Shown: one piece after another, positions 1 to 64,000 of the stretch
How positions within the stretch are numbered: the stretch's first letter is position 1
Layout: each line of letters starts with the position of its first letter
NCBI GenBank assembly: GCA_016458225.1
Contig: JAEMGR010000003.1
Span: 124,001 to 188,000, forward strand
Length of the DNA: 64,000 bases
DNA from: Myxococcaceae bacterium JPH2
GTDB lineage: Bacteria > Myxococcota > Myxococcia > Myxococcales > Myxococcaceae
Direction: 5' to 3'
Notes under the pieces: model-generated
Databases searched by the model: none
What the model was told of the DNA's origin: nothing
Seen by the model: the letters and a program-made list of their open reading frames with translations, nothing else
Made by a program: the position numbers and the translations under genes

Positions 1-935
1 GTCGGCTCACCCGACACCGCCAGCCGCGTGAGCGTCGAGGGCAGAGACTTGCCCTCGGGCGTCGAGTCCACGCCATATGGATTCGTGGTCGCGTACACGG
101 TCGCGCCCAGCTCATCGGTGAAGTTGCGGTTGTCGGAATCCACGGGCCCGGCCACGAAGTCCGCGGACACGAAGCGGACGCGCACCCTGCCCGAGTCGAC
201 CGCGCCGAACGCCTCGGTCAACGCCAACGCGCGAGGACGGTCCGACGCATCCGGGGCCCCCGCGGGCAAAAGCCCCGCGCCCACCAGCGTCAGGTGTTGC
301 CCCGCATGCAGCTCCGCGGTGGTCGTCGCCAAAGGCTCGGCGCTCGCCACGGCATCCGCGTCCCGCAGCGTGAAGCGCACCGTTCCTCCCGCCGCCGGGA
401 TCTCCACCGAGGCATACACGGTCACCGCCGAGTCCCCCGGCTTCACCGCCGAGAACACCTTCACGTCGTCCGCATAGACATCCACGCGGAACGGCTCCCA
501 CGCCGCGTTGTCCGCCGTGCCGCTGCGCAGGCCCGAGAACACATGGACGAAGCGCACGAGCGCGCGCGCCGAGGGCACCCCTCCCCCACAGCCACCATCC
601 GCGCCGGGCACGCCTCCATCCGCGCAGGTGCCCGCGTCCACGCCCCCATCGCCCAGCCCCGCGTCGACGGTGCCCGCGTCGGGAGTGCTCGCATCGACTC
701 CGCCCGCGTCGGGCGAGCCCGCGTCCCCGTGCCCCGCATCCACTGACTCGGGTGGCTTTGGCACGGGGACCGCTGTGCACCTCTCTTCACGACAGGCCCA
801 GACCTGCCCTTCGGGGACCGAGCCTTGGTCGCGGCAATCAAAGGCGTCCCGACACTCGACGGCGTTGCATCCGGCCAGCCAGGTCAACCAGAGCGCGACG
901 ACCCAGGTGCTGCCCTGAAACGATTGTCTCTTCAC
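1..935 (-). CDS. Asp-Ala-Gly-rich lipoprotein, DUF4397-like, C-terminus outside window
   Basis: The reading frame is open from a GTG at 935 to the left edge (311 codons, no stop). The start has a GGGAG ribosome site 6 bases upstream. Residues 1-23 form a lipoprotein signal ending in LAGC (Cys23). A short Cys-containing segment follows (CRDAFDC), then a low-complexity linker at about residues 65-110 with six Asp-Ala-Gly tripeptides. From about residue 120 a beta-rich domain begins (VRFVHVFSG..., FRVDVYADD, VTVYASVEIPAAGG) that resembles DUF4397 extracytoplasmic domains. The function is unknown; it is presumably anchored in the outer membrane with the linker as a spacer. It lies 65 bases downstream of the cytochrome lipoprotein on the same strand. 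Coding status is well supported; the domain name is an inference from pattern. Confidence 0.75.
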   Translation of the reverse strand, partial: MKRQSFQGSTWVVALWLTWLAGCNAVECRDAFDCRDQGSVPEGQVWACREERCTAVPVPKPPESVDAGHGDAGSPDAGGVDASTPDAGTVDAGLGDGGVDAGTCADGGVPGADGGCGGGVPSARALVRFVHVFSGLRSGTADNAAWEPFRVDVYADDVKVFSAVKPGDSAVTVYASVEIPAAGGTVRFTLRDADAVASAEPLATTTAELHAGQHLTLVGAGLLPAGAPDASDRPRALALTEAFGAVDSGRVRVRFVSADFVAGPVDSDNRNFTDELGATVYATTNPYGVDSTPEGKSLPSTLTRLAVSGEP

Positions 936-1000
936 GCGATGCTCCCGTTCCGCGAAGGGTGGAGGGACGGGCCGCGCGAGGGCGGACCACGCCCCGGGGT

Positions 1001-3709
1001 TCAGCGCTTCTCGCACTCGGTCCGCAGGGGATAGAACCGCTCCTGGACGAGCGCGTCTCGGAAGTCGCGCACGTAGAAGTAGGCCATCACGCCCGCGTTG
1101 AACTGGGCATGGCGCAGCCACTCCGCGACCGCGTCTGGGTTGGTTCCCCCGCGAATGGCATCCGTCAGCGGGTTGTCCAACGTGCAGATGGCTTCCCACA
1201 TCCGCGCGCCCCCCACCGCGCGCACGTTGCCGCTGTGCGGCTCCAGCGAGCCCGAGCCGAACTTCCCAGCGCGGACCAGGTCGCACGCGCCACGCGCCGC
1301 GCCCAGCATGTTGGCGCCCCACCGCGCCCAGTCCTTGAGGTCCGGCGAGAAGTCGATGTCCACCTCGCCGTACTTCACCCAGGCCTGCATGAACTCCTCG
1401 GTGAACTTCACGCTCGTCCCACCCGAGGCCATCCACACGAGGTAGCGCGCGGCGCCGTCAGCGCCATACGCGGACTCGAACAGCGCGCGGTTGGGCGCAC
1501 CCTCCGGCGTGCTCCCGAACAGGCCATGCGTCAGGTCCGCCACGCGCGCGCCATTGAACGCCACCAACGTCTTGGCCGCGCCGCTCTGCCCGTTCGCCGC
1601 GCGACCGTGGCAGTTGGCGCAGACGCCCTGGAACACCGTGGCGCCCGGCGTGGAGAAGTAGAGGTAACCCCAAGGCAATCGCGGGTTGCCCAGCCGGTCC
1701 AACATCCACGGCTCCACCACCTGCGGCGCAGGCGCGCGGGCATCGAACGCGCACTCGTCCTTGGGCTCCCAGAAGTTCGTGGCGAAGGGCGCGCGGGCCA
1801 GCGCCTCATGAGCGGGCGTGATGCGGTAGCCCGTGAGGTAGGCGTTCTCCGGCAGGGCCATGAGCGACCGCCACGCCGTGTTGCGCGGCTCATACGGAAC
1901 CTTGTCGGTGAAGTCCTCGCCCACCCAACGCACGTCCGCGGGAGGGACGCAGTCCTCGCGCACGGCGGCGTCCGCCTGTCGCAGCCGCGCCTGCTTCGCG
2001 GCGGCGCGCTGCTCGGCGCTCAGTCCCTGGTCGCGCGTCTTCCAATCCAACGTGGCCAACCAGCGCGCGACCATCGAGGCCGCGCGGCAGTCCTGGCCCG
2101 GGACGTTGGCGGGCATGTGGATGAGGCGCTCGTTGGTGGGCCGTGCCACGCGCTGGTAGAGCGCGCTGGCGGGCTCGGGGCTCTTCAGCTCCGTGGCGAA
2201 GTTCTCCACCTCCTGCGCGTAGAAGCGCAGCCCGTTGGTCTCCTTCACGAACGGATCCCACGCGTAGAGGCTGCCACCCGCGGAGAAGTCGAGCGGCTGG
2301 AGCGCGGGGTTGCTCTGCACCGCGAAGCCGCGCGGGTTGTGGCACTGCGAGCAGTTGGGAACCAGGTAGGCCTGGAGCGCGAGCTCCTCCGGCGTGCGCG
2401 CCGACTTCCCCTCGCGCGACGTGAGCGCCTCCAGGCGCGGAAGCTCCGCCGCCGAGCGCAGCCCCGTGATGACGCCCAGCCGGATGAGGCGATCCACCTG
2501 CGAGCGCTCGTCCTCCTCAATCACTGCGTCCGCATCCAGACCGCCCTCACCGGGCGCGCGGCGGTTCAGCTGCAACGGGGTGAAGCCCAGGACGAAGTTG
2601 TGCGCCTCGGCGCCCATGTGACAGTTCACGCAGCGGTGACGCCCGGGCACCGCGTAGTTGCGCGTGGCGTCCGGCGAGCGCTCATCCGTGCGGTAGACAA
2701 TGACGCGGTCCGAGAACGGCGAGCCGTCGCGGTAGCGCAGGTCGTGCAGCTCCGCGACCGTCTCATCCGCGTTCCAGAGATAGGTGCCGAAGAGGGCATC
2801 CTGCCAGCGCTCGCGCGTGACGATGAGGCGCGTCTCGATGCGGCGGTAGCGCGTCTGTCCATCGGCGCCCACCACGGCCTTGAAGAACGTCTTGTAGAAG
2901 CGCGTGTTGGGCGGGACCTTGAACGAGCGCGAAGCCGCGTCGTACGCGATGGACTGTCCCGCGGGCACGTGAACCAGCCGCAGCTTCCGCGCGTTGTCGG
3001 AGAACAGCGCGTAGGTGGGCGCGAAGGCAAACGTCCCATGGCGCGCGAGCCGCGCGGTGTTGAGCGTGGCGACCTCCGAGTCCGCATCGGACAGGAAGCG
3101 CGGCAGCTGCGTGAGCGTGGCGAAGTACGCGTCCTTTTCCGGGTCCGCGCCCCGGAGCGAGTCCTCGGGGATGCAGTGCCCCAGGTCCGTCATCCCCTTT
3201 GCCACATACGCGGTGACCTCCGTGCGAGGCCCGCCTCCCGGAGCGTCCTTCACCTCGAACGTGCCCTGGGGCGCGCCCTGCTCCAGCCACGCCAGGAGCA
3301 CCCGCCCCACCTCCACCGCCTGACGCTGGGTGTCCGCGCTCGCCCCCGGTGGCATCGCGCCCTGGAGGATGCGCTCCGCCATGCGATGCCCTTGCGTGCT
3401 CAAGCTGTCGCGCGTGTCCTCGAAGGAGAAGTTGCCCACGGCCTTCGGCGCCCGGTGACACTCGGCGCAGAGCGCATCGACTCGCGCCGTCAACCCGGTG
3501 AAGGACTCCTGGGTCCCCGTGGCGAGCGCTTCGCCCTGGCGCAGCGGGATCCGCTCCCCGGAGCGAGTGGAGGCACAGTGCGCCGCGTCCGGGTCCACGC
3601 CCGGAGGCGTCTCCACGGGAGTCGCGGGGCGCAGGTCGGACGAGCACCCGAGCCCCAGCAGGAGCAGCATCCACCCGATGCGAGCGCGACGGTTCCACCG
3701 CTTCCCCAT
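1001..3709 (-). CDS. Tetrahaem c-type cytochrome lipoprotein
   Basis: A 902-aa exported lipoprotein. I chose ATG 3709 rather than the upstream GTG at 3751, because a GGAGGAG site precedes it and the signal peptide then starts correctly (MGKRWNRRARIGWMLLLLGLGC, lipid Cys22). Four CxxCH haem c motifs are visible: residues 81-85 (CAECH), 360-364 (CVNCH), 453-457 (CSQCH) and 697-701 (CANCH). They are far apart, so the protein probably has several cytochrome-c-like domains. Other Cys residues (for example at about 46 and 179) do not form haem motifs. By family knowledge it should carry covalent haem and transfer electrons at the cell surface or in the periplasm; its partner is not identifiable. 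No cytochrome maturation genes lie nearby. Confidence 0.85.
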   Translation of the reverse strand: MGKRWNRRARIGWMLLLLGLGCSSDLRPATPVETPPGVDPDAAHCASTRSGERIPLRQGEALATGTQESFTGLTARVDALCAECHRAPKAVGNFSFEDTRDSLSTQGHRMAERILQGAMPPGASADTQRQAVEVGRVLLAWLEQGAPQGTFEVKDAPGGGPRTEVTAYVAKGMTDLGHCIPEDSLRGADPEKDAYFATLTQLPRFLSDADSEVATLNTARLARHGTFAFAPTYALFSDNARKLRLVHVPAGQSIAYDAASRSFKVPPNTRFYKTFFKAVVGADGQTRYRRIETRLIVTRERWQDALFGTYLWNADETVAELHDLRYRDGSPFSDRVIVYRTDERSPDATRNYAVPGRHRCVNCHMGAEAHNFVLGFTPLQLNRRAPGEGGLDADAVIEEDERSQVDRLIRLGVITGLRSAAELPRLEALTSREGKSARTPEELALQAYLVPNCSQCHNPRGFAVQSNPALQPLDFSAGGSLYAWDPFVKETNGLRFYAQEVENFATELKSPEPASALYQRVARPTNERLIHMPANVPGQDCRAASMVARWLATLDWKTRDQGLSAEQRAAAKQARLRQADAAVREDCVPPADVRWVGEDFTDKVPYEPRNTAWRSLMALPENAYLTGYRITPAHEALARAPFATNFWEPKDECAFDARAPAPQVVEPWMLDRLGNPRLPWGYLYFSTPGATVFQGVCANCHGRAANGQSGAAKTLVAFNGARVADLTHGLFGSTPEGAPNRALFESAYGADGAARYLVWMASGGTSVKFTEEFMQAWVKYGEVDIDFSPDLKDWARWGANMLGAARGACDLVRAGKFGSGSLEPHSGNVRAVGGARMWEAICTLDNPLTDAIRGGTNPDAVAEWLRHAQFNAGVMAYFYVRDFRDALVQERFYPLRTECEKR

Positions 3710-3818
3710 GACAGACTCCTCCCCATGTCTGGTGTTGCGCCGCGCCCGCATAGCAAAGACTCATCAATCCCAGGCAAAGACAATCACGCCGTGACGCAAT
3801 CTTTGGCGCGCCTTGACC

Positions 3819-4850
3819 TCACCGTGACGGCACCGGCAGCGCGCGCACCTTCCCCAGCTTGTCGCCCCCGAACTCGGTGAACCACAGGTGGGCGTCCAGG
3901 CAGAGAGGCCCGGGCGGCGCGAAGACGATGCCGGCCGGAACGCTGTCCACGGTAGGGATGGCGAACTCGGTGATGACGCCGTCCCGGGTGATGCGCGCCA
4001 CCTGATTGGCCAGGCTCTCCACGAACCACAAGTTGCCATCCGGGCCGAGGGAGAGCGCGAGCGGACCACTGCCCGGCGTGGGCACGTCGTACTCGGTGAC
4101 GAGGCCCTCGCGGGTGACGCGGCCCACCTTGTTGCCGAGCTGCTCGGTGAACCACACGGCGCCATCCAGGCCCACGGCGATGCCCGCCAGTCCGCTGCGC
4201 GGCGTGGGCACGTCGTACTCGCTCAGGGTGCCCTCCTCCGCCATCGCCGCCACCTTGTTGGTGCCCTGCTCGGTGAACCAGACACGCCCGTCCAGGCCCA
4301 GGGTGATGGCGCGCGGCTGCGAGCCCGAGGGCAGGCTGAACTCGGTGAGCTCGCCACTCCAGCTCATCCGGCCGATGCGATTGCCCGTCAGCTCGGTGAA
4401 CCAGACATGCCCATCCAGGTCTGACGTGATGCCCGTGGGCGCCGAGCCTCGCGACGGCAGCGGGAACTCCGTCACCTCGCCCTGCGGCGTGATGCGGCCC
4501 ACGCGGCTGACGGACGACTCGGTGAACCAGAGGTTGCCATCCAGCGCCGGCACGAGCTGCTGCGGGCCCGCCGAGCGCGTGGGCAGCGGAAACTCCGTCA
4601 CCTCGCCCGAGCGGGACAGACGTCCAATCTTGCCCGAGCCCTCGGTGAACCAAAGCTGAAGGTCCGGCCCCACGGTGATGGCGCGCGGGCTTGTGCCCAC
4701 GGGGAGCGCCACCTCCTCCACGGCGCCCACGGCGGCGGGCACATCCCGACACATCCAGGACAAGTCATTGGGAGCGGAGGTCTGCGCCAGGGCGGGCGCG
4801 CCGACGAGGAAGACAGCGGTGAGGAACGACGGGCGACGAGAGGAACGCAT
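3819..4850 (-). CDS. Seven-bladed Vgb-like beta-propeller protein, secreted
   Basis: A 343-aa protein starting at ATG 4850 with a CTGGAG ribosome site. The signal peptide is MRSSRRPSFLTAVFLVGAPALAQ. The rest is seven repeats of roughly 43 residues, each with an LWFTE/VWFTE core followed by a KIGR-like turn and a GEVTEFPLP-like strand. This is the pattern of the virginiamycin B lyase (Vgb)/NHL-type propeller family. Many members are secreted proteins of unknown role, and antibiotic lyase activity cannot be inferred from the repeats alone. The catalytic His residues of Vgb could not be placed. It sits between the cytochrome gene (109 bases downstream) and the phosphate-binding-like lipoprotein gene, all on the minus strand. 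Confidence 0.8.
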   Translation of the reverse strand: MRSSRRPSFLTAVFLVGAPALAQTSAPNDLSWMCRDVPAAVGAVEEVALPVGTSPRAITVGPDLQLWFTEGSGKIGRLSRSGEVTEFPLPTRSAGPQQLVPALDGNLWFTESSVSRVGRITPQGEVTEFPLPSRGSAPTGITSDLDGHVWFTELTGNRIGRMSWSGELTEFSLPSGSQPRAITLGLDGRVWFTEQGTNKVAAMAEEGTLSEYDVPTPRSGLAGIAVGLDGAVWFTEQLGNKVGRVTREGLVTEYDVPTPGSGPLALSLGPDGNLWFVESLANQVARITRDGVITEFAIPTVDSVPAGIVFAPPGPLCLDAHLWFTEFGGDKLGKVRALPVPSR

Positions 4851-4961
4851 GGCGGTGTTCTCCAGGGAAGCAGCGCACGGCAACGCCCCGAGGACCGGAA
4901 GAGCGCGGCGCTCCCCGGCCCTCGGACACGGTCTCGACTCAGAAGGAATGGGAGGGGCGAC

Positions 4962-6005
4962 TCAGTGGCAGACGCCCGCGCCGCGCCCGACGCCGTCACC
5001 GCCGCAGTCGAGCGGGCTCACGTCGCTGCACGAGATGAAGCCCTGGTCCACGAGGATGTTCTCGAAGTCCTGCGTGTTGGTGACGTAGATCCACCGATAG
5101 AGGCGGTTCTCTTCGGTCGTCTTGGTGAAGTTCTTGTTCTCGTTGAGGAACAAGCGACGCGACAGCGGATACACGCCGGACGCGCCCGACAGCAGCTTGC
5201 GCACGTTGGCGGCCGTGGGGGCGATGCTGTCCACCGTGAGGGCCACGTTGCCCGCGCGCTTGGCCGAGTCACCGGCGTAGCCCACCGCGTTGGCGTTGTT
5301 CTCCGTCAGCTTGCCAATGCAGGTGGTGGCGCTGTCCGAGGCGGTGCAGGGCGAGGGGTTGCTCGCGGACTCGTCGGCGATGACCGTCACGCCCGCGCAG
5401 AAGGTGGTGCAGCCCAGCAGCGACTTGAAGGTGTCCGTGGTGCCGGACAGGTCATCGCGGCGGTACTTGGTGATGGCGCCACCGGTGGCGCGGCCCACGC
5501 CGCTCCAGTCGTTGACGCACGTGGCCGCCGAGCCCGAGCCGTCACCGCAGTAGAGCTTCTTGAGGTTGGCGCTGGTGATGTTGGACAGGCCGTTGGTGGA
5601 CTTCACGAACGCGTTCACCGCGTCCAGACCGATGACGTTGCTGGACTCACCGGGGCAGCACGCGCCCGTGGAAGCCCCGCCGCCCGAGCACGTGCCCGCC
5701 TTCAGGTCGCGCGACATCGGCGCCAGCACCTGCTGGCGGCCATTGCAGTAGGTGCCCGAGCCGTTGCGCAGACAGCCCTCGCCCACGCCCGAGCCCTTCC
5801 CCTCGATGGACAGCCCCGCCAGCGAGTCATTGTTCGCGCGGACGAACGCCTCCTTCAGCGTGTCCGAGCCGTAGAACTCCTTGTTGGGCCCCAGCGACTG
5901 CGCGGCGCTCCCCGTGCGCTCGACAGGCGCTTCGGCCTCGGGCCCGCACGCCAGGGCCCCCATCGACAGGACGACCGCGGACATCACCCACTTCATCGTG
6001 TTCAT
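4962..6005 (-). CDS. PstS-like substrate-binding lipoprotein
   Basis: A 347-aa lipoprotein. ATG 6005 is preceded by GAGGAG, and the signal ends in GALAC (Cys20). After a short linker it begins LGPNKEFYGSDTLKEAF, the usual first strand and loop of type-2 periplasmic binding proteins of the phosphate-binding (PstS) kind. Later segments (VIGLDAVNAFVKS, NITSANLKKLYCGD, AVGYAGDSAKR) also fit that fold. The mature part has many Cys residues, several in pairs (GACCPGES, GCTTFCAG), so disulfides are likely. No pstCAB transporter genes are adjacent, so a stand-alone surface binding or signalling role is possible. Phosphate as ligand is an inference. Confidence 0.7.
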   Translation of the reverse strand: MNTMKWVMSAVVLSMGALACGPEAEAPVERTGSAAQSLGPNKEFYGSDTLKEAFVRANNDSLAGLSIEGKGSGVGEGCLRNGSGTYCNGRQQVLAPMSRDLKAGTCSGGGASTGACCPGESSNVIGLDAVNAFVKSTNGLSNITSANLKKLYCGDGSGSAATCVNDWSGVGRATGGAITKYRRDDLSGTTDTFKSLLGCTTFCAGVTVIADESASNPSPCTASDSATTCIGKLTENNANAVGYAGDSAKRAGNVALTVDSIAPTAANVRKLLSGASGVYPLSRRLFLNENKNFTKTTEENRLYRWIYVTNTQDFENILVDQGFISCSDVSPLDCGGDGVGRGAGVCH

Positions 6006-6809
6006 GGTGTGCTCCTCAGGGCTGCATGCTGCGCGTTGGATGGGCCCCGCTCCGGCCCGGGTCATCCCCAGGGCAAGGCAGGGCCCTCCCGCCTCGGCGC
6101 GGACGAGAAGACGTGATGCGGGCGGGAGAGCCATCGAACCCGGAGCCCCGGGATTCGACGCGACACACGGTGCCTCAAAGGCAGACATACCGCTGCCGCA
6201 ACTTGGTCAAGACTCCGCCAGCGTCAGGTCACACCGCCCAAGCGGATTCTTCCTCGCGCGCCCCGTCACGCCCCGGTTCACGCCTCGGTAACTGGATGGC
6301 GATAGCGGCCAGCATGACGCCCATCGCGCCGCAAGCTTGCTCACACGGATTGTCCGTTAGTGGATAGTCGCGTCCCGGCCCGTCCCCCGCCACGCTGGCC
6401 CACCGCGCGCCTCCCTTGCCAGCGGCCGCGAGGCACTCCCCGAGTGCGGGCCGACCTCAGAAATCGACACTCGACGTGCGTTTTCATCTCGACTCTCTGT
6501 GGATTTTTCGGATTTCCCGAGCCCAATCCATCCAGCAGGGTAGGGCATGCCCCGGTGCCCAGGAGGGTCAGTCCGGCGGAAGGCAGACGCCTCCGGGGAA
6601 TTCGACTTTCACTCTTGGTCCGTGATACTTCGAAACTGCCTTCGGGCGAGCAGCATGCCCTGAAGGGCGAGGCTGTGCTGAAGCGTCGGCGTGCGGAGCG
6701 TCTCCGCCCGTCGGCGGCCAACCCCTCGACATCCACTCCACTGCTTCATCTTGGGACACGGGGCATCCAGCCTCGGACCCATCGAGTCACTGTGAGGAGT
6801 TGCACCCCC
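6006..6809. other. 804-bp divergent non-coding stretch upstream of pyrophosphatase
   Basis: This stretch separates the start of the PstS-like lipoprotein (minus) from the start of the pyrophosphatase (plus). ORFs across it lack ribosome sites and recognisable domains. It holds the promoters of both neighbours. Positions about 6464-6530 are clearly richer in A and T than the surroundings. I compared the part before the pyrophosphatase with c-di-GMP (GEMM) and cobalamin riboswitch landmarks and found no match. No tRNA or intrinsic terminator was recognised. Confidence 0.5.
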
Positions 6810-9317
6810 ATGACATCCACCGTTTCACCGATGGGCGCCCTCTGGAAGGGCGTTACTGGCACGGCAGCCCGGGTCTTCGGACTCCTGGCGCTGCTGGCGG
6901 GCAGTACCGCGCGCGCGAGCGAGGCGGACCTCAAGCTCCCCGATTTCCGTGGGGTCAGCTTCCTCGGCGGCGTTGATGGACACACCCTGCTGCTCTCCGG
7001 CATCGCGGTGTGTGTGTTCGGGCTCGTGTTCGGCTTCATGCAGTACGCGACGTTGCAGAAGCTGCCCGTGCACCGGGCCATGCTCGAGATCTCCGAGCTG
7101 ATCTACGAGACCTGCAAGACCTACCTGATGACGCAGCTCAAGTTCATCATGGTCCTGTGGGTGCTCATTGGCGCCGTGATGGTCGTCTACTTCGGCGTGC
7201 TGCTGCACATGGAAGTGGGCCGCGTGGCGGTCATCCTCGTCGCCAGCCTGGTGGGCATCGCCGGGAGCTGCGGCGTGGCTTGGTTCGGCATCCGGGTGAA
7301 CACGTTCGCCAACAGCCGCACGGCGTTCGCGTCGCTGCGAGGCAAGCCCTACCCCACCTATGCCATCCCGCTCCAGGCGGGCATGTCCATTGGCATGGTG
7401 CTCATCAGCACCGAGCTGCTCCTGATGCTGGGCATCCTGCTGTTCGTCTCGCCGGACTTCGCCGGCTCGTGCTTCATCGGCTTCGCCATCGGTGAGTCGC
7501 TGGGCGCCTCGGCGCTGCGCATCGCGGGCGGCATCTTCACGAAGATTGCCGACATCGGCTCGGACCTGATGAAGATCGTCTTCAAGATCAAGGAAGACGA
7601 CGCGCGCAACCCGGGCGTCATCGCGGACTGCACGGGCGACAACGCGGGCGACAGCGTGGGGCCCTCGGCGGACGGCTTCGAGACCTACGGCGTCACGGGC
7701 GTGGCGCTCATCACCTTCATCCTCCTGGCGGTCCCCACGAACGAGACGCGCGTCCAGCTGCTCGTGTGGATCTTCATGATGCGCATCGTGATGGTGGTGG
7801 CCTCGCTGGTGTCGTACTGGATCAACAACATCATCCAGGGCGCCAAGTACAAGAACGCGGACCACATGAACTTCGAGACGCCGCTCACCGTGCTGGTGTG
7901 GCTGACGTCCGTGGTCTCCGTGGCCCTCACCTTCCTGGTGAGCTACCTGCTCATCCCCACGCTGGGCGACGGCACGCTGTGGTGGAAGCTGTCGGCCATC
8001 ATCACGTGCGGCACGCTGGCGGGCGCCATCATCCCGGAGGCCATCAAGGCCTTCACCTCCACGGAGAGCCGGCACGTGCGCGAGGTCGTCACGGCCAGCC
8101 GTGAGGGCGGCGCGTCCCTCAACGTCATCTCCGGCCTGGTGGCGGGCAACTTCTCCGCCTACTGGATGGGCCTCATCATCGCGGGCCTCATGGGGATGGC
8201 CTACTGGTTCAGCGGCATGGGCGTTGGCAGCCTGATGGTGGCCGCGCCGGTGTTCGCCTTCGGCCTGGTGGCGTTCGGCTTCCTGGGCATGGGCCCGGTC
8301 ACCATCGCCGTGGACTCCTACGGCCCGGTGACGGACAACGCGCAGAGCGTCTACGAGCTGTCGCTCATCGAGAACGTCCCCAACGTGAAGGCCGAAATCC
8401 AGAAGGACTTCGGCTTCACGCCGGACTTCGACAAGGGCAAGGAGTACCTGGAGGAGAACGACGGCGCGGGCAACACGTTCAAGGCCACCGCCAAGCCGGT
8501 GCTCATCGGCACCGCCGTGGTGGGCGCCACGACGATGATCTTCTCCATCATCGTGCTGCTCGTGGGCCTGACCACCGACGCCATGGGCCAGCAGGTCCTC
8601 AACGCGGTGAAGGCGCAGAACCTGTCCCTGATGCACGCCCCCTTCCTCCTGGGCCTCATCACCGGCGGCGCCATCATCTACTGGTTCTCCGGCGCGTCCA
8701 TGCAGGCGGTGTCCACCGGCGCCTACCGCGCGGTGGAGTTCATCAAGGCCAACATCAAGCTGGAGGGCGTGGAGAAGGCCAGCGTGAGCGACTCGAAGAA
8801 GGTCGTCGAGATCTGCACCCAGTACGCGCAGAAGGGGATGATCAACATCTTCCTCGGCGTGTTCTTCAGCACGCTCGCCTTCGCCTGTCTGGAGCCCTAC
8901 TTCTTCGTGGGCTATCTCATCTCCATCGCCATCTTCGGTCTGTATCAGGCGGTGTTCATGGCCAACGCCGGCGGCGCGTGGGACAACGCCAAGAAGCTGG
9001 TGGAGACGGAGCTGAAGGCCAAGGGCACCGAGCTGCACGCGGCCTGCGTGGTGGGTGACACGGTGGGCGACCCGTTCAAGGACACGTCCTCCGTGGCCCT
9101 CAACCCGGTCATCAAGTTCACCACCCTCTTCGGCCTGCTCGCCGTGGAGCTGGCGGTGGAGATGAACGCCGCGGGCCAGGGCACCCTCTTGGGCGTCTTC
9201 TCGGCCGTGTTCTTCGTCCTGTCGATGTTCTTCGTCTACCGCAGCTTCTACAACATGCGCATCGAGAGCAGCCCCACCGCCGAGGTGAAGACCAACGCCG
9301 TGGCCAAGGCGGCCTGA
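6810..9317 (+). CDS. hppA: Membrane-bound proton-pumping pyrophosphatase, K+-independent type
   Basis: An 835-aa polytopic membrane protein. ATG 6810 follows GAGGAG by 10 bases. It couples pyrophosphate hydrolysis to proton (or Na+) export across the inner membrane. Family landmarks are present: FTKIADIGSDL, then KEDDARNPGVIAD and GDNAGDSVG before FETYGVTG, and near the C-terminus GGAWDNAKK and GDTVGDPFKDTS. The GNTFKATAK segment has Lys where K+-dependent enzymes have Ala, so it should be K+-independent. It is divergent: the usual ADNVGDNVGD reads ADCTGDNAGD here, and the Gly of KDT(S/A)G is Ser. An N-terminal extension of about 35 residues (ending TARASEADLK) looks like a signal segment. 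It appears monocistronic, with a terminator right after it. Confidence 0.93.
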   Translation: MTSTVSPMGALWKGVTGTAARVFGLLALLAGSTARASEADLKLPDFRGVSFLGGVDGHTLLLSGIAVCVFGLVFGFMQYATLQKLPVHRAMLEISELIYETCKTYLMTQLKFIMVLWVLIGAVMVVYFGVLLHMEVGRVAVILVASLVGIAGSCGVAWFGIRVNTFANSRTAFASLRGKPYPTYAIPLQAGMSIGMVLISTELLLMLGILLFVSPDFAGSCFIGFAIGESLGASALRIAGGIFTKIADIGSDLMKIVFKIKEDDARNPGVIADCTGDNAGDSVGPSADGFETYGVTGVALITFILLAVPTNETRVQLLVWIFMMRIVMVVASLVSYWINNIIQGAKYKNADHMNFETPLTVLVWLTSVVSVALTFLVSYLLIPTLGDGTLWWKLSAIITCGTLAGAIIPEAIKAFTSTESRHVREVVTASREGGASLNVISGLVAGNFSAYWMGLIIAGLMGMAYWFSGMGVGSLMVAAPVFAFGLVAFGFLGMGPVTIAVDSYGPVTDNAQSVYELSLIENVPNVKAEIQKDFGFTPDFDKGKEYLEENDGAGNTFKATAKPVLIGTAVVGATTMIFSIIVLLVGLTTDAMGQQVLNAVKAQNLSLMHAPFLLGLITGGAIIYWFSGASMQAVSTGAYRAVEFIKANIKLEGVEKASVSDSKKVVEICTQYAQKGMINIFLGVFFSTLAFACLEPYFFVGYLISIAIFGLYQAVFMANAGGAWDNAKKLVETELKAKGTELHAACVVGDTVGDPFKDTSSVALNPVIKFTTLFGLLAVELAVEMNAAGQGTLLGVFSAVFFVLSMFFVYRSFYNMRIESSPTAEVKTNAVAKAA

Positions 9318-9342
9318 TCTCCTTCGTCGCGCGGAAGTCTTG

Positions 9343-9381
9343 GAGCGGCAGGGCGCCCTTCCCGGGCCCTGCCGCTCTTTT
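9343..9381 (+). terminator. Rho-independent terminator of pyrophosphatase gene
   Basis: A perfect 12-bp stem (GAGCGGCAGGGC / GCCCTGCCGCTC) with an 11-base loop is followed at once by TTTT, 25 bases after the pyrophosphatase stop codon. Confidence 0.9.
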
Positions 9382-9441
9382 CATGTCCGGTGATCAGCGC
9401 CCCCGCATGGCCAGACACCCATGGCGCAATACGGACCCAGG

Positions 9442-9468
9442 TGCGGGTGGGAATCCTTCCCACCCGTG
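9442..9468 (+). other. Inverted repeat in the cold-shock gene leader region
   Basis: GGGTGGGAA (9445-9453) and TTCCCACCC (9457-9465) form a perfect 9-bp hairpin with a three-base loop, extendable by one GC and two GU pairs. It lies about 140 bases before the cold-shock start codon and has no following T run. It may be a structured leader element or a protein site. Confidence 0.45.
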
Positions 9469-9605
9469 GACGGCTTGGCTGGATGCCTGGGGGGCTTCCA
9501 CTCGCACGGCAGGGGCGTGCAAACTGGGCCTTGCACTCAGACCCTCACATTTCGAGAGGGTGGACGCCGCGCGGAGTGCCGCACTTCCAGCGAGAGAAAC
9601 GATTC

Positions 9606-9809
9606 ATGGCTACGGGTACCGTGAAGTGGTTCAACGATGCGAAGGGGTTTGGCTTCATCGTGCAGGACGGCGGGGGTGAGGACGTGTTCGTCCACCACTC
9701 GGCCATCAACATGGATGGCTTCCGCACCCTCCAGGAGGGGCAGAAGGTGGAGTTCGACGTCGGCCGCGGCCCCAAGGGTCTGCAGGCTCAGAACGTCCGC
9801 TCGACCTGA
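9606..9809 (+). CDS. Cold-shock domain protein (CspA family)
   Basis: A 67-aa single cold-shock domain protein. It has the two RNA-binding motifs of the family: KGFGFI (RNP1) and VFVHHSAI (RNP2), and it begins [17 protein letters not shown] as CspA proteins do. It should bind single-stranded RNA and DNA and act as an RNA chaperone in the cytoplasm. GAGAG lies upstream of the ATG. The preceding gene ends about 290 bases earlier at a terminator, so the mRNA may have a long leader, as is common for csp genes. The gene is followed by its own terminator, so it is monocistronic. Confidence 0.95.
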
Positions 9810-9838
9810 GACACCGCCGCCTGCGTCCACCAGTGAGG

Positions 9839-9872
9839 GCCCGGTCTCGCCTGACGCGAGGCTGGGCTTTTT
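9839..9872 (+). terminator. Rho-independent terminator of cold-shock gene
   Basis: A 12-bp stem (GCCCGGTCTCGC with GCGAGGCTGGGC, two GU pairs) with loop CTGAC is followed by TTTTT, 29 bases after the csp stop codon. Confidence 0.85.
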
Positions 9873-10067
9873 CATGCGCGGGGGCGGATCATTCCAGACC
9901 CCGCGAAGCCCCTCTCACGCGCCGAAAATGTTCCACCCCAGACGGTTGGCGGGCGCGCAATCCGTAGCAAGTATTCCACTCCCGCCCCATTTCAAGAGGG
10001 GGGCGTGAGCAAGAAAACAGACTCTGGTAGAGTTTGTCGGCGCGCGAAAAAAGGGGAGGGCGCACCT

Positions 10068-10487
10068 ATGTTCGAGGTCACCAATGATGTGAGCCGTCGG
10101 ACCATCACCGCCAGAATGAGTGGCTTCATGCGGCCGAACGAGATGAAGGAGTTCGCCAGCATCTACCGCAAGGCAACGGATTCGTACTCGGGCGGGCGCC
10201 ACCTGGTGCTCGCGGACATGCGTGGACTGAAGGCCCTCGAGCCGGAGTCGGCCACGCTCTTCTCGGACGTCATCAATCACGGCCGCAAGAATGGCTGCGT
10301 GATGTGCGCCCACGTCTCGGACTCCACCATCGCGCGGCTGCAGACGGCGCGCGTGGCCTCGGAGGCCTCGCCCAACGACGACATCACCATGGACTGCGTG
10401 TCGCTCGACGAAGCGCACGTGCAGTTGGCCAAGGCTCGCTCCCGGTTCTTCCTGGGCAACGAGCACGGCACGGCCCAGGCGCGCTGA
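10068..10487 (+). CDS. STAS/SpoIIAA-like domain protein
   Basis: A 139-aa soluble protein. I chose ATG 10068 because of the GGGGAGGG site 8 bases upstream; an upstream in-frame start at 10005 would add a basic tail with no ribosome site. The layout of alternating strands and helices, with FEVTNDVSRRTITARMSG, then HLVLADMRGLKALEPESATLF and a following GCVMCAHVSDS, resembles SpoIIAA/STAS-like proteins, which often act as switches for anti-sigma kinases or signal proteins. No partner kinase gene is adjacent. It converges with the Nudix gene, 18 bases away. The function is unproven. Confidence 0.7.
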   Translation: MFEVTNDVSRRTITARMSGFMRPNEMKEFASIYRKATDSYSGGRHLVLADMRGLKALEPESATLFSDVINHGRKNGCVMCAHVSDSTIARLQTARVASEASPNDDITMDCVSLDEAHVQLAKARSRFFLGNEHGTAQAR

Positions 10488-10505
10488 GCGCGCGGGGCAG
10501 GAGCA

Positions 10506-11006
10506 TCAGCGGCGCGTGGCCCGCGAGGCCCTGCGCCGCCGGGCATCTTCCAGGTAGGTCCGGACGAGCGACGACACCGGCAGGCGCAACGCCATCTCCA
10601 GGTCAATGAAACCCGCCCACACCACCTCGCGGGCATCCACCGCGAGGACGGGCTCCGTTTCCACCGTGACCTCGAGGAAGTGGACGTGGTCCTGCTTGTG
10701 CTCGTCCGTGCCCACCGTCTCGAAGCAGGGCCGCAGGGCGTGGGGGCCCAGGCGAACGCCCACTTCTTCGTGAAGCTCACGCGCGCCTGCCTCCGCGGGA
10801 GACTCCCCGCGGTGCAGGCCGCCGCCCGGCATGCTGAGCTGTCGCTTGTAGGAGTTCTGCAGCAGCAGCACGCGCTCGCCACACCAGATGCCCACGAAGA
10901 CGCCGTGCGTCTGCGGGTGGCGAACGCGCCAGTACACCCTCGCCAGGTTGTAGGCGCTTCGGTACGCCACGCGCGCCAGCGCATCCACCAGAGGCTTCAC
11001 GCCCAT
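10506..11006 (-). CDS. Nudix hydrolase
   Basis: A 166-aa protein with a complete Nudix box GX5EX7REUXEEXGU at about residues 62-84 (GGLHRGE...RELHEEVGV), which binds Mg2+ and hydrolyses nucleoside diphosphates linked to another group. ATG 11006 has GAGGA nine bases upstream, which is why I prefer it to the GTG at 11042. The N-terminal 25 residues are helical and not part of the core fold. The substrate cannot be predicted. It lies 62 bases downstream of the efflux operon on the same strand and could be co-transcribed with it. Confidence 0.85.
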   Translation of the reverse strand: MGVKPLVDALARVAYRSAYNLARVYWRVRHPQTHGVFVGIWCGERVLLLQNSYKRQLSMPGGGLHRGESPAEAGARELHEEVGVRLGPHALRPCFETVGTDEHKQDHVHFLEVTVETEPVLAVDAREVVWAGFIDLEMALRLPVSSLVRTYLEDARRRRASRATRR

Positions 11007-11068
11007 CTCTTCCTCGCGCCCCTCGCCGGGGCGCGTGTGCATCCACGAACGTCCGGCCCGACGGCGCC

Positions 11069-12577
11069 CTACCCGCCCTGCGAGCCGAGGGCGAGTTCGG
11101 CGAGCCCACCCTCCGCGGCGGCCAGCTCCGCGCGGCGGATCTCCAACGTCGCCCGCGCCTGGGCCGCGCTGCTCTGCGCGAGGAAGCGGCGGTTGTCCGC
11201 GTCCGTCACTTCCAGGTTGGTGGCCATGCCCGCCTGGGCCTGCGCGCTCACCTGCTTCTGCGCGCGCGCGGCCAGCTGGGCCTGAGCCTCCGCCTGCGCC
11301 AGCGCGGCCTGCGCGGCCTGGACGTTGGAGCGGGCCGCCACCCAGCTCGCGCGCGCCTTGGCGCGACCCGAGACGAGCGAGGCGCGGGCCTGGGCCAGCT
11401 TCGCCTCGTCCTCGTGCTTGGCCGCGTAGCGCACGCCGCGGTCATACAGCGGCACGGTGATGGCGAGGATGAGGTCGTAGCTCGTGGTGCGACCGCTGAA
11501 GCCGCTGTTGGAGTTGTAGTTGCCCTTGGCGATGGCGGCCAGGCTCGGCAGCCACGCGAAGCGGTCATAGGTGACGACGCCCTCCGCCGCCTCCACCACC
11601 TTGGCGGCGCTGCGCACCGAGTAGACCTGCTCCCACGGTTGATCATCCTCCGTGCGCAGCGCGCCCCACGGCATGTCGTCCGTGCCCGGCGCCGCGGGGC
11701 GGATGGACTCGCCCACGAGCGCGCCCAGGAGCGCGAGCAACTGCGCCCGCTGGCCCTCCAGCTGCGCCATCTGCGTGCGCGCCTGCGCGGTGTCCGTCTG
11801 CGCGCGCAAGAGCGCCACCTCCACGGACACGCCCGCATCCAGCAGCGCCCGCGCTTCCTTCTCGCGCTGCAGCGCCACGTTCTCCGCGTCGCGCGCGGCC
11901 TGGAGGAGCTGCTCGATGCCCTGGAGGCCCAGGTACGTGCGCGCCACGCCGAGCAGAATCTGCTCGCGCGCCTCCTGCGCCCCCAGCTCGGCGGCCTCCG
12001 CGCCGCGCTTGGCGGGCGAGATGAGGAACGCGCCCTGCGGCGTGAAGAGCGGCTGGGAGAGCTGCAGGGTGCCGTAGCGCGACCACTCGGCCACGATGGG
12101 CACCGGAGGCGGCAGCATGGCCGGGTTGGGCGGAGGCAGGCCGTACACGGCCCCCACGCCGTTGAAGATGCTGCCCAGGTCCAGCACGGACGGCGCGCTG
12201 GTGCGCACGAGCTGCCCGGACGCGGTCAGCTCCGGCAGCCACGCGCTCCAGGCGCGCTGCACGCCCGCGCGAACCACCGCGGCCTGGGCGCGGGCCACCG
12301 CCACGTCCGGGCTCTGCTTCGCCGCCAGCGCCAGCGTGCCGCGCAGCCCCATCTCGCGGGCCGCGACCGGAGTCACCGCGGCATCCGAAGCCGAGGCGGC
12401 CGCGGGCGCGGTGGAAGCAGGCGCCGAGACAGGCGCGTCCGAAGCACGGGCCGGGGCGGTCGCTTGGGCGAAGCCGGACAGCGGAGCCAGCGCCGCCAGC
12501 AGCGCGAGCGAGGACAGCCGGCGGACGGGCGCGGCGGACGAAGCGCCGCCGCGCTGGGACGAGGAACGGGTCGTCAT
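11069..12577 (-). CDS. TolC-family outer membrane efflux protein
   Basis: A 502-aa protein with an N-terminal signal peptide (ending near PLSGFAQA). It has two outer-membrane efflux domains made of long Ala/Gln/Arg-rich helices, for example the AQLEGQRAQLLALLG and AQAEAQAQLAARAQKQ regions. It should form the trimeric exit duct for the RND pump encoded just upstream. The gap to the pump gene is 47 bases. A segment of about 45 residues after the signal is rich in Ala, Ser and Pro and is probably flexible. It is the last gene of the tetR-adaptor-pump-tolC operon. Confidence 0.9.
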   Translation of the reverse strand: MTTRSSSQRGGASSAAPVRRLSSLALLAALAPLSGFAQATAPARASDAPVSAPASTAPAAASASDAAVTPVAAREMGLRGTLALAAKQSPDVAVARAQAAVVRAGVQRAWSAWLPELTASGQLVRTSAPSVLDLGSIFNGVGAVYGLPPPNPAMLPPPVPIVAEWSRYGTLQLSQPLFTPQGAFLISPAKRGAEAAELGAQEAREQILLGVARTYLGLQGIEQLLQAARDAENVALQREKEARALLDAGVSVEVALLRAQTDTAQARTQMAQLEGQRAQLLALLGALVGESIRPAAPGTDDMPWGALRTEDDQPWEQVYSVRSAAKVVEAAEGVVTYDRFAWLPSLAAIAKGNYNSNSGFSGRTTSYDLILAITVPLYDRGVRYAAKHEDEAKLAQARASLVSGRAKARASWVAARSNVQAAQAALAQAEAQAQLAARAQKQVSAQAQAGMATNLEVTDADNRRFLAQSSAAQARATLEIRRAELAAAEGGLAELALGSQGG

Positions 12578-12624
12578 GGAGAGAGAGTCCTGGTGGGGGA
12601 CGTCGTGTCGGAAGGGTGAAGGCC

Positions 12625-15600
12625 TCAGGCGGCGCGGCCGGGATGCTCCGTCGCCGGGGTGGGCTGGGCCGAGGGCGCGCCCGCCGCGGTGGTGGCGCGA
12701 CGCCGGAAGCCCACGCGCTCCATGCCCGCGAACACCACGGGCACCACGAGCAGCGTGAGGAACGTGGAGGTGATGACGCCGCCAATCACGGCGATGGCCA
12801 TGGGCGCGCGGAACTCGGAGCCCGTGCCCGAGCCCACCGCGGTGGGCACCATGCCGATGGCCATGGCGGCGCTCGTCATGAGGATGGGGCGCAGGCGGCG
12901 CGGGCCCGCCTTGAGCAGCGCCTGGTCCACCGTGTCGCCCTCGCGCAGGTGCTGGAGCGCGCCGTCGACCAGGAGGATGGCGTTCTTCGTGACGAGGCCC
13001 ATGAGCAGGATGACGCCAATCATGGCGCCCATGCTCAGGTGGTAGTTGGTGACCACCAGGCCCAGGAGCGCGCCCACGAGCGCCAGCGGCAGCGACACCA
13101 TGATGGTGAACGGGTGCTTGAAGGACTCGAACTGGCTGGCGAGCACCATGTAGATGAAGACGAAGGCCAGACCGAACGCCATGCCGAACGCGTCGTTCTG
13201 CTCATCCAGGCTCTTGATCTGCCCGTCGTAGATGATGGCGTAGCCGGGCGGCAGCGGCTTGGCGGCCACCGCGGCCTTGAGCTTCACCGCCACGTCACCC
13301 AGCGGCGCGCCCTTGGCGAGCTGCGACAGCACGGCGATCTGCCGCTCGCGGTTCTCGTGCTCGATGACGCTGGGGCCGTCCTTCAGCTCCACCTGGGCCA
13401 CGTCCGTGATGGGGCGCAGGCCCTTGGGCGTGTAGATCTCCAGCTGGCGCACGCGCTCGGGCGTGCCGCGGTCGCTCTCGGCCAGCCGCACGCGGATGTC
13501 CGTCTCGTTGGTGCCCTCGCGCAGCTTGGCCGCCACGTCGCCGCTGATGGCCAGACGCATCTGCGCGGCCAGCGAGCCCGCGCTCAGGTCCACGTCGCTG
13601 GCGCGCGCGCGGTCGATTTGAATCTGCAGCTCCGGCTTGGGCGGGTTGGCGTCCACGCGCACGTCCGCGGTGGTGCCCATGTCGCGGAGGATGCCCGCGA
13701 TGCGCTCGGCCTCCTCGTTGACACGCGCGAGGTCCGGACCCACCACGCGCACCATGATGGGGTACCAGTCGCCCAGGCCCTCAATCGTGGGCGGGTCGGA
13801 GAGGTTCACGCGGGTGGCCACCAGCGCGGGGCTGAGCAGCGCGCGGGCCTCTTCCTTCAGGATGGGCACGCCCTTCTTGCGCGCGTGCTTGGCCACGGTG
13901 AGCACGCGGAGGCGCGCCTTGTTCACGTCGCCGCTGAGGCCGACGATGGCGTAGACGTCCGTCACCTCGGGGATGCGCTTGAGCAGCTTCTCCGCCTCGG
14001 CGGTGCGCGAGCGCGTCTCCTCCAGGCTGGCCGAGTCCGGCAGCTGCAGGTCCACGATGAACTGCGAGCGGTCCTCCGCGCCGATGAACTCCGCGCCCAG
14101 CCGGCTGGCCGCGCCGAAGGACAGCACCAGCACCACCACGGTGATGGCCACCGTCTTCCACTTGTTCGCCAGCACCCAGCCCAGGATGCGCGCGTAGAAG
14201 CGCTCGGTGCCCTCGAGGAAGCGGCGCAGCATGCCCATCACCGCGTTCTCGGTGTGCACCTCGCCCGGCTTGCGCGCCTTGGCGAGCCGCGCGGACAGCA
14301 TGGGGTCCAGCGTGAAGGAGATGAACAGCGAGATGAGCACCGCCATGGAGATGGTGATGCCGAACTGCTTGAAGAACTGGCCCACGATGCCCGGCATGAA
14401 GGCCACGGGGACGAACACCGCCACCAGGGACATGGTGGTCGCGAGCACCGCCAGACCCACGTCCCGCGTGCCGTTGGAGGCCGCGCTCATGGGGTCCTCG
14501 CCCTGCTCCAACCGGTGGGTGATGGCCTCGCGGACCACCACCGCGTCGTCGATGAGCAGACCGATGGCCAGCGACAGCGCCAGCAGCGTCATCTGGTTCA
14601 GCGTGTAGCCCAGCACGAACATCACGAAGAACGTCCCGATGACGGACGTGGGCAGCGCCAGCGCGGAGATGAACGTGCCGCGCGGGTCGAGCAGGAACAT
14701 GAGGATGATGAGCACCGCCATCGCGCCGCCGAACACGAGCGCGACCCACACCTCCTTGGCGTTCTCGCGGATGAGCTCCGACTGGTCGATGAGCAGCGTG
14801 GACGTGAAGCCCTGCCCCACCGCCTTGCCCATCTTCCCCAACATGCCCTTCACCGCGTCGCTCACCGCCACGGTGTTGGAGCCCGGCTGCTTCACGATTT
14901 CGAGGATGACGGCGTCGTTGCCGTTGAGGCGCGCGGTGGTGCGGCGCTCGGCCACGCCATCCGTCACGGTGGCAATCTCATCCAGGCGCACCTGGGCGCC
15001 CGTCTTGCTCTTGGCCACCGGCAGCCGCCGCAGCTCCTCCACGTCGTGGAACTGTCCCAGCGAGCGCACCGTCAACTCGCTCGGGCCCAGTTGGAGCCGG
15101 CCCGCCGGCAGGTTGAGGTTCTCCTGGCCCACGCGCTGGGCAATCTCCATCGGGGAGATGCCCACCGAGCGCGCCTTGTCCAGGTCGATGTCCACCTGGA
15201 TTTCGCGCGTGTCGCCACCGGTGATGCGCACCTCGGCCACGCCGGCGAGCTGCGCGAGCGCGGGCTTGATGCGGTCATCGATGAGCCTGCGCAAATCCTG
15301 CGACTTCATCTGCGCGGACACCGCGTAGGTGAGGATGGGCGTGGCCGAGATGTCCACGCGGCCGATGATGGGCGCGTCCGCGTCCTGCGGCAGCTTGTTG
15401 GCGATGCCGGCGACCTTGTCGCGCACGTCCTGCACCGCGGAGTCCAGGTTGGTGGAGAGCGTGAACTGCACCACCACCGTGCCCAGGTTCTCGCGGCTCC
15501 AGGAGTGGATCTTGTCCACGCCGCTGATGCCGGCGACCGCGTCCTCCACCGGCTTGATGACCTGGGTCTCGATTTCGCCCGGGCCCGCGCCTTTGTAGAT

Positions 15601-15747
15601 GGTGTTGACGACCACCACCGGGAAGGACACGTCCGGATAGAGGTCCGTGCCCAGGCGCTTGAGTCCCATCACCCCCAGCACGATGAGGCACAGCGACAGC
15701 ATGGCCGTGAACACCGGCCGGCGGATGGAGACATCACTGAGAATCAT
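12625..15747 (-). CDS. RND efflux pump permease (HAE1/AcrB type)
   Basis: A 1040-aa inner membrane transporter that uses the proton gradient to push substrates out through the adaptor and TolC. It starts [17 protein letters not shown], typical of the first helix of this family. The fourth helix region reads [17 protein letters not shown], with the paired Asp residues of the proton relay. Two large periplasmic loops flank the helix bundles, as expected. It has the normal length of HAE1 pumps (about 1030-1050 aa). Heavy-metal pumps of the CusA type have different helix 4 motifs, so organic substrates are more likely. It follows the adaptor gene after 57 bases. Confidence 0.93.
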
Positions 15748-15804
15748 TCGAGGCTCGCTGCACCTGCGGGTTGGGCCTGCGAGGGCCTGGCACGAAAGGG
15801 GGGC

Positions 15805-16911
15805 TTACTTCACGGACACGCGGCTGCCGTGGGACAGGCCGGGGGTCGGATAGTCGATGACCTGCTCGAGCGCGGACGGAGACAGCACGACGACCTCGCT
15901 CGCGCGGCGCTCCAGCACCTGCACGTCCACGCGGCGCACCTCGCCGCCAGAGACGATGAACACGTGGTCGCCGTTGGCCGAGGACAGCGCCGTGTTGGGC
16001 AGCACCTGCGCCGGCTGCGTCTCGCCCATCTGGAGGACGGCGCGCGCCAGCGTGTGCGCCACGAAGCGGCCGTCCGCGTTCGGGACCTCAATCTCCACCG
16101 GGACGCGGCGGGTGCTCGCGTCCGCCGAGGGCACGATGAGGCGCACCACCGCGTCGTCCGAGGAGACGTTGGCGCCGATGGACTCCACCCGCACCTTGCT
16201 GCCGGGCTTGAGCCGCGCGCGCGCGGACTCGGCCACCGTCGTGCGCAGCACCAGGGTGTCCAGCGTCTCCACCGTGAAGAGCGTCGCGCCCGGCCCCACC
16301 GTGGCGCCCGTCTGGTCCGGCGCGTCGATGACGGTGCCGCCAAACGGCGACTTCAGGTCATGCCGGCGGCGCGAGGCCCGCGCCTGCGACAACTGCGCCC
16401 GGGCCGCGAGCAGCTGCGCCTGCGCCTGCGCGGCGGTGGCCGTGGACGAGCGGTTCTGCAGGTCGCTCACGTTGCCCTCGGACTTGAGCTTCTCGTTGCG
16501 CTGCGCCACGTCGGTGGCCATCGTCGCGGCGGCCTCCGCGGCGGCCACGGCGGCCTCCGCCTGCGCCACCTGCGCGTCGGAGATCTCGGTGTTGAGCTGG
16601 GCGAGCGTGTCGCCCTTCTTCACCGTCTGGCCCTTCTTCACCTTCACCGTCTCCAGCCGGCCGCCCACCTCGAAGCCCACCTGGAGTCCCTGTGCGGGAA
16701 AGAGGGTGCCCGTCACCTGCTCACTGGGCGCGGACTGCACGGTGCGCGCGGCGACGACCTTCACCGCGGGCGGCGCCTCGGCGGTGGCCTTGGGGGTGGC
16801 GGGCGTGGAGGAGGCATCCGCCTTGCCACAGGCGGACAGCGACAGCGCGGCGGCGGTGACACCCACGGCGGCGAGGGCACGGACGGTGGACGGCTTCGAG
16901 AACGACTTCAT
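15805..16911 (-). CDS. RND efflux periplasmic adaptor (membrane fusion protein) lipoprotein
   Basis: A 368-aa lipoprotein with lipid Cys28 (LSLSACG). ATG 16911 has GAGGAA upstream and overlaps the tetR stop by four bases (ATGA), so the two are translationally coupled. A biotinyl-lipoyl-like domain is visible (VGGRLETVKVKKGQTVKKGDTLAQL), then a long Ala/Gln-rich helical hairpin (about residues 100-165), the returning half (LKSPFGGTVIDAPDQTGATVGPG) and a beta-barrel domain. It should link the pump to TolC across the periplasm. Confidence 0.92.
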   Translation of the reverse strand: MKSFSKPSTVRALAAVGVTAAALSLSACGKADASSTPATPKATAEAPPAVKVVAARTVQSAPSEQVTGTLFPAQGLQVGFEVGGRLETVKVKKGQTVKKGDTLAQLNTEISDAQVAQAEAAVAAAEAAATMATDVAQRNEKLKSEGNVSDLQNRSSTATAAQAQAQLLAARAQLSQARASRRRHDLKSPFGGTVIDAPDQTGATVGPGATLFTVETLDTLVLRTTVAESARARLKPGSKVRVESIGANVSSDDAVVRLIVPSADASTRRVPVEIEVPNADGRFVAHTLARAVLQMGETQPAQVLPNTALSSANGDHVFIVSGGEVRRVDVQVLERRASEVVVLSPSALEQVIDYPTPGLSHGSRVSVK

Positions 16912-17678
16912 GAACGTTTCCTCGGGGAACGGCGGGTGGATGCGCGGGCCTGGGGCCGACGCGAGGAAGGCTTGCGCGAGGGGACGCGGGCGGCGGCGGG
17001 GAGCGCCGGGGGCGAGGCGGGCAGCGGCTCGCGCGGCGCGGCTCCCTCGTGAATGAGGCGTTGGACGCTGGAGGCCCAGACGGCCAGGTCGGGCTTGCGC
17101 CGCATGTGGCCCATCTGCTTGGCCAGAAGCAGGTAGGCCCCCACGATGAAGGAGCCGAACAGCTCCGGGTCGTGGCCTGAGTCCGCCACGCAGGGCGGCT
17201 GCATGTTGCGGTACTCCCGGGAGATGCGCGCCACCTCCTGGTCCACCAGTCCCCACAACGAGGACTCGAACTCCGTGCCCTGGCTCCCGCGGATGAGCAC
17301 GGCGACCACATCCCGGTAGGCCCACAGGAGCTCCAACAGCTCCAGGTCCAGCGCGGACTCCGCCTGGATGAACCGAAGGTACAGCGGGCTGCGCGTGGCG
17401 ACGTCCTGAACCGTGGGGTGACCCTCTTCACGGTGGAAGCGCTGCATGCCCTCCACCCGGCGGGTGCTCATGTCCCCCATGGAGGACTGGAAGGCCGTCA
17501 CCAGTTCGCCGAACAACGCCTCCTTGGTGTCGAAGTGCAGGTAGAAGGCGCCCTTCGACAGGCCGCACGCCGCGGTGATGTCCTCGATGCGCGCGCCCTT
17601 CAGGCCCTTGCGCGCGAACTCGGCTCGCGCCGCGGCGATGAGGGCTTCTCGGGCGTGAGGGTCTGCGGGGCGAGCCAT
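16908..17678 (-). CDS. TetR-family repressor of the efflux operon
   Basis: A 256-aa regulator. The N-terminal helix-turn-helix at about residues 10-55 is typical (IEDITAACGLSKGAFYLHFDTKEALFGEL). The C-terminal half is helical and ends in a basic Arg/Ser/Pro-rich tail that is probably disordered. I chose ATG 17678; the GTG at 17717 would run through the operator-like site. It is the first gene of an operon with the adaptor, pump and TolC genes. By analogy with AcrR-type proteins it should repress its own operon and release it on binding a pump substrate. Two palindromic sites lie just upstream (17693-17738). Confidence 0.92.
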   Translation of the reverse strand: MARPADPHAREALIAAARAEFARKGLKGARIEDITAACGLSKGAFYLHFDTKEALFGELVTAFQSSMGDMSTRRVEGMQRFHREEGHPTVQDVATRSPLYLRFIQAESALDLELLELLWAYRDVVAVLIRGSQGTEFESSLWGLVDQEVARISREYRNMQPPCVADSGHDPELFGSFIVGAYLLLAKQMGHMRRKPDLAVWASSVQRLIHEGAAPREPLPASPPALPAAARVPSRKPSSRRPQARASTRRSPRKRS

Positions 17679-17692
17679 GGCGGGTCGGTTGC

Positions 17693-17738
17693 TAACCGGG
17701 CGGTCAGAAATGAGCACGCATTTATGAATGCCCGGTCA
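17693..17738. promoter_or_regulatory. Two TetR-type operator-like sites upstream of the efflux operon
   Basis: Site 1 is TAACCGGGCGGTCA (17693-17706), a near-perfect palindrome with halves TRACCG and CGGTCA. Site 2 is TGAATGCCCGGTCA (17725-17738), with one exact half and one degenerate half. Their centres are 32 bp apart, about three helical turns. The distal edge of site 1 is 15 bases from the tetR start codon. The ACCG-N2-CGGT core is common among AcrR/TetR operators. Confidence 0.6.
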
Positions 17739-17812
17739 GAAACCTGGAATGGTCGCTTATAGGACGAAGAAGTCCCAGGCAAGGTGGTCACACGTAGGGT
17801 GGCTGGCGCTCC

Positions 17813-18490
17813 TCAGGGACGCGTCAGCGCGGAGCAGAGCGGGCAGCTCGCCGGGACGTGGGGGGTATCGCGGCGGTGCAGGTCGAGCAGGGCGCGCGAC
17901 ATCTCGGCCAGCTCCCGGCGGACCTCGCGGCGAGCGCCCTTCACGCGCTGGATGCTCATGTCGTCGTAGCCGGTGGTCTGGTGGCGCATCCAGGCGATGA
18001 CGGCGGCCTCGGCGCGGCGCTCGATGGGGATGCGCTCCGTGCGGGCCACGGTGCCGCTGCCCACCGGGGTGGCGTGCGTGGCCACCCTCACCGCCAGGTG
18101 CTTGGCGTGGGCGAGCCACGCAGGGCTGAAGGCGAGGAAGCGCAGGACGGCGTTGGCGAAGTCCACCTCGTACTCTTCCTGCTCGCGGGCCCGGCGCTCG
18201 CGGCCCTGGGCCAGCTTGCGGGCATAGGCCGGGGTGGCGCGCTCGGCGTCCAGGGCGGCGCGGGCGTGGTGGACGTGGGCCTCGGGGGCCCAGACGCCTT
18301 TCGAGAAGAGCTTGCGTCCCACCTTCTCCACCACGGTCCAGGACGGTCCCGCGGCCTTCACCCGGCGCGTCAGGCCCGCGTCACCGGGGGGCAGGAGGGT
18401 CCAGCCCTCGGGCACGGTGAGGATGCGGCCGTCCGGGGCGCGCACGCGGCGGGGGTCGGCGGTGGGGGCAACCGTCAGGGAGTCGGACAT
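17813..18490 (-). CDS. DUF2293 domain protein
   Basis: A 225-aa soluble protein. Its C-terminal third holds the DUF2293 signature: AVIAWMRHQTTGYDDM followed by a basic helix (KGARREVRRELAEMSR). A short Cys pair closes the protein (ASCPLCSA), possibly a metal site, though no second pair is seen. The N-terminal half contains a VPEGWTLLPPGDAGLTRRVK segment that may be a small beta domain. The family has no established function. It is divergent from RNase Z (116 bases between starts) and lies upstream of the tetR operon on the same strand. Confidence 0.85.
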   Translation of the reverse strand: MSDSLTVAPTADPRRVRAPDGRILTVPEGWTLLPPGDAGLTRRVKAAGPSWTVVEKVGRKLFSKGVWAPEAHVHHARAALDAERATPAYARKLAQGRERRAREQEEYEVDFANAVLRFLAFSPAWLAHAKHLAVRVATHATPVGSGTVARTERIPIERRAEAAVIAWMRHQTTGYDDMSIQRVKGARREVRRELAEMSRALLDLHRRDTPHVPASCPLCSALTRP

Positions 18491-18606
18491 AGGCGGGGTG
18501 GGAAGGGGGGCGGCTTGATAGCATGACCGCGACCAACCCTGGTAAATGGCCCCCGCGCGCGCCGCGTCCTCGGCAACGGAGGCCTTTTCTCTTGGGAAGC
18601 GCCGGC

Positions 18607-19530
18607 ATGTCCCTCCTCAGGCTCACCTTCCTCGGCACCTCGGCCGCTCAACCCACGCTGCACCGCAACCTGTCCGGGCTGGCGGTGAAGGCGGACGGGG
18701 ACCTCCTGCTGTTCGACTGTGGCGAGGGGACCCAGCGGCAGATGGTCCGCTTTGGCACGGGCTTCACCGTCAACGCGGCGTTCTTCACGCACTTCCACGC
18801 CGACCACTACCTGGGAATCATCGGGTTCCTGCGCACGCTGGGGATGATGGGGCGCACCGAGCCCATGTACCTCTACGGGCCGCAGCCCGCGCGGCGCCTG
18901 TTGCACCAGGCGGTGCACCTGGGCCTCGAGTCGCTCGCCTTCCCGGTGGAGATTCAGGAGTTGAAGGACGGGGACAAGGTGCAGCGCGGCGGCTACAGCG
19001 TGCAGGCCGTGGCGGTGGACCACCGCATCAACGCCCTGGGCTACGTGCTGGCCGAGGAGGAGCGACCGGGTCGCTTCCACCTGGAGAAGGCGCGCGCGCT
19101 GGGCGTCCCGGAGGGCCCCAGCTTCGGCAAGCTCCAGCGCGGCGAGGCGGTGACGCTGCCGGATGGGCGCACGGTGAAGCCGGAGGACGTGCTGGGGACG
19201 TCACGGCCGGGGCGCAAGCTGGTGCTGTCCGGCGACACGCGGCCCTGCCCTGCCCTGGTGAAGGCCTCGCGCGACGCGGACCTGTTGATCCACGAGTCCA
19301 CCTTCTCCGACGACGAGCAGGAGCGCGCGCACGAGACGCGGCACTCCACCGCTCGCGAGGCGGGGCGGGTGGCGCAGGAGGCGGGCGCCCGGCGCCTCAT
19401 CCTCACGCACCTCTCCAGCCGCCACGACACCGACCCCACGCGCCTGCTCACGCAGGCACGCGAGGAGTTCAAGGGACCGCTGGAAGTGGCCTACGACGGC
19501 CTCACCGTCGAGCTGCCGCTGCGGGACTGA
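18607..19530 (+). CDS. rnz: Ribonuclease Z (tRNA 3' processing endonuclease)
   Basis: A 307-aa metallo-beta-lactamase-fold nuclease that trims the 3' ends of tRNA precursors. ATG 18607 gives the usual start (MSLLRLTFLGTSAAQPT). Zn2+ ligands are in HFHADH (residues 62-67), a single-residue variant of the common HxHGDH, with further ligands in VDHRINALGY, LSGDTRP and LTHLSSRH. The segment at about residues 145-195 corresponds to the tRNA-binding exosite arm region. The length matches the bacterial short form. It is probably monocistronic. Confidence 0.93.
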   Translation: MSLLRLTFLGTSAAQPTLHRNLSGLAVKADGDLLLFDCGEGTQRQMVRFGTGFTVNAAFFTHFHADHYLGIIGFLRTLGMMGRTEPMYLYGPQPARRLLHQAVHLGLESLAFPVEIQELKDGDKVQRGGYSVQAVAVDHRINALGYVLAEEERPGRFHLEKARALGVPEGPSFGKLQRGEAVTLPDGRTVKPEDVLGTSRPGRKLVLSGDTRPCPALVKASRDADLLIHESTFSDDEQERAHETRHSTAREAGRVAQEAGARRLILTHLSSRHDTDPTRLLTQAREEFKGPLEVAYDGLTVELPLRD

Positions 19531-19575
19531 GGGTGCACGGCCCACCCTCGCACGCGCGGCGGCGCGACCGCGGGA

Positions 19576-20091
19576 CTACTGAACCTTCACGGCCTCGGCC
19601 TTGAGGGACGTGGCGGCGTCAGGGTCCACCTTCTGGAGCAGCTCCCACTCAATCTCCAGGTCGCGCTTGCCCTGCGAGTTGCTCACGCCACCGGGGGACT
19701 CCGACATGTCCGGGCCTCGGCCCTGGGTGTCCGCCGCGGCGCGCGTTTCCGAGCGCTCGCGCTTCCAGAACTCCACCGAGCACTGGCCCGGGCCATGCTC
19801 CTTGCCGCGAATCAGGTAGGCGCCGTAGGTGGTGCCCAGCGACGAGGCCGCGCTCAACTGCAGCTCGTGGGTGACCGCCTCGTAGCCCTCCTTGCCCGTC
19901 CGGAACGAGTAGCCCCGCTCCTTGAGGATCGCGAGCGCCTGCGGCCAGATTTCCGCGATGGGCTTGCGGTAGACATGCGTGCCTGCCTTGTCCTCCAGGA
20001 AAGCCTGCTGACGGTGGGCCGCGCAGCCCGACAGGGCGAACGCGAGCGCGGAAGCCACCCAGAGGGCGGCGACGCGAGACGATGACTTCAT
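19576..20091 (-). CDS. Small lipoprotein of unknown function
   Basis: A 171-aa lipoprotein. ATG 20091 is favoured over ATG 20100 because AGGAGG lies nine bases before 20091 but directly against 20100. The signal ends in FALSGC (Cys23). The mature protein contains KPIAEIWPQALAILKERGYSF, reminiscent of small outer-membrane-associated lipoproteins with a DUF3576/BamC-like half-fold, but the match is too weak to name. It is divergent from the NDH-2 gene with 206 bases between starts. The function is unknown. Confidence 0.8.
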   Translation of the reverse strand: MKSSSRVAALWVASALAFALSGCAAHRQQAFLEDKAGTHVYRKPIAEIWPQALAILKERGYSFRTGKEGYEAVTHELQLSAASSLGTTYGAYLIRGKEHGPGQCSVEFWKRERSETRAAADTQGRGPDMSESPGGVSNSQGKRDLEIEWELLQKVDPDAATSLKAEAVKVQ

Positions 20092-20297
20092 GGGGTTCAT
20101 CCTCCTGGCTCCCGGTCCGTGGGAGCACGGCTCCGGAACATCCCTCAGCACCCGGGTGCCCGCCAAGTCTGCTCCCCTAGCGAGCAAGCATTGGCTCTCC
20201 CAGGCGCCGGTCCATCCCCTCAGCCCCCGGACGAGCAGCCCACCGCTGGGCTCCTGGTCGCGCTGACAGTGCGTCCCGGCCACCCGAGATTGCGACC

Positions 20298-21665
20298 ATG
20301 AGCGAGCCGGGAATCACGCGGAACGGGAGCGCCTGGACACCGTCTCGGACGAGGCGCCGACGCGTGCTCATCCTGGGCGGAGGCTTCGCGGGAATGTACG
20401 CCGCGCTTCGTCTGGAGAAGCGGCTGGCGCGGCGGGACGACGTGGAGGTGATGCTCGTCAGCCACGACAACTTCTTCCTCTTCACCCCCATGCTGCACGA
20501 GGTGGCCGCCAGCGACGTGGACCCGGCCGCCATCGTCGTGGCGCTGCGCAAGGTGCTGCCGCACGTGGCGTTCGTCGAGGGAGACGCCACGCGCATCGAC
20601 CTGGACGCGCGCGAGGTCCGGGTGTCCCACGGCGAGCAGGACGGGCATGACCACGTGCTCGCCTACGACGACCTGGTGCTGGCGCTGGGCTCGGAGACGA
20701 ACTTCCTCGGGCAGGAGGGAGCCAGGCGCCACGCGCTCACCATGAAGACGCTGGGTGACGCGGTGCTGTTGCGCAACCACCTCATCGACCGGCTGGAGGA
20801 GGCGGACACGGCCTGCATCACGCGAGACGCCCGCGACCGTGGGGTCACCTTCGTCGTGGTGGGCGGGGGCTTCGCGGGCGTGGAGACCGCGGGGGCCGTG
20901 AACGACTTCATCCGCGGCGCGCTGCCGTACTACCCGCGCATCCAACCCGCCGACGTCCGCGTGGTCCTGGTGCATGCCGGCGCGGAGGTGCTGCCCGAGC
21001 TGGGCGCGGGGCTGGGCGCGTATGCGCGGAACAAGCTCTCGCGCAACGGGGTGGAGGTGCTCATCCACACGCGCGTGGTGGACATGGATGGGCAGAGCGT
21101 GACGCTGTCGGACGGCTCGCGGCTGGCCACGCGGACGGTGGTGTGGGTGGCGGGTGTCACGCCGTCGCCGCTCCTGGAGCGCCTGCCGTGCGAGAAGCAC
21201 CAGGGCCGCCTCCGCGTCACCGAGCGCTTGGAAGTCCCCGGCCATCCCAACGTGTGGGCGGTGGGCGACTGCGCCTCCGTGCCCGACGTGACGCGGGGCG
21301 GCCAGCCCACGCCCCCCACCGCGCAACACGCGCTGCGCCAGGGCGTCGCCGTCGCGCGCAACGTGGAGGCGGCCCACCGAGGCCAGCCGCCGCGCGTGTT
21401 CCGCTACCGGATGATGGGGCAGCTCGCGGCCATCGGGCGCCGCTCGGGCGTGGCGCGCATCTTCGGTCTGAAGTTCTCGGGCTTCGTCGCGTGGTTCCTG
21501 TGGCGCGGCGTGTACTGGTGGAAGCTGCCGCGCCTGGAGAAGAAGGTGCGCGTGGCGCTGGACTGGGCGCTGGACCTCTTCTTCCACAAGGACATCGTGC
21601 AGCTCATCGGCGCGCGCGAGCTGGAGCGCTTCCCCTTGCCTGTCCGCGAGAGGGTGCTGCCGTGA
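20298..21665 (+). CDS. ndh: Type II NADH dehydrogenase (NDH-2)
   Basis: A 455-aa flavoprotein of the pyridine nucleotide-disulfide oxidoreductase fold. The FAD-binding motif RVLILGGGFAGMYAAL is at about residues 22-37, the NADH-binding motif VTFVVVGGGFAGVETAG at about 184-200, and the second FAD contact VWAVGDCASV at about 318-327. The C-terminal region (GFVAWFLWRGVYWWKLPRL) has the amphipathic, aromatic character used by NDH-2 to attach to the inner face of the membrane. It should pass electrons from NADH to quinone without pumping protons. The next gene starts 85 bases later. Confidence 0.88.
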   Translation: MSEPGITRNGSAWTPSRTRRRRVLILGGGFAGMYAALRLEKRLARRDDVEVMLVSHDNFFLFTPMLHEVAASDVDPAAIVVALRKVLPHVAFVEGDATRIDLDAREVRVSHGEQDGHDHVLAYDDLVLALGSETNFLGQEGARRHALTMKTLGDAVLLRNHLIDRLEEADTACITRDARDRGVTFVVVGGGFAGVETAGAVNDFIRGALPYYPRIQPADVRVVLVHAGAEVLPELGAGLGAYARNKLSRNGVEVLIHTRVVDMDGQSVTLSDGSRLATRTVVWVAGVTPSPLLERLPCEKHQGRLRVTERLEVPGHPNVWAVGDCASVPDVTRGGQPTPPTAQHALRQGVAVARNVEAAHRGQPPRVFRYRMMGQLAAIGRRSGVARIFGLKFSGFVAWFLWRGVYWWKLPRLEKKVRVALDWALDLFFHKDIVQLIGARELERFPLPVRERVLP

Positions 21666-21750
21666 ACCCGGCATGGCCCTCGCGGCCCAGGTGCGCGAAA
21701 GTGCCCGGCGCATGGCCCCATGGGACGGGGCCCAGGGAAGGTGCGCGACG

Positions 21751-23451
21751 ATGCGGAGAAGTCTGGGTTGGGCCTTCGGTGCGGTGCTGCTCCTGGCGGG
21801 CATGACGGGCTGTGCCCGGCACACGCCCGAGGCGCCCTCGCGAGATAGCGCCACGCGCACCACCACGGTGTATCTGGCCAAACAGGTGCGCACGTTGGAC
21901 CCCGCGAAGCCCCTCGCCCAGGCGCTCGCGGTGCGCAACGGCAAGGTGCTGGCGGTGGGCAGCCGCGAGGAGGTCCTCGCCGCGGCTGGCCCGGACGCGC
22001 GCGTGACGGACCTGGGCGACGCCACGGTGGTCCCCGGCCTCACGGACTCGCACGGCCACCTGGAGGGGCTGGGCCGCTACCTCGCGGGCGTGCAGTTGGT
22101 GGGCGCGGCATCGAAGGCGGAGGCGCTGCAGCGCGTGGTGAAGGCGCCCGCCACGGCGCGCCAGGGCGACTGGCTGATGGGCCAGGGGTGGGACCAGAAC
22201 GACTGGCCCGACAAGGCCTTCCCCACGCGGGCCGAGCTGGACGTCACCTACCCCACCACGCCCGTGGTGCTCAGCCGCATCGACGGGCACGCGCTGTGGG
22301 TCAACGGCGAGGCGCTGCGCCGCGCGCGCATCGACAAGAACACCGTGGACCCCTCGGGCGGGCGCATCCTGCGCGGGCCGGACGGCGAGCCCACCGGCGT
22401 CCTGGTGGACAACGCCATGAGCCTGGTGGAGACGGTGATGCCGCCCGGCACCCCGGCGCAGTACGCCACGTGGCTCACGGCCGCGTTCGAGTACTGCGCG
22501 CGCGTGGGCCTCACCGGCGTGCACGACGCGGGCATGAGCCTGCGCACCTTCCGGTTGCTCCAGCAGTGGGACCAGGAGGGCCGGCTGCCCCTGCGCGTCT
22601 ACGCCATGGCGGACGGCCAGGGCGCGGACCGCGAGACGTACCTGCGCGAGGGCCCCTTCCAGGGCACGCTGCTCACCCTGCGCGCGGTGAAGCTCTTCAC
22701 GGACGGCGCGCTCGGCAGCCGCGGCGCCGCGCTGCACGAGGCCTACAGCGACGAGCCCGGACACCGCGGCCTGTTGCTCTTGCCGCCCGATGAGTACGCC
22801 AAGCGCGTGCATGACTTCATGGCGCGCGGCTTCCAGGTGGCCACGCACGCCATCGGAGACCGCGCCAACACGCTCGTGCTGGACACGCTCACGCGCGAGG
22901 TGGCGGCGCAGGGCCAGAAGGACGGCCGGCACCGCGTGGAGCACGCCCAGATTCTCCGGCCCGAGGACATCGAGCGACTGGGCAAGGGCGGCTTCGTCGC
23001 CAGCATGCAGCCCGTCCACGCCACCAGCGACATGCCCTGGGCCCAGACGCGGCTGGGTGTCGAGCGGCTGCAGGGCGCCTACGCGTGGCGCAAGCTGAAG
23101 AACGCCGGCGCGGTGCTCGCGTTCGGCAGCGACTTCCCGGTGGAGCGCCCGGACGTGCTCGCCGGACTGTACGCGGCGCGCACGCGGCAGGACGCGCAGG
23201 GTCAGCCGCCCGCGGGCTGGATGCCCGACCAGCGCCTGAGCGGCGAGGAGGCCCTGGAGGGCTTCACCACCGGCGCGGCCTGGGCCTCGTTCGCGGAGGC
23301 GCGGCGCGGTCGGCTGCAGCCGGGCATGGACGCGGACTTCGTGGCGCTCTCCGTGGACCCCGTGGACGCGCCCCCCGCGGCGCTGCTCACCGGCCAGGTG
23401 CGCCTGACGGTCGTCGCGGGCCGCGAGGTGTACGGCGGCCGCACGCCGTAG
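21751..23451 (+). CDS. YtcJ-like amidohydrolase lipoprotein
   Basis: A 566-aa protein with a lipoprotein signal (LLLAGMTGC). ATG 21751 has AGGGAAGG nine bases upstream. Amidohydrolase-3 landmarks follow in order: GLTDSHGHLEG (metal-binding HxH), VKLFTDGALGSRGA, HAIGDRAN, HRVEHAQI and FGSDFPVE, and a C-terminal beta-sandwich segment (LQPGMDADFVALSVDP). It should be a metal-dependent hydrolase that acts outside the cytoplasm, since it is lipidated. The substrate is unknown for this family. It may be in the same transcript as NDH-2. Confidence 0.87.
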   Translation: MRRSLGWAFGAVLLLAGMTGCARHTPEAPSRDSATRTTTVYLAKQVRTLDPAKPLAQALAVRNGKVLAVGSREEVLAAAGPDARVTDLGDATVVPGLTDSHGHLEGLGRYLAGVQLVGAASKAEALQRVVKAPATARQGDWLMGQGWDQNDWPDKAFPTRAELDVTYPTTPVVLSRIDGHALWVNGEALRRARIDKNTVDPSGGRILRGPDGEPTGVLVDNAMSLVETVMPPGTPAQYATWLTAAFEYCARVGLTGVHDAGMSLRTFRLLQQWDQEGRLPLRVYAMADGQGADRETYLREGPFQGTLLTLRAVKLFTDGALGSRGAALHEAYSDEPGHRGLLLLPPDEYAKRVHDFMARGFQVATHAIGDRANTLVLDTLTREVAAQGQKDGRHRVEHAQILRPEDIERLGKGGFVASMQPVHATSDMPWAQTRLGVERLQGAYAWRKLKNAGAVLAFGSDFPVERPDVLAGLYAARTRQDAQGQPPAGWMPDQRLSGEEALEGFTTGAAWASFAEARRGRLQPGMDADFVALSVDPVDAPPAALLTGQVRLTVVAGREVYGGRTP

Positions 23452-23469
23452 CCCACCCGCTCGACGCGC

Positions 23470-24471
23470 TCAGGAACGCCGGGGCCGAGCCACCTGCGCG
23501 GCCCCGGCGAGCGCGGAGGGAATGGTCTGCCGCATCAGCGCCACGAACGTGCGCAGCCGCGCGGGGTGGAAGCGCGCGGACGGGTAGACGATGGAGATGG
23601 GCAGGGGCGCGGCCCTCCACTGAGGGGCCAGCTGTCGCAGGCGCCCTCGCTCGACTTCTGGCTGGAACACCCAGGCCGAGCCCAGGCAGGCACCGAGCCC
23701 CTTCATCGCGGCGCTGCGGATGGCGTAGAGGCTGTCCGTGCTCAGCCGTGGCTGGAAGGTGATGCGCTGGACCTCTCCGGTGTCCACGTGGGTGAGCGAC
23801 AGCTCGTTTCGGTAGAACGTCCGCAGCGCCAGCCAGGGCAGGCGCGCCAGCTCGTCCGGATGGGTGGGCATGGGGCGGCCCGCCAGCAGCGACGGCGCGG
23901 CGGTGATGATGCGTGGCACCTCGGCCACGCGGACCGCGACCACGCTGGGGTCGTGGACCTCGCCCACCTGGATGGCGCAGTCGATGCCATCCGCGATGAA
24001 GTCCACCGCGCGGTCATGCAGCAGCCACTCGACCGAGACCCGCGCATGGCGGTTCAGGTACTCCGTCAGGGGCTCCACCAGAAGCTCCTGGCCGAACGCA
24101 TGCGGGACCACGACGCGCAGCGTTCCCTCGGGCTCGTCGCTCGCGCCGCGCAGGTCGGCCTCGAGTCGCTCCCAGTTCGCCACCAGCTCCTTCGCGCGCT
24201 CATAGCAACGCGTGCCGTCCTCGGTGAGCTTCATCGCGTGGGTGGAGCGCTGCAGCAGCCGGAGGCCCAGCGAGCGCTCCAGCGCCTGGAGTCGCCGGCT
24301 CACGGTCGGCTGCGTGGTGCCCAGCTGCGCGGCGGCGGAGGACAGGCTCCCCGCCTCCACGATGCGCAGGAACGTCTGCATCAGCTCGAGCCGGTCGACG
24401 CTGGAGGCGGTGGAGACAGCGGGGCGCGGAGCAGCCGCGCGCGGACGGGAGGACTTGGAGCGTGGGGGCAT
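23470..24471 (-). CDS. LysR-family transcriptional regulator
   Basis: A 333-aa regulator. The winged helix-turn-helix is near the N-terminus (FLRIVEAGSLSSAAAQLGTTQPTVSRRLQALE, about residues 34-65), followed by the LysR substrate-binding domain (LRVVVPHAFGQELLV onward). About 30 Ser/Pro/Ala/Arg-rich residues precede the domain, so the real start may be later than ATG 24471; the GTG at 24486 is another choice. It is divergent from the MFS gene, with 121 bases between starts, and probably controls it and itself. The effector is unknown. Confidence 0.9.
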   Translation of the reverse strand: MPPRSKSSRPRAAAPRPAVSTASSVDRLELMQTFLRIVEAGSLSSAAAQLGTTQPTVSRRLQALERSLGLRLLQRSTHAMKLTEDGTRCYERAKELVANWERLEADLRGASDEPEGTLRVVVPHAFGQELLVEPLTEYLNRHARVSVEWLLHDRAVDFIADGIDCAIQVGEVHDPSVVAVRVAEVPRIITAAPSLLAGRPMPTHPDELARLPWLALRTFYRNELSLTHVDTGEVQRITFQPRLSTDSLYAIRSAAMKGLGACLGSAWVFQPEVERGRLRQLAPQWRAAPLPISIVYPSARFHPARLRTFVALMRQTIPSALAGAAQVARPRRS

Positions 24472-24494
24472 GGGGGCGCGCTTCACTCGGGTCT

Positions 24495-24509
24495 ATGCGT
24501 GGAACGTAT
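24495..24509. promoter_or_regulatory. Candidate LysR box between lysR and the MFS gene
   Basis: ATGCG-TGGAA-CGTAT is an imperfect inverted repeat (four of five bases per arm) that contains the T-N11-A pattern of LysR sites. It lies in the divergent promoter region. Confidence 0.4.
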
Positions 24510-24592
24510 AACCGCTGTTCCCTGCGTGCCACTACAGGCGGGACGCGCTCGGGCGCACTGTCACCTCATCCCGCAGTTCCGAGGTGAAGACC

Positions 24593-25885
24593 ATGTCGCT
24601 CATTCGTCCCGTACATGAAGCCGTGGGAACCGGCGCCGCGCTCAGGACGGGCCCCCGCTCCGCGGAGAGTCCCTTCCGGCTGGCGCCCGCGAGCCCTGGC
24701 AGTGAGGTGGGGATGTCGCGCGGCTTGCGGCTCCTGCTGGCCGCGAGCGCGGGCATCTCCGTGGCGTCGCTCTACTACAGCCAGCCGATGCTGGGGGTGA
24801 TGGGCGCCACCCTGGGCGCCTCGGAGACCGCGGTGGGGCTGCTGCCCACGCTCACCCTGCTGGGCTACGCGCTGGGCATCCTGTTGCTCGCGCCGCTGGG
24901 CGACCGGTTCGACCGGCGCCGCATCATCCTCGCGAAGGTCGGCTTGCTGAGCGTGGCGCTGCTGATTGGCGGGCTCGCGCCCGGCATCGGCCTGCTCCTG
25001 GCGGTGAGCTTCGTCATCGGCCTGATGGCGACGGTGGCGCAGGACATCGTGCCGGCCGCCGCGACGCTGGCGCCCGCGCGGGAGCGGGGGGCCGTGGTCG
25101 GCACGGTGATGACCGGCCTGCTGCTCGGCATCCTGTTGTCCCGGGTCGTCAGCGGCGTGGTGTCCGAGCACTTCGGCTGGCGCGCCATGTACCTGATGGC
25201 CTCGGGCAGCGTGGCCCTGGTGGGCGTGGCGGCCTGGCGCGGGCTGCCCCGCTTCCGTCCCACCAGCACGCTCTCGTATACCGCCCTGCTCGGCTCGCTG
25301 ACCGAGCTGTGGCGCAAGCACGGAACCTTGCGGCGCGCGGCGGTGGCCCAGGGGCTGCTCTCGGTCGGGTTCAGCGCGTTCTGGTCCACGCTCGCGGTGA
25401 TGCTGCATGGCGCGCCCTTCCACCTGGGCAGCGCGGTGGCGGGCGCCTTTGGATTGGCGGGCGCCGCAGGTGCCTTGGGCGCGCCGGTGGCGGGCCGCGT
25501 GGCGGATCGCTTCGGCTCCGAGGTCGTCACCCGCCTGGGCGCGAGCCTCACCGCCGTCTCGTTCGCCCTGATGTTCGCCCTGCCCTGGCTGGCGCCGCAG
25601 TCACGCCTGTGGCTCATGGGCGTGAGCGCGGTGGGGTTCGACCTGGGCGTGCAAGTCACGCTGGTGGCGCATCAGAGCCAGGTCTTCGGCATCGACCCCG
25701 CGGCGCGCAGCCGGCTCAACGCGGTGCTGTTCGTCGGCATGTTCATCGGCATGGCGGTGGGCGCGGCGGGTGGCAGCCTCGTGCTGGCCCATGGGGGCTG
25801 GCTGGCGGTGACGGCGCTGGCGACCACCTCGGCGGTGGCGGCCTTGGTGGTGCGCCTCACGTCGGGAACTCGCGGCGCGCACTGA
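24593..25885 (+). CDS. MFS transporter, drug/sugar efflux type
   Basis: A 430-aa membrane protein with about 12 hydrophobic helices. The MFS loop 2-3 motif is visible (LAPLGDRFDRRRIIL), as is the equivalent in the second half (VAGRVADRFGSEVV). About 40 polar residues come before the first helix (LRLLLAASAGISVASLYYSQPMLG), a start typical of the AraJ/YhhS-like branch. ATG 24593 is likely; an in-frame GTG lies three codons upstream. It is predicted to export a small molecule by proton antiport. It is divergently paired with a LysR regulator and ends 16 bases from the convergent DUF4139 gene. Confidence 0.9.
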   Translation: MSLIRPVHEAVGTGAALRTGPRSAESPFRLAPASPGSEVGMSRGLRLLLAASAGISVASLYYSQPMLGVMGATLGASETAVGLLPTLTLLGYALGILLLAPLGDRFDRRRIILAKVGLLSVALLIGGLAPGIGLLLAVSFVIGLMATVAQDIVPAAATLAPARERGAVVGTVMTGLLLGILLSRVVSGVVSEHFGWRAMYLMASGSVALVGVAAWRGLPRFRPTSTLSYTALLGSLTELWRKHGTLRRAAVAQGLLSVGFSAFWSTLAVMLHGAPFHLGSAVAGAFGLAGAAGALGAPVAGRVADRFGSEVVTRLGASLTAVSFALMFALPWLAPQSRLWLMGVSAVGFDLGVQVTLVAHQSQVFGIDPAARSRLNAVLFVGMFIGMAVGAAGGSLVLAHGGWLAVTALATTSAVAALVVRLTSGTRGAH

Positions 25886-25901
25886 AGGACGCGCAGCACC
25901 G

Positions 25902-27893
25902 TCACGAGAGGGAGGACTCGTAGCTGAGGGATTGGATGCGGCGGTGGATGTCCTCCTGGATGCGCTGCCGTTCCTTCTCCACGCGCGTCAGCTCCTGGCC
26001 AATGGCCTCCAGCCGGTCCTCCTGCTCGGTGAGCTTCGCCACGAAGCGGTCCGTCAGCTCGCGTTGGGAGGCCCCGCTGCGCAGCGACTCCAGGTTGGAG
26101 CGGATGCGCTCCTGGTCGCGGAACAGGTGGTTGCGCTCCTCGGTGAGCTGCTCCTGCGTGCGCGTCAGCTCCGCGCGCTGCCCGCGCAGCGCCACCACGT
26201 CGCGCAGCGCCTGCGCCACGCGCTGGTCGATGAAGCGCGAGTCCAGGAAGAAGGTCACCTCGTCCAGGCCCACCTCGCCCACGTGGTACTGCCGGTGCCC
26301 GCGCGTGCGCTCGGCGACGGTGAGCTCCTGGGTGCTGCCCGGGGACAGCTCGCGGCGGAAGCGCCAGAAGTCGTCCGTGGTCTCCGCGGGCTCGGGCATG
26401 TCCTTGAGGTCCCAGCCCGTGCGCGGGTGCTCCACGAACAACACCTGCGCGCGCGGCGACTTGTTGCGCACCAGGTAGCGCGTGTGCCGCAGGTGGAAGA
26501 ACTCCACCATCAACGTGCCCCGGTTCACCACGGCGCGGAACACCGGCCCGTCCTCCGAGCGGTCCTCCACCGACACCACGCACCCCAGCTCCACCGCGTA
26601 CGGCACGAAGCGGCGGTCCGAGGGCTTCATCGTGTCGAGCATGGCCTCGCCCACGTACGTCTCCGCCTCCGTCACCGTCACCGGGCCGCCCTCCAGCGTC
26701 AGGCCCGTGGTGTTGGTGAACTCGATGCACGCCATGGGGTTCTTCTCGCGCGTGGAGCGGTTGTAGAGCAGCACGCGCCGCCCCTCGAACGGCCGCTGGA
26801 GGATGGGCACCAGCGCGCTCTGGTTGCGGTGCACCGTCACCGGCTGGTCCACGCGGTACTCGAACAGGTCCCCGACCTCCTGGGTGAGCGTGGTCACCTT
26901 GGCCGTGCCCAGCCGTGCGTCGCGCATCGAGCGGGTCGCCTCCAGCGGCTCCTCGGCCCTCACCCGCGCGCGCTTGGGCATGGGAGCCGCCGCGGCGGGC
27001 GCGCTCATGAACCCCGCCGTCCCGCCCTCCATGTCCAGCATGGACGCGGACTCCATCAGGGCCTCCTGCGGAATCACGGGCGCGGCGGCGGCCTCCGTCT
27101 TCACCTCCACCACCGGCCGCTGGAGGTAGCGCGGGTTGTAGAGGTCATGCACGAAGGACACGGGCAGGCCCGCGATGAGCGACAGCCGGACGTCCACCCA
27201 GTCCTCGTCCCCCGTGTTGTCCACCAACGCCCAACCCTGGAGGAGCGGCGCCTGGCCTTCTTCCAACAGGATGCGGTAGCTCGTCTTCCACACCGGGGAC
27301 TCGAGCACGTAGCTGACGAACAGCTCGCGCTCGCCCTGCCCCGACGTGAGGATGGACATCCGCTTGGTGTCCTTCTTGTACGAGGACAGCACCGTGGCCA
27401 GGTAGAACTCGAGGTCCTTGCGCACCGCCTCGTCGAGGAACTCCAGCTCGGACATCTCCAGCACGTCGAACGTGCGCAGGCTCGCGCCCACCAGCAGCGT
27501 GAGGAAGGGCCGCGCGAGGCTCGCCTCTCCCGCGGCCACCGCCAGCGTGTCCAACCCGACGATGGCGCCCTCCACCTTTCCGCCGCCCACGCGCGCTCGC
27601 ACGCGCGCGCCCTTCACCTGCCCCAGGAGCGCCGTGAGGCTGCCGTCCTCGGGGATGCGGATGGTGGCCTCCGCCAGGAGCTGCTCGAGCGGCTTCGTCG
27701 AGTCATAGCTCACCGCCGACACCGCGCCCCCCGACAGGTCCAACACCGTCAGCGACTTGAGGACGTCGTTCATGTCGCGGGCCTTGAAGTCGAGCAGCAA
27801 CGGCTCGCTGCCGCTCACCCGCCCCCGACGTTCGAAGTAGCCCACACCATGCTTGTAGAGGACGACGCGGCGGATGGTCAGCGCAGGGGCCAT
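25902..27893 (-). CDS. DUF4139 domain protein
   Basis: A 663-aa soluble protein with GGAGG ten bases before ATG 27893. It opens with LTIRRVVLYKHGVGYFERRG, matching the conserved first strand of bacterial DUF4139 proteins. The central part has VSYVLESPVWKTSYRILLE and GWALVDNTGDEDWVDVRLSLIAG, the hallmark strands of the domain. A flexible Ala/Pro/Met-rich insert lies at about residues 285-320. The C-terminal 130 residues form a coiled coil (AELTRTQEQLTEERNHLF onward to ERQRIQEDIHRR). No signal peptide is seen. The family may be involved in self-assembly or surface structures, but no function is established. Confidence 0.85.
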   Translation of the reverse strand: MAPALTIRRVVLYKHGVGYFERRGRVSGSEPLLLDFKARDMNDVLKSLTVLDLSGGAVSAVSYDSTKPLEQLLAEATIRIPEDGSLTALLGQVKGARVRARVGGGKVEGAIVGLDTLAVAAGEASLARPFLTLLVGASLRTFDVLEMSELEFLDEAVRKDLEFYLATVLSSYKKDTKRMSILTSGQGERELFVSYVLESPVWKTSYRILLEEGQAPLLQGWALVDNTGDEDWVDVRLSLIAGLPVSFVHDLYNPRYLQRPVVEVKTEAAAAPVIPQEALMESASMLDMEGGTAGFMSAPAAAAPMPKRARVRAEEPLEATRSMRDARLGTAKVTTLTQEVGDLFEYRVDQPVTVHRNQSALVPILQRPFEGRRVLLYNRSTREKNPMACIEFTNTTGLTLEGGPVTVTEAETYVGEAMLDTMKPSDRRFVPYAVELGCVVSVEDRSEDGPVFRAVVNRGTLMVEFFHLRHTRYLVRNKSPRAQVLFVEHPRTGWDLKDMPEPAETTDDFWRFRRELSPGSTQELTVAERTRGHRQYHVGEVGLDEVTFFLDSRFIDQRVAQALRDVVALRGQRAELTRTQEQLTEERNHLFRDQERIRSNLESLRSGASQRELTDRFVAKLTEQEDRLEAIGQELTRVEKERQRIQEDIHRRIQSLSYESSLS

Positions 27894-28033
27894 GGCTCAA
27901 CGACCTCCAGAGGTGCTGGGAAAGGATTGGCGGCTCGGTGTATCAATTCAAAACCCAGCCCGCAGCGCCATCCCTCCCTCCCCGAGGTCGGTCCCATGCG
28001 CAATTCCTCTCCTCGCCTGACACCCGAGTCCGC

Positions 28034-28357
28034 ATGAGGCCCGCGCTCTACACCATCATCGCGGAAGTGGCCCCAGGCGTGGAGACCGCCTGGAATCAGT
28101 GGCAGGAGGAGGTGCACGCGCAACAGGTGCTGCGCGAGCCCGGCTTCGTCTCCTGCCGCAAGTGGCGAGACGCGGAGCCCACCCGCGATGGGTGGACGCG
28201 CTATGTCTGCCACTATGAGCTGACGGGGCTCGAGGCCATGGAGAACTACCTGGGCAGCGACACGGCCCGGCAGCTGCGCATGGACTCCGAACTGCGCTTC
28301 GGCGCGATGATGCGCATCTCCCGACAGATGCTCACCGAGGTGAAGCGCCTGGGCTGA
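28034..28357 (+). CDS. DUF4286 family protein
   Basis: A 107-aa protein. ATG 28034 gives a start typical of the family (MRPALYTIIAEVAPGVETAWNQW). The pattern W..EVH...VL..PGF....R, then a YVCHYEL strand and LEAMENYL, fits the DUF4286 ferredoxin-like alpha/beta fold. Members are small soluble proteins of unknown function. It stands alone and converges with ohr. Confidence 0.8.
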   Translation: MRPALYTIIAEVAPGVETAWNQWQEEVHAQQVLREPGFVSCRKWRDAEPTRDGWTRYVCHYELTGLEAMENYLGSDTARQLRMDSELRFGAMMRISRQMLTEVKRLG

Positions 28358-28402
28358 AAAAGGCCCGGCCCCTCCCCCGCGCACCGCGGAGGAAGGGCCG
28401 GC
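28357..28402 (-). terminator. Terminator between DUF4286 gene and ohr
   Basis: On the minus strand, GGCCCTTCCTCC pairs with GGGGGAGGGGCC around a GC-rich loop and is followed by CTTTTT, so it should end the ohr transcript. In the plus direction the hairpin lacks a good T run. Confidence 0.65.
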
Positions 28403-28419
28403 GTTCCGCGACGCGCGAG

Positions 28420-28857
28420 CTACTGCGCGACGGAGAGCTTCACTTCGATGTTGCCCGCCGTGGCGCGCGAGTACGGGCACACCGCGTGCGCGGCGTGCAT
28501 GAGCTGGGTGGCCTCCTCCAGGGGGATGCCCGGCAGGATGCCCTTGAGCTCCACCGCGAGCCCGAAGCCGCCGTCCGGCGTCTTGCCCAGGGTGGCCGAG
28601 GCCGTGATGCCCGCGTCCGCGCCCAGGCGCTTGCCGGCCTTGCCCGCCACCAGCCGCAGCGCGCTCTCGAAGCACGCCGAGTAGCCCGCCGCGAAGAGCT
28701 GCTCGGGATTGGTCACCGCGCCGCCCTTGCCACCCAGTTCCTTGGGCATGGCGAGCGGCAGGTCGAGGACGCCGTCGGACGAGCGGACGTGGCCGTCGCG
28801 GCCCCCGTGCGTGGTGGCGGTGGCGGTGTACAGCGGGGTGATGGGGGTGGGAGCCAT
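28420..28857 (-). CDS. ohr: Organic hydroperoxide resistance protein (Ohr, OsmC family)
   Basis: A 145-aa peroxidase. It starts MAPTPITPLYTATATTHGGRDG like known Ohr proteins. The two redox Cys residues of the family are present: Cys62 in AAGYSACFESAL and Cys127 in HAVCPYSRAT. NPEQLFAAG precedes the first Cys. It reduces organic hydroperoxides using lipoyl groups, in the cytoplasm. The upstream gene on the same strand is its regulator ohrR, 26 bases away, and a strong palindrome sits before that gene. Confidence 0.95.
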   Translation of the reverse strand: MAPTPITPLYTATATTHGGRDGHVRSSDGVLDLPLAMPKELGGKGGAVTNPEQLFAAGYSACFESALRLVAGKAGKRLGADAGITASATLGKTPDGGFGLAVELKGILPGIPLEEATQLMHAAHAVCPYSRATAGNIEVKLSVAQ

Positions 28858-28883
28858 GGTGTTTCTCCTCGTCGTGAATGGGG

Positions 28884-29318
28884 TTACTTCGAGAGCACTT
28901 CGAACAAGCGACGCATGTCCCGGCGCAGCCGGGTGACTTCTTCCAAAGACATTCCCAGGCGGCAGGACATCGCCTCGGGCACGGACGCGGCCTTGCGCTT
29001 CAGCGCGCGCCCCGACGTCGTCAGCGACACGCGCACCGAGCGCGCGTCCTCGGTGGACCGCTCGCGCCGCACCAGCCCCTGGGTCTCCAGCCGCTTGAGC
29101 AGCGGCGTCAGCGTCCCCGAGTCCAGGAACAGCCGCTCCCCCAGCGCCTTCACCGACACGCCGTCCTCCTCCCACAGCACCAACATCACCAGGTACTGCG
29201 GATAGGTCAGCCCCAGCTTCTCCAAGAGCGGCGCGTAGGCCTGCACCATCGCGCGCGCCGCCGCATAGAGCGGGAAGCAGAGCTGGCGGTCCAGCCGGAG
29301 CGAGTCATCCGTCGACAT
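28884..29318 (-). CDS. ohrR: Peroxide-sensing MarR-family repressor OhrR
   Basis: A 144-aa MarR-type winged-helix regulator. The reactive N-terminal Cys of OhrR is Cys14 in LDRQLCFPLYAA. The DNA-binding part reads VSVKALGERLFLDSGTLTPLLKRLETQGLV, with the wing RRERSTEDARSVRVSLT. Organic peroxides oxidise the Cys and release the repressor from the ohr promoter. It is encoded immediately before ohr and probably in one transcript. Its own start is 12 bases from a perfect inverted repeat. Confidence 0.95.
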   Translation of the reverse strand: MSTDDSLRLDRQLCFPLYAAARAMVQAYAPLLEKLGLTYPQYLVMLVLWEEDGVSVKALGERLFLDSGTLTPLLKRLETQGLVRRERSTEDARSVRVSLTTSGRALKRKAASVPEAMSCRLGMSLEEVTRLRRDMRRLFEVLSK

Positions 29319-29330
29319 GGCCAGTACGTA

Positions 29331-29351
29331 GCGCGCAATTCAATTGCGCGC
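29331..29351. promoter_or_regulatory. OhrR operator palindrome
   Basis: Two perfect 10-bp arms, GCGCGCAATT and AATTGCGCGC, flank a single central C. The CAATT/AATTG core is shared with OhrR operators known in other bacteria. It lies just upstream of ohrR and about 107 bases before the start of the divergent HipA-like gene, so it could affect both. Confidence 0.8.
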
Positions 29352-29457
29352 AATCGATTTTGGGATTGGACCGTTCGGTTCTGGACGTTCTCCGGAGAAA
29401 AGGCGCGTGGTAGAGGTCGCCCCGCTCCGGGGTCACCGGAGGAGAACCGAGGACGTG

Positions 29458-30240
29458 ATGCTGAGGACGGTCACCGCCACCCGCTACGTGACGCCGCTGC
29501 GCGAGGGGGGCTCGCTGCCCGCCATCGTGGAAGCGGACGACGCGGGCCTGTACGTCGTGAAGTTCCGGGGCGCCGGCCAGGGGGCCAAGGCCCTCATCGC
29601 CGAGCTGCTGTCGGGCGAGCTGGCGCGCGCGCTGGGGCTGCGCATCCCGGAGCTGGTCTTCCTGGAGCTGGACCCGGCCCTGGGGCGCAACGAGCCGGAC
29701 GGCGAGATTCGCGAACTGCTCAAGGCCAGCGCGGGGCTCAACCTGGCCCTGGACTATCTGCCGGGCTCGCTGACGTTCGACCCGGTGGCGGACCGCGCGC
29801 CAGACGCCGCGCTCGCGTCCACCATCGTCGCCTTCGATGCGTACGTCACCAATGTGGACCGCACGCCGAAGAACCCCAACCTCCTGACGTGGCACCGGGA
29901 CCTGTGGCTCATCGACCACGGCGCCTCGCTGTACTTCCACCACGCGTGGGAGGGCTGGGAGGAGCGCAGCCAGAGCCGCTTCGTGCCCATCCGCGACCAC
30001 GTGCTGCTGCCCTGGGCGCGCGCGCTGCCGGAAGTGGGCGCCGTGCTGCGCGAGCGACTCACGCGCGACGTGGTGGAGGCCGCCGTGGCCGCCATTCCCG
30101 AGGCCTGGCTGGGCACCGAGCCCTGCTTCGACAGCCGGGACGCGCACCGCGCGGCGTATGTCACGTGGTTCATGAAGCGGCTGGACGCGGCACCCGTGTT
30201 TCTCGAGGAGGCGGCGCGTGCCCACACCCAGCTCGTTTGA
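29458..30240 (+). CDS. HipA-like kinase domain protein
   Basis: A 260-aa protein. I chose ATG 29458 (GAGGA upstream, start MLRTVTATRYVTPLREGGS); an upstream in-frame start would include the OhrR region. It contains a compact HipA-like kinase core: YVVKFRGAGQG with the ATP-binding Lys, a catalytic-loop-like FDAYVTNVDRTPKNPNLL and a metal-binding-like LWLIDHGASLYF. It lacks the N-terminal domain of full-length HipA and no hipB antitoxin gene is present. It overlaps the DUF3037 gene by 23 bases. This two-gene arrangement is known from other genomes, but its role is not established. Confidence 0.8.
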   Translation: MLRTVTATRYVTPLREGGSLPAIVEADDAGLYVVKFRGAGQGAKALIAELLSGELARALGLRIPELVFLELDPALGRNEPDGEIRELLKASAGLNLALDYLPGSLTFDPVADRAPDAALASTIVAFDAYVTNVDRTPKNPNLLTWHRDLWLIDHGASLYFHHAWEGWEERSQSRFVPIRDHVLLPWARALPEVGAVLRERLTRDVVEAAVAAIPEAWLGTEPCFDSRDAHRAAYVTWFMKRLDAAPVFLEEAARAHTQLV

Positions 30241-30616
30241 CTACGCCATCATCCGCGTGGTGCCTCGCGTGGAGCGAGAGGAGTTCATCAACGCGGGCGT
30301 CGTCCTCTTCTGCGTCAACCACCGCTACCTGGGGGCGCGCACGGAGCTGGACGAGGAGCGCCTGCGGGTGCTGGCCCCGGACGCGGACGTGGAGGCCATC
30401 CGAGGACACCTGGAGAGCTTCCTGCGCGTGTCCGCCGGAGGTCGGAACGCGGGCCCCATTGGCCAGCTGCCGCAGAAGGAGCGCTGGCACTGGCTGGTGG
30501 CCCCGCGCAGCACCATCATCCAGACCGGGCCCGTGCATGCCGGCTTGTGTGAGACGCCCGACAAGGCCCTGGAGCACCTGCTGGACCGCGTGGTCCGCGT
30601 GAAGCGACCGGCCTGA
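30218..30616 (+). CDS. DUF3037 family protein
   Basis: A 132-aa protein starting at GTG 30218, with a GAGGAGG site inside the preceding gene. It matches the DUF3037 pattern: FDYAIIRVVPRVEREEFINAGVVLFC, then YLGARTELDEERLRVLAPD and a late WHWLVAPRSTIIQTGPVHAGLC. The family has no known activity. Its gene overlaps the HipA-like kinase gene, so the two are translationally coupled and probably act together. Confidence 0.85.
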   Translation: MPTPSSFDYAIIRVVPRVEREEFINAGVVLFCVNHRYLGARTELDEERLRVLAPDADVEAIRGHLESFLRVSAGGRNAGPIGQLPQKERWHWLVAPRSTIIQTGPVHAGLCETPDKALEHLLDRVVRVKRPA

Positions 30617-30686
30617 CGGCGGAGGCAGGGGGTGATTAACTTCTCCCCAACGGCCTGCCGGTCCAGCGCCGGCAGCCCGCCCGCCC

Positions 30687-31679
30687 ATGAGCGAGTCCCC
30701 GCTGCGCATCGTCACGTACAACGTCCGTTACTTCGGCCACATGCTCCGTGGACTGGCGAGCACGGTGGGGCCGAAGCGGCGGGTGTCCGCGGCGCTCGCG
30801 GCGCTGGAGCCCTTGCCGGACGTCGTCTGCCTCCAGGAAGTGGAGACCTCCTCGCTGCGCAGCAACATCGCTGACCGGCCCCTGAAGCGCGGCGAGACGC
30901 AGCTCCAGGTCTTCATGCGGCGCATGGAGGAGACGTTCGGTGCCCAGCGGCGCGAGATGCCCTACGAGGCGTTCTACTTCCGCGCCCACCACTACAAGCT
31001 CGGGGACGTGTCCATCTACACCACGGGGTTGGCCGTGCTCGTCAACACGCGCACGCTCCAGGTGGACACCCACAACGTGGCCGAGCCCGCGCACATCACC
31101 CATCACCACGTCCGGGGACTGAAGGACCGCAAGCAGAGCCGCATCTGCGCGCACATGCGCCTCTTGCGCCGCGAGGACGCGCGCCCCTTCCACGTCTTCA
31201 ACACGCACCTGAGCCTGCCCACGCCCTTCGCCCGGGAGTTCTGGGCCACGCGCGACAAGATGGGCGGCGGCGTCAATCAACTGCACGAGGCGCGCAAGCT
31301 GACCGAGTTCGTGCGGGCGCATTCCCAGTCCGAGCCGTTCATCGTGTGCGGCGACTTCAACTCACCGCCGGCCTCGCCCGTCTTCCGCTACCTCACCCAG
31401 GACGCGCGCCTCGTGTGCGCGCAGAGCCGCGTGGGGCAGATAGACCCGAGCGTGTCCCGAGGCTTCCCCACCGCGGGCTTCATGCGCCTGCGCATGCACC
31501 TGGACCACCTGTTCTCCAGCGAGGACGTGCGCTGGCTGGACACCGACGAGACGCGCCCCTTCGGCGACACCACCGGTCGCTTCCATGGCCTGTCCGACCA
31601 CGTGCCGCTCGTCGGGCGCTTCACGTTGGATGGCGTGGCCCGAGCGGACGGCGCAGGCCCTGGTGACGGCGCGGCCTGA
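30687..31679 (+). CDS. Endonuclease/exonuclease/phosphatase family protein
   Basis: A 330-aa protein of the EEP fold. Characteristic catalytic segments are present: LRIVTYNVRYFG at the start, DVVCLQEVE (metal-binding Glu), FNTHLSLPT, VCGDFNSPP and a final LSDHVPLVG (catalytic Asp-His). Members cleave nucleic acids, sphingomyelin or inositol phosphates; the substrate cannot be told. No signal peptide is seen. It stops only five bases from the convergent J-domain gene. Confidence 0.9.
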   Translation: MSESPLRIVTYNVRYFGHMLRGLASTVGPKRRVSAALAALEPLPDVVCLQEVETSSLRSNIADRPLKRGETQLQVFMRRMEETFGAQRREMPYEAFYFRAHHYKLGDVSIYTTGLAVLVNTRTLQVDTHNVAEPAHITHHHVRGLKDRKQSRICAHMRLLRREDARPFHVFNTHLSLPTPFAREFWATRDKMGGGVNQLHEARKLTEFVRAHSQSEPFIVCGDFNSPPASPVFRYLTQDARLVCAQSRVGQIDPSVSRGFPTAGFMRLRMHLDHLFSSEDVRWLDTDETRPFGDTTGRFHGLSDHVPLVGRFTLDGVARADGAGPGDGAA

Positions 31680-31684
31680 GGGCC

Positions 31685-32485
31685 TCAGCCCAGCTCGCGC
31701 TCCACCTCGGCCCAGGCATCGAGAATCTCCCGCGTGCGCCGCTCGGCGAGCGCGTGGAACTCGGGTGCCAGGTGCGCCACCTTGTCCGGGTGGTACTGCG
31801 CAATCAGCGCCCGGAAGGCGCGCCGGGCCTCGTCCGCGGGCGTGCCTCTTGCGATGCCCAGCACCGTCCACGGGTCGACCTTGGGCTCGGGGGCTGGGGG
31901 CGCGGCGCGCGGGCGCGAGCGAGGCGGCGGGGTGTCCTCGAAGTCCTCCTCCTCGGGCATGCGTGAGGCGCGGGGTGGGGCTCGGGGCGCGGCCTCGGGG
32001 CGGCGCGCGCCAGGACGACGGGCCGGGTCGGGTGGAGGAATGCGAGCGGAGAGTCGACTGAGGGCCTCCTGGAGGAACCAGAGGTCCTCGGCGGGCGGGC
32101 CGTGCTTGCGCACCACCGTGCGGGGGCGGCCGTCCTGGAGCAGCAGGTACCCGGTGGAGGCCGCGTAGGCCGCCTTCTTGTCGTCCGGGTAGAGCCGCTC
32201 TCCCAGGTCGCCCAGCGGATCCCTCCACATGCCGTCCACCCCGCCCTCGTCCGCCACCAGCACCTGGGACAGCACCTCGCCGAAGACGTCCTCCAGCGCG
32301 GCGAAGGGCTCGCGCTGGTCGGGCGAGCGCTGGGTGGGGCCGTGGCGCACGCCCGTCACGAGCAGCAGCCCGCGCGTCGCGTCCACCCGCGCGAAGAGCT
32401 TCTCGCGCACCCGCTTGTCGGAAAAGAAGAGGACGGACTGCACGGCGCCCAAGGGTAGTCCGAATGCACCCACCAGCGGGAGCAT
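31685..32485 (-). CDS. J-domain protein with C-terminal DnaJ module
   Basis: A 266-aa protein whose last 65 residues form a J domain: DPWTVLGIARGTPADEARRAFRALIAQYHPDKV, with the HPD motif at residues 232-234. The J domain stimulates Hsp70 ATPase activity. Unlike DnaJ, it is at the C-terminus. The first 130 residues form a separate domain of unknown type (VLFFSDKRVREKLFARVDATRG onward) and a Pro/Arg-rich linker joins the two. The start is uncertain: ATG 32485 has no clear ribosome site and a GTG about 16 codons later is possible. It is divergent from the M1 peptidase gene. Confidence 0.8.
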   Translation of the reverse strand: MLPLVGAFGLPLGAVQSVLFFSDKRVREKLFARVDATRGLLLVTGVRHGPTQRSPDQREPFAALEDVFGEVLSQVLVADEGGVDGMWRDPLGDLGERLYPDDKKAAYAASTGYLLLQDGRPRTVVRKHGPPAEDLWFLQEALSRLSARIPPPDPARRPGARRPEAAPRAPPRASRMPEEEDFEDTPPPRSRPRAAPPAPEPKVDPWTVLGIARGTPADEARRAFRALIAQYHPDKVAHLAPEFHALAERRTREILDAWAEVERELG

Positions 32486-32587
32486 CCCGCGCGCGGCGCC
32501 GAGCCGTGGCGTCGCCTCTCCAGTGGGCGACAGTCCGTCCCAAGCGGCTCGACGCTGGCGCGGGCTTGAGAAAGAGTCCCAAGCGCC

Positions 32588-35218
32588 ATGCGCTGCTGCC
32601 ATCGCCACGCTCCCGCCATCGCCGCTTCCGAACCACACCCCTTCAGCTTGCCCGGCGCCACCGAGCACTACGCCGCCGAGCGCCCCGTCCGCGCCGAGCA
32701 CATCCGCCTGGAGCTGGCGCTGGACTTCGAGGCCCGCGCGCTGACGGGCCGCTGCACCACCCGCGTGAGCGCCGTGCGCGGCGTCTCCACCGTGACGTTC
32801 GACGCCGTGGACATGGACATCACCGAGGCGCGCGTGGACGGCCAGCCCGCGCGCTTCTCCAACTCCGGCGCGCACGCGCGCGTGGAGCTGCCCGAGCCGA
32901 TGGAGCCGGGCCAGGCGCGCGACATCACGCTCGCGTACCGCTGCCGGCCTCGACGTGGGCTGTACTTCTGGGGCCCCGACGCGGGCTACCCCGAGCGTCC
33001 GCTCCAGGCCTGGACGCAAGGGCAGGACATCGACGCGCGCTGCTGGTTCCCCTGCCTGGACACGCCCGCGCAGAAGGCCACCACGGAGGTCATCGCCACC
33101 TTCCCCGCGCGGATGACGTCGCTGTCCAACGGCGTGCTCGTGCGCGACGTCACCGAGGGCGACCGCCGCACCCAGCACTACCGCATGGAGCAGCCGCACT
33201 CGCCCTACCTCGTCACGCTGGTGGTGGGCGAGTTCGAGGAGGCGACGGACACCGCCGGCACCGTGCCGCTGCGCTACCTGTACCCGCCCGGTCGCCGCGA
33301 GGACGCGCTGCGCTGCGTGGCCCGAACGCCCCAGATGGTGGCGCTCTATCAGCAGCTCACCGGCGAGCCCTTCCCGTGGAGCGGCTACGCGCAGGTGTTC
33401 GTCACCGAGTTCATCCTCGGCGGCATGGAGCACACCACCGCCACCACGCTGCTGGACACGGTGCTGCACGACGCGCGCGCCCACGCGGACTACAGCGCCG
33501 AGCCGCTCATCGCCCACGAGCTGGCGCACCAGTGGTTCGGCAACCTGCTCACCTGCCGCGACTGGCCCCATGGCTGGCTCAACGAGGGCTTCGCCACCTA
33601 CGTGGAGGTGCTCTGGAAGGAGCACGCCGACGGCCGCGACGAGGCGGATCACCATCGGCTCACCGACCTGAACGCGTACCTCACCGAGGTGCGCGAGCGC
33701 TACGCCCGGCCCATCGTGGCGCGCAAGTTCCACGCGCCCATGGACCTGTTCGACCGGCATCTCTACGAGAAGGGCGCGCTCGTGCTCCACGAGCTGCGCC
33801 GCCGCGTGGGCGATGACCTCTTCCTCCGCGCCCTGCGTCACTACGTGGCCCGCCACCGCCACGGCGTGGTGGAGACGGTGGACCTGTCGCGCGCGTTCGA
33901 GGAGGCCACCGGCCACAACCTGGACCGCGTGTTCGACCAGTACGTCTTCTCCCCCGGCCATCCCGAGCTGAAGGTGGAGGTCCGCTACGACGCGGAGGAG
34001 GCCCGCCTGCGCCTCAAGGTCCGGCAGACGCAGCGCACCGACTCGGGCACGCCCGTGTTCCGCCTGCCGCTGGACGTGCGCATCACCGTGGACGGCCGCG
34101 ACACGCTCCACCGCCTGGACATCACCGACGCCGAGCACTTCTTCCACCTGCCCTGCCCCACCGCGCCCACGCAGGTGCGCGTGGATCCGCGCCGCGAGGT
34201 GCTCGGCACCGTGGACGTGGACAAGGCGGTGGGCCTCTGGCTGGAGGAGCTGCGCGCCGCGCCCGAGGCCCGCGCGCGCACCGAGGCCGCGCACGCGCTG
34301 GGCAAGGACGGCGGCCACCGCGCGGTGGAGGCGCTGGGCCGCGCGCTGGAGGACGACGCGCTGTTCTGGGGCACTCGCGCCGCGTGCGCCAAGGCGCTGG
34401 GCCGCATCCGCTCCCCCGAGTCTCGCGCGCGACTGCTCGCGGGACTCCCCATCACGCACCCCAAGGTGCGCCGGGCCGTGGTGGCCGCGCTGGGAGAGTT
34501 CCGCCGGGACGCGGAGGTGGCGGGCCGCCTGCGCGCGCTGCTGGACGCGGGCGACGCCAGCTACTTCGTGGAGGCCGAGGCCGCGCGCAGCCTGGGACGC
34601 GTGCGCGCCGTGGACGCGGTGCCGCTGCTGGAGGTGGTGGCCGCGCGGCCGTCCTTCCAGGACGTCATCGGCTCGGGCGCGGTCGACGGGCTCGCGGAGA
34701 CGCAGGACCCGGCCGCCTTCCCCGCCGTGGTCGCGCGCACGGCGTACGGCCAGCCCGCGCACCTGCGGCGCACGGCCGTGATGGCCGTGGCGAAGCTGGC
34801 CCAGGTGGCCCGGCGTGAGCGCGAGGCCGTGGACCTGCTCTCGGACTTGTTGAGGGATCCGCAGTTCCGCATGCAGTGGACGGTCTGCGAAGCGGCGAAG
34901 GCGCTGGGAGACCGGCGCCTGATTCCCGCGCTGGAGGGCACCCCGCTCGATGACCCGCGCACCCGCCGCGCCGCGCGCGAGGCCGTGCGGACGCTGCGCG
35001 AGGGCGAACCTCAAGCGCGCGAGGTGGCCGCGCTGCGCGAGGAGGTGGACAAGCTCAAGGAGGAGTCCCGCGCGCTTCGCGAGAAGCTGGAGGCGCTCGC
35101 CCTCCGCAGGCCGGAGCCCCCGCCGCCCACCTCGCCACCGCGAGGACGGGCGGCGGCGAAGCACGCGGCGAGGAAGTCCACCAGCCGGCGCGTCACCGGG
35201 CGGGGCCGAAGGAAGTAG
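32588..35218 (+). CDS. M1-family aminopeptidase with C-terminal HEAT-type repeats
   Basis: An 876-aa zinc metallopeptidase. The HExxH-X18-E motif is complete: His310, Glu311, His314 in HELAHQWF and Glu333 in LNEGF. The exopeptidase motif appears as GGMEHT, a variant of GAMEN. Residues 30-230 form the N-terminal beta-saddle domain. From about residue 540 the protein has HEAT-like repeats (ARTEAAHALGKDGGHRAVEALGRALED; RRAVVAALGEFRRDAEVAGRLRALL), followed by a short coiled coil and a basic tail. M1 peptidases remove N-terminal residues from peptides. No signal peptide is seen. Confidence 0.92.
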   Translation: MRCCHRHAPAIAASEPHPFSLPGATEHYAAERPVRAEHIRLELALDFEARALTGRCTTRVSAVRGVSTVTFDAVDMDITEARVDGQPARFSNSGAHARVELPEPMEPGQARDITLAYRCRPRRGLYFWGPDAGYPERPLQAWTQGQDIDARCWFPCLDTPAQKATTEVIATFPARMTSLSNGVLVRDVTEGDRRTQHYRMEQPHSPYLVTLVVGEFEEATDTAGTVPLRYLYPPGRREDALRCVARTPQMVALYQQLTGEPFPWSGYAQVFVTEFILGGMEHTTATTLLDTVLHDARAHADYSAEPLIAHELAHQWFGNLLTCRDWPHGWLNEGFATYVEVLWKEHADGRDEADHHRLTDLNAYLTEVRERYARPIVARKFHAPMDLFDRHLYEKGALVLHELRRRVGDDLFLRALRHYVARHRHGVVETVDLSRAFEEATGHNLDRVFDQYVFSPGHPELKVEVRYDAEEARLRLKVRQTQRTDSGTPVFRLPLDVRITVDGRDTLHRLDITDAEHFFHLPCPTAPTQVRVDPRREVLGTVDVDKAVGLWLEELRAAPEARARTEAAHALGKDGGHRAVEALGRALEDDALFWGTRAACAKALGRIRSPESRARLLAGLPITHPKVRRAVVAALGEFRRDAEVAGRLRALLDAGDASYFVEAEAARSLGRVRAVDAVPLLEVVAARPSFQDVIGSGAVDGLAETQDPAAFPAVVARTAYGQPAHLRRTAVMAVAKLAQVARREREAVDLLSDLLRDPQFRMQWTVCEAAKALGDRRLIPALEGTPLDDPRTRRAAREAVRTLREGEPQAREVAALREEVDKLKEESRALREKLEALALRRPEPPPPTSPPRGRAAAKHAARKSTSRRVTGRGRRK

Positions 35219-35245
35219 CCCGCGCCCGAGGTCCGCGACCGGCGA

Positions 35246-37396
35246 CTACCAGACGCGAACGCGCTGCTCCGGCGTCAGGTAGAGGCCCTGGCCCGGCTTC
35301 ACGTCGAACGCCTCGTACCAGCCATCCTCGTTGCGCACCGTGGACGCGCGGAACTCGCCGGGCGCGTGTCCGTCCGTCATGAGCAACTGACGCAGCAGCG
35401 GCTCGCGGAACTTGGTGCGCCACACCTGGGCGAAGCCGAGGAAGAAGCGCTGCTCGCCGGTGTAGCCGTCCTTCACCACGGCCGGCGTGCCGCCCAGCGA
35501 CAGCCGGTAGGCGTCATGCGAGATGGCCAGGCCAGCCACGTCCGCGATGTTCTCGCCCAGGGTCAGCTCGCCGTTGACCGACATGTCCGGCAGCGGCTTG
35601 TAGGCGCTGAACTGCGCCGCGAGCGCCTGTCCCGCCGCCTTGAAGCGCTGCAGGTCGCTGTCCGTCCACCAGTTGGACAGCTTGCCGCGCGCGTCGAACT
35701 TCGCGCCCACGTCGTCGAAGCTGTGGACGATTTCATGGCCAATCACCGTGCCGATGCCGCCGTAGTTCACGGCCGGGTCCGCGTTCGGGTCGAAGAACGG
35801 CGGCTGCAGGATGGCGGCGGGGAAGATGATGGAGTTCTGCTGCGGCGAGTTCAGCGCGTTCACGTCCTGCGGCACCATGAACCACTCGGAGCGGTCCACC
35901 GGGCCGTTGAGCTTCGCCAGGTTGCGCTGGTACTCGAACAGCGAGGCGCGCTGGGCGTTGCCGAACGCATCGCTCCGGTCCACCTTCAGCGCCGAGTAAT
36001 CGCGGAAGTGCGCCGGGTGGCCAATGCCCACCTGGAGCGTGGCCAGCTTCTCCTTCGCGCGGGCCTTCGTCTCCGGAGACATCCACGCGAGCGCGTCGAT
36101 GCGCTTGCCGAAGGCCGCGATGATGTTGCGCACCATCGTGTCCGCCTGGACCTTGGCCTCCGCCGGGAAGTACTTCTCCACGTAGAGCTTGCCCACCGCC
36201 TCGCCCAGCGCGCCGTTCGTCACGGTCACGCCGCGCTTCCAACGCTCGCGCAGCTGCTGCGCGCCGGAGAGCACCTTGCCGTTGAAGGCGAAGTTCTCAT
36301 CGACGAAGGCCTTGGAGAGGAACGCCGCGTTGCGCGCGATGGCGCGGAAGGCCAGGTAGTCCTTCCAGCTCTGGAGCGGCTCGGCGCCCACCAGCTTCGC
36401 CATGCCCGTGATGGCGCTCGGCTGCCACACGATGATCTGCTTCTGCCCGGACAGGCCCGCGGCCGAGAAGTACGCGGCCCAGTCGAGCCCGGGCGCCTTC
36501 TTGGCGAACGCCTCCTGGGCCCACGGGTTGTTCGTCTTGGTGACGTCCTGCGTGTCCACCTGGGGCCAGTGCGTGGCGGCGATCTTCTTCTCCAGTTCGA
36601 AGACGCGGCGCGCGCGCGCCTCCACGTCGGAGAAGCCCGCCAGCTTCAGCATCGCGGCGATGTGGGCCTGATAGGACTGGCGCACCTCGCGGAAGCGGGG
36701 GCTGTCCACCAGATAGAAGTCGCGGTCCGGCAGCCCCAGGCCGCCCTGCATCAGGTACGGGGCGTACCGCTCGGGGGCGTTCAGGTCCTCGGTCACCCAC
36801 AGGCCAAAGAGGCGGTCCGTCGTCACGTCGCCCGTGTTGAGCGCATCGACGTCCGCGCGCAGCGTGGAGCCCAGCTCGGTGGCCAGCGCGCGCCGGTTCG
36901 CGATGGCCGCGATGCGCTCCAACTCGGGCTTGAGGGGCGAGGCGCCCTTCGCCTCGATGGCCGCCTCATCCATGAAGCTGGCGAAGTAGTCGCCAATCTT
37001 GCGGGCCTCGCTGTCCGCGGACCCCTCGGCGCGCGCGGCCTCTTCAATCAACGACCGGGTGCGCGCGGCGGCCTGCTCGGACAGCGCCGTGAACATGCCG
37101 AAGTTGGAGCGGTCCGCCGGAATCTCCGCCTTCTGCATCCACGTGCCGCTGGCGTACCGGTAGAAGCTGTCACCCGGCGCGACGGTGGCGTCCATGCCGG
37201 CGACGTCGAAGCCGAAGGTTCCGTACGTGGGCTTGGGCGCCGGCGCGGGCGCGGCCACCACGGGGGCGGCCTCCGTCACGGGAGGAGCCGGCTTCTCCGC
37301 GGGGGTCGAGGTCGCGCAAGCAGCCAGCAGGGCCGTGGCGCAGGCGGAGAGCGTCGCACGCGCGGCGCCCGGCAGTCGTTGAGACGAGTCGTTCAT
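35246..37396 (-). CDS. M13-family metallopeptidase lipoprotein (neprilysin/PepO type)
   Basis: A 716-aa zinc endopeptidase with a lipoprotein signal (LLAAC, near residue 27) and a Pro/Ala-rich linker of about 30 residues. Its zinc site is complete: HEIVH (His554, Glu555, His558) and GENIADVAG (Glu615, Asp619). The substrate-binding NAL motif occurs in QDVNALNSPQQN. It ends with the VRVW motif near the C-terminus typical of M13 proteins. It should cleave small peptides outside the cytoplasm. ATG 37396 has AGGA eight bases upstream. Confidence 0.93.
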   Translation of the reverse strand: MNDSSQRLPGAARATLSACATALLAACATSTPAEKPAPPVTEAAPVVAAPAPAPKPTYGTFGFDVAGMDATVAPGDSFYRYASGTWMQKAEIPADRSNFGMFTALSEQAAARTRSLIEEAARAEGSADSEARKIGDYFASFMDEAAIEAKGASPLKPELERIAAIANRRALATELGSTLRADVDALNTGDVTTDRLFGLWVTEDLNAPERYAPYLMQGGLGLPDRDFYLVDSPRFREVRQSYQAHIAAMLKLAGFSDVEARARRVFELEKKIAATHWPQVDTQDVTKTNNPWAQEAFAKKAPGLDWAAYFSAAGLSGQKQIIVWQPSAITGMAKLVGAEPLQSWKDYLAFRAIARNAAFLSKAFVDENFAFNGKVLSGAQQLRERWKRGVTVTNGALGEAVGKLYVEKYFPAEAKVQADTMVRNIIAAFGKRIDALAWMSPETKARAKEKLATLQVGIGHPAHFRDYSALKVDRSDAFGNAQRASLFEYQRNLAKLNGPVDRSEWFMVPQDVNALNSPQQNSIIFPAAILQPPFFDPNADPAVNYGGIGTVIGHEIVHSFDDVGAKFDARGKLSNWWTDSDLQRFKAAGQALAAQFSAYKPLPDMSVNGELTLGENIADVAGLAISHDAYRLSLGGTPAVVKDGYTGEQRFFLGFAQVWRTKFREPLLRQLLMTDGHAPGEFRASTVRNEDGWYEAFDVKPGQGLYLTPEQRVRVW

Positions 37397-37664
37397 GAAG
37401 GGTTCCTGGGCGGCCTCAGGGTCGGCCGCGCGCGGATGATGCCATCAGCGCCCGGAAATCCTGACGCTTCCGTGACCAACCCCTCACCCCGGCGGTTATT
37501 CGCCACCCGCGCGCCATCCCAGGTCCGCCCCGCCCCGTCTCCCTGGGAGTTCAAGGCTTCACGGAAGCGCCGCCCGGACTTCGAGTGCCTACCTGTACGA
37601 GGAAGGGGTGCGCGAAGCCTCAGGCGGGGTGGCCGGGGGAGCGCCCTGGGGGGAGAGCCAAGGC

Positions 37665-39608
37665 ATGGCCCAAGCGGCAGGCGAGTTGGAGGTCGTCATG
37701 GACGCCGCCGTGGACCCGCTGGTGGTGTGCGACGCGGACGAGCGCATCGTCCATGTGAACACGGCCACGGAGCGCCTGCTCGGTTGGAGCCGCGCGCGGC
37801 TGTTGGGCCAGCCGGTGTCGGAGCTGTTCCCTGTCCGGCTGCGGACGTTCGCCGGGCACAGCCTGACGCGCTACCTGCTGTCGCGGCGCGCCGCGCTCGG
37901 AGGGAGGCCCATCCGGGTCTTCGCGCGGCGCGAGGACGGCGTGGAGGTGCTGGTGGAGCTGACCGTGGGCACGGCGGGCGCGGGAGAGCACACGCGCATC
38001 GCGCTCACCTTCCGTCGCCTGCACGAGGTCATCGACACGCTGGACGACCCGGTGGAGAAAGGGCTGCCCGCCCTGGCGCGGCACCTGGACGACCGGGCGA
38101 GGGACCGGCTGTACCGGCTGCTGGTGGAGAACGCCCCGCTCGGCATCTTCCACTTCGACCGCACGCCGGTGGTCACCGCGTGCAACACGCGCTTCGTGGA
38201 CATCCTCGGCTCCTCGAAGCGGATCCTCGTGGGGCTCAACCTGCTCACGCTGCGCGACGACCGGATGATGCAGGCGGTGCGCGAGACGCTGAGGGGCCAC
38301 GCCTCGGACTTCGAGGGGGACTACGTCGCGGTCACCAGTGGCAAGGTGACGCCCGTGCGGGTGCGCTTCGCGCCGTGCTACGCGGAGGACGGCACGACGG
38401 TGGAGGGCGGCGTGGGGCTGGTGGAGGACATCAGCGAGCACCGCCACACCGAGGCGGAGCGCGAGCGCCACCTGGCCCAGCTCGACATGCTCTTCCACAG
38501 CGCGCCCATCGGGCTGGGGTTCGTGGACATGAACCTGCGCTACGCGCGCCTCAACGACGTGCTGGCCCACATCAACGGCGTGCCCGCCGAGAAGCATCTG
38601 GGGCGCCGTCCCCATGAAGTGCTCGGTCCGGCGGGCGGGCCCCTCGAGCGGATGATTCGCCAGGTGATGGCGACGGGCGAGCCCGCGGTGAAGCGCGAGG
38701 TGCGCACCGACGTGGACCTGGGCGCGCCGGGGCCGCGCCGCTACCTGGCGGGCAGCTTCTACCCCGTGCGCGCGCCGGATGGACGCATGCTCGGCGTGGG
38801 CATCCTGGTGGAGGACATCAGCGAGCGCCGCCGCGCGGAAGAGGAGCGCAACCGGCTCTACCGCGAGGCCCAGGAAGCCATCCGCGTGCGCGACGACTTC
38901 CTGTCCATCGCGAGCCACGAGCTGAAGACGCCGCTCACCCCGCTGAGCCTCCGGCTGGAGACCCTGGAGCGGAAGCTGGAGCGGGGCGAGGCCGTGGACG
39001 CGTCCGTGCTGCACCGCGCGCGGCGACAGCTGCTGCGGCTGACGGGGCTCATCAACGACTTGTTGGACGCCTCACGCATCGAGGCCGGGCGGCTGGCGCT
39101 GCACCCGGAGCCCACGCGCTTCGACACGTTGGTGGAGAACGGCGTGCGCGCGATGGAGGCCCAGCGCGACGACCACCTCATCACCTTCGAACATCCGCGC
39201 GAGCCCGTGCGGGTCCATGGCGACTCGTACCGCTTGGAGCAGGTGGTGACGAACCTGTTGGAGAACGCGCTGAAGTACAGCCCGGACGGCGGCACCATCC
39301 GCGTGGCGCTGACGGTGCGCGGGGACGTGGCGCTGTTGTCGGTGACGGACCCGGGCATCGGGATTCCGCCGGACCAGCAGGCGCTCCTGTTCGACCGCTA
39401 CTTCCGCGCGCGCAATGTCTCCGCGCGCTCCTATGGGGGCCTGGGGCTGGGGCTGTACATCAGCCGCGACATCGTCGAGCGACATGGCGGTCGCATCTGG
39501 GTGGAGAGCGAGGTGGGTCACGGCTCCACCTTCTACGTGGCGCTGCCGCTGCTGCCCGTCGCGCACGCGTCGCCGGACACTCCGCAGGCGGGCCCTCCGC
39601 CGCACTGA
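37665..39608 (+). CDS. PAS-domain sensor histidine kinase
   Basis: A 647-aa cytoplasmic kinase. ATG 37665 follows GGGGAGAG at a good distance; the GTG at 37608 would have its ribosome site too close. Three PAS domains lie at about residues 9-119, 150-258 and 270-388, each of the last two ending in a VEDISE(H/R)R linker. The HisKA domain has the phospho-acceptor His at about 418 (IASHELKTPLTPL). The HATPase has N, G1 and G2 boxes (NLLENALKYS; DPGIGIPP; GGLGLGLYI). No transmembrane helix is present, so it senses a cytoplasmic signal. No response regulator gene is adjacent. Confidence 0.93.
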   Translation: MAQAAGELEVVMDAAVDPLVVCDADERIVHVNTATERLLGWSRARLLGQPVSELFPVRLRTFAGHSLTRYLLSRRAALGGRPIRVFARREDGVEVLVELTVGTAGAGEHTRIALTFRRLHEVIDTLDDPVEKGLPALARHLDDRARDRLYRLLVENAPLGIFHFDRTPVVTACNTRFVDILGSSKRILVGLNLLTLRDDRMMQAVRETLRGHASDFEGDYVAVTSGKVTPVRVRFAPCYAEDGTTVEGGVGLVEDISEHRHTEAERERHLAQLDMLFHSAPIGLGFVDMNLRYARLNDVLAHINGVPAEKHLGRRPHEVLGPAGGPLERMIRQVMATGEPAVKREVRTDVDLGAPGPRRYLAGSFYPVRAPDGRMLGVGILVEDISERRRAEEERNRLYREAQEAIRVRDDFLSIASHELKTPLTPLSLRLETLERKLERGEAVDASVLHRARRQLLRLTGLINDLLDASRIEAGRLALHPEPTRFDTLVENGVRAMEAQRDDHLITFEHPREPVRVHGDSYRLEQVVTNLLENALKYSPDGGTIRVALTVRGDVALLSVTDPGIGIPPDQQALLFDRYFRARNVSARSYGGLGLGLYISRDIVERHGGRIWVESEVGHGSTFYVALPLLPVAHASPDTPQAGPPPH

Positions 39609-39749
39609 AGCGAGCGCAGGGGCGTTTCGAAAGAACTTCAGCCCGAGGTGTTGGGCGGTGGCCACGCCACCCAGGGGAGCGACAGGAATCACACGCCCCC
39701 GGGCATGGCACGCGGGCTGCTGTCGGAGTCAGGCGGGAGGATGCAAGCC

Positions 39750-39917
39750 ATGACGACGGACACGCCCGCGCTGACGCGTGACAAGGAAGGATGGATCGTC
39801 CGTGTGAAGTTGGGAGGACGGGTGCAGGAGGTTCGCTGCACCACCGAGAGCCAGGCCCGCTACGTCGCGGCGATGTTCGCCCTGCACGCCGCCCGGCCTC
39901 CCACGCTGCGCAATTGA
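39750..39917 (+). CDS. 55-aa protein of unknown function
   Basis: A small ORF with a clear GGGAGG site nine bases before ATG 39750 (start MTTDTPALTRDKEGWIVRVKLGGR). Its sequence has the codon use of its neighbours and a charged, beta-like composition: KEGWIVRVKLGGRVQEVRCTTESQARYVAAMFA. No signal peptide or domain is recognised. It lies 141 bases after the histidine kinase and may be in the same transcript. Coding status is likely but not certain. Confidence 0.55.
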   Translation: MTTDTPALTRDKEGWIVRVKLGGRVQEVRCTTESQARYVAAMFALHAARPPTLRN

Positions 39918-39918
39918 T

Positions 39919-40572
39919 TCACCACCCGTTCTTCTGGCCGTACTCCTGCGCCTCGGACATGAACTTGTGGGTGGACGCGGACATCGTCCACACGAAGTTG
40001 GCGCGGAGCAGGTCCGGGTCATTGATGCCCGGAGTCGGCTTGGGCGGAATCGGCACCTCGGCCTGGACGAAGACCGCCGTGCCGCCACCGCCGTTGCCCT
40101 GGGCGTTGGGCAGGTTGGACAGCTCCGTGCGGATGGTGGAGAGGAACGTGGCCAGCTCCGTCGTCCGCACGCCCGTGAGGTAGAAGAACGCCTGCAGGTT
40201 CTGCACGTCGAAGCCGTACGCGATGAACTGGGACTTGTCCGTGGGGTGGCGGTACACGGAGACGTAGGCGCTGCGCACCGTCACGGGGATGAACGGCGTG
40301 CCCGCGGGCCAGTTGGCGACCTTGGTCGTCGCCGTGGGCAGCGTGGGCAGGGTGGGCACGGAGGTGACGACGCAGTTCGTCCCCGCGTCCGAGGTCCCCG
40401 CGTCCACGCCGGCGTCCGTCGCCGGCAGGAAGATGATGGGCGGCAGCGTGGTGATGGTGGACTGCTGAGACACCTGCGCGGGCGCATCCGACGGCGGGAC
40501 CTCTCCGGCCTCCAGGCCGCAGGCCACCCACGCGAACGCCGAGCACACTCCGAGCACGAAGGCTCGCTTCAT
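39919..40572 (-). CDS. Lipoprotein with Asp-Ala-Gly linker, third gene of the sigma-CHAT locus
   Basis: A 217-aa lipoprotein starting at ATG 40572 with GGGGGAAG upstream. The signal ends in FAWVAC (Cys18). A linker with repeated (T/V)DAG follows at about residues 50-65. The remaining domain contains VTVRSAYVSVYRHPTDKSQFIAYGFDVQNLQAFFYLTG and a Gly-rich loop (NAQGNGGGGTAVF), and is not recognised. It starts 35 bases after the CHAT gene stop, so it is probably co-transcribed with the sigma factor and CHAT genes. It may be an outer-membrane-anchored partner or target. Confidence 0.75.
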   Translation of the reverse strand: MKRAFVLGVCSAFAWVACGLEAGEVPPSDAPAQVSQQSTITTLPPIIFLPATDAGVDAGTSDAGTNCVVTSVPTLPTLPTATTKVANWPAGTPFIPVTVRSAYVSVYRHPTDKSQFIAYGFDVQNLQAFFYLTGVRTTELATFLSTIRTELSNLPNAQGNGGGGTAVFVQAEVPIPPKPTPGINDPDLLRANFVWTMSASTHKFMSEAQEYGQKNGW

Positions 40573-40607
40573 GGCACTTCCCCCTCTGACTGGATGATGA
40601 GTTGTGA

Positions 40608-43600
40608 CTACTCGAAGACAACGACGGTCTGCACCCAACTTCCCGGGTTCCTCCCGAGAACTTCCATCCGCTCGCGCTTCACGGCGACCGAGGGAGACGC
40701 TCCCTCGCGCACGCGGCGGCGCACGGCTTCGAAGAACGCACCCGCCTCGGCGTCCGGGATGTCCGACGGCGACGCGATGACCGCGCGCGCGCCCGCCTCC
40801 AGGAACGCGACCGGCAAGCTCCACGGCTCATGCAGATACGGCGCGGTCTCGGCGGCCCGGCACGACGCCAGGATGACCACCGGCGCGCGCGACAAGTGCT
40901 GGCGGCGCACCTCGCCCGCGGTCAGCGCGTAGCGGCCATCCGCCTGCGCGGACAGCACGATGAGCGACGCATCCGAGATGCCCAGGTTCACCAGCCCGTG
41001 CGCGTGGATGTCGATTTCATCCGCGCCCGGCATCTCCGCCAGGACGCGCTCCGGCGTCGCGGCGGCGCCCGTCAGGTCCACGCGCGGCGCGGCGGGCTCG
41101 GTGCCCGGCAGCCACGCGGACAGCCGCGGCAGGCCCAGCCCCGCGGGCGCGTTCACGTCGCTGACCACCAGCCGCCGGGGCGCGCCCGAGGCCGCCACCG
41201 GGGGCCGAGCGTCCCCGCGCTGGTAGCTCCACGCGAAGTCGGAAGGCAGCAGCCCCGCCCGCCCATGCAAGGGATAGCGGGCAAAGACAGACACGTGCTC
41301 GCAGGGCCGCAGCGCGTCCAGCACCGGCGCGGACACGAGCGAGGGCACATCGAACGCGGGCGCGCTGCGGGTGGTGAGCGTGCCCACGGCCTCGCCCTTC
41401 GCGCCGCGCGCGGCCACCAGCATGCGCTCCTCGGCGATCTCCACGCCCAGCAGACACCGCGTGGGCGCCGCGCCGCCGGACTCGCGGGCGAACCAGTCCA
41501 GCGCCCCCGCGAAGTCTCCCGCGCGACCGGCCTCCAGGATGAGCAGGGAGTAGCTGGCGGCGCGCGCCTTCTGCGCACCGGTGTCCTCGCGCGGCAGCTT
41601 CTCCGCCGCCGCGATGAGGTCCTCCAACTGCCGCCGCCCCGCGACGCGGTCGTGCTCCAGCTCGGCGCGCGCGATGGCGTGGTCCACCATCAACAAGAGC
41701 CCGGGCCGCTTGCCGAGCCCCGGCTGCGTGCGCGCGGACGCCGCGAGCGCGCGCACGGCCTCCAGGTCTCCCGGCCGGGGCGCGACGCGCGACAGGTCCG
41801 CGAGGACCAGCGGACTCAAGGCCGAGCGCGGCGCGCCGCAGTCCGGCACCGCGCCCAGCTCGGTCCGCGCGGCGTCGAAGCGCAGCTCGGAGGACTCCAG
41901 CATCGCGAGCGTCTCGTGCAGGAAGACCTGGGCGGCGCAGACGTCCGGCTGGCGCAGCGCGGACTCGCGAAGGTAGGCGCGCGTGAGCGCGAACGCGTCG
42001 CGGAAGCGGGCGATCTGCCCCAGGTGCTGGAGGAACTGCGTCTCCTGCTCGGGGTCGTTCGAGGCGCGCGCTCGCTCCAGGCCGCGCAGCGCGTGCTCGC
42101 GGGCCTCCACCAGCCGGTGCTGCGACGTGTACAGGTACGTGAGCACCGACTCCAGCTCGCCGCAGCGCGCGTCCAGCTTGCGCAGCTCACAGGCGGGCAG
42201 GGCCTTCAGCAGCATCGCCTCCGCGCTGGCCATCTCGCCGGCCGTCAGCTTCGCCTGCGCGCGCTGCAGCTCCGCGTTGACCTGGAACCACGGGTCGCCC
42301 ACCGCGTCCGCCGCCCGAGCGTAGTCATCCAGCTCCGCGGGCAGCCGGCCCAGCAGCGCGAGCGCGCCGAGCAGGATGTCGGAGTCGCCCGAGGCCCGCA
42401 GCGCCCGCACGAACGCATCCGCGCCCGTCATGTCGAACGCGCCCGTCAGCACCTGGGCGAACGACGTCGCCAGTGGACCTCGGCGCGCGAAGTCCCGCTT
42501 CTGCGTCCGCTCGATGTAGCGGGCCAGCACGTCTCCGCCGTAGTGCGCGTCCAGCTCCCGCGCCTCGGGGAGCAGCGCCCGCACGCGCTCGGCGGTGGGC
42601 GCGGTCCAGGCCGCCAGGTACAAGTACTTGCGCGCGAGCGCCGGCGCCTCGCGCACCAGGGTCGCGGGCAGCGGCGTTCCATCCGCCACCAGCGTCTTGT
42701 TCGCCGTCCACGCCAGGTTCCAGTGGTCCTGCCGGGACTTCGTCTGGCGCCGCACCGCCTCGGCGCGCTCGCGCGCCTCCTGGCTCCAGCCGGGCTCGTT
42801 CAGCGCGGCCACCTGCTCGAAGCCCTCGGCCGCGAGCAGGTCCAGCCCCAGCTCGCGCAACACGAGGCTGCGGTTCCACATCGCCGCCGCGTGCCGAGGC
42901 TCCTTCGCGAGCACGCCCTCCAGCAGCACGAGCGCGTCCTCCAAGTCTCCGCGCTGCAACGCCACCACGGCCCGGTCGCTGTCCACGTCCGGCGAGGACG
43001 GCGCGCGCTTCAGGTCCTCCCGCGCCTGCTCCACTTCGCCGCGCAGCAGGTGCCCCGTGCCCAACCCGTGCAGGTCCCCCGCGGCCTCCAGCTTCGCCAG
43101 CGCCTGGAGCGGCACCAGCTCGCGAGGACGCTCGTCACCCGAGCGCTTCACGCCATAGGGCCGATACCCGCTCGCCCCGGACCAGCTCAGCCGAGCCTCC
43201 AGCGAGCGCGTGGGCGCCAGGGCCAGCGCCTCCGGCCCCACCACCTGCTCCGAGCCATCCGACGTGGGCGAGCGGAACAACGCCAGCGTCAGCGCGGCCG
43301 TCAGCGAACCGCTCAGCGCGACCGCCGCCACCCAGCGACGGCGCCCGCTCCACGCCGGACGGAAGGCGCGGGTGGGCTTCGCCTCGCGGGGAACCTGGGC
43401 GGGAGGCGGCGCGGGGGATTCCGTGTCGCGCGGCGGCGGAACGACGCGCAGCGGACGGGCCTCCTCCTCGGCGCGGATCGCCTCGCCCGCGGACTTGAGC
43501 TCCAGGATGACGTCCAGCTCATCCATGCAGCGCTCGCAAGTGACCAGGTGCTCACGGAAGGACGCGGCCTCCTCCGGCGACAGCTCGTCATCGGCGAACA

Positions 43601-43655
43601 GGTGCACCTGGTCGTGGATGTCCAGCATGTCGAGGTCACGCTCGGAGTCGCTCAT
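40608..43655 (-). CDS. Membrane anti-sigma-like protein fused to a CHAT protease domain
   Basis: A 1015-aa single polypeptide with this order: a zinc-binding anti-sigma domain (residues 18-50, HLVTCERC with His36, Cys40, Cys43), a Pro-rich linker, one membrane helix (about 108-127, WVAAVALSGSLTAALTLALF), then about 650 residues of helical TPR-like repeats, and a C-terminal CHAT domain (about 800-1015). The CHAT catalytic pair is visible: His886 in IDIHAHG and Cys932 in ILASCRAAE. CHAT domains are caspase-like Cys proteases. The gene starts two bases after the ECF sigma stop. I infer that the N-terminus holds the sigma factor and that the protease and TPR part faces the periplasm, but the topology is unproven. 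Confidence 0.88.
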   Translation of the reverse strand: MSDSERDLDMLDIHDQVHLFADDELSPEEAASFREHLVTCERCMDELDVILELKSAGEAIRAEEEARPLRVVPPPRDTESPAPPPAQVPREAKPTRAFRPAWSGRRRWVAAVALSGSLTAALTLALFRSPTSDGSEQVVGPEALALAPTRSLEARLSWSGASGYRPYGVKRSGDERPRELVPLQALAKLEAAGDLHGLGTGHLLRGEVEQAREDLKRAPSSPDVDSDRAVVALQRGDLEDALVLLEGVLAKEPRHAAAMWNRSLVLRELGLDLLAAEGFEQVAALNEPGWSQEARERAEAVRRQTKSRQDHWNLAWTANKTLVADGTPLPATLVREAPALARKYLYLAAWTAPTAERVRALLPEARELDAHYGGDVLARYIERTQKRDFARRGPLATSFAQVLTGAFDMTGADAFVRALRASGDSDILLGALALLGRLPAELDDYARAADAVGDPWFQVNAELQRAQAKLTAGEMASAEAMLLKALPACELRKLDARCGELESVLTYLYTSQHRLVEAREHALRGLERARASNDPEQETQFLQHLGQIARFRDAFALTRAYLRESALRQPDVCAAQVFLHETLAMLESSELRFDAARTELGAVPDCGAPRSALSPLVLADLSRVAPRPGDLEAVRALAASARTQPGLGKRPGLLLMVDHAIARAELEHDRVAGRRQLEDLIAAAEKLPREDTGAQKARAASYSLLILEAGRAGDFAGALDWFARESGGAAPTRCLLGVEIAEERMLVAARGAKGEAVGTLTTRSAPAFDVPSLVSAPVLDALRPCEHVSVFARYPLHGRAGLLPSDFAWSYQRGDARPPVAASGAPRRLVVSDVNAPAGLGLPRLSAWLPGTEPAAPRVDLTGAAATPERVLAEMPGADEIDIHAHGLVNLGISDASLIVLSAQADGRYALTAGEVRRQHLSRAPVVILASCRAAETAPYLHEPWSLPVAFLEAGARAVIASPSDIPDAEAGAFFEAVRRRVREGASPSVAVKRERMEVLGRNPGSWVQTVVVFE

Positions 43656-43657
43656 GG

Positions 43658-44305
43658 CTACTCGGTCTCCGGAGGCTGGGGAGCCAACAGTTCCTTCATC
43701 TTGGTCCGCGCCCGGGCGAGGCGCGTTCCCACCGTGTTCTTGTTGAGACCCAGGTGGTCGGCAATCTCGATGTACGAGCGCCCTTCGATTTCCTTCATCC
43801 GGAACACCGTGCGGAACTCCTCAGGAATCTTCTCCAGCGCCTCGCGAACCTCGGCGGTGCCGAACTTCGCCCACAAGGGCTCGTCCTCGGGAGTCGGCGC
43901 GGCGACCACTTCCTGCACGTCCTCCGCGGACACCCCGGCCCGGCGCTCGCGCAGCTTGAGGCGGTGCCTGTCGAAGAAGAGGTTGCGCTGGACGCGCAGC
44001 AGCCAGGCGCGCGCGTCACTCTGCGTCTTCAATTGCTCGCGGTGACGCCAGGCGCGCTCGTAGGTGTCCTGGAGGATGTCGTTGACGTCCGAGGTGTTCC
44101 CGGCGAGCTGCATGCCCCGCGTGCGCAGCAGGGTCTCGTGCTGGCGAATGAAGGCGTCGAACCAGCGGCGGTCCTGCACTTCCGATGAAGGGGGCTCGCT
44201 CTCCACGCGGGGCACAGGCTGGCTGGTCGGTTCGGGAGCAGTCAAGCGCCGCGAACTCCGAACCGGGGGGAGCTGCCCCATCCACTCCAGCGCAAAAGTA
44301 TCCAT
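43658..44305 (-). CDS. ECF-type RNA polymerase sigma factor
   Basis: A 215-aa sigma-70 family protein. ATG 44305 has a GAGGACGGGG site upstream. Region 2 is seen in RGMQLAGNTSDVNDILQDTYERAWRHREQL with the following AWLLRVQRNLFFDRHR; region 4 is EEFRTVFRMKEIEGRSYIEIADHLGLNKNTVGTRLARARTKMKELL. A non-conserved 45-residue N-terminal extension precedes region 2. It is the first gene of the locus with the CHAT anti-sigma-like protein two bases downstream, which suggests cognate control. The signal and target genes are unknown. Confidence 0.93.
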   Translation of the reverse strand: MDTFALEWMGQLPPVRSSRRLTAPEPTSQPVPRVESEPPSSEVQDRRWFDAFIRQHETLLRTRGMQLAGNTSDVNDILQDTYERAWRHREQLKTQSDARAWLLRVQRNLFFDRHRLKLRERRAGVSAEDVQEVVAAPTPEDEPLWAKFGTAEVREALEKIPEEFRTVFRMKEIEGRSYIEIADHLGLNKNTVGTRLARARTKMKELLAPQPPETE

Positions 44306-44484
44306 GGCGTCCCCGTCCTCAGGCTCTTGCGGCGAGTCCACCGCTCCGCCCCGCTCCGCGCAGCCGCACCCACAACCCCGACGCGTGCATGTCTTCAGTC
44401 CCTCCCTGAACAAGCGGTCCGGCAGGGAAACGAAGCGTGTGGCCAATCTTCCCGGCGGAAATTTCGCGCGATTTCCTCTCGCGC

Positions 44485-45006
44485 TCAGGCGAGGCGGCGC
44501 GCGCGGTTCATGCCGAGGGCGCTGGTGAAGCCCACCCAGCCCAGGACGGGCGCCATCAACAGGGGGGCCCGGGGGTCCACCTGACGGGCGAAGACCGTGT
44601 AGGCCACCGCGCTGCCCAGCAGGAGCGCGCGCTCCACCACGACCGTGCGCGCGCGACGCGGACGCCCTGCGCCCCAGCGCCCACCGACGTAGAGACCGAG
44701 CTGGAGTCCCCACCCCATCAAGGCACGCGAGCGCGCCGGCCCCGCCGCCGAGCCCCACACGCGCCACGCCGACACGGCGAGCAGCGCGGACAACAGCGTC
44801 CCCGCGGCCCCGGACACGGCATCCCAAGGCCGTGATGCAGACCGCCCGAATCCGCCTCGCGAGGGCACAGGGGACGTCGCTCGAGAACCCAGGAGCGCGG
44901 CCCCCGCGGTCAGCGCCCCCATCACCCCCAGCGCCGCCGCCGACTCCCGGTTGAGCGTGGCATTGCGCTGAAGCCCCGCGGGCGTGCCCCATGCGGTCAG
45001 GTCCAT
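44485..45006 (-). CDS. TspO/MBR-like membrane protein
   Basis: A 173-aa protein with about five hydrophobic segments. ATG 45006 has GGGAGGA upstream. The segment ALMGWGLQLGLYVGGRWGAG and the end VDPRAPLLMAPVLGWVGFTSALGMNRARR resemble the later helices of TspO/MBR (tryptophan-rich sensory) proteins, though the usual Trp residues are reduced. TspO proteins bind tetrapyrroles and cholesterol-like lipids in the membrane. The match is moderate. It is divergent from the DUF924 gene and upstream of the sigma factor gene, 179 bases away. Confidence 0.6.
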   Translation of the reverse strand: MDLTAWGTPAGLQRNATLNRESAAALGVMGALTAGAALLGSRATSPVPSRGGFGRSASRPWDAVSGAAGTLLSALLAVSAWRVWGSAAGPARSRALMGWGLQLGLYVGGRWGAGRPRRARTVVVERALLLGSAVAYTVFARQVDPRAPLLMAPVLGWVGFTSALGMNRARRLA

Positions 45007-45122
45007 GTGTCGTCCTCCCAGAGCCCCATGGGGAATCTGGGCGTGCGACTCCCCCCGCGCCAGCCGCGCCCGCCCGCCAGTGTTACAAGAGACCATTCCC
45101 GTGCCACGCGGCGAGGCTGCGC

Positions 45123-45713
45123 ATGACGACTCCGGATGATGTCCTGGGCTTCTGGTTCGGCCAGCCCCCCGACCCCACGCGAAACCCCACCTGCGCGAGG
45201 CCCCGCGCCCTGTGGTTCCAACAGGACACGGCCTTTGACCAGGCGTGTCAGCGATTCCTCGACGCGCACACGCAGGCGGCGGCGGGGGACCTGCGGGATT
45301 GGGCCGACGAGCCACGCAGCGCCCTCGCGCTGGTGCTGCTGCTGGACCAGCTTCCGCGCAACCTCTTCCGCGGCACCGCGCGCGCCTTCGCCTCGGATGC
45401 GCGCGCCCGCGAGGTCGCCCGGCGCGCGCTGGCCCGAGGCCTGGACACCGTGCTGCCCCCGGTGTGGCGCTGGTTCATGTACCTGCCGTTCGAGCACAGC
45501 GAGGACGTGAACGACCAGCGGCTCTCGGTCTCCCTGTTCGAGCAGCTCGCCCTGGCGCGCGGCGTGGACAGCACCTCCGCAATTGAGTACGCGCGGCACC
45601 ACCGCGACATCATCGAGCGCTTCGGCCGCTTCCCCCACCGCAACGCGGTGCTGGGCCGCGAGTCCACCCCGGACGAGGTGGCCTTCCTCCAGGAGCCAGG
45701 CTCGTCGTTCTGA
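45123..45713 (+). CDS. DUF924 family protein
   Basis: A 196-aa soluble all-helical protein. It begins MTTPDDVLGFWFG, and has LVLLLDQLPRNLFRGTARAFASDARA and WRWFMYLPFEHSEDVNDQRLSVSLF, the conserved segments of the DUF924 family (TPR-like helical fold). It ends FGRFPHRNAVLGRESTPDEVAFLQEPGSSF, the conserved C-terminal motif. The biochemical role is unknown. It is divergent from the TspO-like gene (116 bases between starts). Confidence 0.9.
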   Translation: MTTPDDVLGFWFGQPPDPTRNPTCARPRALWFQQDTAFDQACQRFLDAHTQAAAGDLRDWADEPRSALALVLLLDQLPRNLFRGTARAFASDARAREVARRALARGLDTVLPPVWRWFMYLPFEHSEDVNDQRLSVSLFEQLALARGVDSTSAIEYARHHRDIIERFGRFPHRNAVLGRESTPDEVAFLQEPGSSF

Positions 45714-45858
45714 CGGAGGCGGGTGGGCCGCCTGGTCGCTCGGTCGGGCTGCGTCCGGCCGTGTGGGTCCACCTCATCGCGCGGAGACGACGCGGGGAGG
45801 ACTGCCGGGTGGCACGAGCGCTGGGGTAGCGTGCGCGCACCGTGCTCGCGGAGGGGAC

Positions 45859-48204
45859 GTGGCGGCAGACATCGCGAACATCATCCAGCAGCGCTGGCGC
45901 AACCAGTGGAAGCAGATGCTGGGGGTCGCCCTGGGCGTCACGCTCGTGGCGGCGCTGTGCGGGTGGCGCGGGCTGTTGGATGACGCCGAGCACAGCGCCT
46001 ACGACAAGGCGCTCACCACGTACACCCGCGCGCCCGGCCCGTCCTCGCGCGTGGTGGTGGTGGCCATCGACCAGTCGAGCCTGGACGAGATGGGCCGCGA
46101 CGAGCAGTACCGCCGCAACTTCGGCATCTGGCCCTTCAGCCGCAACCTGTGGGCGCGCGTGGTGGAGGAGCTGAAGGCCCGCGGCGCACGCGCGGTCCTC
46201 TTCGACGCGGTGATGCAGGAGGCCTCCACCGACGAGGCCATGGACCTGTCGTTCGCCCAGGTGCTGCGCGACACGCACCTGCCCTTCTACCTGGGGCTCT
46301 CCACCAACGGCTCGGCGCTCCCGCTGCCGCGCGCGGACGCCTCGGCGCCCCACCCCGTCGCGAACAACCCCGCCCCCACCGAGTCCGCGCCCGTCCAGGC
46401 CGTGCCCTCCGGCGAGGAGGAGTTCACCGACGCGCCCGAGGCCGCGACGCCCACGGTGACGCCCGAGGAGCTGGCCCGAGCCCTGGCCTTCCCGGCGCAT
46501 CGCGACGACGCGCGGCTCCTGCCCACGCTGGAGTACGTGGCCAGCGATGGGGCTCGGCGCATGCGCTACCCCGTCCCCCCCATCCCCGCCCTGGTCGGCG
46601 CGGCGAGCGGCTTCGGCCTGGTGGACACGGAGGTGGACGCGGACGGCTTCATGCGGCGCACGCGCTTCGCGTACACGGACGGCACCAACACCTACGCCAC
46701 GCTGCCGACGCGGCTCGCGGCGGACCTGCTGGGCGCGAAGGACGTCCAGCTGTCGGGGCGCACGCTCACGATCGGCGAGCGCCACTTCCGCGTGGACTCC
46801 GACGGCAGCGCGGCCATCGACTATGGCGGCGCGCTGCACGAGCGCTTCCAGCTGGTGCGCTTGGTGGACGTGCTGGAGGACTGGGCGCGGCGCCAGCAGG
46901 GCCAGCCCTCGCGCCTGCCCGCGGACACCTTCACCGGCAAGGTGGTGGTGCTGGGCGGCACCGCGCTGGGCGTCAACGACATCAAGGCCACGCCCTTCTC
47001 CGCCGCCGAGCCAGGATTGGTGAAGCAGGCCGCCGTGGTGGATGCGCTCCTGGGTGGCGCGTTCATCACCCGCGCGGCGCCCTGGGTGGACCTCACCGTC
47101 ACCTTCCTGGTGGCGCTGGTGTCCGCGGTGCTGCTGATGACCGCGCGCTGGACGCCGCTGGAGGTGCTGTGGCCCGTGGCCATCTTCTTCGGATTGCACC
47201 TGGTGACGGGGCTCTTCCTGCGCACCGCGCACACGCACGTGCTCACCGCGATGCCGTCCCTGGCTGGCGTGGGCGCCAGCGTGGGCGCGCTGGCCTTCAA
47301 TCACTTGCTGGCCAACCGCGAGGCGGAGTTCATCCGGCAGACCTTCAGCCGCTTCATGGACGCGCGGCTGGTGGACCAGATGCTGAAGGGCCAGCAGCTC
47401 CCGCGCCTGGATGGCGAGAACAAGGAGATCACCGCCTTCTTCAGCGACATCCGCGGCTTCTCCACCTTCAGCGAGCGCTTCAAGGAGGACCCGCGCGCGC
47501 TGGCCCGCATCCTCAACACGTACCTGACGCGGGTGACGAACGCGCTCCTGCGCGAGGGCGCGTGCCTGGACAAGTACATCGGCGACGCGGTGGTGTGCCT
47601 CTTCGGCGCGCCCATGGCGCAAGCGGACCACGCGGTGCGCGCCTGCCGAGGAGCGCTGGCCGCGAAGGCGGAGGTGGATGCGCTCCGTGAAGAGTTCCGA
47701 GCCAAGGGCCTCCCGGACGTGTACACGCGCATCGGCGTCAACAGCGCGGTCAACTTCGTGGGCAACTTCGGCAGCGAGCAGCACTTCAGCTACACGGCCA
47801 TCGGTGACGGGATGAACCTGGCGGCGCGCCTGGAGGGCGCGAACAAGGCCTATGGCTCGCTCATCATGATTGGCCCGCGCACCTACGAGCTGGCGCGCGA
47901 GCACATCGAGGTGCGGGAGCTGGACCGCGTGCGCGTCGCGGGCAAGACGGAAGCCGTCACGGTGTACGAGCTGCTGGCCCTCAAGGGCGGGCTGAGCGCG
48001 CGCACGCGGCACACGGTGGAGCGCTACCACGCGGCGCTCGCGCTCTATCGCGAGGCGCGCTTCGCGGACGCGGCCAGCGCGCTCGAGGCGTTGCGGCGCG
48101 AGGACCCGGACGACGGGCCCACGAAAGCGCTGCTGGAGCGCTGCCACGAGTACTTGGAAAACCCACCCGCGGTGTTCGACGGCGTGGCCAACCTGGAGAA
48201 GTGA
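45859..48204 (+). CDS. CHASE2-domain adenylate/guanylate cyclase
   Basis: A 781-aa membrane receptor. GTG 45859 has GAGGGG six bases upstream. After one N-terminal helix (about 19-39) comes a periplasmic CHASE2 domain (VVVVAIDQSSLDEMGRD through LGVNDIKATPFS, about 50-385) with a Pro/Ala-rich insert, then three membrane helices (about 409-428, 436-454, 461-484) and a class III cyclase domain with metal-binding Asp residues in FFSDIRGFS and YIGDAVVCLFG. The last 90 residues are TPR-like (ARTRHTVERYHAALALYREARFADAASALEAL). It should make cAMP (or cGMP) in response to a periplasmic signal. It begins an operon with an SH3 protein and an M48 protease. Confidence 0.93.
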   Translation: MAADIANIIQQRWRNQWKQMLGVALGVTLVAALCGWRGLLDDAEHSAYDKALTTYTRAPGPSSRVVVVAIDQSSLDEMGRDEQYRRNFGIWPFSRNLWARVVEELKARGARAVLFDAVMQEASTDEAMDLSFAQVLRDTHLPFYLGLSTNGSALPLPRADASAPHPVANNPAPTESAPVQAVPSGEEEFTDAPEAATPTVTPEELARALAFPAHRDDARLLPTLEYVASDGARRMRYPVPPIPALVGAASGFGLVDTEVDADGFMRRTRFAYTDGTNTYATLPTRLAADLLGAKDVQLSGRTLTIGERHFRVDSDGSAAIDYGGALHERFQLVRLVDVLEDWARRQQGQPSRLPADTFTGKVVVLGGTALGVNDIKATPFSAAEPGLVKQAAVVDALLGGAFITRAAPWVDLTVTFLVALVSAVLLMTARWTPLEVLWPVAIFFGLHLVTGLFLRTAHTHVLTAMPSLAGVGASVGALAFNHLLANREAEFIRQTFSRFMDARLVDQMLKGQQLPRLDGENKEITAFFSDIRGFSTFSERFKEDPRALARILNTYLTRVTNALLREGACLDKYIGDAVVCLFGAPMAQADHAVRACRGALAAKAEVDALREEFRAKGLPDVYTRIGVNSAVNFVGNFGSEQHFSYTAIGDGMNLAARLEGANKAYGSLIMIGPRTYELAREHIEVRELDRVRVAGKTEAVTVYELLALKGGLSARTRHTVERYHAALALYREARFADAASALEALRREDPDDGPTKALLERCHEYLENPPAVFDGVANLEK

Positions 48205-48229
48205 CGCCGTCCTGGCGTTGGGGGTCTTG

Positions 48230-48811
48230 ATGCGGATGCGAATGAAAGCAGGCGTGGTGCTGCTGGCGCTGGGGGCGCCCGCGCTCGCGCTGGCGGTGAG
48301 TCCCGGCGGCGCGTTGTACGTGAAGGCGAAGAACACACGGGTGATGAAGAGCCCGTCGCCCACGGCCGACGCGGTGGTGGTGCTCCAGCCCGGACAGCAG
48401 GTGGTGTGGAACGGCGCGGAGCCCTCCAACAAGCAGTGGCACAAGGTGACGGCGCCGGGCGGCAAGCAGGGCTTCGTCTTCCAGACGAACCTGTCCACCA
48501 CGCCGCCGCGCATGGAGCTGGTGGCCAAGGACGGCAACGCGCGACAGGTGGACCCCGCGGCGTTCGTCGCCAGCGGCGCGGCGGTGAAGGCGCTGAGCCC
48601 CGGCGCCGAGCAGTACAGCAAGGAGAAGGGCGGCGACTACGCCCAGTCCGCCGAGCAGCTCAAGCAACTGGAGAAGCTGGCGCGCGACATCAAGCCCGCG
48701 GCCATCGCCAGGCACGTGGCGGACGCGGAGCTGTTCCCCGTGGTGGGCGGCAGCGAGGTCGCCGGAGCGTCGGGCAACCCGGCCGCGAAGAAGAAGGGAG
48801 GTGCGCGATGA
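48230..48811 (+). CDS. Secreted SH3-like domain protein
   Basis: A 193-aa exported protein (signal MRMRMKAGVVLLALGAPALALAV). A bacterial SH3-like fold follows: LYVKAKNTRVMKSPSPTADAVVVLQPGQQVVWNG, then WHKVTAPGGKQGFVFQTNL. The C-terminal half is helical and ends AAKKKGGAR. Its stop overlaps the start of the M48 gene by four bases (ATGA), so they are translationally coupled. Starts at 48236 or 48242 are possible. SH3-like domains often bind peptidoglycan or protein partners. Confidence 0.85.
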   Translation: MRMRMKAGVVLLALGAPALALAVSPGGALYVKAKNTRVMKSPSPTADAVVVLQPGQQVVWNGAEPSNKQWHKVTAPGGKQGFVFQTNLSTTPPRMELVAKDGNARQVDPAAFVASGAAVKALSPGAEQYSKEKGGDYAQSAEQLKQLEKLARDIKPAAIARHVADAELFPVVGGSEVAGASGNPAAKKKGGAR

Positions 48812-49812
48812 ACCGCCGCCTGTCTGTCATTGCCGCGGCGAGCCTCGGCTGGGCCTCCGCCGGCTGCGCCAACATCGCGCTGAATTCGAGCGCCCTGTCG
48901 AGCGGCTCCGCGCTCGCGAACCGCGTGGCGGAGAACACCGTCAAGGCGGGGCACGACGTGAGGAAGTGCAACGCGCTCAACGTGGAGCCCACCGTGAAGG
49001 AGGAGTACGCGCTGGGCGGCGCGGTGGCCGTGCACTGGGTGCAGCGCGGCGGCGGACTGCTGCTCCAAGGCAGCGGCGACCCCGCGGTGAACGTCTACCT
49101 CAACACCGTGGGGAAGAACCTCGCGGCGCAGTCGGACCGTCCCACGTTGGAGTGGACCTTCGGCGTGCTGGCGGACTCGAAGAACTTCACCGCGCTGTCC
49201 TCGCCCGGTGGCTACGTCTTCGTCACGCACCGGCTCCTCGCAGGCGTGGAGAACGAGGCCGAGCTGGCCGGTGTGCTCGCGCACGAGATTGCTCACATCG
49301 TGCTCAAGCACGCCATCCACCAGTACACGGGCTCGAAGGTGAGCCTGTGCAAGACGCTCGCGGTGGGCAACGCGGTGGGCGGCACGGTGCTGTCGCCAGC
49401 CGCGGTGAACCTGCTGGTGTCCGGCGGCGACCACGGCACCCTGGACCTGGATGGGAACACGGGCCTCCTGGGCAAGCTGGCCGAGAAGACCATCGACGCG
49501 CTCGACAAGGGCAACAGCCGCGACGAGGAGCTGGAGGCGGACCGCATGGCCGCGCAGCTCATGATGTCCGCGGGCTATGACCCGCAGTCCTTCATGAGCC
49601 TCATCCGGCGCACGTCCGAGGCCGGCGGCGTCTTCGCCAACCACCCCAAGCGCGACGAGCGACTGAAGAACCTCGCCAGCTACCTGGAGACGGTCCGCGC
49701 GGCGGAAGGAAAGCAGGAGTTCGCGGGCCTCACCACGCAGGGGCTCAAGAGCCCGGCCCTGCCCCGCGAGGTCACCGCCCAGCAGGGCAGCGTCGCGCGG
49801 GATACGAAGTAG
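48808..49812 (+). CDS. M48-family metalloprotease lipoprotein
   Basis: A 334-aa lipoprotein (GGGAGG before ATG 48808; signal ends in GWASAGC, Cys20). The zinc motif HEIAH is at residues 159-163, and the third ligand lies in ELEAD (Glu241). Flanking segments LAGVLAHEIAHIVLKHAIHQY and DRMAAQLMMSAGYDPQSFMSLI fit the BepA/Loip-like periplasmic M48 proteins, which help or clear outer membrane proteins. It is the last gene of the cyclase-SH3-protease operon and ends in a hairpin. Confidence 0.9.
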   Translation: MNRRLSVIAAASLGWASAGCANIALNSSALSSGSALANRVAENTVKAGHDVRKCNALNVEPTVKEEYALGGAVAVHWVQRGGGLLLQGSGDPAVNVYLNTVGKNLAAQSDRPTLEWTFGVLADSKNFTALSSPGGYVFVTHRLLAGVENEAELAGVLAHEIAHIVLKHAIHQYTGSKVSLCKTLAVGNAVGGTVLSPAAVNLLVSGGDHGTLDLDGNTGLLGKLAEKTIDALDKGNSRDEELEADRMAAQLMMSAGYDPQSFMSLIRRTSEAGGVFANHPKRDERLKNLASYLETVRAAEGKQEFAGLTTQGLKSPALPREVTAQQGSVARDTK

Positions 49813-49837
49813 GACGGCCGCGTCGCCGGGCCGTCCT
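49811..49837. terminator. Hairpin between the convergent M48 and pomX genes
   Basis: AGGACGGCC (49811-49819) and GGCCGTCCT (49829-49837) form a perfect 9-bp stem that overlaps the M48 stop codon. The 33-base gap to pomX contains no T run, so termination here may need other factors. Confidence 0.5.
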
Positions 49838-49845
49838 CGCGGACT

Positions 49846-51234
49846 TCAGCGCGAGGCGGCCTGGCTGAGCGCCCGGTGCACGGCCTCCAGCGCCTTGCGG
49901 GCCTCGAGCAGCTCGGCGCGCTCGGAGGTGAGCGAGGCCACCTGCTGCGCCAGCACGTCGCGCTCACCCTGGAGCGTCTCCACGGCGCGGCGCAGGGAAG
50001 CGGACTCGTCCTTGGCGCCCTCCAGCTCCGAGGCGAGGCGCTCCTCCTCCGCGAGGCTGTCCGCCAGGGCCTGCTTGCCGCGGACCACCTCGACCTCCAG
50101 GCTCTCGTGCTCCTTCGCCGCGGCCTGGAGCGCCTGACGCGACTCCTGGAGGGACAGCAGCGCCTCGTCGCGCTCGCCCTCCAGCGCCGCCAGCTCGCGC
50201 TCCAGGTCGGCCAGCAGCTTCACGCGGCCTTCCATCTCCGAGGACAGCCGGCGCGCCTCGTCCATGCGCAGGCGGGCTTCCTCGGTGGCCTTCTCGGCCT
50301 GACGCCGCGTGGCCTCCAGGTCCTGCGTGAGGGTGAGGTTGAGGGACTTCACCCGCGTCAGCTCGGCCTGGAGGGTGGTGATGCGCTCCACCGCGCGCTG
50401 GCCAGCCTCCGCCACCGTGGCGGGCAGCGGCTCCGGGCGCGGGTTCTCGCGCACCGCCTTGAGGCGGGCCTTGAGCCGCTCACGCCGGGAGTCCGCGTCC
50501 AGGGCCTCCTCGCGCGGCGCGGCGGGCTGCTGCACTTCCACCTCCGCGGGCGGCGCCTCCGTCCGGGCCACCGTCTCGACACGGGAGGTCACAGCGGTTT
50601 GCGCGGGAGCGAAGGTCATCATGGGCGCAACCTCGTGGACGGCGGGCGGGGCGGAGACGACCGGAAGCGCTTCAGCGGCGGCCCACGGCGGGGCGGGCGC
50701 GGCGAACGCCCTGGGAGCCGGCTCGGCGAACGCCATCGGAGCGGGCTCGGGCTCGGCCGCCATCGAGGGCGGCGGCGACGCGTACGTCACCGCCATCTCC
50801 CGTGCCGGCGCGGCCTCGCGCTCCCAGGTGGGCGCGACGGCGACGGGCTCCTGCCACGGCGTCTCGGGGACCTCCCACGACTCGGCGGGCGGGGACACCA
50901 GCGCGGACAGCGCGTGGGCCACGGGCGCGGGCATGGTCGGCGCGGGGGCGGGCTCGGCGGGCCGAGTCAGCAGGGCAGAGGGCACGGCCGGCGCGCGCAG
51001 GGCGGCCTCCATCGCCTCGGCGGCGGTGGGGCGCGGGGCGCGGTTGCGCTCGATGCGCGCGCGCACCTCGGCGGAGAGGTCCGGCGCCTCGGCCACGGGC
51101 GGCGGAAGGACCGCGGCGACCTCGGGCTCGGGCATCGCGGCCTGGGGCTCCACCGGGTCGAACGCGCCGGTCAGCGCCCCCAGGCGGAGGCGCGGCTTGG
51201 CGCGGGACACGTTCTGTTCGAAGGCTTTCTTCAT
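49846..51234 (-). CDS. pomX: PomX, PomZ-activating scaffold for midcell division
   Basis: A 462-aa protein. I chose ATG 51234 because it restores the conserved N-terminus MKKAFEQNVSRAKPRLRLGA; the GTG at 51237 would add one residue. This 22-residue peptide is known in M. xanthus to stimulate PomZ ATPase, and its key residues Lys13 and Arg15 are present. Residues about 30-235 are Pro/Ala-rich and disordered; residues about 240-460 form a long coiled coil (ERITTLQAELTRVKSLNLTLTQDLEATRRQ onward). It is longer than M. xanthus PomX (404 aa), mainly in the linker. It polymerises and, with PomY and PomZ, guides FtsZ ring placement. Confidence 0.95.
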   Translation of the reverse strand: MKKAFEQNVSRAKPRLRLGALTGAFDPVEPQAAMPEPEVAAVLPPPVAEAPDLSAEVRARIERNRAPRPTAAEAMEAALRAPAVPSALLTRPAEPAPAPTMPAPVAHALSALVSPPAESWEVPETPWQEPVAVAPTWEREAAPAREMAVTYASPPPSMAAEPEPAPMAFAEPAPRAFAAPAPPWAAAEALPVVSAPPAVHEVAPMMTFAPAQTAVTSRVETVARTEAPPAEVEVQQPAAPREEALDADSRRERLKARLKAVRENPRPEPLPATVAEAGQRAVERITTLQAELTRVKSLNLTLTQDLEATRRQAEKATEEARLRMDEARRLSSEMEGRVKLLADLERELAALEGERDEALLSLQESRQALQAAAKEHESLEVEVVRGKQALADSLAEEERLASELEGAKDESASLRRAVETLQGERDVLAQQVASLTSERAELLEARKALEAVHRALSQAASR

Positions 51235-51243
51235 CACGGGGTC

Positions 51244-52197
51244 TCAGCCTGCGTGGGTGGCGCCGTTCTTCGCGGCGGCGCCCGCTACCAGGCGGGGAAG
51301 GACATTGTCGAGCATGGCCTGGATATCAGTCGCGCCCTTGGAAGTGGGGTCCGCGACGAATACCGGCCGTCCCTCGCTGGAGGCCTGGGCGAACTTGGTG
51401 CACTGCCGGATGATGGTGGGCAGCAGGTACTCTGGGTAGTGCTTCTGGAGGGCCTCCAGCGCTTCCTTGGCCAGCTTGAAGGTCGCGTTGAAGGCATTGA
51501 CCACGATGTAGACGTGGTCGAGCACGTGGTTCAGGTCCTCTTCCAGGCTCTGCACGGTCTCGAAGAGCAGCTTGAGGCCGTGGAAGGACAGGAAGTCCGC
51601 CAGCACGGGCACGAACAGGTCGTTCGCGGCCATCAGGGCGTTGAGGTTGAGCAGGCCGAAGGACGGCGGCGCGTCGAAGATGATGAAGTCGTACTGCGCC
51701 TCGACGTCCTTGAGCGCGTTGCGCAGCTTGAACTCGCGGCCGGCCATGGGCATCAGCGCGAGGTCCATGGTGGACATGCTGAGGTTGGACGGGACGAAGT
51801 CCAGGTTGGGCAGGGTGGACTTCTGGATGACCTGGACCAACGGCGTCTTTCTGACCAGCACGTCCAGCAGCGTCTTCTCGAAGTCCTCGCCCTCGTAGCC
51901 CAGGCACTTGGTGGCGTGCCCCTGGCTGTCGAGGTCGATGAGGAGGACCGCGTAGCCCAGCTCCGCGAGGCGCCAGGCGTAGGACGTGGAGAGGGACGTC
52001 TTGCCGGTGCCGCCCTTGAAGTTGAGGAAGAGCTGACGGCGGTGGCCCACCCGGGGCGGGAAGCGGTCCAGCGTGGTGCGCAGCTCCCAGATGTCGTCCG
52101 GACCGTACGCGTCCTTCCGCATCCCCTCGGGAATCTCCTTGGGGGACACGCCGAGCATCTCGGCCACCTGCTTCGAGCTGTACGTCGGCGCTTCCAT
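51244..52197 (-). CDS. pomZ: PomZ, ParA/MinD-type ATPase for midcell division
   Basis: A 317-aa protein. ATG 52197 gives MEAPTYSSKQVAEMLGVSPKE, the M. xanthus-like N-terminal MerR-like segment. The residues that define M. xanthus PomZ mutants all fall in place: Gly62 and Lys66 in KGGTGKTS (Walker A, ATP-dependent dimer), Asp90 in LLIDLDSQ (ATP hydrolysis) and Lys268 in QCTKFA (DNA binding). It binds the nucleoid and moves the PomX/PomY cluster to midcell. It lies between pomY and pomX, with gaps of 42 and 9 bases. Confidence 0.97.
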   Translation of the reverse strand: MEAPTYSSKQVAEMLGVSPKEIPEGMRKDAYGPDDIWELRTTLDRFPPRVGHRRQLFLNFKGGTGKTSLSTSYAWRLAELGYAVLLIDLDSQGHATKCLGYEGEDFEKTLLDVLVRKTPLVQVIQKSTLPNLDFVPSNLSMSTMDLALMPMAGREFKLRNALKDVEAQYDFIIFDAPPSFGLLNLNALMAANDLFVPVLADFLSFHGLKLLFETVQSLEEDLNHVLDHVYIVVNAFNATFKLAKEALEALQKHYPEYLLPTIIRQCTKFAQASSEGRPVFVADPTSKGATDIQAMLDNVLPRLVAGAAAKNGATHAG

Positions 52198-52239
52198 GGA
52201 CGACCCTTCGGATGAGGTGCGCGGCACCTGCAACTTGCC

Positions 52240-54366
52240 TCAAGCGGCGAAGTATTTGTGCCCCCTTCGCACAATGGCCCCCCGGGCCACCAGCAGGGCG
52301 AGAGCCTCCTGAGTCAACTCCGCGGGCGAGGACAGGCCGCCCGCCAGCTCCACCAGCGAGCGGCCCCGCACCGCCACGCGGACCTCCGACAGCATCGCGG
52401 CGCAGAGCGACTCCACCGGAGACGGGCCCGGGCGAGGCGCCACAGCACGCGCCTCGGGAGCACCTGCCTCGGGAGCGGGTGCGCGCACCACGGGAGGCGT
52501 GGCCCCCATCGCCACGAGGGCGGCCTGGACCGGGGACATCCGCGCGGCAGGCGGGCGCTGTACGCCACCTGACATTGGGACGGGCTGCGCATGCGCGGGC
52601 GGCATGGAGCTGCCAGCGACCGGCTGACGAGCACCGGCGTTCGCCTGCGGGGGAACCGCACCCGCCCGAGGAGCGCCCGGAGAAGCCTGAGCGGGCGCCT
52701 GCGCCACGACAGCGGGAGCGCCCTGACCGGGCATCGTTGCCCCGACCACCGGGCCCTGAACGCTTGAAGCCGGAGCCGCGCGCCCGCCCTGCGCCATCGC
52801 CACGGGAGCCTGCGCCACGACCGCATGAGCGCCCTGCGCCATCGCCACGGGAGCCTGAACCCCTACTGAGTTCGCGACCTGCGCCATCGCCACGGGAGCC
52901 TGCGCCACGACCGCGGGCGCGCCGACGGGCATCGCGACATTCGCCGGAGCCACCACCGCCTGCACGGCGACGGGCTGAGCAGCGCCACGCACCGCCTCGG
53001 CCTGCACGCTCCCAGGAGCATCGACGCTCGCGACGCCCACGCTCAGCGGTGCACGCTTCGCGACCAGCGGCGTTTCGAGACGCGCGCGCACCGGACGAAT
53101 CGGCAGCGTCGCCAGCCGGCGAATCTCCCGACGACGGTGGGCATCGTCCAGCGCGACCACGAAGGACACGTCCTGGCCCAGGATGCGCGAGAGGCTCTGC
53201 GCGGCGGCCTTGCGCACGCGCGGCTCGGCGTCATCCAGCGCGCCCAGCAGGAGCACCCGGGCGTTCTCCCCTGCCCCAGCCCCCAGCGCCAGCGCGGCCA
53301 GCGAGCGCACTTCCGTGTCGGCGTCGTGGATTGCCTCTTCGCCCAGCCTCCGCGCCGTCTCGCCCTCCAGGCCCAGGGCCAGGAGCGACGCGCGACGACG
53401 CACCGAGCGATCCGGGTCCTTCATCGCCTGCGCCAGATGCGGCGCGGCATCCCGAGGCGCCAGCGTGAGCATCGCCTTGAGCGCCGCGATGCGAACCTCG
53501 GGCACCGGCGACGACATCAGCGGCGACACCACCGATGCGCCCTGCTCCTTGCATAGCCCCGCGAACGCCTGGAGCAATGCAACCTGAGCCGCGGGGTCCG
53601 TCTCCGCATGCAGCGCCGCGGCCAGCGCGGGCGCGGCGGCGGGCTGCGCCAGGGCCTTCAGGCGCTCGGCGGCGCGAACCCGGGCGGCTCCATCCGTCGC
53701 GGACAGCTCACGCACGGAGAAGCCAAAGAGCGTCTCATCCGACGAGCCCGCGAAGCCTCCATGCGCGCTCAGCTCCGCGAGCTGCTCCGCGCTCACGCGC
53801 AGCCGGCCTTCCTGCAACAACCGCTGTGCCTCACGCGCCACGGGCGACAGCGCCACCGCCCCATTGCCAGACGCCGACGCGGGCGCCACAGGCGTGGCAG
53901 CGGCATCAACGACCGGCCCCCACGGAACAGCCGCACCCTTCGCGACGGGCACCAGCACCGGCGCCGTCTCACCGCGCAGGATGGCCTCGCTGCGAAGCTG
54001 CGAGATGAACGACGCGAGATCAAACCCCAGCTCGTCGTCCACGTCCCGCGACATGCCCGAGGAGTGGATCCGGCTGGCATCCAGCAGCTTGCCCATGAGC
54101 TGATCGCGCTCCAGGCGCAGCGCCTGATTCAAGCGGGACAGCTCGTCGCGCTCGGCCTGCATGCGGCCGGTGCGCACCTCCACCTCGGCCAGCTCGCGGC
54201 GCATCTCCAGGTCACGCTGGCGCGCCTCGGACAGCTCGCGCTTGAGGTGCTCGATCTCCTCGCGCGTCCCGTCCAGCTCGCCGTGGAGCTGCTCCGCACG
54301 GGCCTCGAAGTAGACGATCTTTTCGAGTGCGCTCCTCAGCAGCGCGTCCGGACGCTCGTCACTCAC
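52240..54366 (-). CDS. pomY: PomY, PomZ-activating partner with HEAT repeats
   Basis: A 708-aa protein; GTG 54366 is the likely start (MSDERPDALLRSALEKIVYFEARAEQL; GGGGAGG 12 bases upstream), while the ATG at 54462 adds an unlikely basic tail. Order of parts: N-terminal coiled coil (about 10-105), a linker, HEAT repeats (about 200-420, for example VPEVRIAALKAMLTLAPRDAAPHLAQAMKDPDRSVRRRASLLAL), a Pro/Ala-rich disordered region (about 430-640) and a C-terminal globular end. This is the known PomY layout (682 aa in M. xanthus), which forms condensates that bind FtsZ. The disordered part contains a 15-residue repeat. Confidence 0.94.
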   Translation of the reverse strand: MSDERPDALLRSALEKIVYFEARAEQLHGELDGTREEIEHLKRELSEARQRDLEMRRELAEVEVRTGRMQAERDELSRLNQALRLERDQLMGKLLDASRIHSSGMSRDVDDELGFDLASFISQLRSEAILRGETAPVLVPVAKGAAVPWGPVVDAAATPVAPASASGNGAVALSPVAREAQRLLQEGRLRVSAEQLAELSAHGGFAGSSDETLFGFSVRELSATDGAARVRAAERLKALAQPAAAPALAAALHAETDPAAQVALLQAFAGLCKEQGASVVSPLMSSPVPEVRIAALKAMLTLAPRDAAPHLAQAMKDPDRSVRRRASLLALGLEGETARRLGEEAIHDADTEVRSLAALALGAGAGENARVLLLGALDDAEPRVRKAAAQSLSRILGQDVSFVVALDDAHRRREIRRLATLPIRPVRARLETPLVAKRAPLSVGVASVDAPGSVQAEAVRGAAQPVAVQAVVAPANVAMPVGAPAVVAQAPVAMAQVANSVGVQAPVAMAQGAHAVVAQAPVAMAQGGRAAPASSVQGPVVGATMPGQGAPAVVAQAPAQASPGAPRAGAVPPQANAGARQPVAGSSMPPAHAQPVPMSGGVQRPPAARMSPVQAALVAMGATPPVVRAPAPEAGAPEARAVAPRPGPSPVESLCAAMLSEVRVAVRGRSLVELAGGLSSPAELTQEALALLVARGAIVRRGHKYFAA
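52789..52923. repeat. Three 45-bp tandem repeats inside pomY
   Basis: Units start at 52789, 52834 and 52879. Each contains an identical 24-base core beginning CTGCGCCATCGCCACGGGAG. They encode three 15-residue copies around QAPVAMAQ in the disordered PomY region. Confidence 0.85.
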
Positions 54367-54932
54367 GACCTGTGCTGGCCTCCCCGAGAAGCGCCTCACG
54401 CGCCCCCGGTTCGCGTTGCCGGATGGGGCTCCGGACACCCGGCACACACCGGGGTTGGGCACCTTACTTCAGGGGGACGTGCGACGTAAACCCCGGAAAC
54501 ACCAGGGGTTTTCCGTTCAGGTCCTCCGGAAAGATTGACAACGCGTCCCAGGCCGATTTTTCGGCCCCGCGCCGACTCGGTGGATCTCACGCCCCCCCTG
54601 CACATCCCGCGCGCGCCACCCCACGCGAGCCCGTCCACTCGGCACCCGCCGCCACGAGGCACGCCCGCTCGCGCGCCCCACGCGATGCCCCGCCGCACGT
54701 CCTCCGCGGGCCTCACCACGACTCAAGGAAGCCAAGAAACCCAGGTGCGACAGAAAGGGCCCGCGCACTGCGTTTTCACCGCGTTACGCACGCCTGCCCG
54801 CACGCGCCGAGATGTCAGACCCCGCTCGTAATGTCTGTGTCACGAGGTAGCGCATCACCTCCACTTCGCCCCGGAACCTCTCCGCTCTTTTCGCGGGGGG
54901 CGAAGGCCCTCTTTTCCCAGGTTTCCCAAGCC
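54367..54932. other. 566-bp divergent non-coding stretch between pomY and XRE gene
   Basis: This holds the promoters of the pom cluster (minus) and of the XRE gene (plus). AAACCCC (54488-54494) and GGGGTTT (54505-54511) form an interrupted palindrome with a 10-bp spacer. TTGACA occurs at 54535-54540 on the plus strand but no good -10 box follows at the right distance. ORFs through the stretch lack ribosome sites. Confidence 0.5.
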
Positions 54933-55304
54933 ATGGAACAACGACTGGCAACCATCATTGGAAACGCTGTTCGCGCGGCCCGTCAGCGATTGGAGCTGAC
55001 CCAGGCGGACGTCGCTGAGCGCGTCGGTATCGCGACCGAGGTGTATGGACGCCTCGAGCGCGGCCACATGCTGCCCAGCGTCCGCACGCTGCGGAAGCTG
55101 TGCCTCGTCCTCAACGCCTCTTCGGATGTGCTGCTCGGTCTGAGCGCGACGACGACGGTGGAAGGCAGCGCGCCCCAGCTCGCGGAGGATCCGCCCGAGT
55201 ACCGCGAGCGCCCCGAGGTGCGTCGGCTGATGCGCACCGTGCGCAAGCTCGATTCCCCCCGGCTGCGGCTCTTGGGTCAGGTGGCGCACGCACTGGAGCG
55301 ATGA
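54933..55304 (+). CDS. XRE-family helix-turn-helix regulator
   Basis: A 123-aa protein. The N-terminal half is an XRE/Cro-type helix-turn-helix (NAVRAARQRLELTQADVAERVGIATEVYGRLERGHMLPSVRTLRKLCLVLNAS, about residues 11-64). The C-terminal part (PEVRRLMRTVRKLDSPRLRLLGQVAHAL) is helical and may dimerise. The start is not fixed by a ribosome site: ATG 54933 gives a canonical start, and an in-frame ATG lies at 54831. It is divergent from pomY, so it may control the pom genes, itself, or neither. Confidence 0.85.
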   Translation: MEQRLATIIGNAVRAARQRLELTQADVAERVGIATEVYGRLERGHMLPSVRTLRKLCLVLNASSDVLLGLSATTTVEGSAPQLAEDPPEYRERPEVRRLMRTVRKLDSPRLRLLGQVAHALER

Positions 55305-55503
55305 GCCCGCCCGCCGCCTTGCGACGCCCTCGCCGCGTGCACGTCGTTCGCGCCGCAACAGCGCGAACAAGACACGCGCGGCGAGGGCAGGTCGTGAGCG
55401 CGGGAGGACGGTCTCCGGGCGAAAAGGAGGAGTTGCGCGCTGGCGCAATCGCTTGGCGTCCGGAGTGAAGCGAGCACCGCGGTGAGTCCGTACCCTGAGA
55501 CGC

Positions 55504-56406
55504 ATGCCGCGCGTCCGCTCGACCCCGCCTCGGTTTGACGTTCCCCAGCTCACGGCGCATGCGCTGTGGTGGCTGTGGTTCCTGGCCTTCACCGGAGGCT
55601 GGGCGCGGATGTCCGGGTCCCTGCGCGCGGGCCTGTGGCTCGTGGGCGTGGCGGTGACGTTCTGGAACTACGCCGTGCTGCACAATCACATGCATGTGGC
55701 CATCGCCCGTCCACGCGCGGCGCGCTGGCTGGTGAGCCGGACGTTGGGGCTGACGTGTGGCTTTCCGTACCGCGGCTACGTCATCCATCACCTCAACCAT
55801 CATCGCTTCAGCGATGGCCCGGGTGACTGGGGCCAGCGTCGGCGCGGCGAGGGCGCGTTCGGCTATTGCGTGCGCTCGGTGCTGGCGCCGTGGCTGTGGC
55901 CGTTCGCGTTGATGAAAGAGGTGTGGCGCTCGGCCACGCGGCACGGACAGCGCGCGGAGCTGCTGCTGGATTTCGCGGTGGTGGATGGAACGCTGCTGGG
56001 GCTCATCATCTGGAGGCCAACGCTGGGCCTGTCCTTCTGGGCGCTGTTGCTCACGGGACAGATGTGTATTCACTGGCTCAACCTCGCGGCCCACTTCGGG
56101 ACGGACCCCACCTGCCGAGACGCCTTGGCGGTGACCTCCACGTCCCGGCTCTACAACCATGTGTTCTTCAATGCGGGGCACCATCAGGCGCACCACGTGA
56201 GACCTCATGTGCCGTGGTTCGCGCTGCCGTCATTCACTCGTGAACTGGCGTCGCGAGGGCAGGTTCGTCCAGGACTGGTAAGCCCGTGGGCGCCCATCCA
56301 TCCGCGCTGGGTGGCGCGCGTGGCAAAGCAGTATTCTGCTCGGCTGTGCGACGCGCGGACGGACTCGACGACTACTTCCGAAGCCCCCTCGGTCGATATC
56401 TCGTAG
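55504..56406 (+). CDS. Membrane fatty acid desaturase
   Basis: A 300-aa membrane protein with the three His clusters that hold a di-iron centre: HNHMH (60-64), HHLNHH (95-100) and HHQAHH (225-230). Hydrophobic segments lie at about 21-60, 155-195 and between the His clusters, as in the FA_desaturase family. It should insert a double bond (or hydroxyl) into an acyl chain or related lipid at the inner membrane. The AraC-type gene overlaps its 3' end, so they may be functionally linked. Confidence 0.88.
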   Translation: MPRVRSTPPRFDVPQLTAHALWWLWFLAFTGGWARMSGSLRAGLWLVGVAVTFWNYAVLHNHMHVAIARPRAARWLVSRTLGLTCGFPYRGYVIHHLNHHRFSDGPGDWGQRRRGEGAFGYCVRSVLAPWLWPFALMKEVWRSATRHGQRAELLLDFAVVDGTLLGLIIWRPTLGLSFWALLLTGQMCIHWLNLAAHFGTDPTCRDALAVTSTSRLYNHVFFNAGHHQAHHVRPHVPWFALPSFTRELASRGQVRPGLVSPWAPIHPRWVARVAKQYSARLCDARTDSTTTSEAPSVDIS

Positions 56407-57236
56407 GGGACTGTTTCCTTCACTGGTATGCGGCGGCGGACCTCTGTGGGTTCGCGGTGTGGGGAAGGCCGGGAGAGCAACAAGCCCAGCGCATCGTCCA
56501 GGCGCTGGACGTGGAGCTGGAGCCCGCGCTGCCGCACGACTCGCTCGTCGACTTGCGCCGCGTGGAGGGAATCGACGCGGACGCCTTCGGCGTGATGAAG
56601 GACTACATGCAAGCCCACGCCGGCCAGTTCGCGCGCACGGTGCGCCGGCAGGTGCTGCTGCGTCCGGACGGGCTCGCGGGCGCCATCGTCGGAGGCTTCT
56701 ACGAATTGGTGCAGGGCGGCTATCCCCACAAGGTCTTCACCGACGCGGCCGAGGGGCTGAGCTGGCTGGGTCGCGACGCGGACATGATTGGTCCGCTGGT
56801 GTCGCGGCTCAACACACTGGTGGCCGAGGCCACCGGTCAATCGCCGCTGCTGCGCGAGCTGCATCAGGTGCTGCGCGGGAAGCTGCCGGGCGCGAGCCTG
56901 GCGGACGTGGCCCGGACCATGGGCATGTCGGAGCGCACGCTCCAGCGCCGACTCAAGGAAGCGGACACGTCGTTCCAGACGGAGCTGAACACGGTGCAGG
57001 TGCGCACCGCGCAAGGACTCCTGCTGGAGACAGACATGAAGCTCACCGCCGTCGCGGTGGAGGTGGGCTGCGCTTCGCTCCAGCACTTCAGCAGCTTGTT
57101 TCGCAAGTGGGTGGGCGAGACGCCCAGCGGCTGGCGCGAGCGACACCGCGGAGGCACACCGACACCCGAGAGCAGCTCGGCCCCGCGCGCGGCGGAAGAG
57201 GCACCGCCGCAGGGAGAGCGCCCGCGCACGCCGTGA
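56346..57236 (+). CDS. AraC-family transcriptional regulator
   Basis: A 296-aa regulator. GTG 56346 is one choice; GTG 56286 is upstream in the same frame and no ribosome site separates them. The C-terminal DNA-binding domain is complete: ASLADVARTMGMSERTLQRRLKEADTSFQTELN and LKLTAVAVEVGCASLQHFSSLFRKWVGETPSGWR. The N-terminal 190 residues resemble the Arabinose_bd-like (OruR-type) domain of AraC proteins that sense lipids or hydrophobic molecules. It overlaps the desaturase gene by 61 bases and probably regulates fatty acid metabolism. Confidence 0.9.
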   Translation: MRRADGLDDYFRSPLGRYLVGDCFLHWYAAADLCGFAVWGRPGEQQAQRIVQALDVELEPALPHDSLVDLRRVEGIDADAFGVMKDYMQAHAGQFARTVRRQVLLRPDGLAGAIVGGFYELVQGGYPHKVFTDAAEGLSWLGRDADMIGPLVSRLNTLVAEATGQSPLLRELHQVLRGKLPGASLADVARTMGMSERTLQRRLKEADTSFQTELNTVQVRTAQGLLLETDMKLTAVAVEVGCASLQHFSSLFRKWVGETPSGWRERHRGGTPTPESSSAPRAAEEAPPQGERPRTP

Positions 57237-57251
57237 CTCGCGCCACGGGCC

Positions 57252-58718
57252 TCACGCGTCCGCGCACGGGATGCCCGCGGGCGGAGTGGCCCGAGTCGGC
57301 ACGGCGTGCGGCAGGTGGAGGATGAAGCACGCGCCACCTTCCGCGCGATTCTCCGCGTCGAGCGCGCCGCCCACGCGGGCCGCGTACTCGCGACACAGCG
57401 CGAGCCCCAGGCCCGTGCCCTTGCCCGGGGGCTTGGTGGTGAAGAACGGCTCGAACAAGCGCGCCCGCACGGACTCGGAGAGCCCAGGGCCGTTGTCCTG
57501 CACCTCCACGCGGACGGCCCCCGGCAACCCTCGCACACGGAGCAGCACACGCGCGGGGCGCGGCGGACTCGCGGACTCCATCGCATCGGCGGCGTTGAGC
57601 AGCAGGTTCACCAACACCTGGACCAGGTGACGCGGCGCCATGCGCACGCGCGGCAAGCCAGGCTCCACGTCCTGCGTCACCTCCCCCAAGCTGCGCAGCC
57701 GGACCGAGGCGAGCCGCCGCGCCTCGTCCACGCCCTCCGCCACCGAGCACGACTCTTCACCCGCCACCTCGTCGCGCGAGAAGCGCTTCAGGTCGGTGAC
57801 GATCTGCTGGATGCGCAGCACGCCCTCCTGCGTCTCCTCCACCACCCGCCGAGCCTCCTCCGTGTCGAACTCGCCCGGCCGAAGCAGCTCCTGCTCCAGG
57901 TAGCCCAGGTTGGACTTCACATAGGCCAGCGGGTTGTTGACCTCGTGGGCCACGCCGGCCGCGAGCTGCCCCACCACCACGAGCCGCTCCATGTCGGCGC
58001 GCTGGCGCTCGGCACGGGCTCGGCGGCGCTCGCTCTCCGCGAGCTTCTGCATCGCCTCCACGCGCTCGTGATACGCGGCCTGCTGTGCGTCCCGCAACCG
58101 TCGGTACGTCTGCGCGCCGTATGCGGACACGAGCGCCACGATGGAGAACGACATCACCTGGGACACCAGCGTGCGCGTGTCCACGCGGCCCAGCACGCCA
58201 ATGAGCCCCATGCAGGCCAGCGTCAGGACAATGGCCACCCAGACCGGGAGCCGGTCCTCCGGCGTGAACACCGCGACGATGAGCGGCAAGGTGTAGAGGA
58301 CGGGGAAGAACGGGCTGGCGAGCCCACCGGTGAGATGAATCTCCAGCGTGAGCAAGACGAGGCTGCCCACCGTCGCCACCACGCCGCCCGCCGAGCCGCG
58401 CATCCAGGAGGCGCCCACCGCGATGCCGAGCGCGACGAAGACCGCGGCCCAGACGAACTCGAGGATGGTGAGTGGGAGCGAGAAGTGCCCGATGACCAAC
58501 GGGTGCAGCAGCGGGCTCAGCGCGAGGATGCCACCACAGGAGAAGTAGATGCGCCGCTTGAGCCGGAGGGCAGCAGCGGACTCGCGCGGAGGAGAGACGG
58601 ACAAGGGCACGGCGAACCAAGGCAGGTGCGGCGAGATGACCCACGGGGTGTGGGAACGGCCACCTCGGCTCAGGTCATCAGAACGGGGGCACCCGCGGGG
58701 ACGAGGTGTCTCATGCAC
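57252..58718 (-). CDS. Membrane sensor histidine kinase
   Basis: A 488-aa kinase starting at GTG 58718. Six hydrophobic segments occupy about residues 57-200 with no large periplasmic domain, so it probably senses a membrane or intracellular signal. A coiled coil (RRLRDAQQAAYHERVEAMQKLAESERRRARAERQRAD) leads to the HisKA region, with phospho-acceptor His258 in GVAHEVNNPLAY. The HATPase has LLLNAADAME, DNGPGLS and GTGLGLAL motifs. It starts nine bases after the phospholipase-D-like gene stop, so they are probably one operon. Confidence 0.93.
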   Translation of the reverse strand: MHETPRPRGCPRSDDLSRGGRSHTPWVISPHLPWFAVPLSVSPPRESAAALRLKRRIYFSCGGILALSPLLHPLVIGHFSLPLTILEFVWAAVFVALGIAVGASWMRGSAGGVVATVGSLVLLTLEIHLTGGLASPFFPVLYTLPLIVAVFTPEDRLPVWVAIVLTLACMGLIGVLGRVDTRTLVSQVMSFSIVALVSAYGAQTYRRLRDAQQAAYHERVEAMQKLAESERRRARAERQRADMERLVVVGQLAAGVAHEVNNPLAYVKSNLGYLEQELLRPGEFDTEEARRVVEETQEGVLRIQQIVTDLKRFSRDEVAGEESCSVAEGVDEARRLASVRLRSLGEVTQDVEPGLPRVRMAPRHLVQVLVNLLLNAADAMESASPPRPARVLLRVRGLPGAVRVEVQDNGPGLSESVRARLFEPFFTTKPPGKGTGLGLALCREYAARVGGALDAENRAEGGACFILHLPHAVPTRATPPAGIPCADA

Positions 58719-58727
58719 GGACTCCGG

Positions 58728-59336
58728 TCAGCGCCGCATGCGGCGGGACTTCCCCAGGCGGACGCCGTCTCGGGGTCTGCGCTTCTTCGCCTGTCCGACG
58801 CCAGCGGGCAAGATGGGGTCCGGGCACACCGACCGCAGCTTGCACGCCCTGCACTCAGCCCCGCTCCACACCGCCTCATACAGCGCCGTCACTCGGTCGA
58901 TGACGTCGAAGTCCTCGGTGGCGAAGCCCAGCTCGAAGTTGCGCGAGTCCTCGCCCTTCGCTCCCAGTCCGGCTCCGGTGAGATTGGCGCTCCCCAGGTA
59001 CGCCCACGCGCCGTCCACCAGCACGGTCTTGAAGTGAACCCGGGGACAGACCTTCAGCTCCAAGCCGCCCGACACCAGCCGCGCCCGCGCATCGAAGGCC
59101 GCACGGAACGGACGGCTCGGCAGCTCGGCATGCAAGAGGCGCAGGGCCACTCCGCGCGCCGCCAGTCCGTCCAGCACCTCCACCAGCGGTACGAACTTGC
59201 CCTTCTGCTCCACGAACATGGCCTTCACGTTGGCCGTGGCAATCCAGACGGACTCGCGCGCGTGGGCCAGCTTCTCCAGCACCACCTCCCGGTACAGCGC
59301 GCTGCCGGACAGCAACTCCGCGTCGATGGGGCGCAT
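58728..59336 (-). CDS. Phospholipase D-like protein with a single HKD motif
   Basis: A 202-aa protein starting at ATG 59336 (a GTG at 59366 is possible). It has one PLD catalytic motif: HFKTVLVDGAWAYLGSANLT, with His101, Lys103 and Asp108. Enzymes with one motif, such as Nuc-type endonucleases, act as dimers. A CRACKLRSVC cluster (Cys162, Cys165, Cys171) and a very basic tail follow, which may bind metal and nucleic acid. No signal peptide is seen. It is upstream of the histidine kinase gene in a likely operon. Confidence 0.82.
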   Translation of the reverse strand: MRPIDAELLSGSALYREVVLEKLAHARESVWIATANVKAMFVEQKGKFVPLVEVLDGLAARGVALRLLHAELPSRPFRAAFDARARLVSGGLELKVCPRVHFKTVLVDGAWAYLGSANLTGAGLGAKGEDSRNFELGFATEDFDVIDRVTALYEAVWSGAECRACKLRSVCPDPILPAGVGQAKKRRPRDGVRLGKSRRMRR

Positions 59337-59394
59337 GGGGCCGAGGAGCGTCCCACACAATCCCACAGTCCGCCAGTGAGCGTTCCCCCAGAAC

Positions 59395-59452
59395 TGACCT
59401 TGAGTCAGTTGACGACTGACCCGCGGTCACCTAGCAATATGACCCATGGTCA
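59395..59452. promoter_or_regulatory. Three phased 13-bp palindromes at the TetR-ALDH promoter
   Basis: Sites at 59395-59407 (TGACCTTGAGTCA, one mismatch), 59417-59429 (TGACCCGCGGTCA, perfect) and 59440-59452 (TGACCCATGGTCA, perfect). Starts are 22 and 23 bp apart, about two helical turns. The third spans the tetR start codon (59446). They also lie upstream of the divergent PLD-like gene. Confidence 0.7.
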
Positions 59453-60129
59453 GCAAAGCGGCGGGCAAGGCGAGGCGGGCGGCGGTGCCCCAGCGGGCAC
59501 GCAAGGCCTCGGACAAGGAGGCGCGCAGGCGGCGCATCCTGGATGAAGCGCTCGCGCTCTACCGGAGCACGACCTACGCGGCGGTGAAGATGGCCGATGT
59601 GGCCGAGCGCTCGCGGCTGGCCAAGGGCACGGTGTTCCTCTACTTCCCCACGAAGGAAGCGCTGTTCCTGGCGCTGCTGGAGGAGCAGCTCTTCTCCTGG
59701 TTCGAGCGACTGGACGCGCGGCTGATGCACGGCGAGGGGCGCTGGACGGGCCCGCGTGTGGCGCGCACCGTGGCGGAGTCGCTCGAGGGCGAAGAGACGC
59801 TGACCCGCTTGCTGGCGCTCCTCCAGACGGTGCTGGAGATGAACGTCACCGCGGAGCGCGTGCTCCAGTTCAAGGAGCGGCTGCTCGCGGCGATTGGACA
59901 CACCGCGGAGCTGCTGTCGCGGCGCCTGCCCTTCCTCACGCTGACGGACAGTCAGCGCCTCATGCGTCACCTGTATGCGCTGGTGACCGGGTTGCGGCAG
60001 ATGGCGGACCTGGCCCCCGTGGCGCGCGAGGTGCTGGCCCAGCCGCACCTGGCCCCGTTGCGCGTGGATTTCTCGGCCGAGCTGACGGCCTCGCTGACCC
60101 ACCTGTTGCGCGGGCTCGAAGCCCGCTGA
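59446..60129 (+). CDS. TetR-family regulator of the aldehyde dehydrogenase genes
   Basis: A 227-aa regulator with a TetR helix-turn-helix (RRRRILDEALALYRSTTYAAVKMADVAERSRLAKGTVFLYFPTKEALFLALLEEQL, about 28-82) and a helical C-terminal ligand domain. ATG 59446 is inside a perfect palindrome. The first aldehyde dehydrogenase gene starts 12 bases after its stop, so all three genes form an operon. The likely ligand is a fatty aldehyde or acyl compound, by analogy with TetR-type lipid regulators. Confidence 0.9.
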   Translation: MVSKAAGKARRAAVPQRARKASDKEARRRRILDEALALYRSTTYAAVKMADVAERSRLAKGTVFLYFPTKEALFLALLEEQLFSWFERLDARLMHGEGRWTGPRVARTVAESLEGEETLTRLLALLQTVLEMNVTAERVLQFKERLLAAIGHTAELLSRRLPFLTLTDSQRLMRHLYALVTGLRQMADLAPVAREVLAQPHLAPLRVDFSAELTASLTHLLRGLEAR

Positions 60130-60141
60130 AGGAGACGTGCC

Positions 60142-61608
60142 ATGTCGCCCCAGAGCAGCAGCGCGCCTGTGATTGAGTTTCCTGTCGCCCACGCGCCGGA
60201 CCTCGCGCGGATGCGCGCGGTGTTCGACGCCCAGCGCGCCCACCGATGGACGATGTCCCGCACCACCGCGGCCGAGCGCATCACGCGACTGAAGAAGCTG
60301 CGCGAGGTCATCATGGCGCGCCGGGAGCAGCTCGCGGACGCCATCCACCGCGACTTCAAGAAGCCCGCCGTGGAGGTGGAGCTGACGGAGATCCACCCCA
60401 CGCTGGAGGAGCTGAACCACACGGTTCGGCACCTCAAGGGCTGGATGAAGCCGACGCGCGTGAGCCAGCCGCTGCTGCTCGCGGGCGCGTCCAGCCACGT
60501 GCGCCATGAGGCGCGGGGCGTGGTGCTCATCCTGTCGCCGTGGAACTACCCGTTCCAGCTCCTGGCCGCGCCGCTCATCGCCGCCATCTCGGCGGGCAAC
60601 TGCGTGGTGCTCAAGCCCAGTGAGAAGACGCCGAACACCTCGCGCTTCATCGCGCAGCTCGTCCGCGACCTGTTCCCTGAGAACGAGGTCGCGGTGTTCG
60701 AGGGCGGCGCCGAGGTGGCGGAAGGGTTGCTCCAGCTCCCGTTCGACCACTTCTTCTTCACGGGCAACCCGCGCATCGGCCGCAAGGTGATGGAGGCCGC
60801 GGCGAAGCACCTGGCCAGCGTGACGCTGGAGCTGGGTGGCAAGTCACCGGTCATCATCGACGAGTCGGCGGACCTGGCCGCCACCGCCGAGCGCGTGGCG
60901 TGGGGCAAGTTCATCAACGCGGGCCAGACGTGCGTCGCGCCGGACTACATCTTCGTGCACGCCTCGAAGGAGCGGGCGTTCCTGGACGCGCTCAAGGGCG
61001 TGCTCACGCGCTTCTACGGAGACACCGAGGCGGAGCGTCAGGCCAGCCCCGACCTCGCCCGGCTGGTGGATCCGGTCGCCTGGCGGCGGGTCAAGGATGT
61101 GCTCGACCGCTCGGTCGAGGCGGGAGCGAAGGTGGAGACGGGCGGGACGGGGGATGGGCCTTCGCGCTACCTGGCGCCCACGGTGCTGTCCGGGGTGAAG
61201 CCGGACATGCCCATCATGGAGGGCGAGATTTTCGGGCCGGTGCTGCCGGTGATGACGTACCAGCGCCGCGAGGAGGTGTACGCCCACATCAACGGGGGCG
61301 AGAAGCCGCTCGCGCTCTACGTGTTCAGCCAGGACAAGCGCGCCGTGGAGGAGGTGTTCCAGCACACGACCTCGGGCGGGGCCGTGGTGAACAACGTGCT
61401 CATCCACGTGGCGAACCCGAACCTGCCGTTCGGCGGGGTGGGAATGAGCGGGCTGGGGCACTACCACGGGCACTTCGGCTTCAAGACCTTCAGCCATGAG
61501 CGGGCCGTGTCGGTTCAATGGATGAAGTCGCTCGTGGCGGTGTTCTACCCGCCGTACCGCGGAAAGGCCCAGGAATGGGCCTCCCGCGCGACCCGGATGC
61601 TGGAGTAG
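60142..61608 (+). CDS. Aldehyde dehydrogenase, ALDH3-like, copy 1
   Basis: A 488-aa NAD(P)+-dependent enzyme. ATG 60142 has AGGAG eight bases upstream. The catalytic pair is Glu230 in TLELGGKSP and Cys264 in AGQTCVAP. It contains LSPWNYPFQLLAAPLIAAISAGN and KPSEKTPNTS of the cofactor pocket. The C-terminal VFYPPYRGKAQ segment is typical of ALDH3-like fatty or aromatic aldehyde dehydrogenases. The second gene (61669) is a close paralogue, so this looks like a tandem duplication under the same TetR regulator. Confidence 0.93.
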   Translation: MSPQSSSAPVIEFPVAHAPDLARMRAVFDAQRAHRWTMSRTTAAERITRLKKLREVIMARREQLADAIHRDFKKPAVEVELTEIHPTLEELNHTVRHLKGWMKPTRVSQPLLLAGASSHVRHEARGVVLILSPWNYPFQLLAAPLIAAISAGNCVVLKPSEKTPNTSRFIAQLVRDLFPENEVAVFEGGAEVAEGLLQLPFDHFFFTGNPRIGRKVMEAAAKHLASVTLELGGKSPVIIDESADLAATAERVAWGKFINAGQTCVAPDYIFVHASKERAFLDALKGVLTRFYGDTEAERQASPDLARLVDPVAWRRVKDVLDRSVEAGAKVETGGTGDGPSRYLAPTVLSGVKPDMPIMEGEIFGPVLPVMTYQRREEVYAHINGGEKPLALYVFSQDKRAVEEVFQHTTSGGAVVNNVLIHVANPNLPFGGVGMSGLGHYHGHFGFKTFSHERAVSVQWMKSLVAVFYPPYRGKAQEWASRATRMLE

Positions 61609-61668
61609 GCAGGCAGCCGGACTGGGAGCGCGCGCCCACGGTGGGCGCGCCATCGCGGAGGAGCCGGC

Positions 61669-63108
61669 ATGCGCGTGGTGAAGCAGGAAGAAGCCCTGGT
61701 TCCGAGCGGACTTCAGGAGGCGTTCGACCGCCTGAGGGCGCATCGCTGGGAGCTGGCGCGCACGGGCGCTCGGGAGCGGCTGGCCCGCCTGGACACGCTC
61801 AAGGCGCTCATCCTGGAGCGGCGCGAGGCCCTCGCGGACGCGCTGCACCAGGACTTCCGCAAGCCCGCCGCGGAGGTGGAGGCGACGGAGGTCCTCCCTG
61901 TCCTGTTGGAGCTGGCGCATGTGCGCAAGCACCTCAAGGGCTGGATGAAGCCGCGCCGCGTGGCCGCCCCCTTGCTGCTCGCGGGGACGGTGAGCGAGGT
62001 GCACCGCGAGCCCAAGGGCGTGGTGCTGGTGCTCTCGCCCTGGAACTCGCCCTTCCCGCTGCTCATGTCGCCCCTGGTGGCGGCGGTGGCGGCGGGCAAC
62101 GCCGTCCTCTGCAAGCCGAGCGAGAAGACACCCCACACCTCGCGCTTCCTGGCCGAGCTGGTGCGCGATGCGTTTCCGCCCGAGGAAGTCACCCTGGTGG
62201 AGGGCGGCCCCGAGGTGGGCGAGGCACTGCTGCGCCTGCCGTTCGACCACTTCTTCTTCACGGGCGGGACGCGCGTGGGGCAGCGGGTGATGGCGGCGGC
62301 GGCGCGGCACCTCGCGGGCGTGACGCTGGAGTTGGGTGGCAAGTCACCGGCCGTGGTGGACGCGACCGCGGACGTGGAGACCGCGGCCGAGCGCATCATC
62401 TGGGGCAAGTTCCTCAACGGAGGCCAGACCTGCGTGGCGCCGGACCACGTGTTCGTGCACGCGTCGCGAGAGGAGGCGCTGCTGGACGCGATGAAGGCGG
62501 CGCTGGAGCGCTTCTACGGGAAGACCGAGGAGGCGCGCCGGATGTCGCCCGACCTCTGCCGGCTGGTGGATGACGCCGCGTTCACGCGCGTGCGCACGCT
62601 GTTGGACCAGGGCGTAGCGGCTGGGGCACGGGTGGTGACGGGCGGGGTCGCGGACGCGGAGGAACGCTATGTCTCGCCCACGCTGCTGACGGACGTGGCT
62701 CCGGACTCGCCGGTGATGGGTGAGGAGATATTGGGGCCCGTGCTGCCAGTGCTGCGCTTCGAGTCGCTCGACGAGGTGGTGTCGGAGGTGCGCGAGGGAG
62801 GCAAGCCGCTGGCTCTCTATGTCTTCAGCCAGGACGAGCAGGCAGTGCAGCGCTTGCTACAAGAGACGAGCGCGGGCGGCACGGTCATCAACAACGTGGC
62901 GCTGCACGCGGCGAATCCCAACCTCCCGTTCGGGGGCATCGGGCGCAGCGGCATTGGCGCGTACCACGGAGAGACAGGCTTCCTGACCTTCAGCCACGAG
63001 CGCGCGGTGGTTCGACAGGGGCGGACCACGTTCCTGCATCTGTTCTTTCCCCCCTACCGAGGCAAGGCGCAGAAGCTGGCGCGGCTCGCGAGCAGAATGT
63101 TCGAGTAA
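61669..63108 (+). CDS. Aldehyde dehydrogenase, ALDH3-like, copy 2
   Basis: A 479-aa paralogue of the preceding enzyme, with GGAGGAG before ATG 61669. Catalytic Glu221 (TLELGGKSP) and Cys255 (GGQTCVAP) are intact. NPNLPFGGIGRSGIGAYHGETGF and FFPPYRGKAQKLARLASRMFE match copy 1. Copy 1 has WNYPF where this copy has WNSPF in the substrate-cofactor loop, which may change substrate range. The gap to copy 1 is 60 bases. Confidence 0.93.
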   Translation: MRVVKQEEALVPSGLQEAFDRLRAHRWELARTGARERLARLDTLKALILERREALADALHQDFRKPAAEVEATEVLPVLLELAHVRKHLKGWMKPRRVAAPLLLAGTVSEVHREPKGVVLVLSPWNSPFPLLMSPLVAAVAAGNAVLCKPSEKTPHTSRFLAELVRDAFPPEEVTLVEGGPEVGEALLRLPFDHFFFTGGTRVGQRVMAAAARHLAGVTLELGGKSPAVVDATADVETAAERIIWGKFLNGGQTCVAPDHVFVHASREEALLDAMKAALERFYGKTEEARRMSPDLCRLVDDAAFTRVRTLLDQGVAAGARVVTGGVADAEERYVSPTLLTDVAPDSPVMGEEILGPVLPVLRFESLDEVVSEVREGGKPLALYVFSQDEQAVQRLLQETSAGGTVINNVALHAANPNLPFGGIGRSGIGAYHGETGFLTFSHERAVVRQGRTTFLHLFFPPYRGKAQKLARLASRMFE

Positions 63109-63237
63109 CTCCAGACATTCCCGAACACAGCACCATCAGATTCGCGGAATCCGAGAGGCATTCACGGGGAAACTACTGGAGAGGATTCACTCTCAAGGCG
63201 TGGCCTTTCCCCTGGGGGGCGTGGTCACATCTGCCCC

Positions 63238-63492
63238 ATGCGAAATCTTCTCGTGTGTCTTCTGGCGATTCCGATGTTGGCGGCCTGTGGTGGGGATGAC
63301 TCCGACAAGCCCGATTCCTGCGGCAGCAACGCTGCGCCCACGACGTACAAGGGCGGCGCGATGAAGACCTGTTCCGGGACGGACAAGGATGCCTACGCGT
63401 GCTGTGTCTACGTGGCCGACAAGTGCGCGTACTCCGTCTGCCGTGAGAGCACCTGTGGCAAGTGGGAAGAGAAGGCCTGGAGCTGCGACTGA
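63238..63492 (+). CDS. Small Cys-rich lipoprotein
   Basis: An 84-aa lipoprotein (signal MRNLLVCLLAIPMLAAC, lipid Cys17). The mature 67 residues have eight more Cys (28, 45, 55, 56, 63, 68, 73, 83), an even number that could form four disulfides, in the pattern CGSN, KTCSG, YACCVY, DKCAYSVC, STCGK, WSCD. No family is recognised. It is a stand-alone gene after a 129-base gap and converges with the HEAT-repeat gene. Confidence 0.75.
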   Translation: MRNLLVCLLAIPMLAACGGDDSDKPDSCGSNAAPTTYKGGAMKTCSGTDKDAYACCVYVADKCAYSVCRESTCGKWEEKAWSCD

Positions 63493-63510
63493 TTGCAGTC
63501 TCGGATGAGC

Positions 63511-63537
63511 GCGGGAGCCGAAACTAGCGGCTCCCGC
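63511..63537. terminator. Hairpin between convergent genes at the right end
   Basis: GCGGGAGCCG (63511-63520) and CGGCTCCCGC (63528-63537) form a perfect 10-bp stem with loop AAACTAG. It follows the Cys-rich lipoprotein gene and precedes the end of the minus-strand ORF, so it may end both. No T run is present. Confidence 0.55.
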
Positions 63538-63557
63538 CGCTCTCCTGGAGCAGGGCG

Positions 63558-63653
63558 TCACATCCCAAGCGCGGAGAGCCAGTCATCCAGCCCTTGTGAG
63601 CCTCGAACATCGAGATCCACGGTCACAAAGCGACTGCGCTGGTCGCGAGTCAT
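63558..63653 (-). CDS. 31-codon ORF after the HEAT-repeat gene
   Basis: ATG 63653 has AGGA seven bases upstream and starts nine bases after the HEAT gene stop. It encodes MTRDQRSRFVTVDLDVRGSQ and ends at 63558, about 20 bases before the hairpin. It may be a real small protein, or the remnant of a longer gene whose remainder was lost. No domain can be named. It was not in the window's longer ORFs because of its size. Confidence 0.35.
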   Translation of the reverse strand: MTRDQRSRFVTVDLDVRGSQGLDDWLSALGM

Positions 63654-63662
63654 TGGCGAATC

Positions 63663-64000
63663 CTACTGTTTACTCTCGCATTTCCTGCTCGCGGATATCG
63701 ACTCCAGTGTCTCGATTGCCTGAGAGGCTTCGTCGCTGACTGTCCCCACCCAACCAGGGACTGGCGTTTGGTCTGAGCACATTCGCTCAAGCGCCGGAAG
63801 GAGCGGTGGATAGCCGGTTGAGCCCAAGGCATTGACGGCACAGTACCGAACCTCGGGTGACGGATCCGTCAGTGATTCAAGCAACGCGTCCACTGCACTC
63901 TTGAAGTCGTCGGACGCGAAGGAGACGCGGTGGAAGAGATAGCTCAGATATTCCGCCGCCTGCCCTCTCACCTTCGAGGCCTCACTTCGGTCGGAAAGAA
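63663..64000 (-). CDS. HEAT-repeat protein, N-terminus beyond window
   Basis: The frame is open from 63663 to the right edge, and the upstream residues (SDRSEASKVRGQAAEYL) read as coding, so the start lies outside. The visible 112 residues contain HEAT-like helices: VDALLESLTDPSPEVRYCAVNALGSTGYPPLLPALERM and DEASQAIETLESI. Such repeats bind other proteins. The codon use and GC here are lower than elsewhere in the window. It may belong to a toxin-immunity or accessory locus, but nothing visible proves it. Confidence 0.7.
   Translation of the reverse strand, partial: LSDRSEASKVRGQAAEYLSYLFHRVSFASDDFKSAVDALLESLTDPSPEVRYCAVNALGSTGYPPLLPALERMCSDQTPVPGWVGTVSDEASQAIETLESISASRKCESKQ

Follow-up and report, generated by a model that had tools for sequence, protein, structure and literature searches.

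DdvS and DdvA form an established pair in which inactivation of DdvA activates DdvS (PMC4374960), and according to a review (PMC12288465; DdvS-DdvA papers cited therein: Bernal-Bernal 2018 NAR gky475; 2024 Sci Adv eadp1053) a CBASS/CRISPR island is under DdvS control. The locus described here has the same gene order, with an ECF sigma gene adjoining a gene for a transmembrane zinc-finger anti-sigma factor with a TPR-CHAT C-terminus. In the type III-E CRISPR system Craspase, the TPR-CHAT protein Csx29 cuts the anti-sigma factor Csx30, thereby relieving the ECF factor CASP-sigma (PMC10028731). As a case in which a TPR-CHAT cut of an anti-sigma factor frees an ECF sigma factor, this is the best functional precedent; however, Csx29 is activated by target RNA via Cas7-11, its protease and anti-sigma factor are separate and lack a fused membrane anchor, and the membrane helix and gene context of our protein argue against Craspase membership. 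The class I zinc anti-sigma factors RseA and RsiW share with it an N-terminal anti-sigma domain, a single membrane helix, an adjacent sigma gene, and probably the use of a site-2 protease, but their site-1 protease is separate (DegS for RseA; PMC10028731), whereas here a protease fold is fused to the anti-sigma factor or encoded by a co-regulated paralog. CHAT proteins also occur in the genomic context of ECF54 sigma factors, which are described without an anti-sigma factor (PMC8999054); our locus likewise has a CHAT protein near an ECF sigma gene, but an ECF54-type association, with CHAT only nearby, was rejected since here CHAT forms part of the anti-sigma factor and the same protein bears the finger.

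Organization of the locus

ORF calls in the window (the whole stretch of DNA analyzed, 64,000 nucleotides from Myxococcaceae bacterium JPH2) place an ECF sigma gene, a zinc finger/CHAT ORF, and a lipoprotein gene in that order on the minus strand, to which the genes, domains, and sigma promoter given below belong. The sigma gene (43658-44305; 215 aa) has Pfam Sigma70_r2 and Sigma70_r4_2 matches above cut-off, and its ATG is conserved in orthologs, which keep the N-terminus MDxFAL. Two bases past its stop begins the ORF for a DdvA-type anti-sigma factor of 1015 aa (40608-43655), and 35 bases past that ORF lies the ATG (40572) of a small lipoprotein in the same operon (39919-40572; 217 aa).

Pfam analysis of the 1015-aa protein identified zf-HC2 at residues 12-43 (E 1.9e-8) and CHAT at residues 861-1001 (E 1.2e-15), with weak TPR matches; AlphaFold2 (pLDDT 88, pTM 0.82) modeled helical repeats from residue 183 to 726 and a CHAT fold to residue 1015. 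The zinc anti-sigma finger (43527-43622; His36, Cys40, Cys43, and perhaps His14) is homologous to the DdvA finger 8rlz. It is followed by a membrane helix at about residues 109-127 (43275-43331; hydropathy), the TPR-like repeats (41478-43109), and a caspase/separase-like CHAT domain, residues 735-1015 (40611-41453), with the codons of its dyad at 40998-41000 (His886) and 40860-40862 (Cys932). The initial annotation had given the same ORF positions, order, and gaps, the same five residues (His36, Cys40, Cys43, His886, and Cys932), a membrane helix, and TPR-like helices followed by CHAT, all of which agree with the ORF calls, Pfam, sequence read-out, hydropathy, and model. Since the arrangement recurs in all 37 finger-bearing relatives described below, a chance or misread ORF was ruled out.

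Relationship to DdvA

A profile search matched DdvA (PDB 8rot/8rw5) over its full length (E 6e-252, or E 7.4e-121 with a single sequence), and the finger matched 8rlz, "Antisigma factor DdvA." The AlphaFold2 model aligned with cryo-EM DdvA (8rot) over 868 residues (Z 44.7, rmsd 4.3, 36% identity), and the CHAT fold also matched those of Csx29 (Z about 21) and separase (Z about 19); apart from DdvA, Csx29, separase, and gingipain, most structural hits were generic TPR proteins. Judged by sequence and model, the protein is a member of the DdvA-type transmembrane TPR-CHAT anti-sigma family. Given homology over the full length and a shared fold, the fused architecture is already known; the initial annotation, which listed the zinc finger, sigma factor, and CHAT families as known separately, needs correcting on this point, as Myxococcus xanthus DdvA has the same architecture and a solved structure. 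The new part is instead a distinct predicted regulon and a co-regulated finger-less TPR-CHAT protein, together with natural CHAT-less anti-sigma factors.

The two proteins differ in several respects. Identity is about 36%, and on the tree DdvA clades with L064, L079, and L108, apart from the target, the best DdvA match in the target's own genome being 39% identical. The active site reads His-Ala-His in the target and Ala-Thr-His in DdvA, and the target is further set apart by its finger, likely HHCC, by the presence of a lipoprotein gene, and by another predicted regulon, composed of exported proteins and a finger-less TPR-CHAT paralog behind the same promoter. The PDB title names DdvA dimeric. 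In the 2024 DdvA study, the authors reportedly called the active site incomplete and the finger CHCC; the active sites are said to lie at the dimer interface, and trans-autoproteolysis, with RseP, is said to have been proposed.

Conservation of the finger, the sigma neighbor, and the dyad

The TPR-CHAT family was found in 67 of the 195 Myxococcota genomes scanned, almost all from the same taxonomic family as the window. A scan of named genomes yielded 68 loci, which come, with few exceptions, from Myxococcus, Pyxidicoccus, Corallococcus, Citreicoccus, Archangium, and Hyalangium, with the closest to the target in Citreicoccus inhibens (96%); the target's own genome encodes six TPR-CHAT proteins of the DdvA-type family and one short CHAT-less anti-sigma factor. 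The 74 full-length members divide evenly into 37 with and 37 without the finger; an ECF sigma gene lies directly upstream of every finger-bearing member and of none of the finger-less ones (0/37), and the finger label changes 3 times on the tree, compared with 25 in shuffles. The check proposed in the initial annotation, that the sigma gene always adjoins this architecture, was thus run and borne out, and together with the zf-HC2 match it supports the predicted role as anti-sigma factor for the neighboring sigma factor. His36, Cys40, and Cys43 are present in 37/37 finger-bearing relatives. Residue 14, a histidine in the target, is cysteine in 28 of these 37 and is likely the fourth zinc ligand, which would make the target finger HHCC; the finger is predicted to bind both zinc and the sigma factor.

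The C-terminal domain combines a CHAT fold with a His-Cys dyad, which makes it, by fold and dyad, a putative CHAT cysteine protease (Pfam CHAT; Csx29 and separase structural matches). Both His886 and Cys932 are intact in all 74 relatives at about 40% identity, in keeping with the claim that a CHAT domain with an intact dyad is built into the anti-sigma factor, and in a 56-sequence alignment, where just 41 columns are invariant, both residues fall within these; the conserved dyad may instead serve ligand binding.

Predicted topology

Lysine and arginine are more frequent before the helix than after it in 35 of the 37 finger-bearing relatives (7 versus 1 in the target), which would place the N-terminus inside. 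Most members have six conserved cysteines besides Cys932, forming three pairs: Cys734/785, at the start of CHAT, in 74/74 members; Cys489/498, in the repeats, with both present in 72, neither in 1, and one in 1; and Cys573 (or 576)/606, also in the repeats, with both in 71 and neither in 3. The pairs are kept or lost together and therefore show the pattern expected of disulfides outside the cytoplasm. On the basis of the charge bias and the three paired-cysteine sites, we predict a single membrane helix with the TPR-CHAT part in the periplasm; a cytoplasmic CHAT domain is disfavored by the same two features. The initial annotation had asked for the topology of residues 108-127 to be mapped and had missed this predicted placement of TPR-CHAT outside the cytoplasm.

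A CHAT domain in the periplasm could not cut the cytoplasmic finger or release the sigma factor directly, and would make the first cut at most. The earlier proposal that a built-in protease frees the sigma factor therefore holds as far as the fused CHAT domain with its intact dyad is concerned, but direct release is disfavored; CHAT would at best take over the site-1 step, and release would still need a site-2 protease. M50 proteases are present in the genome, as they are in every control genome. A periplasmic CHAT protease would also require Cys932 to stay reduced, which counts against this model.

Promoter motif and predicted regulon

The motif GGGAAGA-N14-CGTT lies upstream of the sigma gene in 11/11 orthologous loci. 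It matches the window once (0.02 expected), at 44429-44453, as the predicted ECF promoter of the sigma gene, which would make the gene autoregulated. Across the 9.0 Mb genome there are 8 exact sites, where base composition would predict about 2.5 (assuming a G+C content near 70%), and 7 of the 8 are located 24-123 bases upstream of a start codon: that of the sigma gene, that of a finger-less TPR-CHAT paralog (contig C2), and those of five exported proteins (177, 132, over 1200, 878, and 863 aa). Pfam found no family above cut-off in these five, with a single weak Exo_endo_phos match, and no cas or CBASS genes were found among the ORFs at the genome's own predicted sites, one exported ORF being weakly nuclease-like.

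Counted over nine genomes, exported-like ORFs follow 34 of 51 sites, compared with 7.6% of random positions, although related genomes do not supply independent sites; 7 of the others precede the sigma gene itself. Four genomes searched afterwards gave 27 sites, 4 before sigma genes and 14 before exported-like ORFs, of which 3 are finger-less TPR-CHAT proteins. The sigma factor is therefore predicted from its motif to control its own operon, exported proteins, and a finger-less TPR-CHAT protein; the motif is short and can be read with a reporter.

Finger-less partners, natural splits, and the lipoprotein

In the C2 clade of finger-less TPR-CHAT proteins, the motif preceded 5/5 members first seen. 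A finger-less TPR-CHAT gene stands at an exact motif in 8 of the 12 genomes carrying the target sigma factor, and the motif also precedes two such genes in Hyalangium; none was found at an exact site in the other four of the 12 (two Archangium genomes, M. dinghuensis, and P. caerfyrddinensis). In Myxococcus sp. RHSTA-1-4, the target ortholog (L101) ends after the first TPRs and has lost CHAT and the lipoprotein, with the sigma gene and promoter retained; the same genome keeps a finger-less TPR-CHAT paralog (L215) and its lipoprotein, with the promoter motif. A split clade in Myxococcus, Pyxidicoccus, Corallococcus, and Citreicoccus encodes a finger-less CHAT protein, then a sigma factor and a short finger-TM-TPR protein that ends near profile position 405 or 210. 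Its promoter, TCAAG-N15-CGTC, precedes the sigma gene in 17/20 loci and the CHAT gene in 10/20, several of these 20 loci being cut by contig ends; elsewhere it occurs once in 226 kb. As the anti-sigma factors of L101 and the split clade are CHAT-less, some systems can do without CHAT in cis, and as the sigma gene and the separate CHAT gene share a promoter motif in both cases, CHAT remains part of one circuit in either form. The family thus offers natural experiments in the form of fused, split, and CHAT-less systems, with the dyad intact wherever CHAT is present.

Related lipoproteins follow 9/10 full-length copies, and the lipobox Cys18 is invariant in 14 lipoprotein sequences. Pfam assigned no family to the target lipoprotein or its counterparts, and AlphaFold2 modeled it with low confidence (pLDDT 51). 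A related lipoprotein also follows a finger-less clade (hhalign 91% over 36 columns), and no such lipoprotein was found directly downstream in the split, L012, and L013 clades. Because the lipoprotein follows a finger-less clade and was lost with CHAT in L101, it is tied to CHAT and not to the finger; the link drawn earlier between the lipoprotein and this locus is right as to adjacency, but the gene is better seen as a companion of the CHAT part. It may be a ligand, an inhibitor, or a substrate.

Proposed mechanism and alternatives

On balance, we lean toward a DdvS-DdvA-like membrane stress switch in which CHAT makes the first cut, in cis or in trans, followed by a site-2 protease. At rest, the cytoplasmic finger would hold the sigma factor, with one membrane helix tying it to the periplasmic TPR-CHAT part. 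An envelope signal, perhaps relayed by the operon lipoprotein, would activate the CHAT dyad, which would cut the anti-sigma factor near the membrane in the periplasmic linker, on its own or a partner chain, and a site-2 protease would then release the sigma factor. The free sigma factor would transcribe the operon that encodes it and the genes of several exported proteins; in many species it would also transcribe the gene of the finger-less membrane TPR-CHAT protein with its own lipoprotein. This protein could replace the fused CHAT domain in trans, so that its induction would act as feedback. As far as the shared regulation, this scheme is read from the sequence; the proteolytic steps are inferred, with help from the precedent of Csx29, a TPR-CHAT protein that cuts an anti-sigma factor, and our literature search found no proof that CHAT of DdvA-type anti-sigma factors works as a site-1 protease. 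More tentatively, the circuit could be a two-protein DdvA switch in which the sigma factor induces a finger-less membrane TPR-CHAT protein that cuts the anti-sigma factor in trans, through mixed dimers and with positive feedback, permitting the loss of CHAT in RHSTA-1-4 and the split clade; we consider this less likely than not. If the finger-less CHAT does act in trans, a caspase/separase-type module would control transcription across a bacterial membrane, with feedback, in parallel to the CRISPR Craspase, which also frees an ECF sigma factor. As the sigma factor of this predatory soil bacterium appears to govern both the fused CHAT and a stand-alone copy, which of the two opens the switch is a question that can be asked.

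CHAT might alternatively be a sensor and dimerization module, with a ligand reshaping the periplasmic part so that a conventional site-1 protease, DegS-like or of another type, cuts first. The ligand-binding architecture of TPRs and the CHAT-less anti-sigma factors of two clades would suit this explanation, but the invariance of the dyad extends to finger-less copies unable to hold a sigma factor, and we consider it rather unlikely. It is less probable still that the substrate of CHAT is a different envelope protein, for instance the lipoprotein of the operon (a target that the initial annotation had also offered), with the fusion only coupling the protease to regulation and sigma release proceeding separately: the recurrence of related lipoproteins behind the target and finger-less clades and their loss with CHAT in L101 fit such a substrate, but three clades lack one directly downstream, and a ligand or inhibitor would account for the lipoprotein equally well. 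The locus could finally be a simple DdvA ortholog controlling an anti-phage island, as the shared fold and gene order and the CBASS/CRISPR island controlled by DdvS (PMC12288465) might suggest. Because DdvA sits in another clade, the target is not its ortholog, and the ORFs at predicted sites encode exported proteins rather than cas or CBASS products; this explanation is very improbable.

Other candidate promoter motifs

A second candidate, GGGAA-N16-CGTT at 40620-40644 before the lipoprotein gene, was not counted as a promoter; it sits in the conserved end of the CHAT coding sequence, and the one other locus that has it is the near-identical L044. Motif searches for the L012, L013, and DdvA clades gave none that was settled. 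In Archangium, the ortholog of one exported protein is encoded divergently from the sigma gene, each with its own copy of the motif.

Gene neighborhoods of the operon and of related TPR-CHAT loci

The window operon is flanked by a PAS histidine kinase gene (37608-39608, plus strand), which is convergent with it, and by an apparent CHASE2-adenylate cyclase gene upstream (45583-48204, plus strand); both neighbors are retained at several orthologous loci. In two species, a short ECF sigma fragment, in which region 2 is present and region 4 is not evident, is kept 5' of the full sigma gene of a sigma/anti-sigma-CHAT operon (locus-internal coordinates here and below: L009, 9461-9898, minus strand; L071, 3515-3949). 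Complete operons of this type occur as tandem pairs at L056, L062, L065, and L109. In the DdvA clade, the product of the gene 3' of the anti-sigma gene (L064, 8020-8760; L079, 4609-5214; L108, 8107-8787) has no evident signal peptide and carries repeats similar to the F.A.G.....F..G stretch of the window lipoprotein.

Genes for TPR-CHAT proteins lacking the zinc finger adjoin a Cupin_8/JmjC-like hydroxylase gene on the opposite strand at L011 (4130-5146) and about 20 other loci (e.g., L067, L070, and L084); in the L013 clade of the family, such hydroxylase genes are consecutive, two or three per row. The JPH2 genome also encodes an exported TPR-CHAT protein of a different kind, with a C-terminal membrane helix; its neighbors are a sigma-like gene and the gene of a membrane protein similar to anti-sigma factors (L008, 5566-10385; contig C5, ~402 to 407 kb). 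This is perhaps a second CHAT-sigma pairing, unrelated to the DdvA-type one. Finally, the TPR-CHAT sequence of the record titled Comamonas sp. KCTC 72670 (L099) falls within Myxococcus; this record is probably mislabeled or contaminated.

What the first reader, a model, noticed from the sequence alone, without database searches (positions are those of the whole stretch)
49846..54366. Complete pomY-pomZ-pomX midcell positioning cluster with all known key residues
PomZ has Gly62, Lys66, Asp90 and Lys268 at exactly the M. xanthus positions, and PomX has its N-terminal activating peptide with Lys13 and Arg15. PomX is about 58 residues longer than in M. xanthus, mostly in the disordered linker. This places the organism among myxobacteria and offers a natural variant for studying linker length.
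Basis: partly seen in the sequence, partly recalled or inferred. Interest (0 to 1): 0.65.

Follow-up and report, generated by a model that had tools for sequence, protein, structure and literature searches.

The report
Midcell-positioning genes with unsuspected distant relatives
The window holds an ordinary, intact copy of the three genes that myxobacteria use to place the cell division site, but searching outward from it shows that a similar gene set, with the same kind of activating peptide, also occurs in other bacterial phyla, including planctomycetes in which no FtsZ division protein was found.

Summary
Confirmed: window 49846-54366 (minus strand) encodes pomY-pomZ-pomX of a Citreicoccus-like myxobacterium. 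PomZ is 90% identical to that of Myxococcus xanthus AM003; PomX K13/R15 and PomZ G62/K66/D90/K268 are as stated. The longer PomX linker is ordinary: 462 aa ranks 41st of 52 (329-835 aa), and length variation is published.

New: (1) Complete clusters occur in other Myxococcota classes; in family f16 PomY ends after its HEAT repeats and lacks the activator region. (2) 24 of 395 sampled genomes of a Desulfobacterota-type phylum carry HEAT protein - PomZ-like - PomX-like in the same order. (3) 11 of 246 sampled Planctomycetota genomes carry a PomZ-like gene; in 10 the next gene begins with a PomX-type peptide, usually without a HEAT gene, and no FtsZ was found. A motif fixed beforehand recovered the peptide in 15 of 18, then 6 of 6, unseen loci. 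Reading: Pom is one branch of an older ParA/activator-peptide positioning system; PomY's activator role came late. Function outside M. xanthus is untested. The novelty section refers to this wider family; the window cluster alone is a new member.

The parts
49846..51234 (-). pomX, 462 aa
   Evidence: ORF with ATG; 65% identity to PomX of M. xanthus AM003 over full length
51169..51234 (-). PomX activating peptide (NPEP, residues 1-22) with K13 and R15
   Evidence: sequence; the same 17-aa start in many other Myxococcaceae; role from PMC7993993
50509..51168 (-). PomX Pro/Ala-rich linker (about residues 23-242); holds a 24-bp tandem repeat at 50689-50750
   Evidence: 47% Pro+Ala; gaps against M. 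xanthus AM003 lie here; repeat
49849..50508 (-). PomX C-terminal coiled coil (about residues 243-462)
   Evidence: colinear, high identity with M. xanthus AM003
49867..49893 (-). PomX C-terminal motif ALEAVHRAL, shared with PomX-like proteins of other phyla
   Evidence: 21 of 22 Myxococcota and 15 of 21 Desulfobacterota/Planctomycetota type A proteins (motif written after seeing the sequences; strict form 1 of 6 in later loci)
51244..52197 (-). pomZ, 317 aa ParA/MinD ATPase; G62, K66, D90, K268
52033..52197 (-). PomZ N-terminal domain, probably a degenerate MerR-type helix-turn-helix
   Evidence: AlphaFold2 model pLDDT 78.8; Foldseek hits mostly MerR-type but none significant; MerR_1 hits in PomZ-like relatives
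51997..52017 (-). PomZ P-loop KGGTGKT
52240..54366 (-). pomY, 708 aa (GTG start)
53179..53631 (-). PomY HEAT repeats (Pfam hits span residues 246-396)
   Evidence: HEAT_2 3.4e-14, HEAT 7e-12
52507..52530 (-). PomY alpha5 VQAALVAM (residues 613-620), predicted PomZ-binding helix
   Evidence: role predicted in PMC13170346
52243..52413 (-). PomY gD winged-helix domain (last 57 residues)
   Evidence: gD profile hit 1.6e-26 (the profile was seeded from this protein, so not independent for it)
52785..52914 (-). 45-bp tandem repeat in the PomY disordered region
54864..55304 (+). divergent XRE regulator beside pomY, probable DdiA homologue
   Evidence: HTH_3 1.5e-12; in M. xanthus ddiA lies adjacent to pomXYZ (PMC12288472, passage); homology to DdiA itself not tested

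Best explanation
The window holds a complete orthologous PomXYZ division-site positioning cluster. By transfer from M. xanthus: PomX forms the scaffold through its coiled coil, PomY joins it as a condensate that enriches FtsZ, ATP-bound PomZ dimers tether the assembly to the nucleoid, and the PomX peptide together with the PomY C-terminal region (alpha5 + gD) trigger PomZ ATP hydrolysis, so that the assembly moves to midcell (inferred here, shown in M. xanthus). The cluster belongs to a wider family, not reported in the papers I could search: a ParA ATPase, mostly with a MerR-like N-terminal domain, followed by a protein that starts with a PomX-type activating peptide and ends in a conserved coiled-coil tail or a membrane anchor, and in Desulfobacterota (and one planctomycete) preceded by a HEAT-repeat protein in the position of pomY. 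PomY's coiled coil and activator region look like later additions to a HEAT core; this order of events is inference.
For: Window. Wider family: the PomZ-like protein of G231 is 46% identical to the window's PomZ, N-terminal domain included, and the Desulfobacterota ones match a PomZ-based profile over nearly its whole length at E 2.4e-128 or better. In a 76-row tree the 58 PomZ-like rows split from 18 other ParA-type rows with 97/97 support. Upstream HEAT gene in 23 of 24 Desulfobacterota loci, the exception being a contig end. NPEP motif fixed found in the gene after PomZ in 15 of 18 unseen loci (17 hits in 1687 ORFs, 0.48 expected) and 6 of 6 later loci (6 hits in 590 ORFs, all there). NPEP-pocket residues of PomZ (F202, aromatic 205, E219, A249, Y254, aromatic 257, S274) are kept in 18 of 18 Desulfobacterota rows but not in most other ParAs. 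ruvB lies next to the cluster in one Desulfobacterota and one Planctomycetota genome.
Against: No experiment outside M. xanthus. A blind 22-residue profile from Myxococcota NPEPs alone gave no significant hit in the other phyla (best on-target E 0.11; an off-target ORF scored 0.084; shuffles 0.36). HEAT repeats and coiled coils are common folds, so HEAT neighbours alone would not prove PomY homology. At K13 the distant peptides of type A and Desulfobacterota have M or other residues, and position 15 is not always basic; PomZ E275 and E256 of the pocket are not kept. The outgroup of the tree has long branches.
Confidence: 0.86

Rival explanations
1. The distant loci are unrelated ParA cargo-positioning systems: ParA activators often have short basic N-terminal peptides, so the peptide is convergent and the HEAT neighbour a coincidence.
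For: Myxococcota-only peptide profile not significant elsewhere; short basic N-terminal activator peptides are common to ParA/MinD systems (PMC7993993).
Against: PomZ similarity over the whole length with the same N-terminal domain, tree split 97/97, same HEAT-ParA-peptide order in 23 of 24 loci, PomX-type C-terminal tail, peptide pocket residues kept.
Confidence: 0.1
2. The clusters outside Myxococcales are contamination of metagenome-assembled genomes by myxobacterial DNA.
For: Many of these genomes are drafts in many contigs; L099/G177 lies on a 7.2-kb contig of a 75% complete genome.
Against: G044 carries it on a 920-kb contig; G578 on a 496-kb contig; the distant proteins form their own supported clades, and G231's is only 46% identical to the window's PomZ.
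Confidence: 0.04
3. In Planctomycetota the PomZ/PomX-like pair positions something other than the division site, such as a secretion system or a membrane complex.
For: Six of ten PomX-like proteins end in a hydrophobic C-terminal segment; in G200 the PomZ-like gene lies near genes whose translations I read as gspD and gspE (by eye); no FtsZ found in 12 of 12 genomes.
Against: No cargo identified; neighbourhoods differ from genome to genome.
Confidence: 0.5
4. The longer PomX linker of the window is a functional adaptation.
For: PomX and PomY ORF lengths correlate across 52 loci (rho 0.54).
Against: Correlation not corrected for relatedness; the linkers hold tandem repeats that suffice to explain length drift; 11 of 52 loci have a longer PomX.
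Confidence: 0.1

Closest known systems
PomXYZ of Myxococcus xanthus
   Same: gene order, PomZ residues, PomX peptide and coiled coil, PomY HEAT, alpha5 and gD
   Different: window: PomX +58 aa in the linker. Relatives: f16 PomY lacks the C-terminal activator region; Desulfobacterota have a HEAT-only protein; Planctomycetota mostly have no HEAT neighbour
MinD/MinE and ParA/ParB systems
   Same: P-loop ATPase with an activator peptide (PMC7993993; PMC13170346)
   Different: no N-terminal peptide plus coiled-coil tail of PomX type (recalled); other ParA-type proteins from the searched genomes fall outside the PomZ clade
Carboxysome McdA/McdB and chemoreceptor ParC/ParP positioning (recalled, not searched)
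   Same: ParA ATPase that moves a protein cargo over the nucleoid
   Different: no HEAT partner and other cargo (recalled)

Membership tests
PomXYZ, window cluster | PomZ orthologue with P-loop, D90 and K268 | tested here: met
PomXYZ, window cluster | PomX with NPEP (K13, R15) and C-terminal coiled coil | tested here: met
PomXYZ, window cluster | PomY with HEAT repeats, alpha5 and gD | tested here: met
PomXYZ, window cluster | N-terminal coiled coil of PomY | tested here: met
   residues 16-433 colinear with M. xanthus AM003 at 75%; coiled coil not predicted separately
PomXYZ, window cluster | places the Z-ring at midcell | not testable with these tools
   needs genetics
PomXYZ, f16 clusters (G052, G177/L099) | PomY C-terminal activator region (alpha5, gD) | tested here: not met
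   PomY ends after HEAT in both; PomZ, PomX peptide and gene order met
PomXYZ, Desulfobacterota clusters | order HEAT protein - PomZ - NPEP coiled coil | tested here: met
   HEAT 23 of 24; NPEP regex 15 of 18 and 6 of 6
PomXYZ, Desulfobacterota clusters | PomY architecture (coiled coil, IDR, gD) around HEAT | tested here: not met
   upstream ORFs of the loci read are about 225-275 aa; the profile matches only with its HEAT part, about positions 196-405. So I call it Pom-like, not PomXYZ
PomXYZ, Planctomycetota loci | HEAT/PomY gene in the cluster | tested here: not met
   in the cluster in 1 of 11 (G222), one more HEAT gene 6.4 kb away (L196); one locus untestable at a contig end
PomXYZ, Planctomycetota loci | FtsZ as cargo | tested here: not met
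   no FtsZ in 12 of 12 and 10 of 10; the same searches ring in 13 of 14 known control genomes; completeness of these 12 genomes was not told

The most novel reading that the evidence does not exclude
PomXYZ is one lineage of an older ParA / activator-peptide positioning system spread over at least three phyla. In Desulfobacterota it is a HEAT - PomZ - PomX module beside FtsZ; in FtsZ-less Planctomycetota a stripped PomZ/PomX pair, soluble or membrane-anchored, positions an unknown cargo, possibly the unidentified FtsZ-independent division apparatus. The two-activator design of M. xanthus arose later, when a HEAT partner gained a coiled coil and a C-terminal activator region, with alpha5 the newest part.
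Probability: 0.6. Interest if true: 0.85.

Novelty: new variant of a known kind. Interest (0 to 1): 0.62.

Why it matters
How FtsZ-less planctomycetes choose and build their division site is open (PMC6952346, passages). A PomZ/PomX-type pair in such genomes gives a concrete candidate to delete and tag, though its cargo is unknown. The HEAT-only and activator-less partners give natural single-activator systems with which to ask what the second activator of PomZ adds, a question raised by PMC13170346. For the window alone the interest is low: it is an intact ordinary orthologue.

Tried and rejected
Linker-length story: rejected as special; the length ranks 41st of 52 and 11 loci are longer. The PomX/PomY length correlation (rho 0.54) is reported but not corrected for relatedness.

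Blind peptide profile: a 22-column profile from 36 distinct Myxococcota NPEPs did not reach significance in 2126 ORFs of the other phyla; I rely instead on a regular expression written after seeing Planctomycetota loci, then tested unchanged on loci not seen before.

C-terminal motif: written after seeing the sequences; the strict form held in only 1 of 6 later loci, whose tails are SF.EV+ESL or TLEQVHASL variants. Suggestive only.

Other searches: the phylum of G199 gave 0 of 82 (the tool notes that an empty answer without a positive control shows nothing). A class-level search around G231 held only 4 genomes, 3 with a match. The ParA genes next to ruvB without the N-terminal domain (L255, L256) group with the PomZ-like side of the tree on a long branch and were left out of the counts, as were two further genomes with such partial matches (G456, G589; not fetched). 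L207 (a different ATPase by its sequence) and L200 (truncated) were dropped from the tree. L242 was left out of the C-terminal test, and L159 of that list did not pass the script's own filter.

PomY without gD: L130 and L167 (family f7) and L176 (G105) also lack a gD hit; I did not resolve whether these are losses, frameshifts or wrong ORFs, so only the two f16 cases are used.

Fold of the PomZ N-terminal domain: Foldseek hits are mostly MerR-type but none has E below 0.2.
Full report
What is in the window. The three reading frames are as described: PomX 49846-51234, PomZ 51244-52197 and PomY 52240-54366, all on the minus strand. Compared with Myxococcus xanthus AM003 (L074), PomX is 65% identical over its full length with the gaps in the linker, PomZ 90%, and PomY 75% over its coiled-coil and HEAT part. 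The genome is a 9.0-Mb draft; the nearest named relative is Citreicoccus inhibens, with 98% PomZ identity. Beside pomY lies a divergent XRE regulator, probably the DdiA gene, which in M. xanthus lies adjacent to pomXYZ (PMC12288472, passage read).

In M. xanthus PomZ has two activators; the second is the C-terminal region of PomY with helix alpha5 and the gD domain (PMC13170346; I read the abstract, sections 5 and 24, the first parts of sections 13 and 15, and found passages). Both are intact here. Among 85 Myxococcota loci with a readable upstream ORF (86 given; L070 had none; named and unnamed copies of one species not merged), gD was found in 80 and the exact alpha5 octapeptide in 27, the latter in Citreicoccus, Corallococcus, Myxococcus and Pyxidicoccus, one unclassified Myxococcaceae genome and one record named Comamonas. 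Hyalangium and genera g15 and g16 have a recognisable variant. So alpha5 looks younger than gD. This is inference from presence and absence.

Linker length. Over 52 loci PomX ranges from 329 to 835 aa, median 403; the window's 462 ranks 41st. Both disordered regions hold tandem repeats (24 bp in pomX, 45 bp in pomY), a simple source of length drift. That PomX homologues differ in length is already in print (PMC7993993, Results part 1).

Beyond the order. A PomZ profile found 133 of 195 Myxococcota genomes at E <= 1e-70; 130 lie in the window's order and three outside it: G044 (family f11) and G052 and G177 (family f16; G177 matches named record L099). All three have the order pomY-pomZ-pomX with an NPEP-like start of PomX. 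G044 carries the cluster on a 920-kb contig. In f16 PomY ends after its HEAT repeats and lacks the activator region. [quoted passage not shown]

Desulfobacterota. All 24 loci were fetched. A profile of the myxobacterial PomY core finds a HEAT protein directly upstream in 23; the 24th is at a contig end. The profile matches only with its HEAT part. The gene after pomZ, or the second one after it, starts with a PomX-like peptide such as MKDGFDKSVAEKMPKIQRKRP and continues as a coiled coil (coiled coil judged by eye). In one subgroup a small gene in between carries a similar start (MTDEFTNNVAQKFP), a candidate second activator. FtsZ is present in 17 of 18 of these genomes (16 over the cut-off; the six later genomes were not tested).

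Planctomycetota. In the phylum of the MAG L107 (titled Candidatus Brocadiia; same caution) 11 of 246 genomes match at E <= 1e-60. In 10 of the 11 loci the next gene has the peptide (eight by the stricter motif). Four are soluble coiled coils (type A), six are short proteins with a hydrophobic segment at the C-terminus (type B). A HEAT gene lies in the cluster only in G222, which also has ruvB upstream, as has the Desulfobacterota genome G451. No FtsZ model hit any of these 11 genomes or a twelfth without PomZ (10 of 10), in line with the printed statement that FtsZ is not found in Planctomycetes (PMC6952346, passages).

How strong is the peptide evidence? A profile of Myxococcota peptides alone was not significant in the other phyla, and I state that as a failure. 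The regular expression written for the Planctomycetota loci was then applied unchanged to 18 Desulfobacterota loci: 17 hits in 1687 ORFs against 0.48 expected by shuffling, 15 of them in the gene after pomZ, covering 15 of 18 loci. I had looked at short versions of eight of these loci and nine longer ones before running it, but did not change the expression. The other three loci have I, or another residue, at one position. Applied again to six loci fetched later it gave six hits in 590 ORFs, all in the gene after pomZ. These loci are related to each other, so they are not independent events.

Independent support. In a tree of 76 ATPases the 58 PomZ-like rows are separated from 18 other ParA-type rows with 97/97 support, and the 30 Desulfobacterota and Planctomycetota rows form one side of a branch with 100/94 (long outgroup branches, ingroup chosen by score). 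The residues of PomZ that PMC13170346 predicts to hold the PomX peptide are largely kept in Desulfobacterota and type A Planctomycetota and not in the other ParAs. The predicted alpha5 pocket is kept there too although no alpha5 is known there, and is changed in type B Planctomycetota: the pocket may be older than alpha5.

Limits. K268, the DNA-binding lysine, is Q or R in 4 of 25 Myxococcales rows and T in one of three rows outside, so it is not invariant. G044 has R13 but L15 in its peptide. Nothing here shows function. That the wider family is unreported rests on searches of an open-licence library; PMC11271474 and PMC4672049, which those searches turned up, only cite PomZ in the passages I read. 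The 2013 and 2017 founding papers were not read; of PMC10307791 I saw the abstract and outline only.

Noticed in passing
L229-L234 and L236 (G587, G705, G454, G528, G639, G558, G684): Between pomZ and the PomX-like gene these Desulfobacterota loci have a small gene (about 114 aa) starting like MTDEFTNNVAQKFPNT...KPWDV, a second peptide of similar type: a candidate second activator.
   Followed up: partly
PomZ residues L139, L146, L182, L185, D221: The predicted alpha5 pocket of PomZ is conserved in Desulfobacterota and type A Planctomycetota, where I know of no alpha5, and is altered in type B Planctomycetota.
   Followed up: partly
L193 3709-5433; L243 7297-8370; L255; L256: ruvB lies directly upstream of the pom-like genes in one Planctomycetota and one Desulfobacterota genome, and upstream of a shorter ParA in two further Desulfobacterota genomes.
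   Followed up: partly
L122, L118, L099 PomZ: Natural PomZ variants with Q, R or T at the DNA-binding position 268.
   Followed up: no
window 52785-52914 and 50689-50750: Tandem repeats inside the disordered regions of pomY and pomX.
   Followed up: no
L078: A public record titled Comamonas sp. KCTC 72670 carries a Myxococcus-like pom cluster; the label is probably wrong.
   Followed up: no
G001 contigs C47 and C79: pomX of Citreicoccus inhibens appears split over two contig ends in the draft genome.
   Followed up: no
G052:C244:851-1351: A second, divergent FtsZ/tubulin-family hit (58 bits) beside the normal FtsZ.
   Followed up: no
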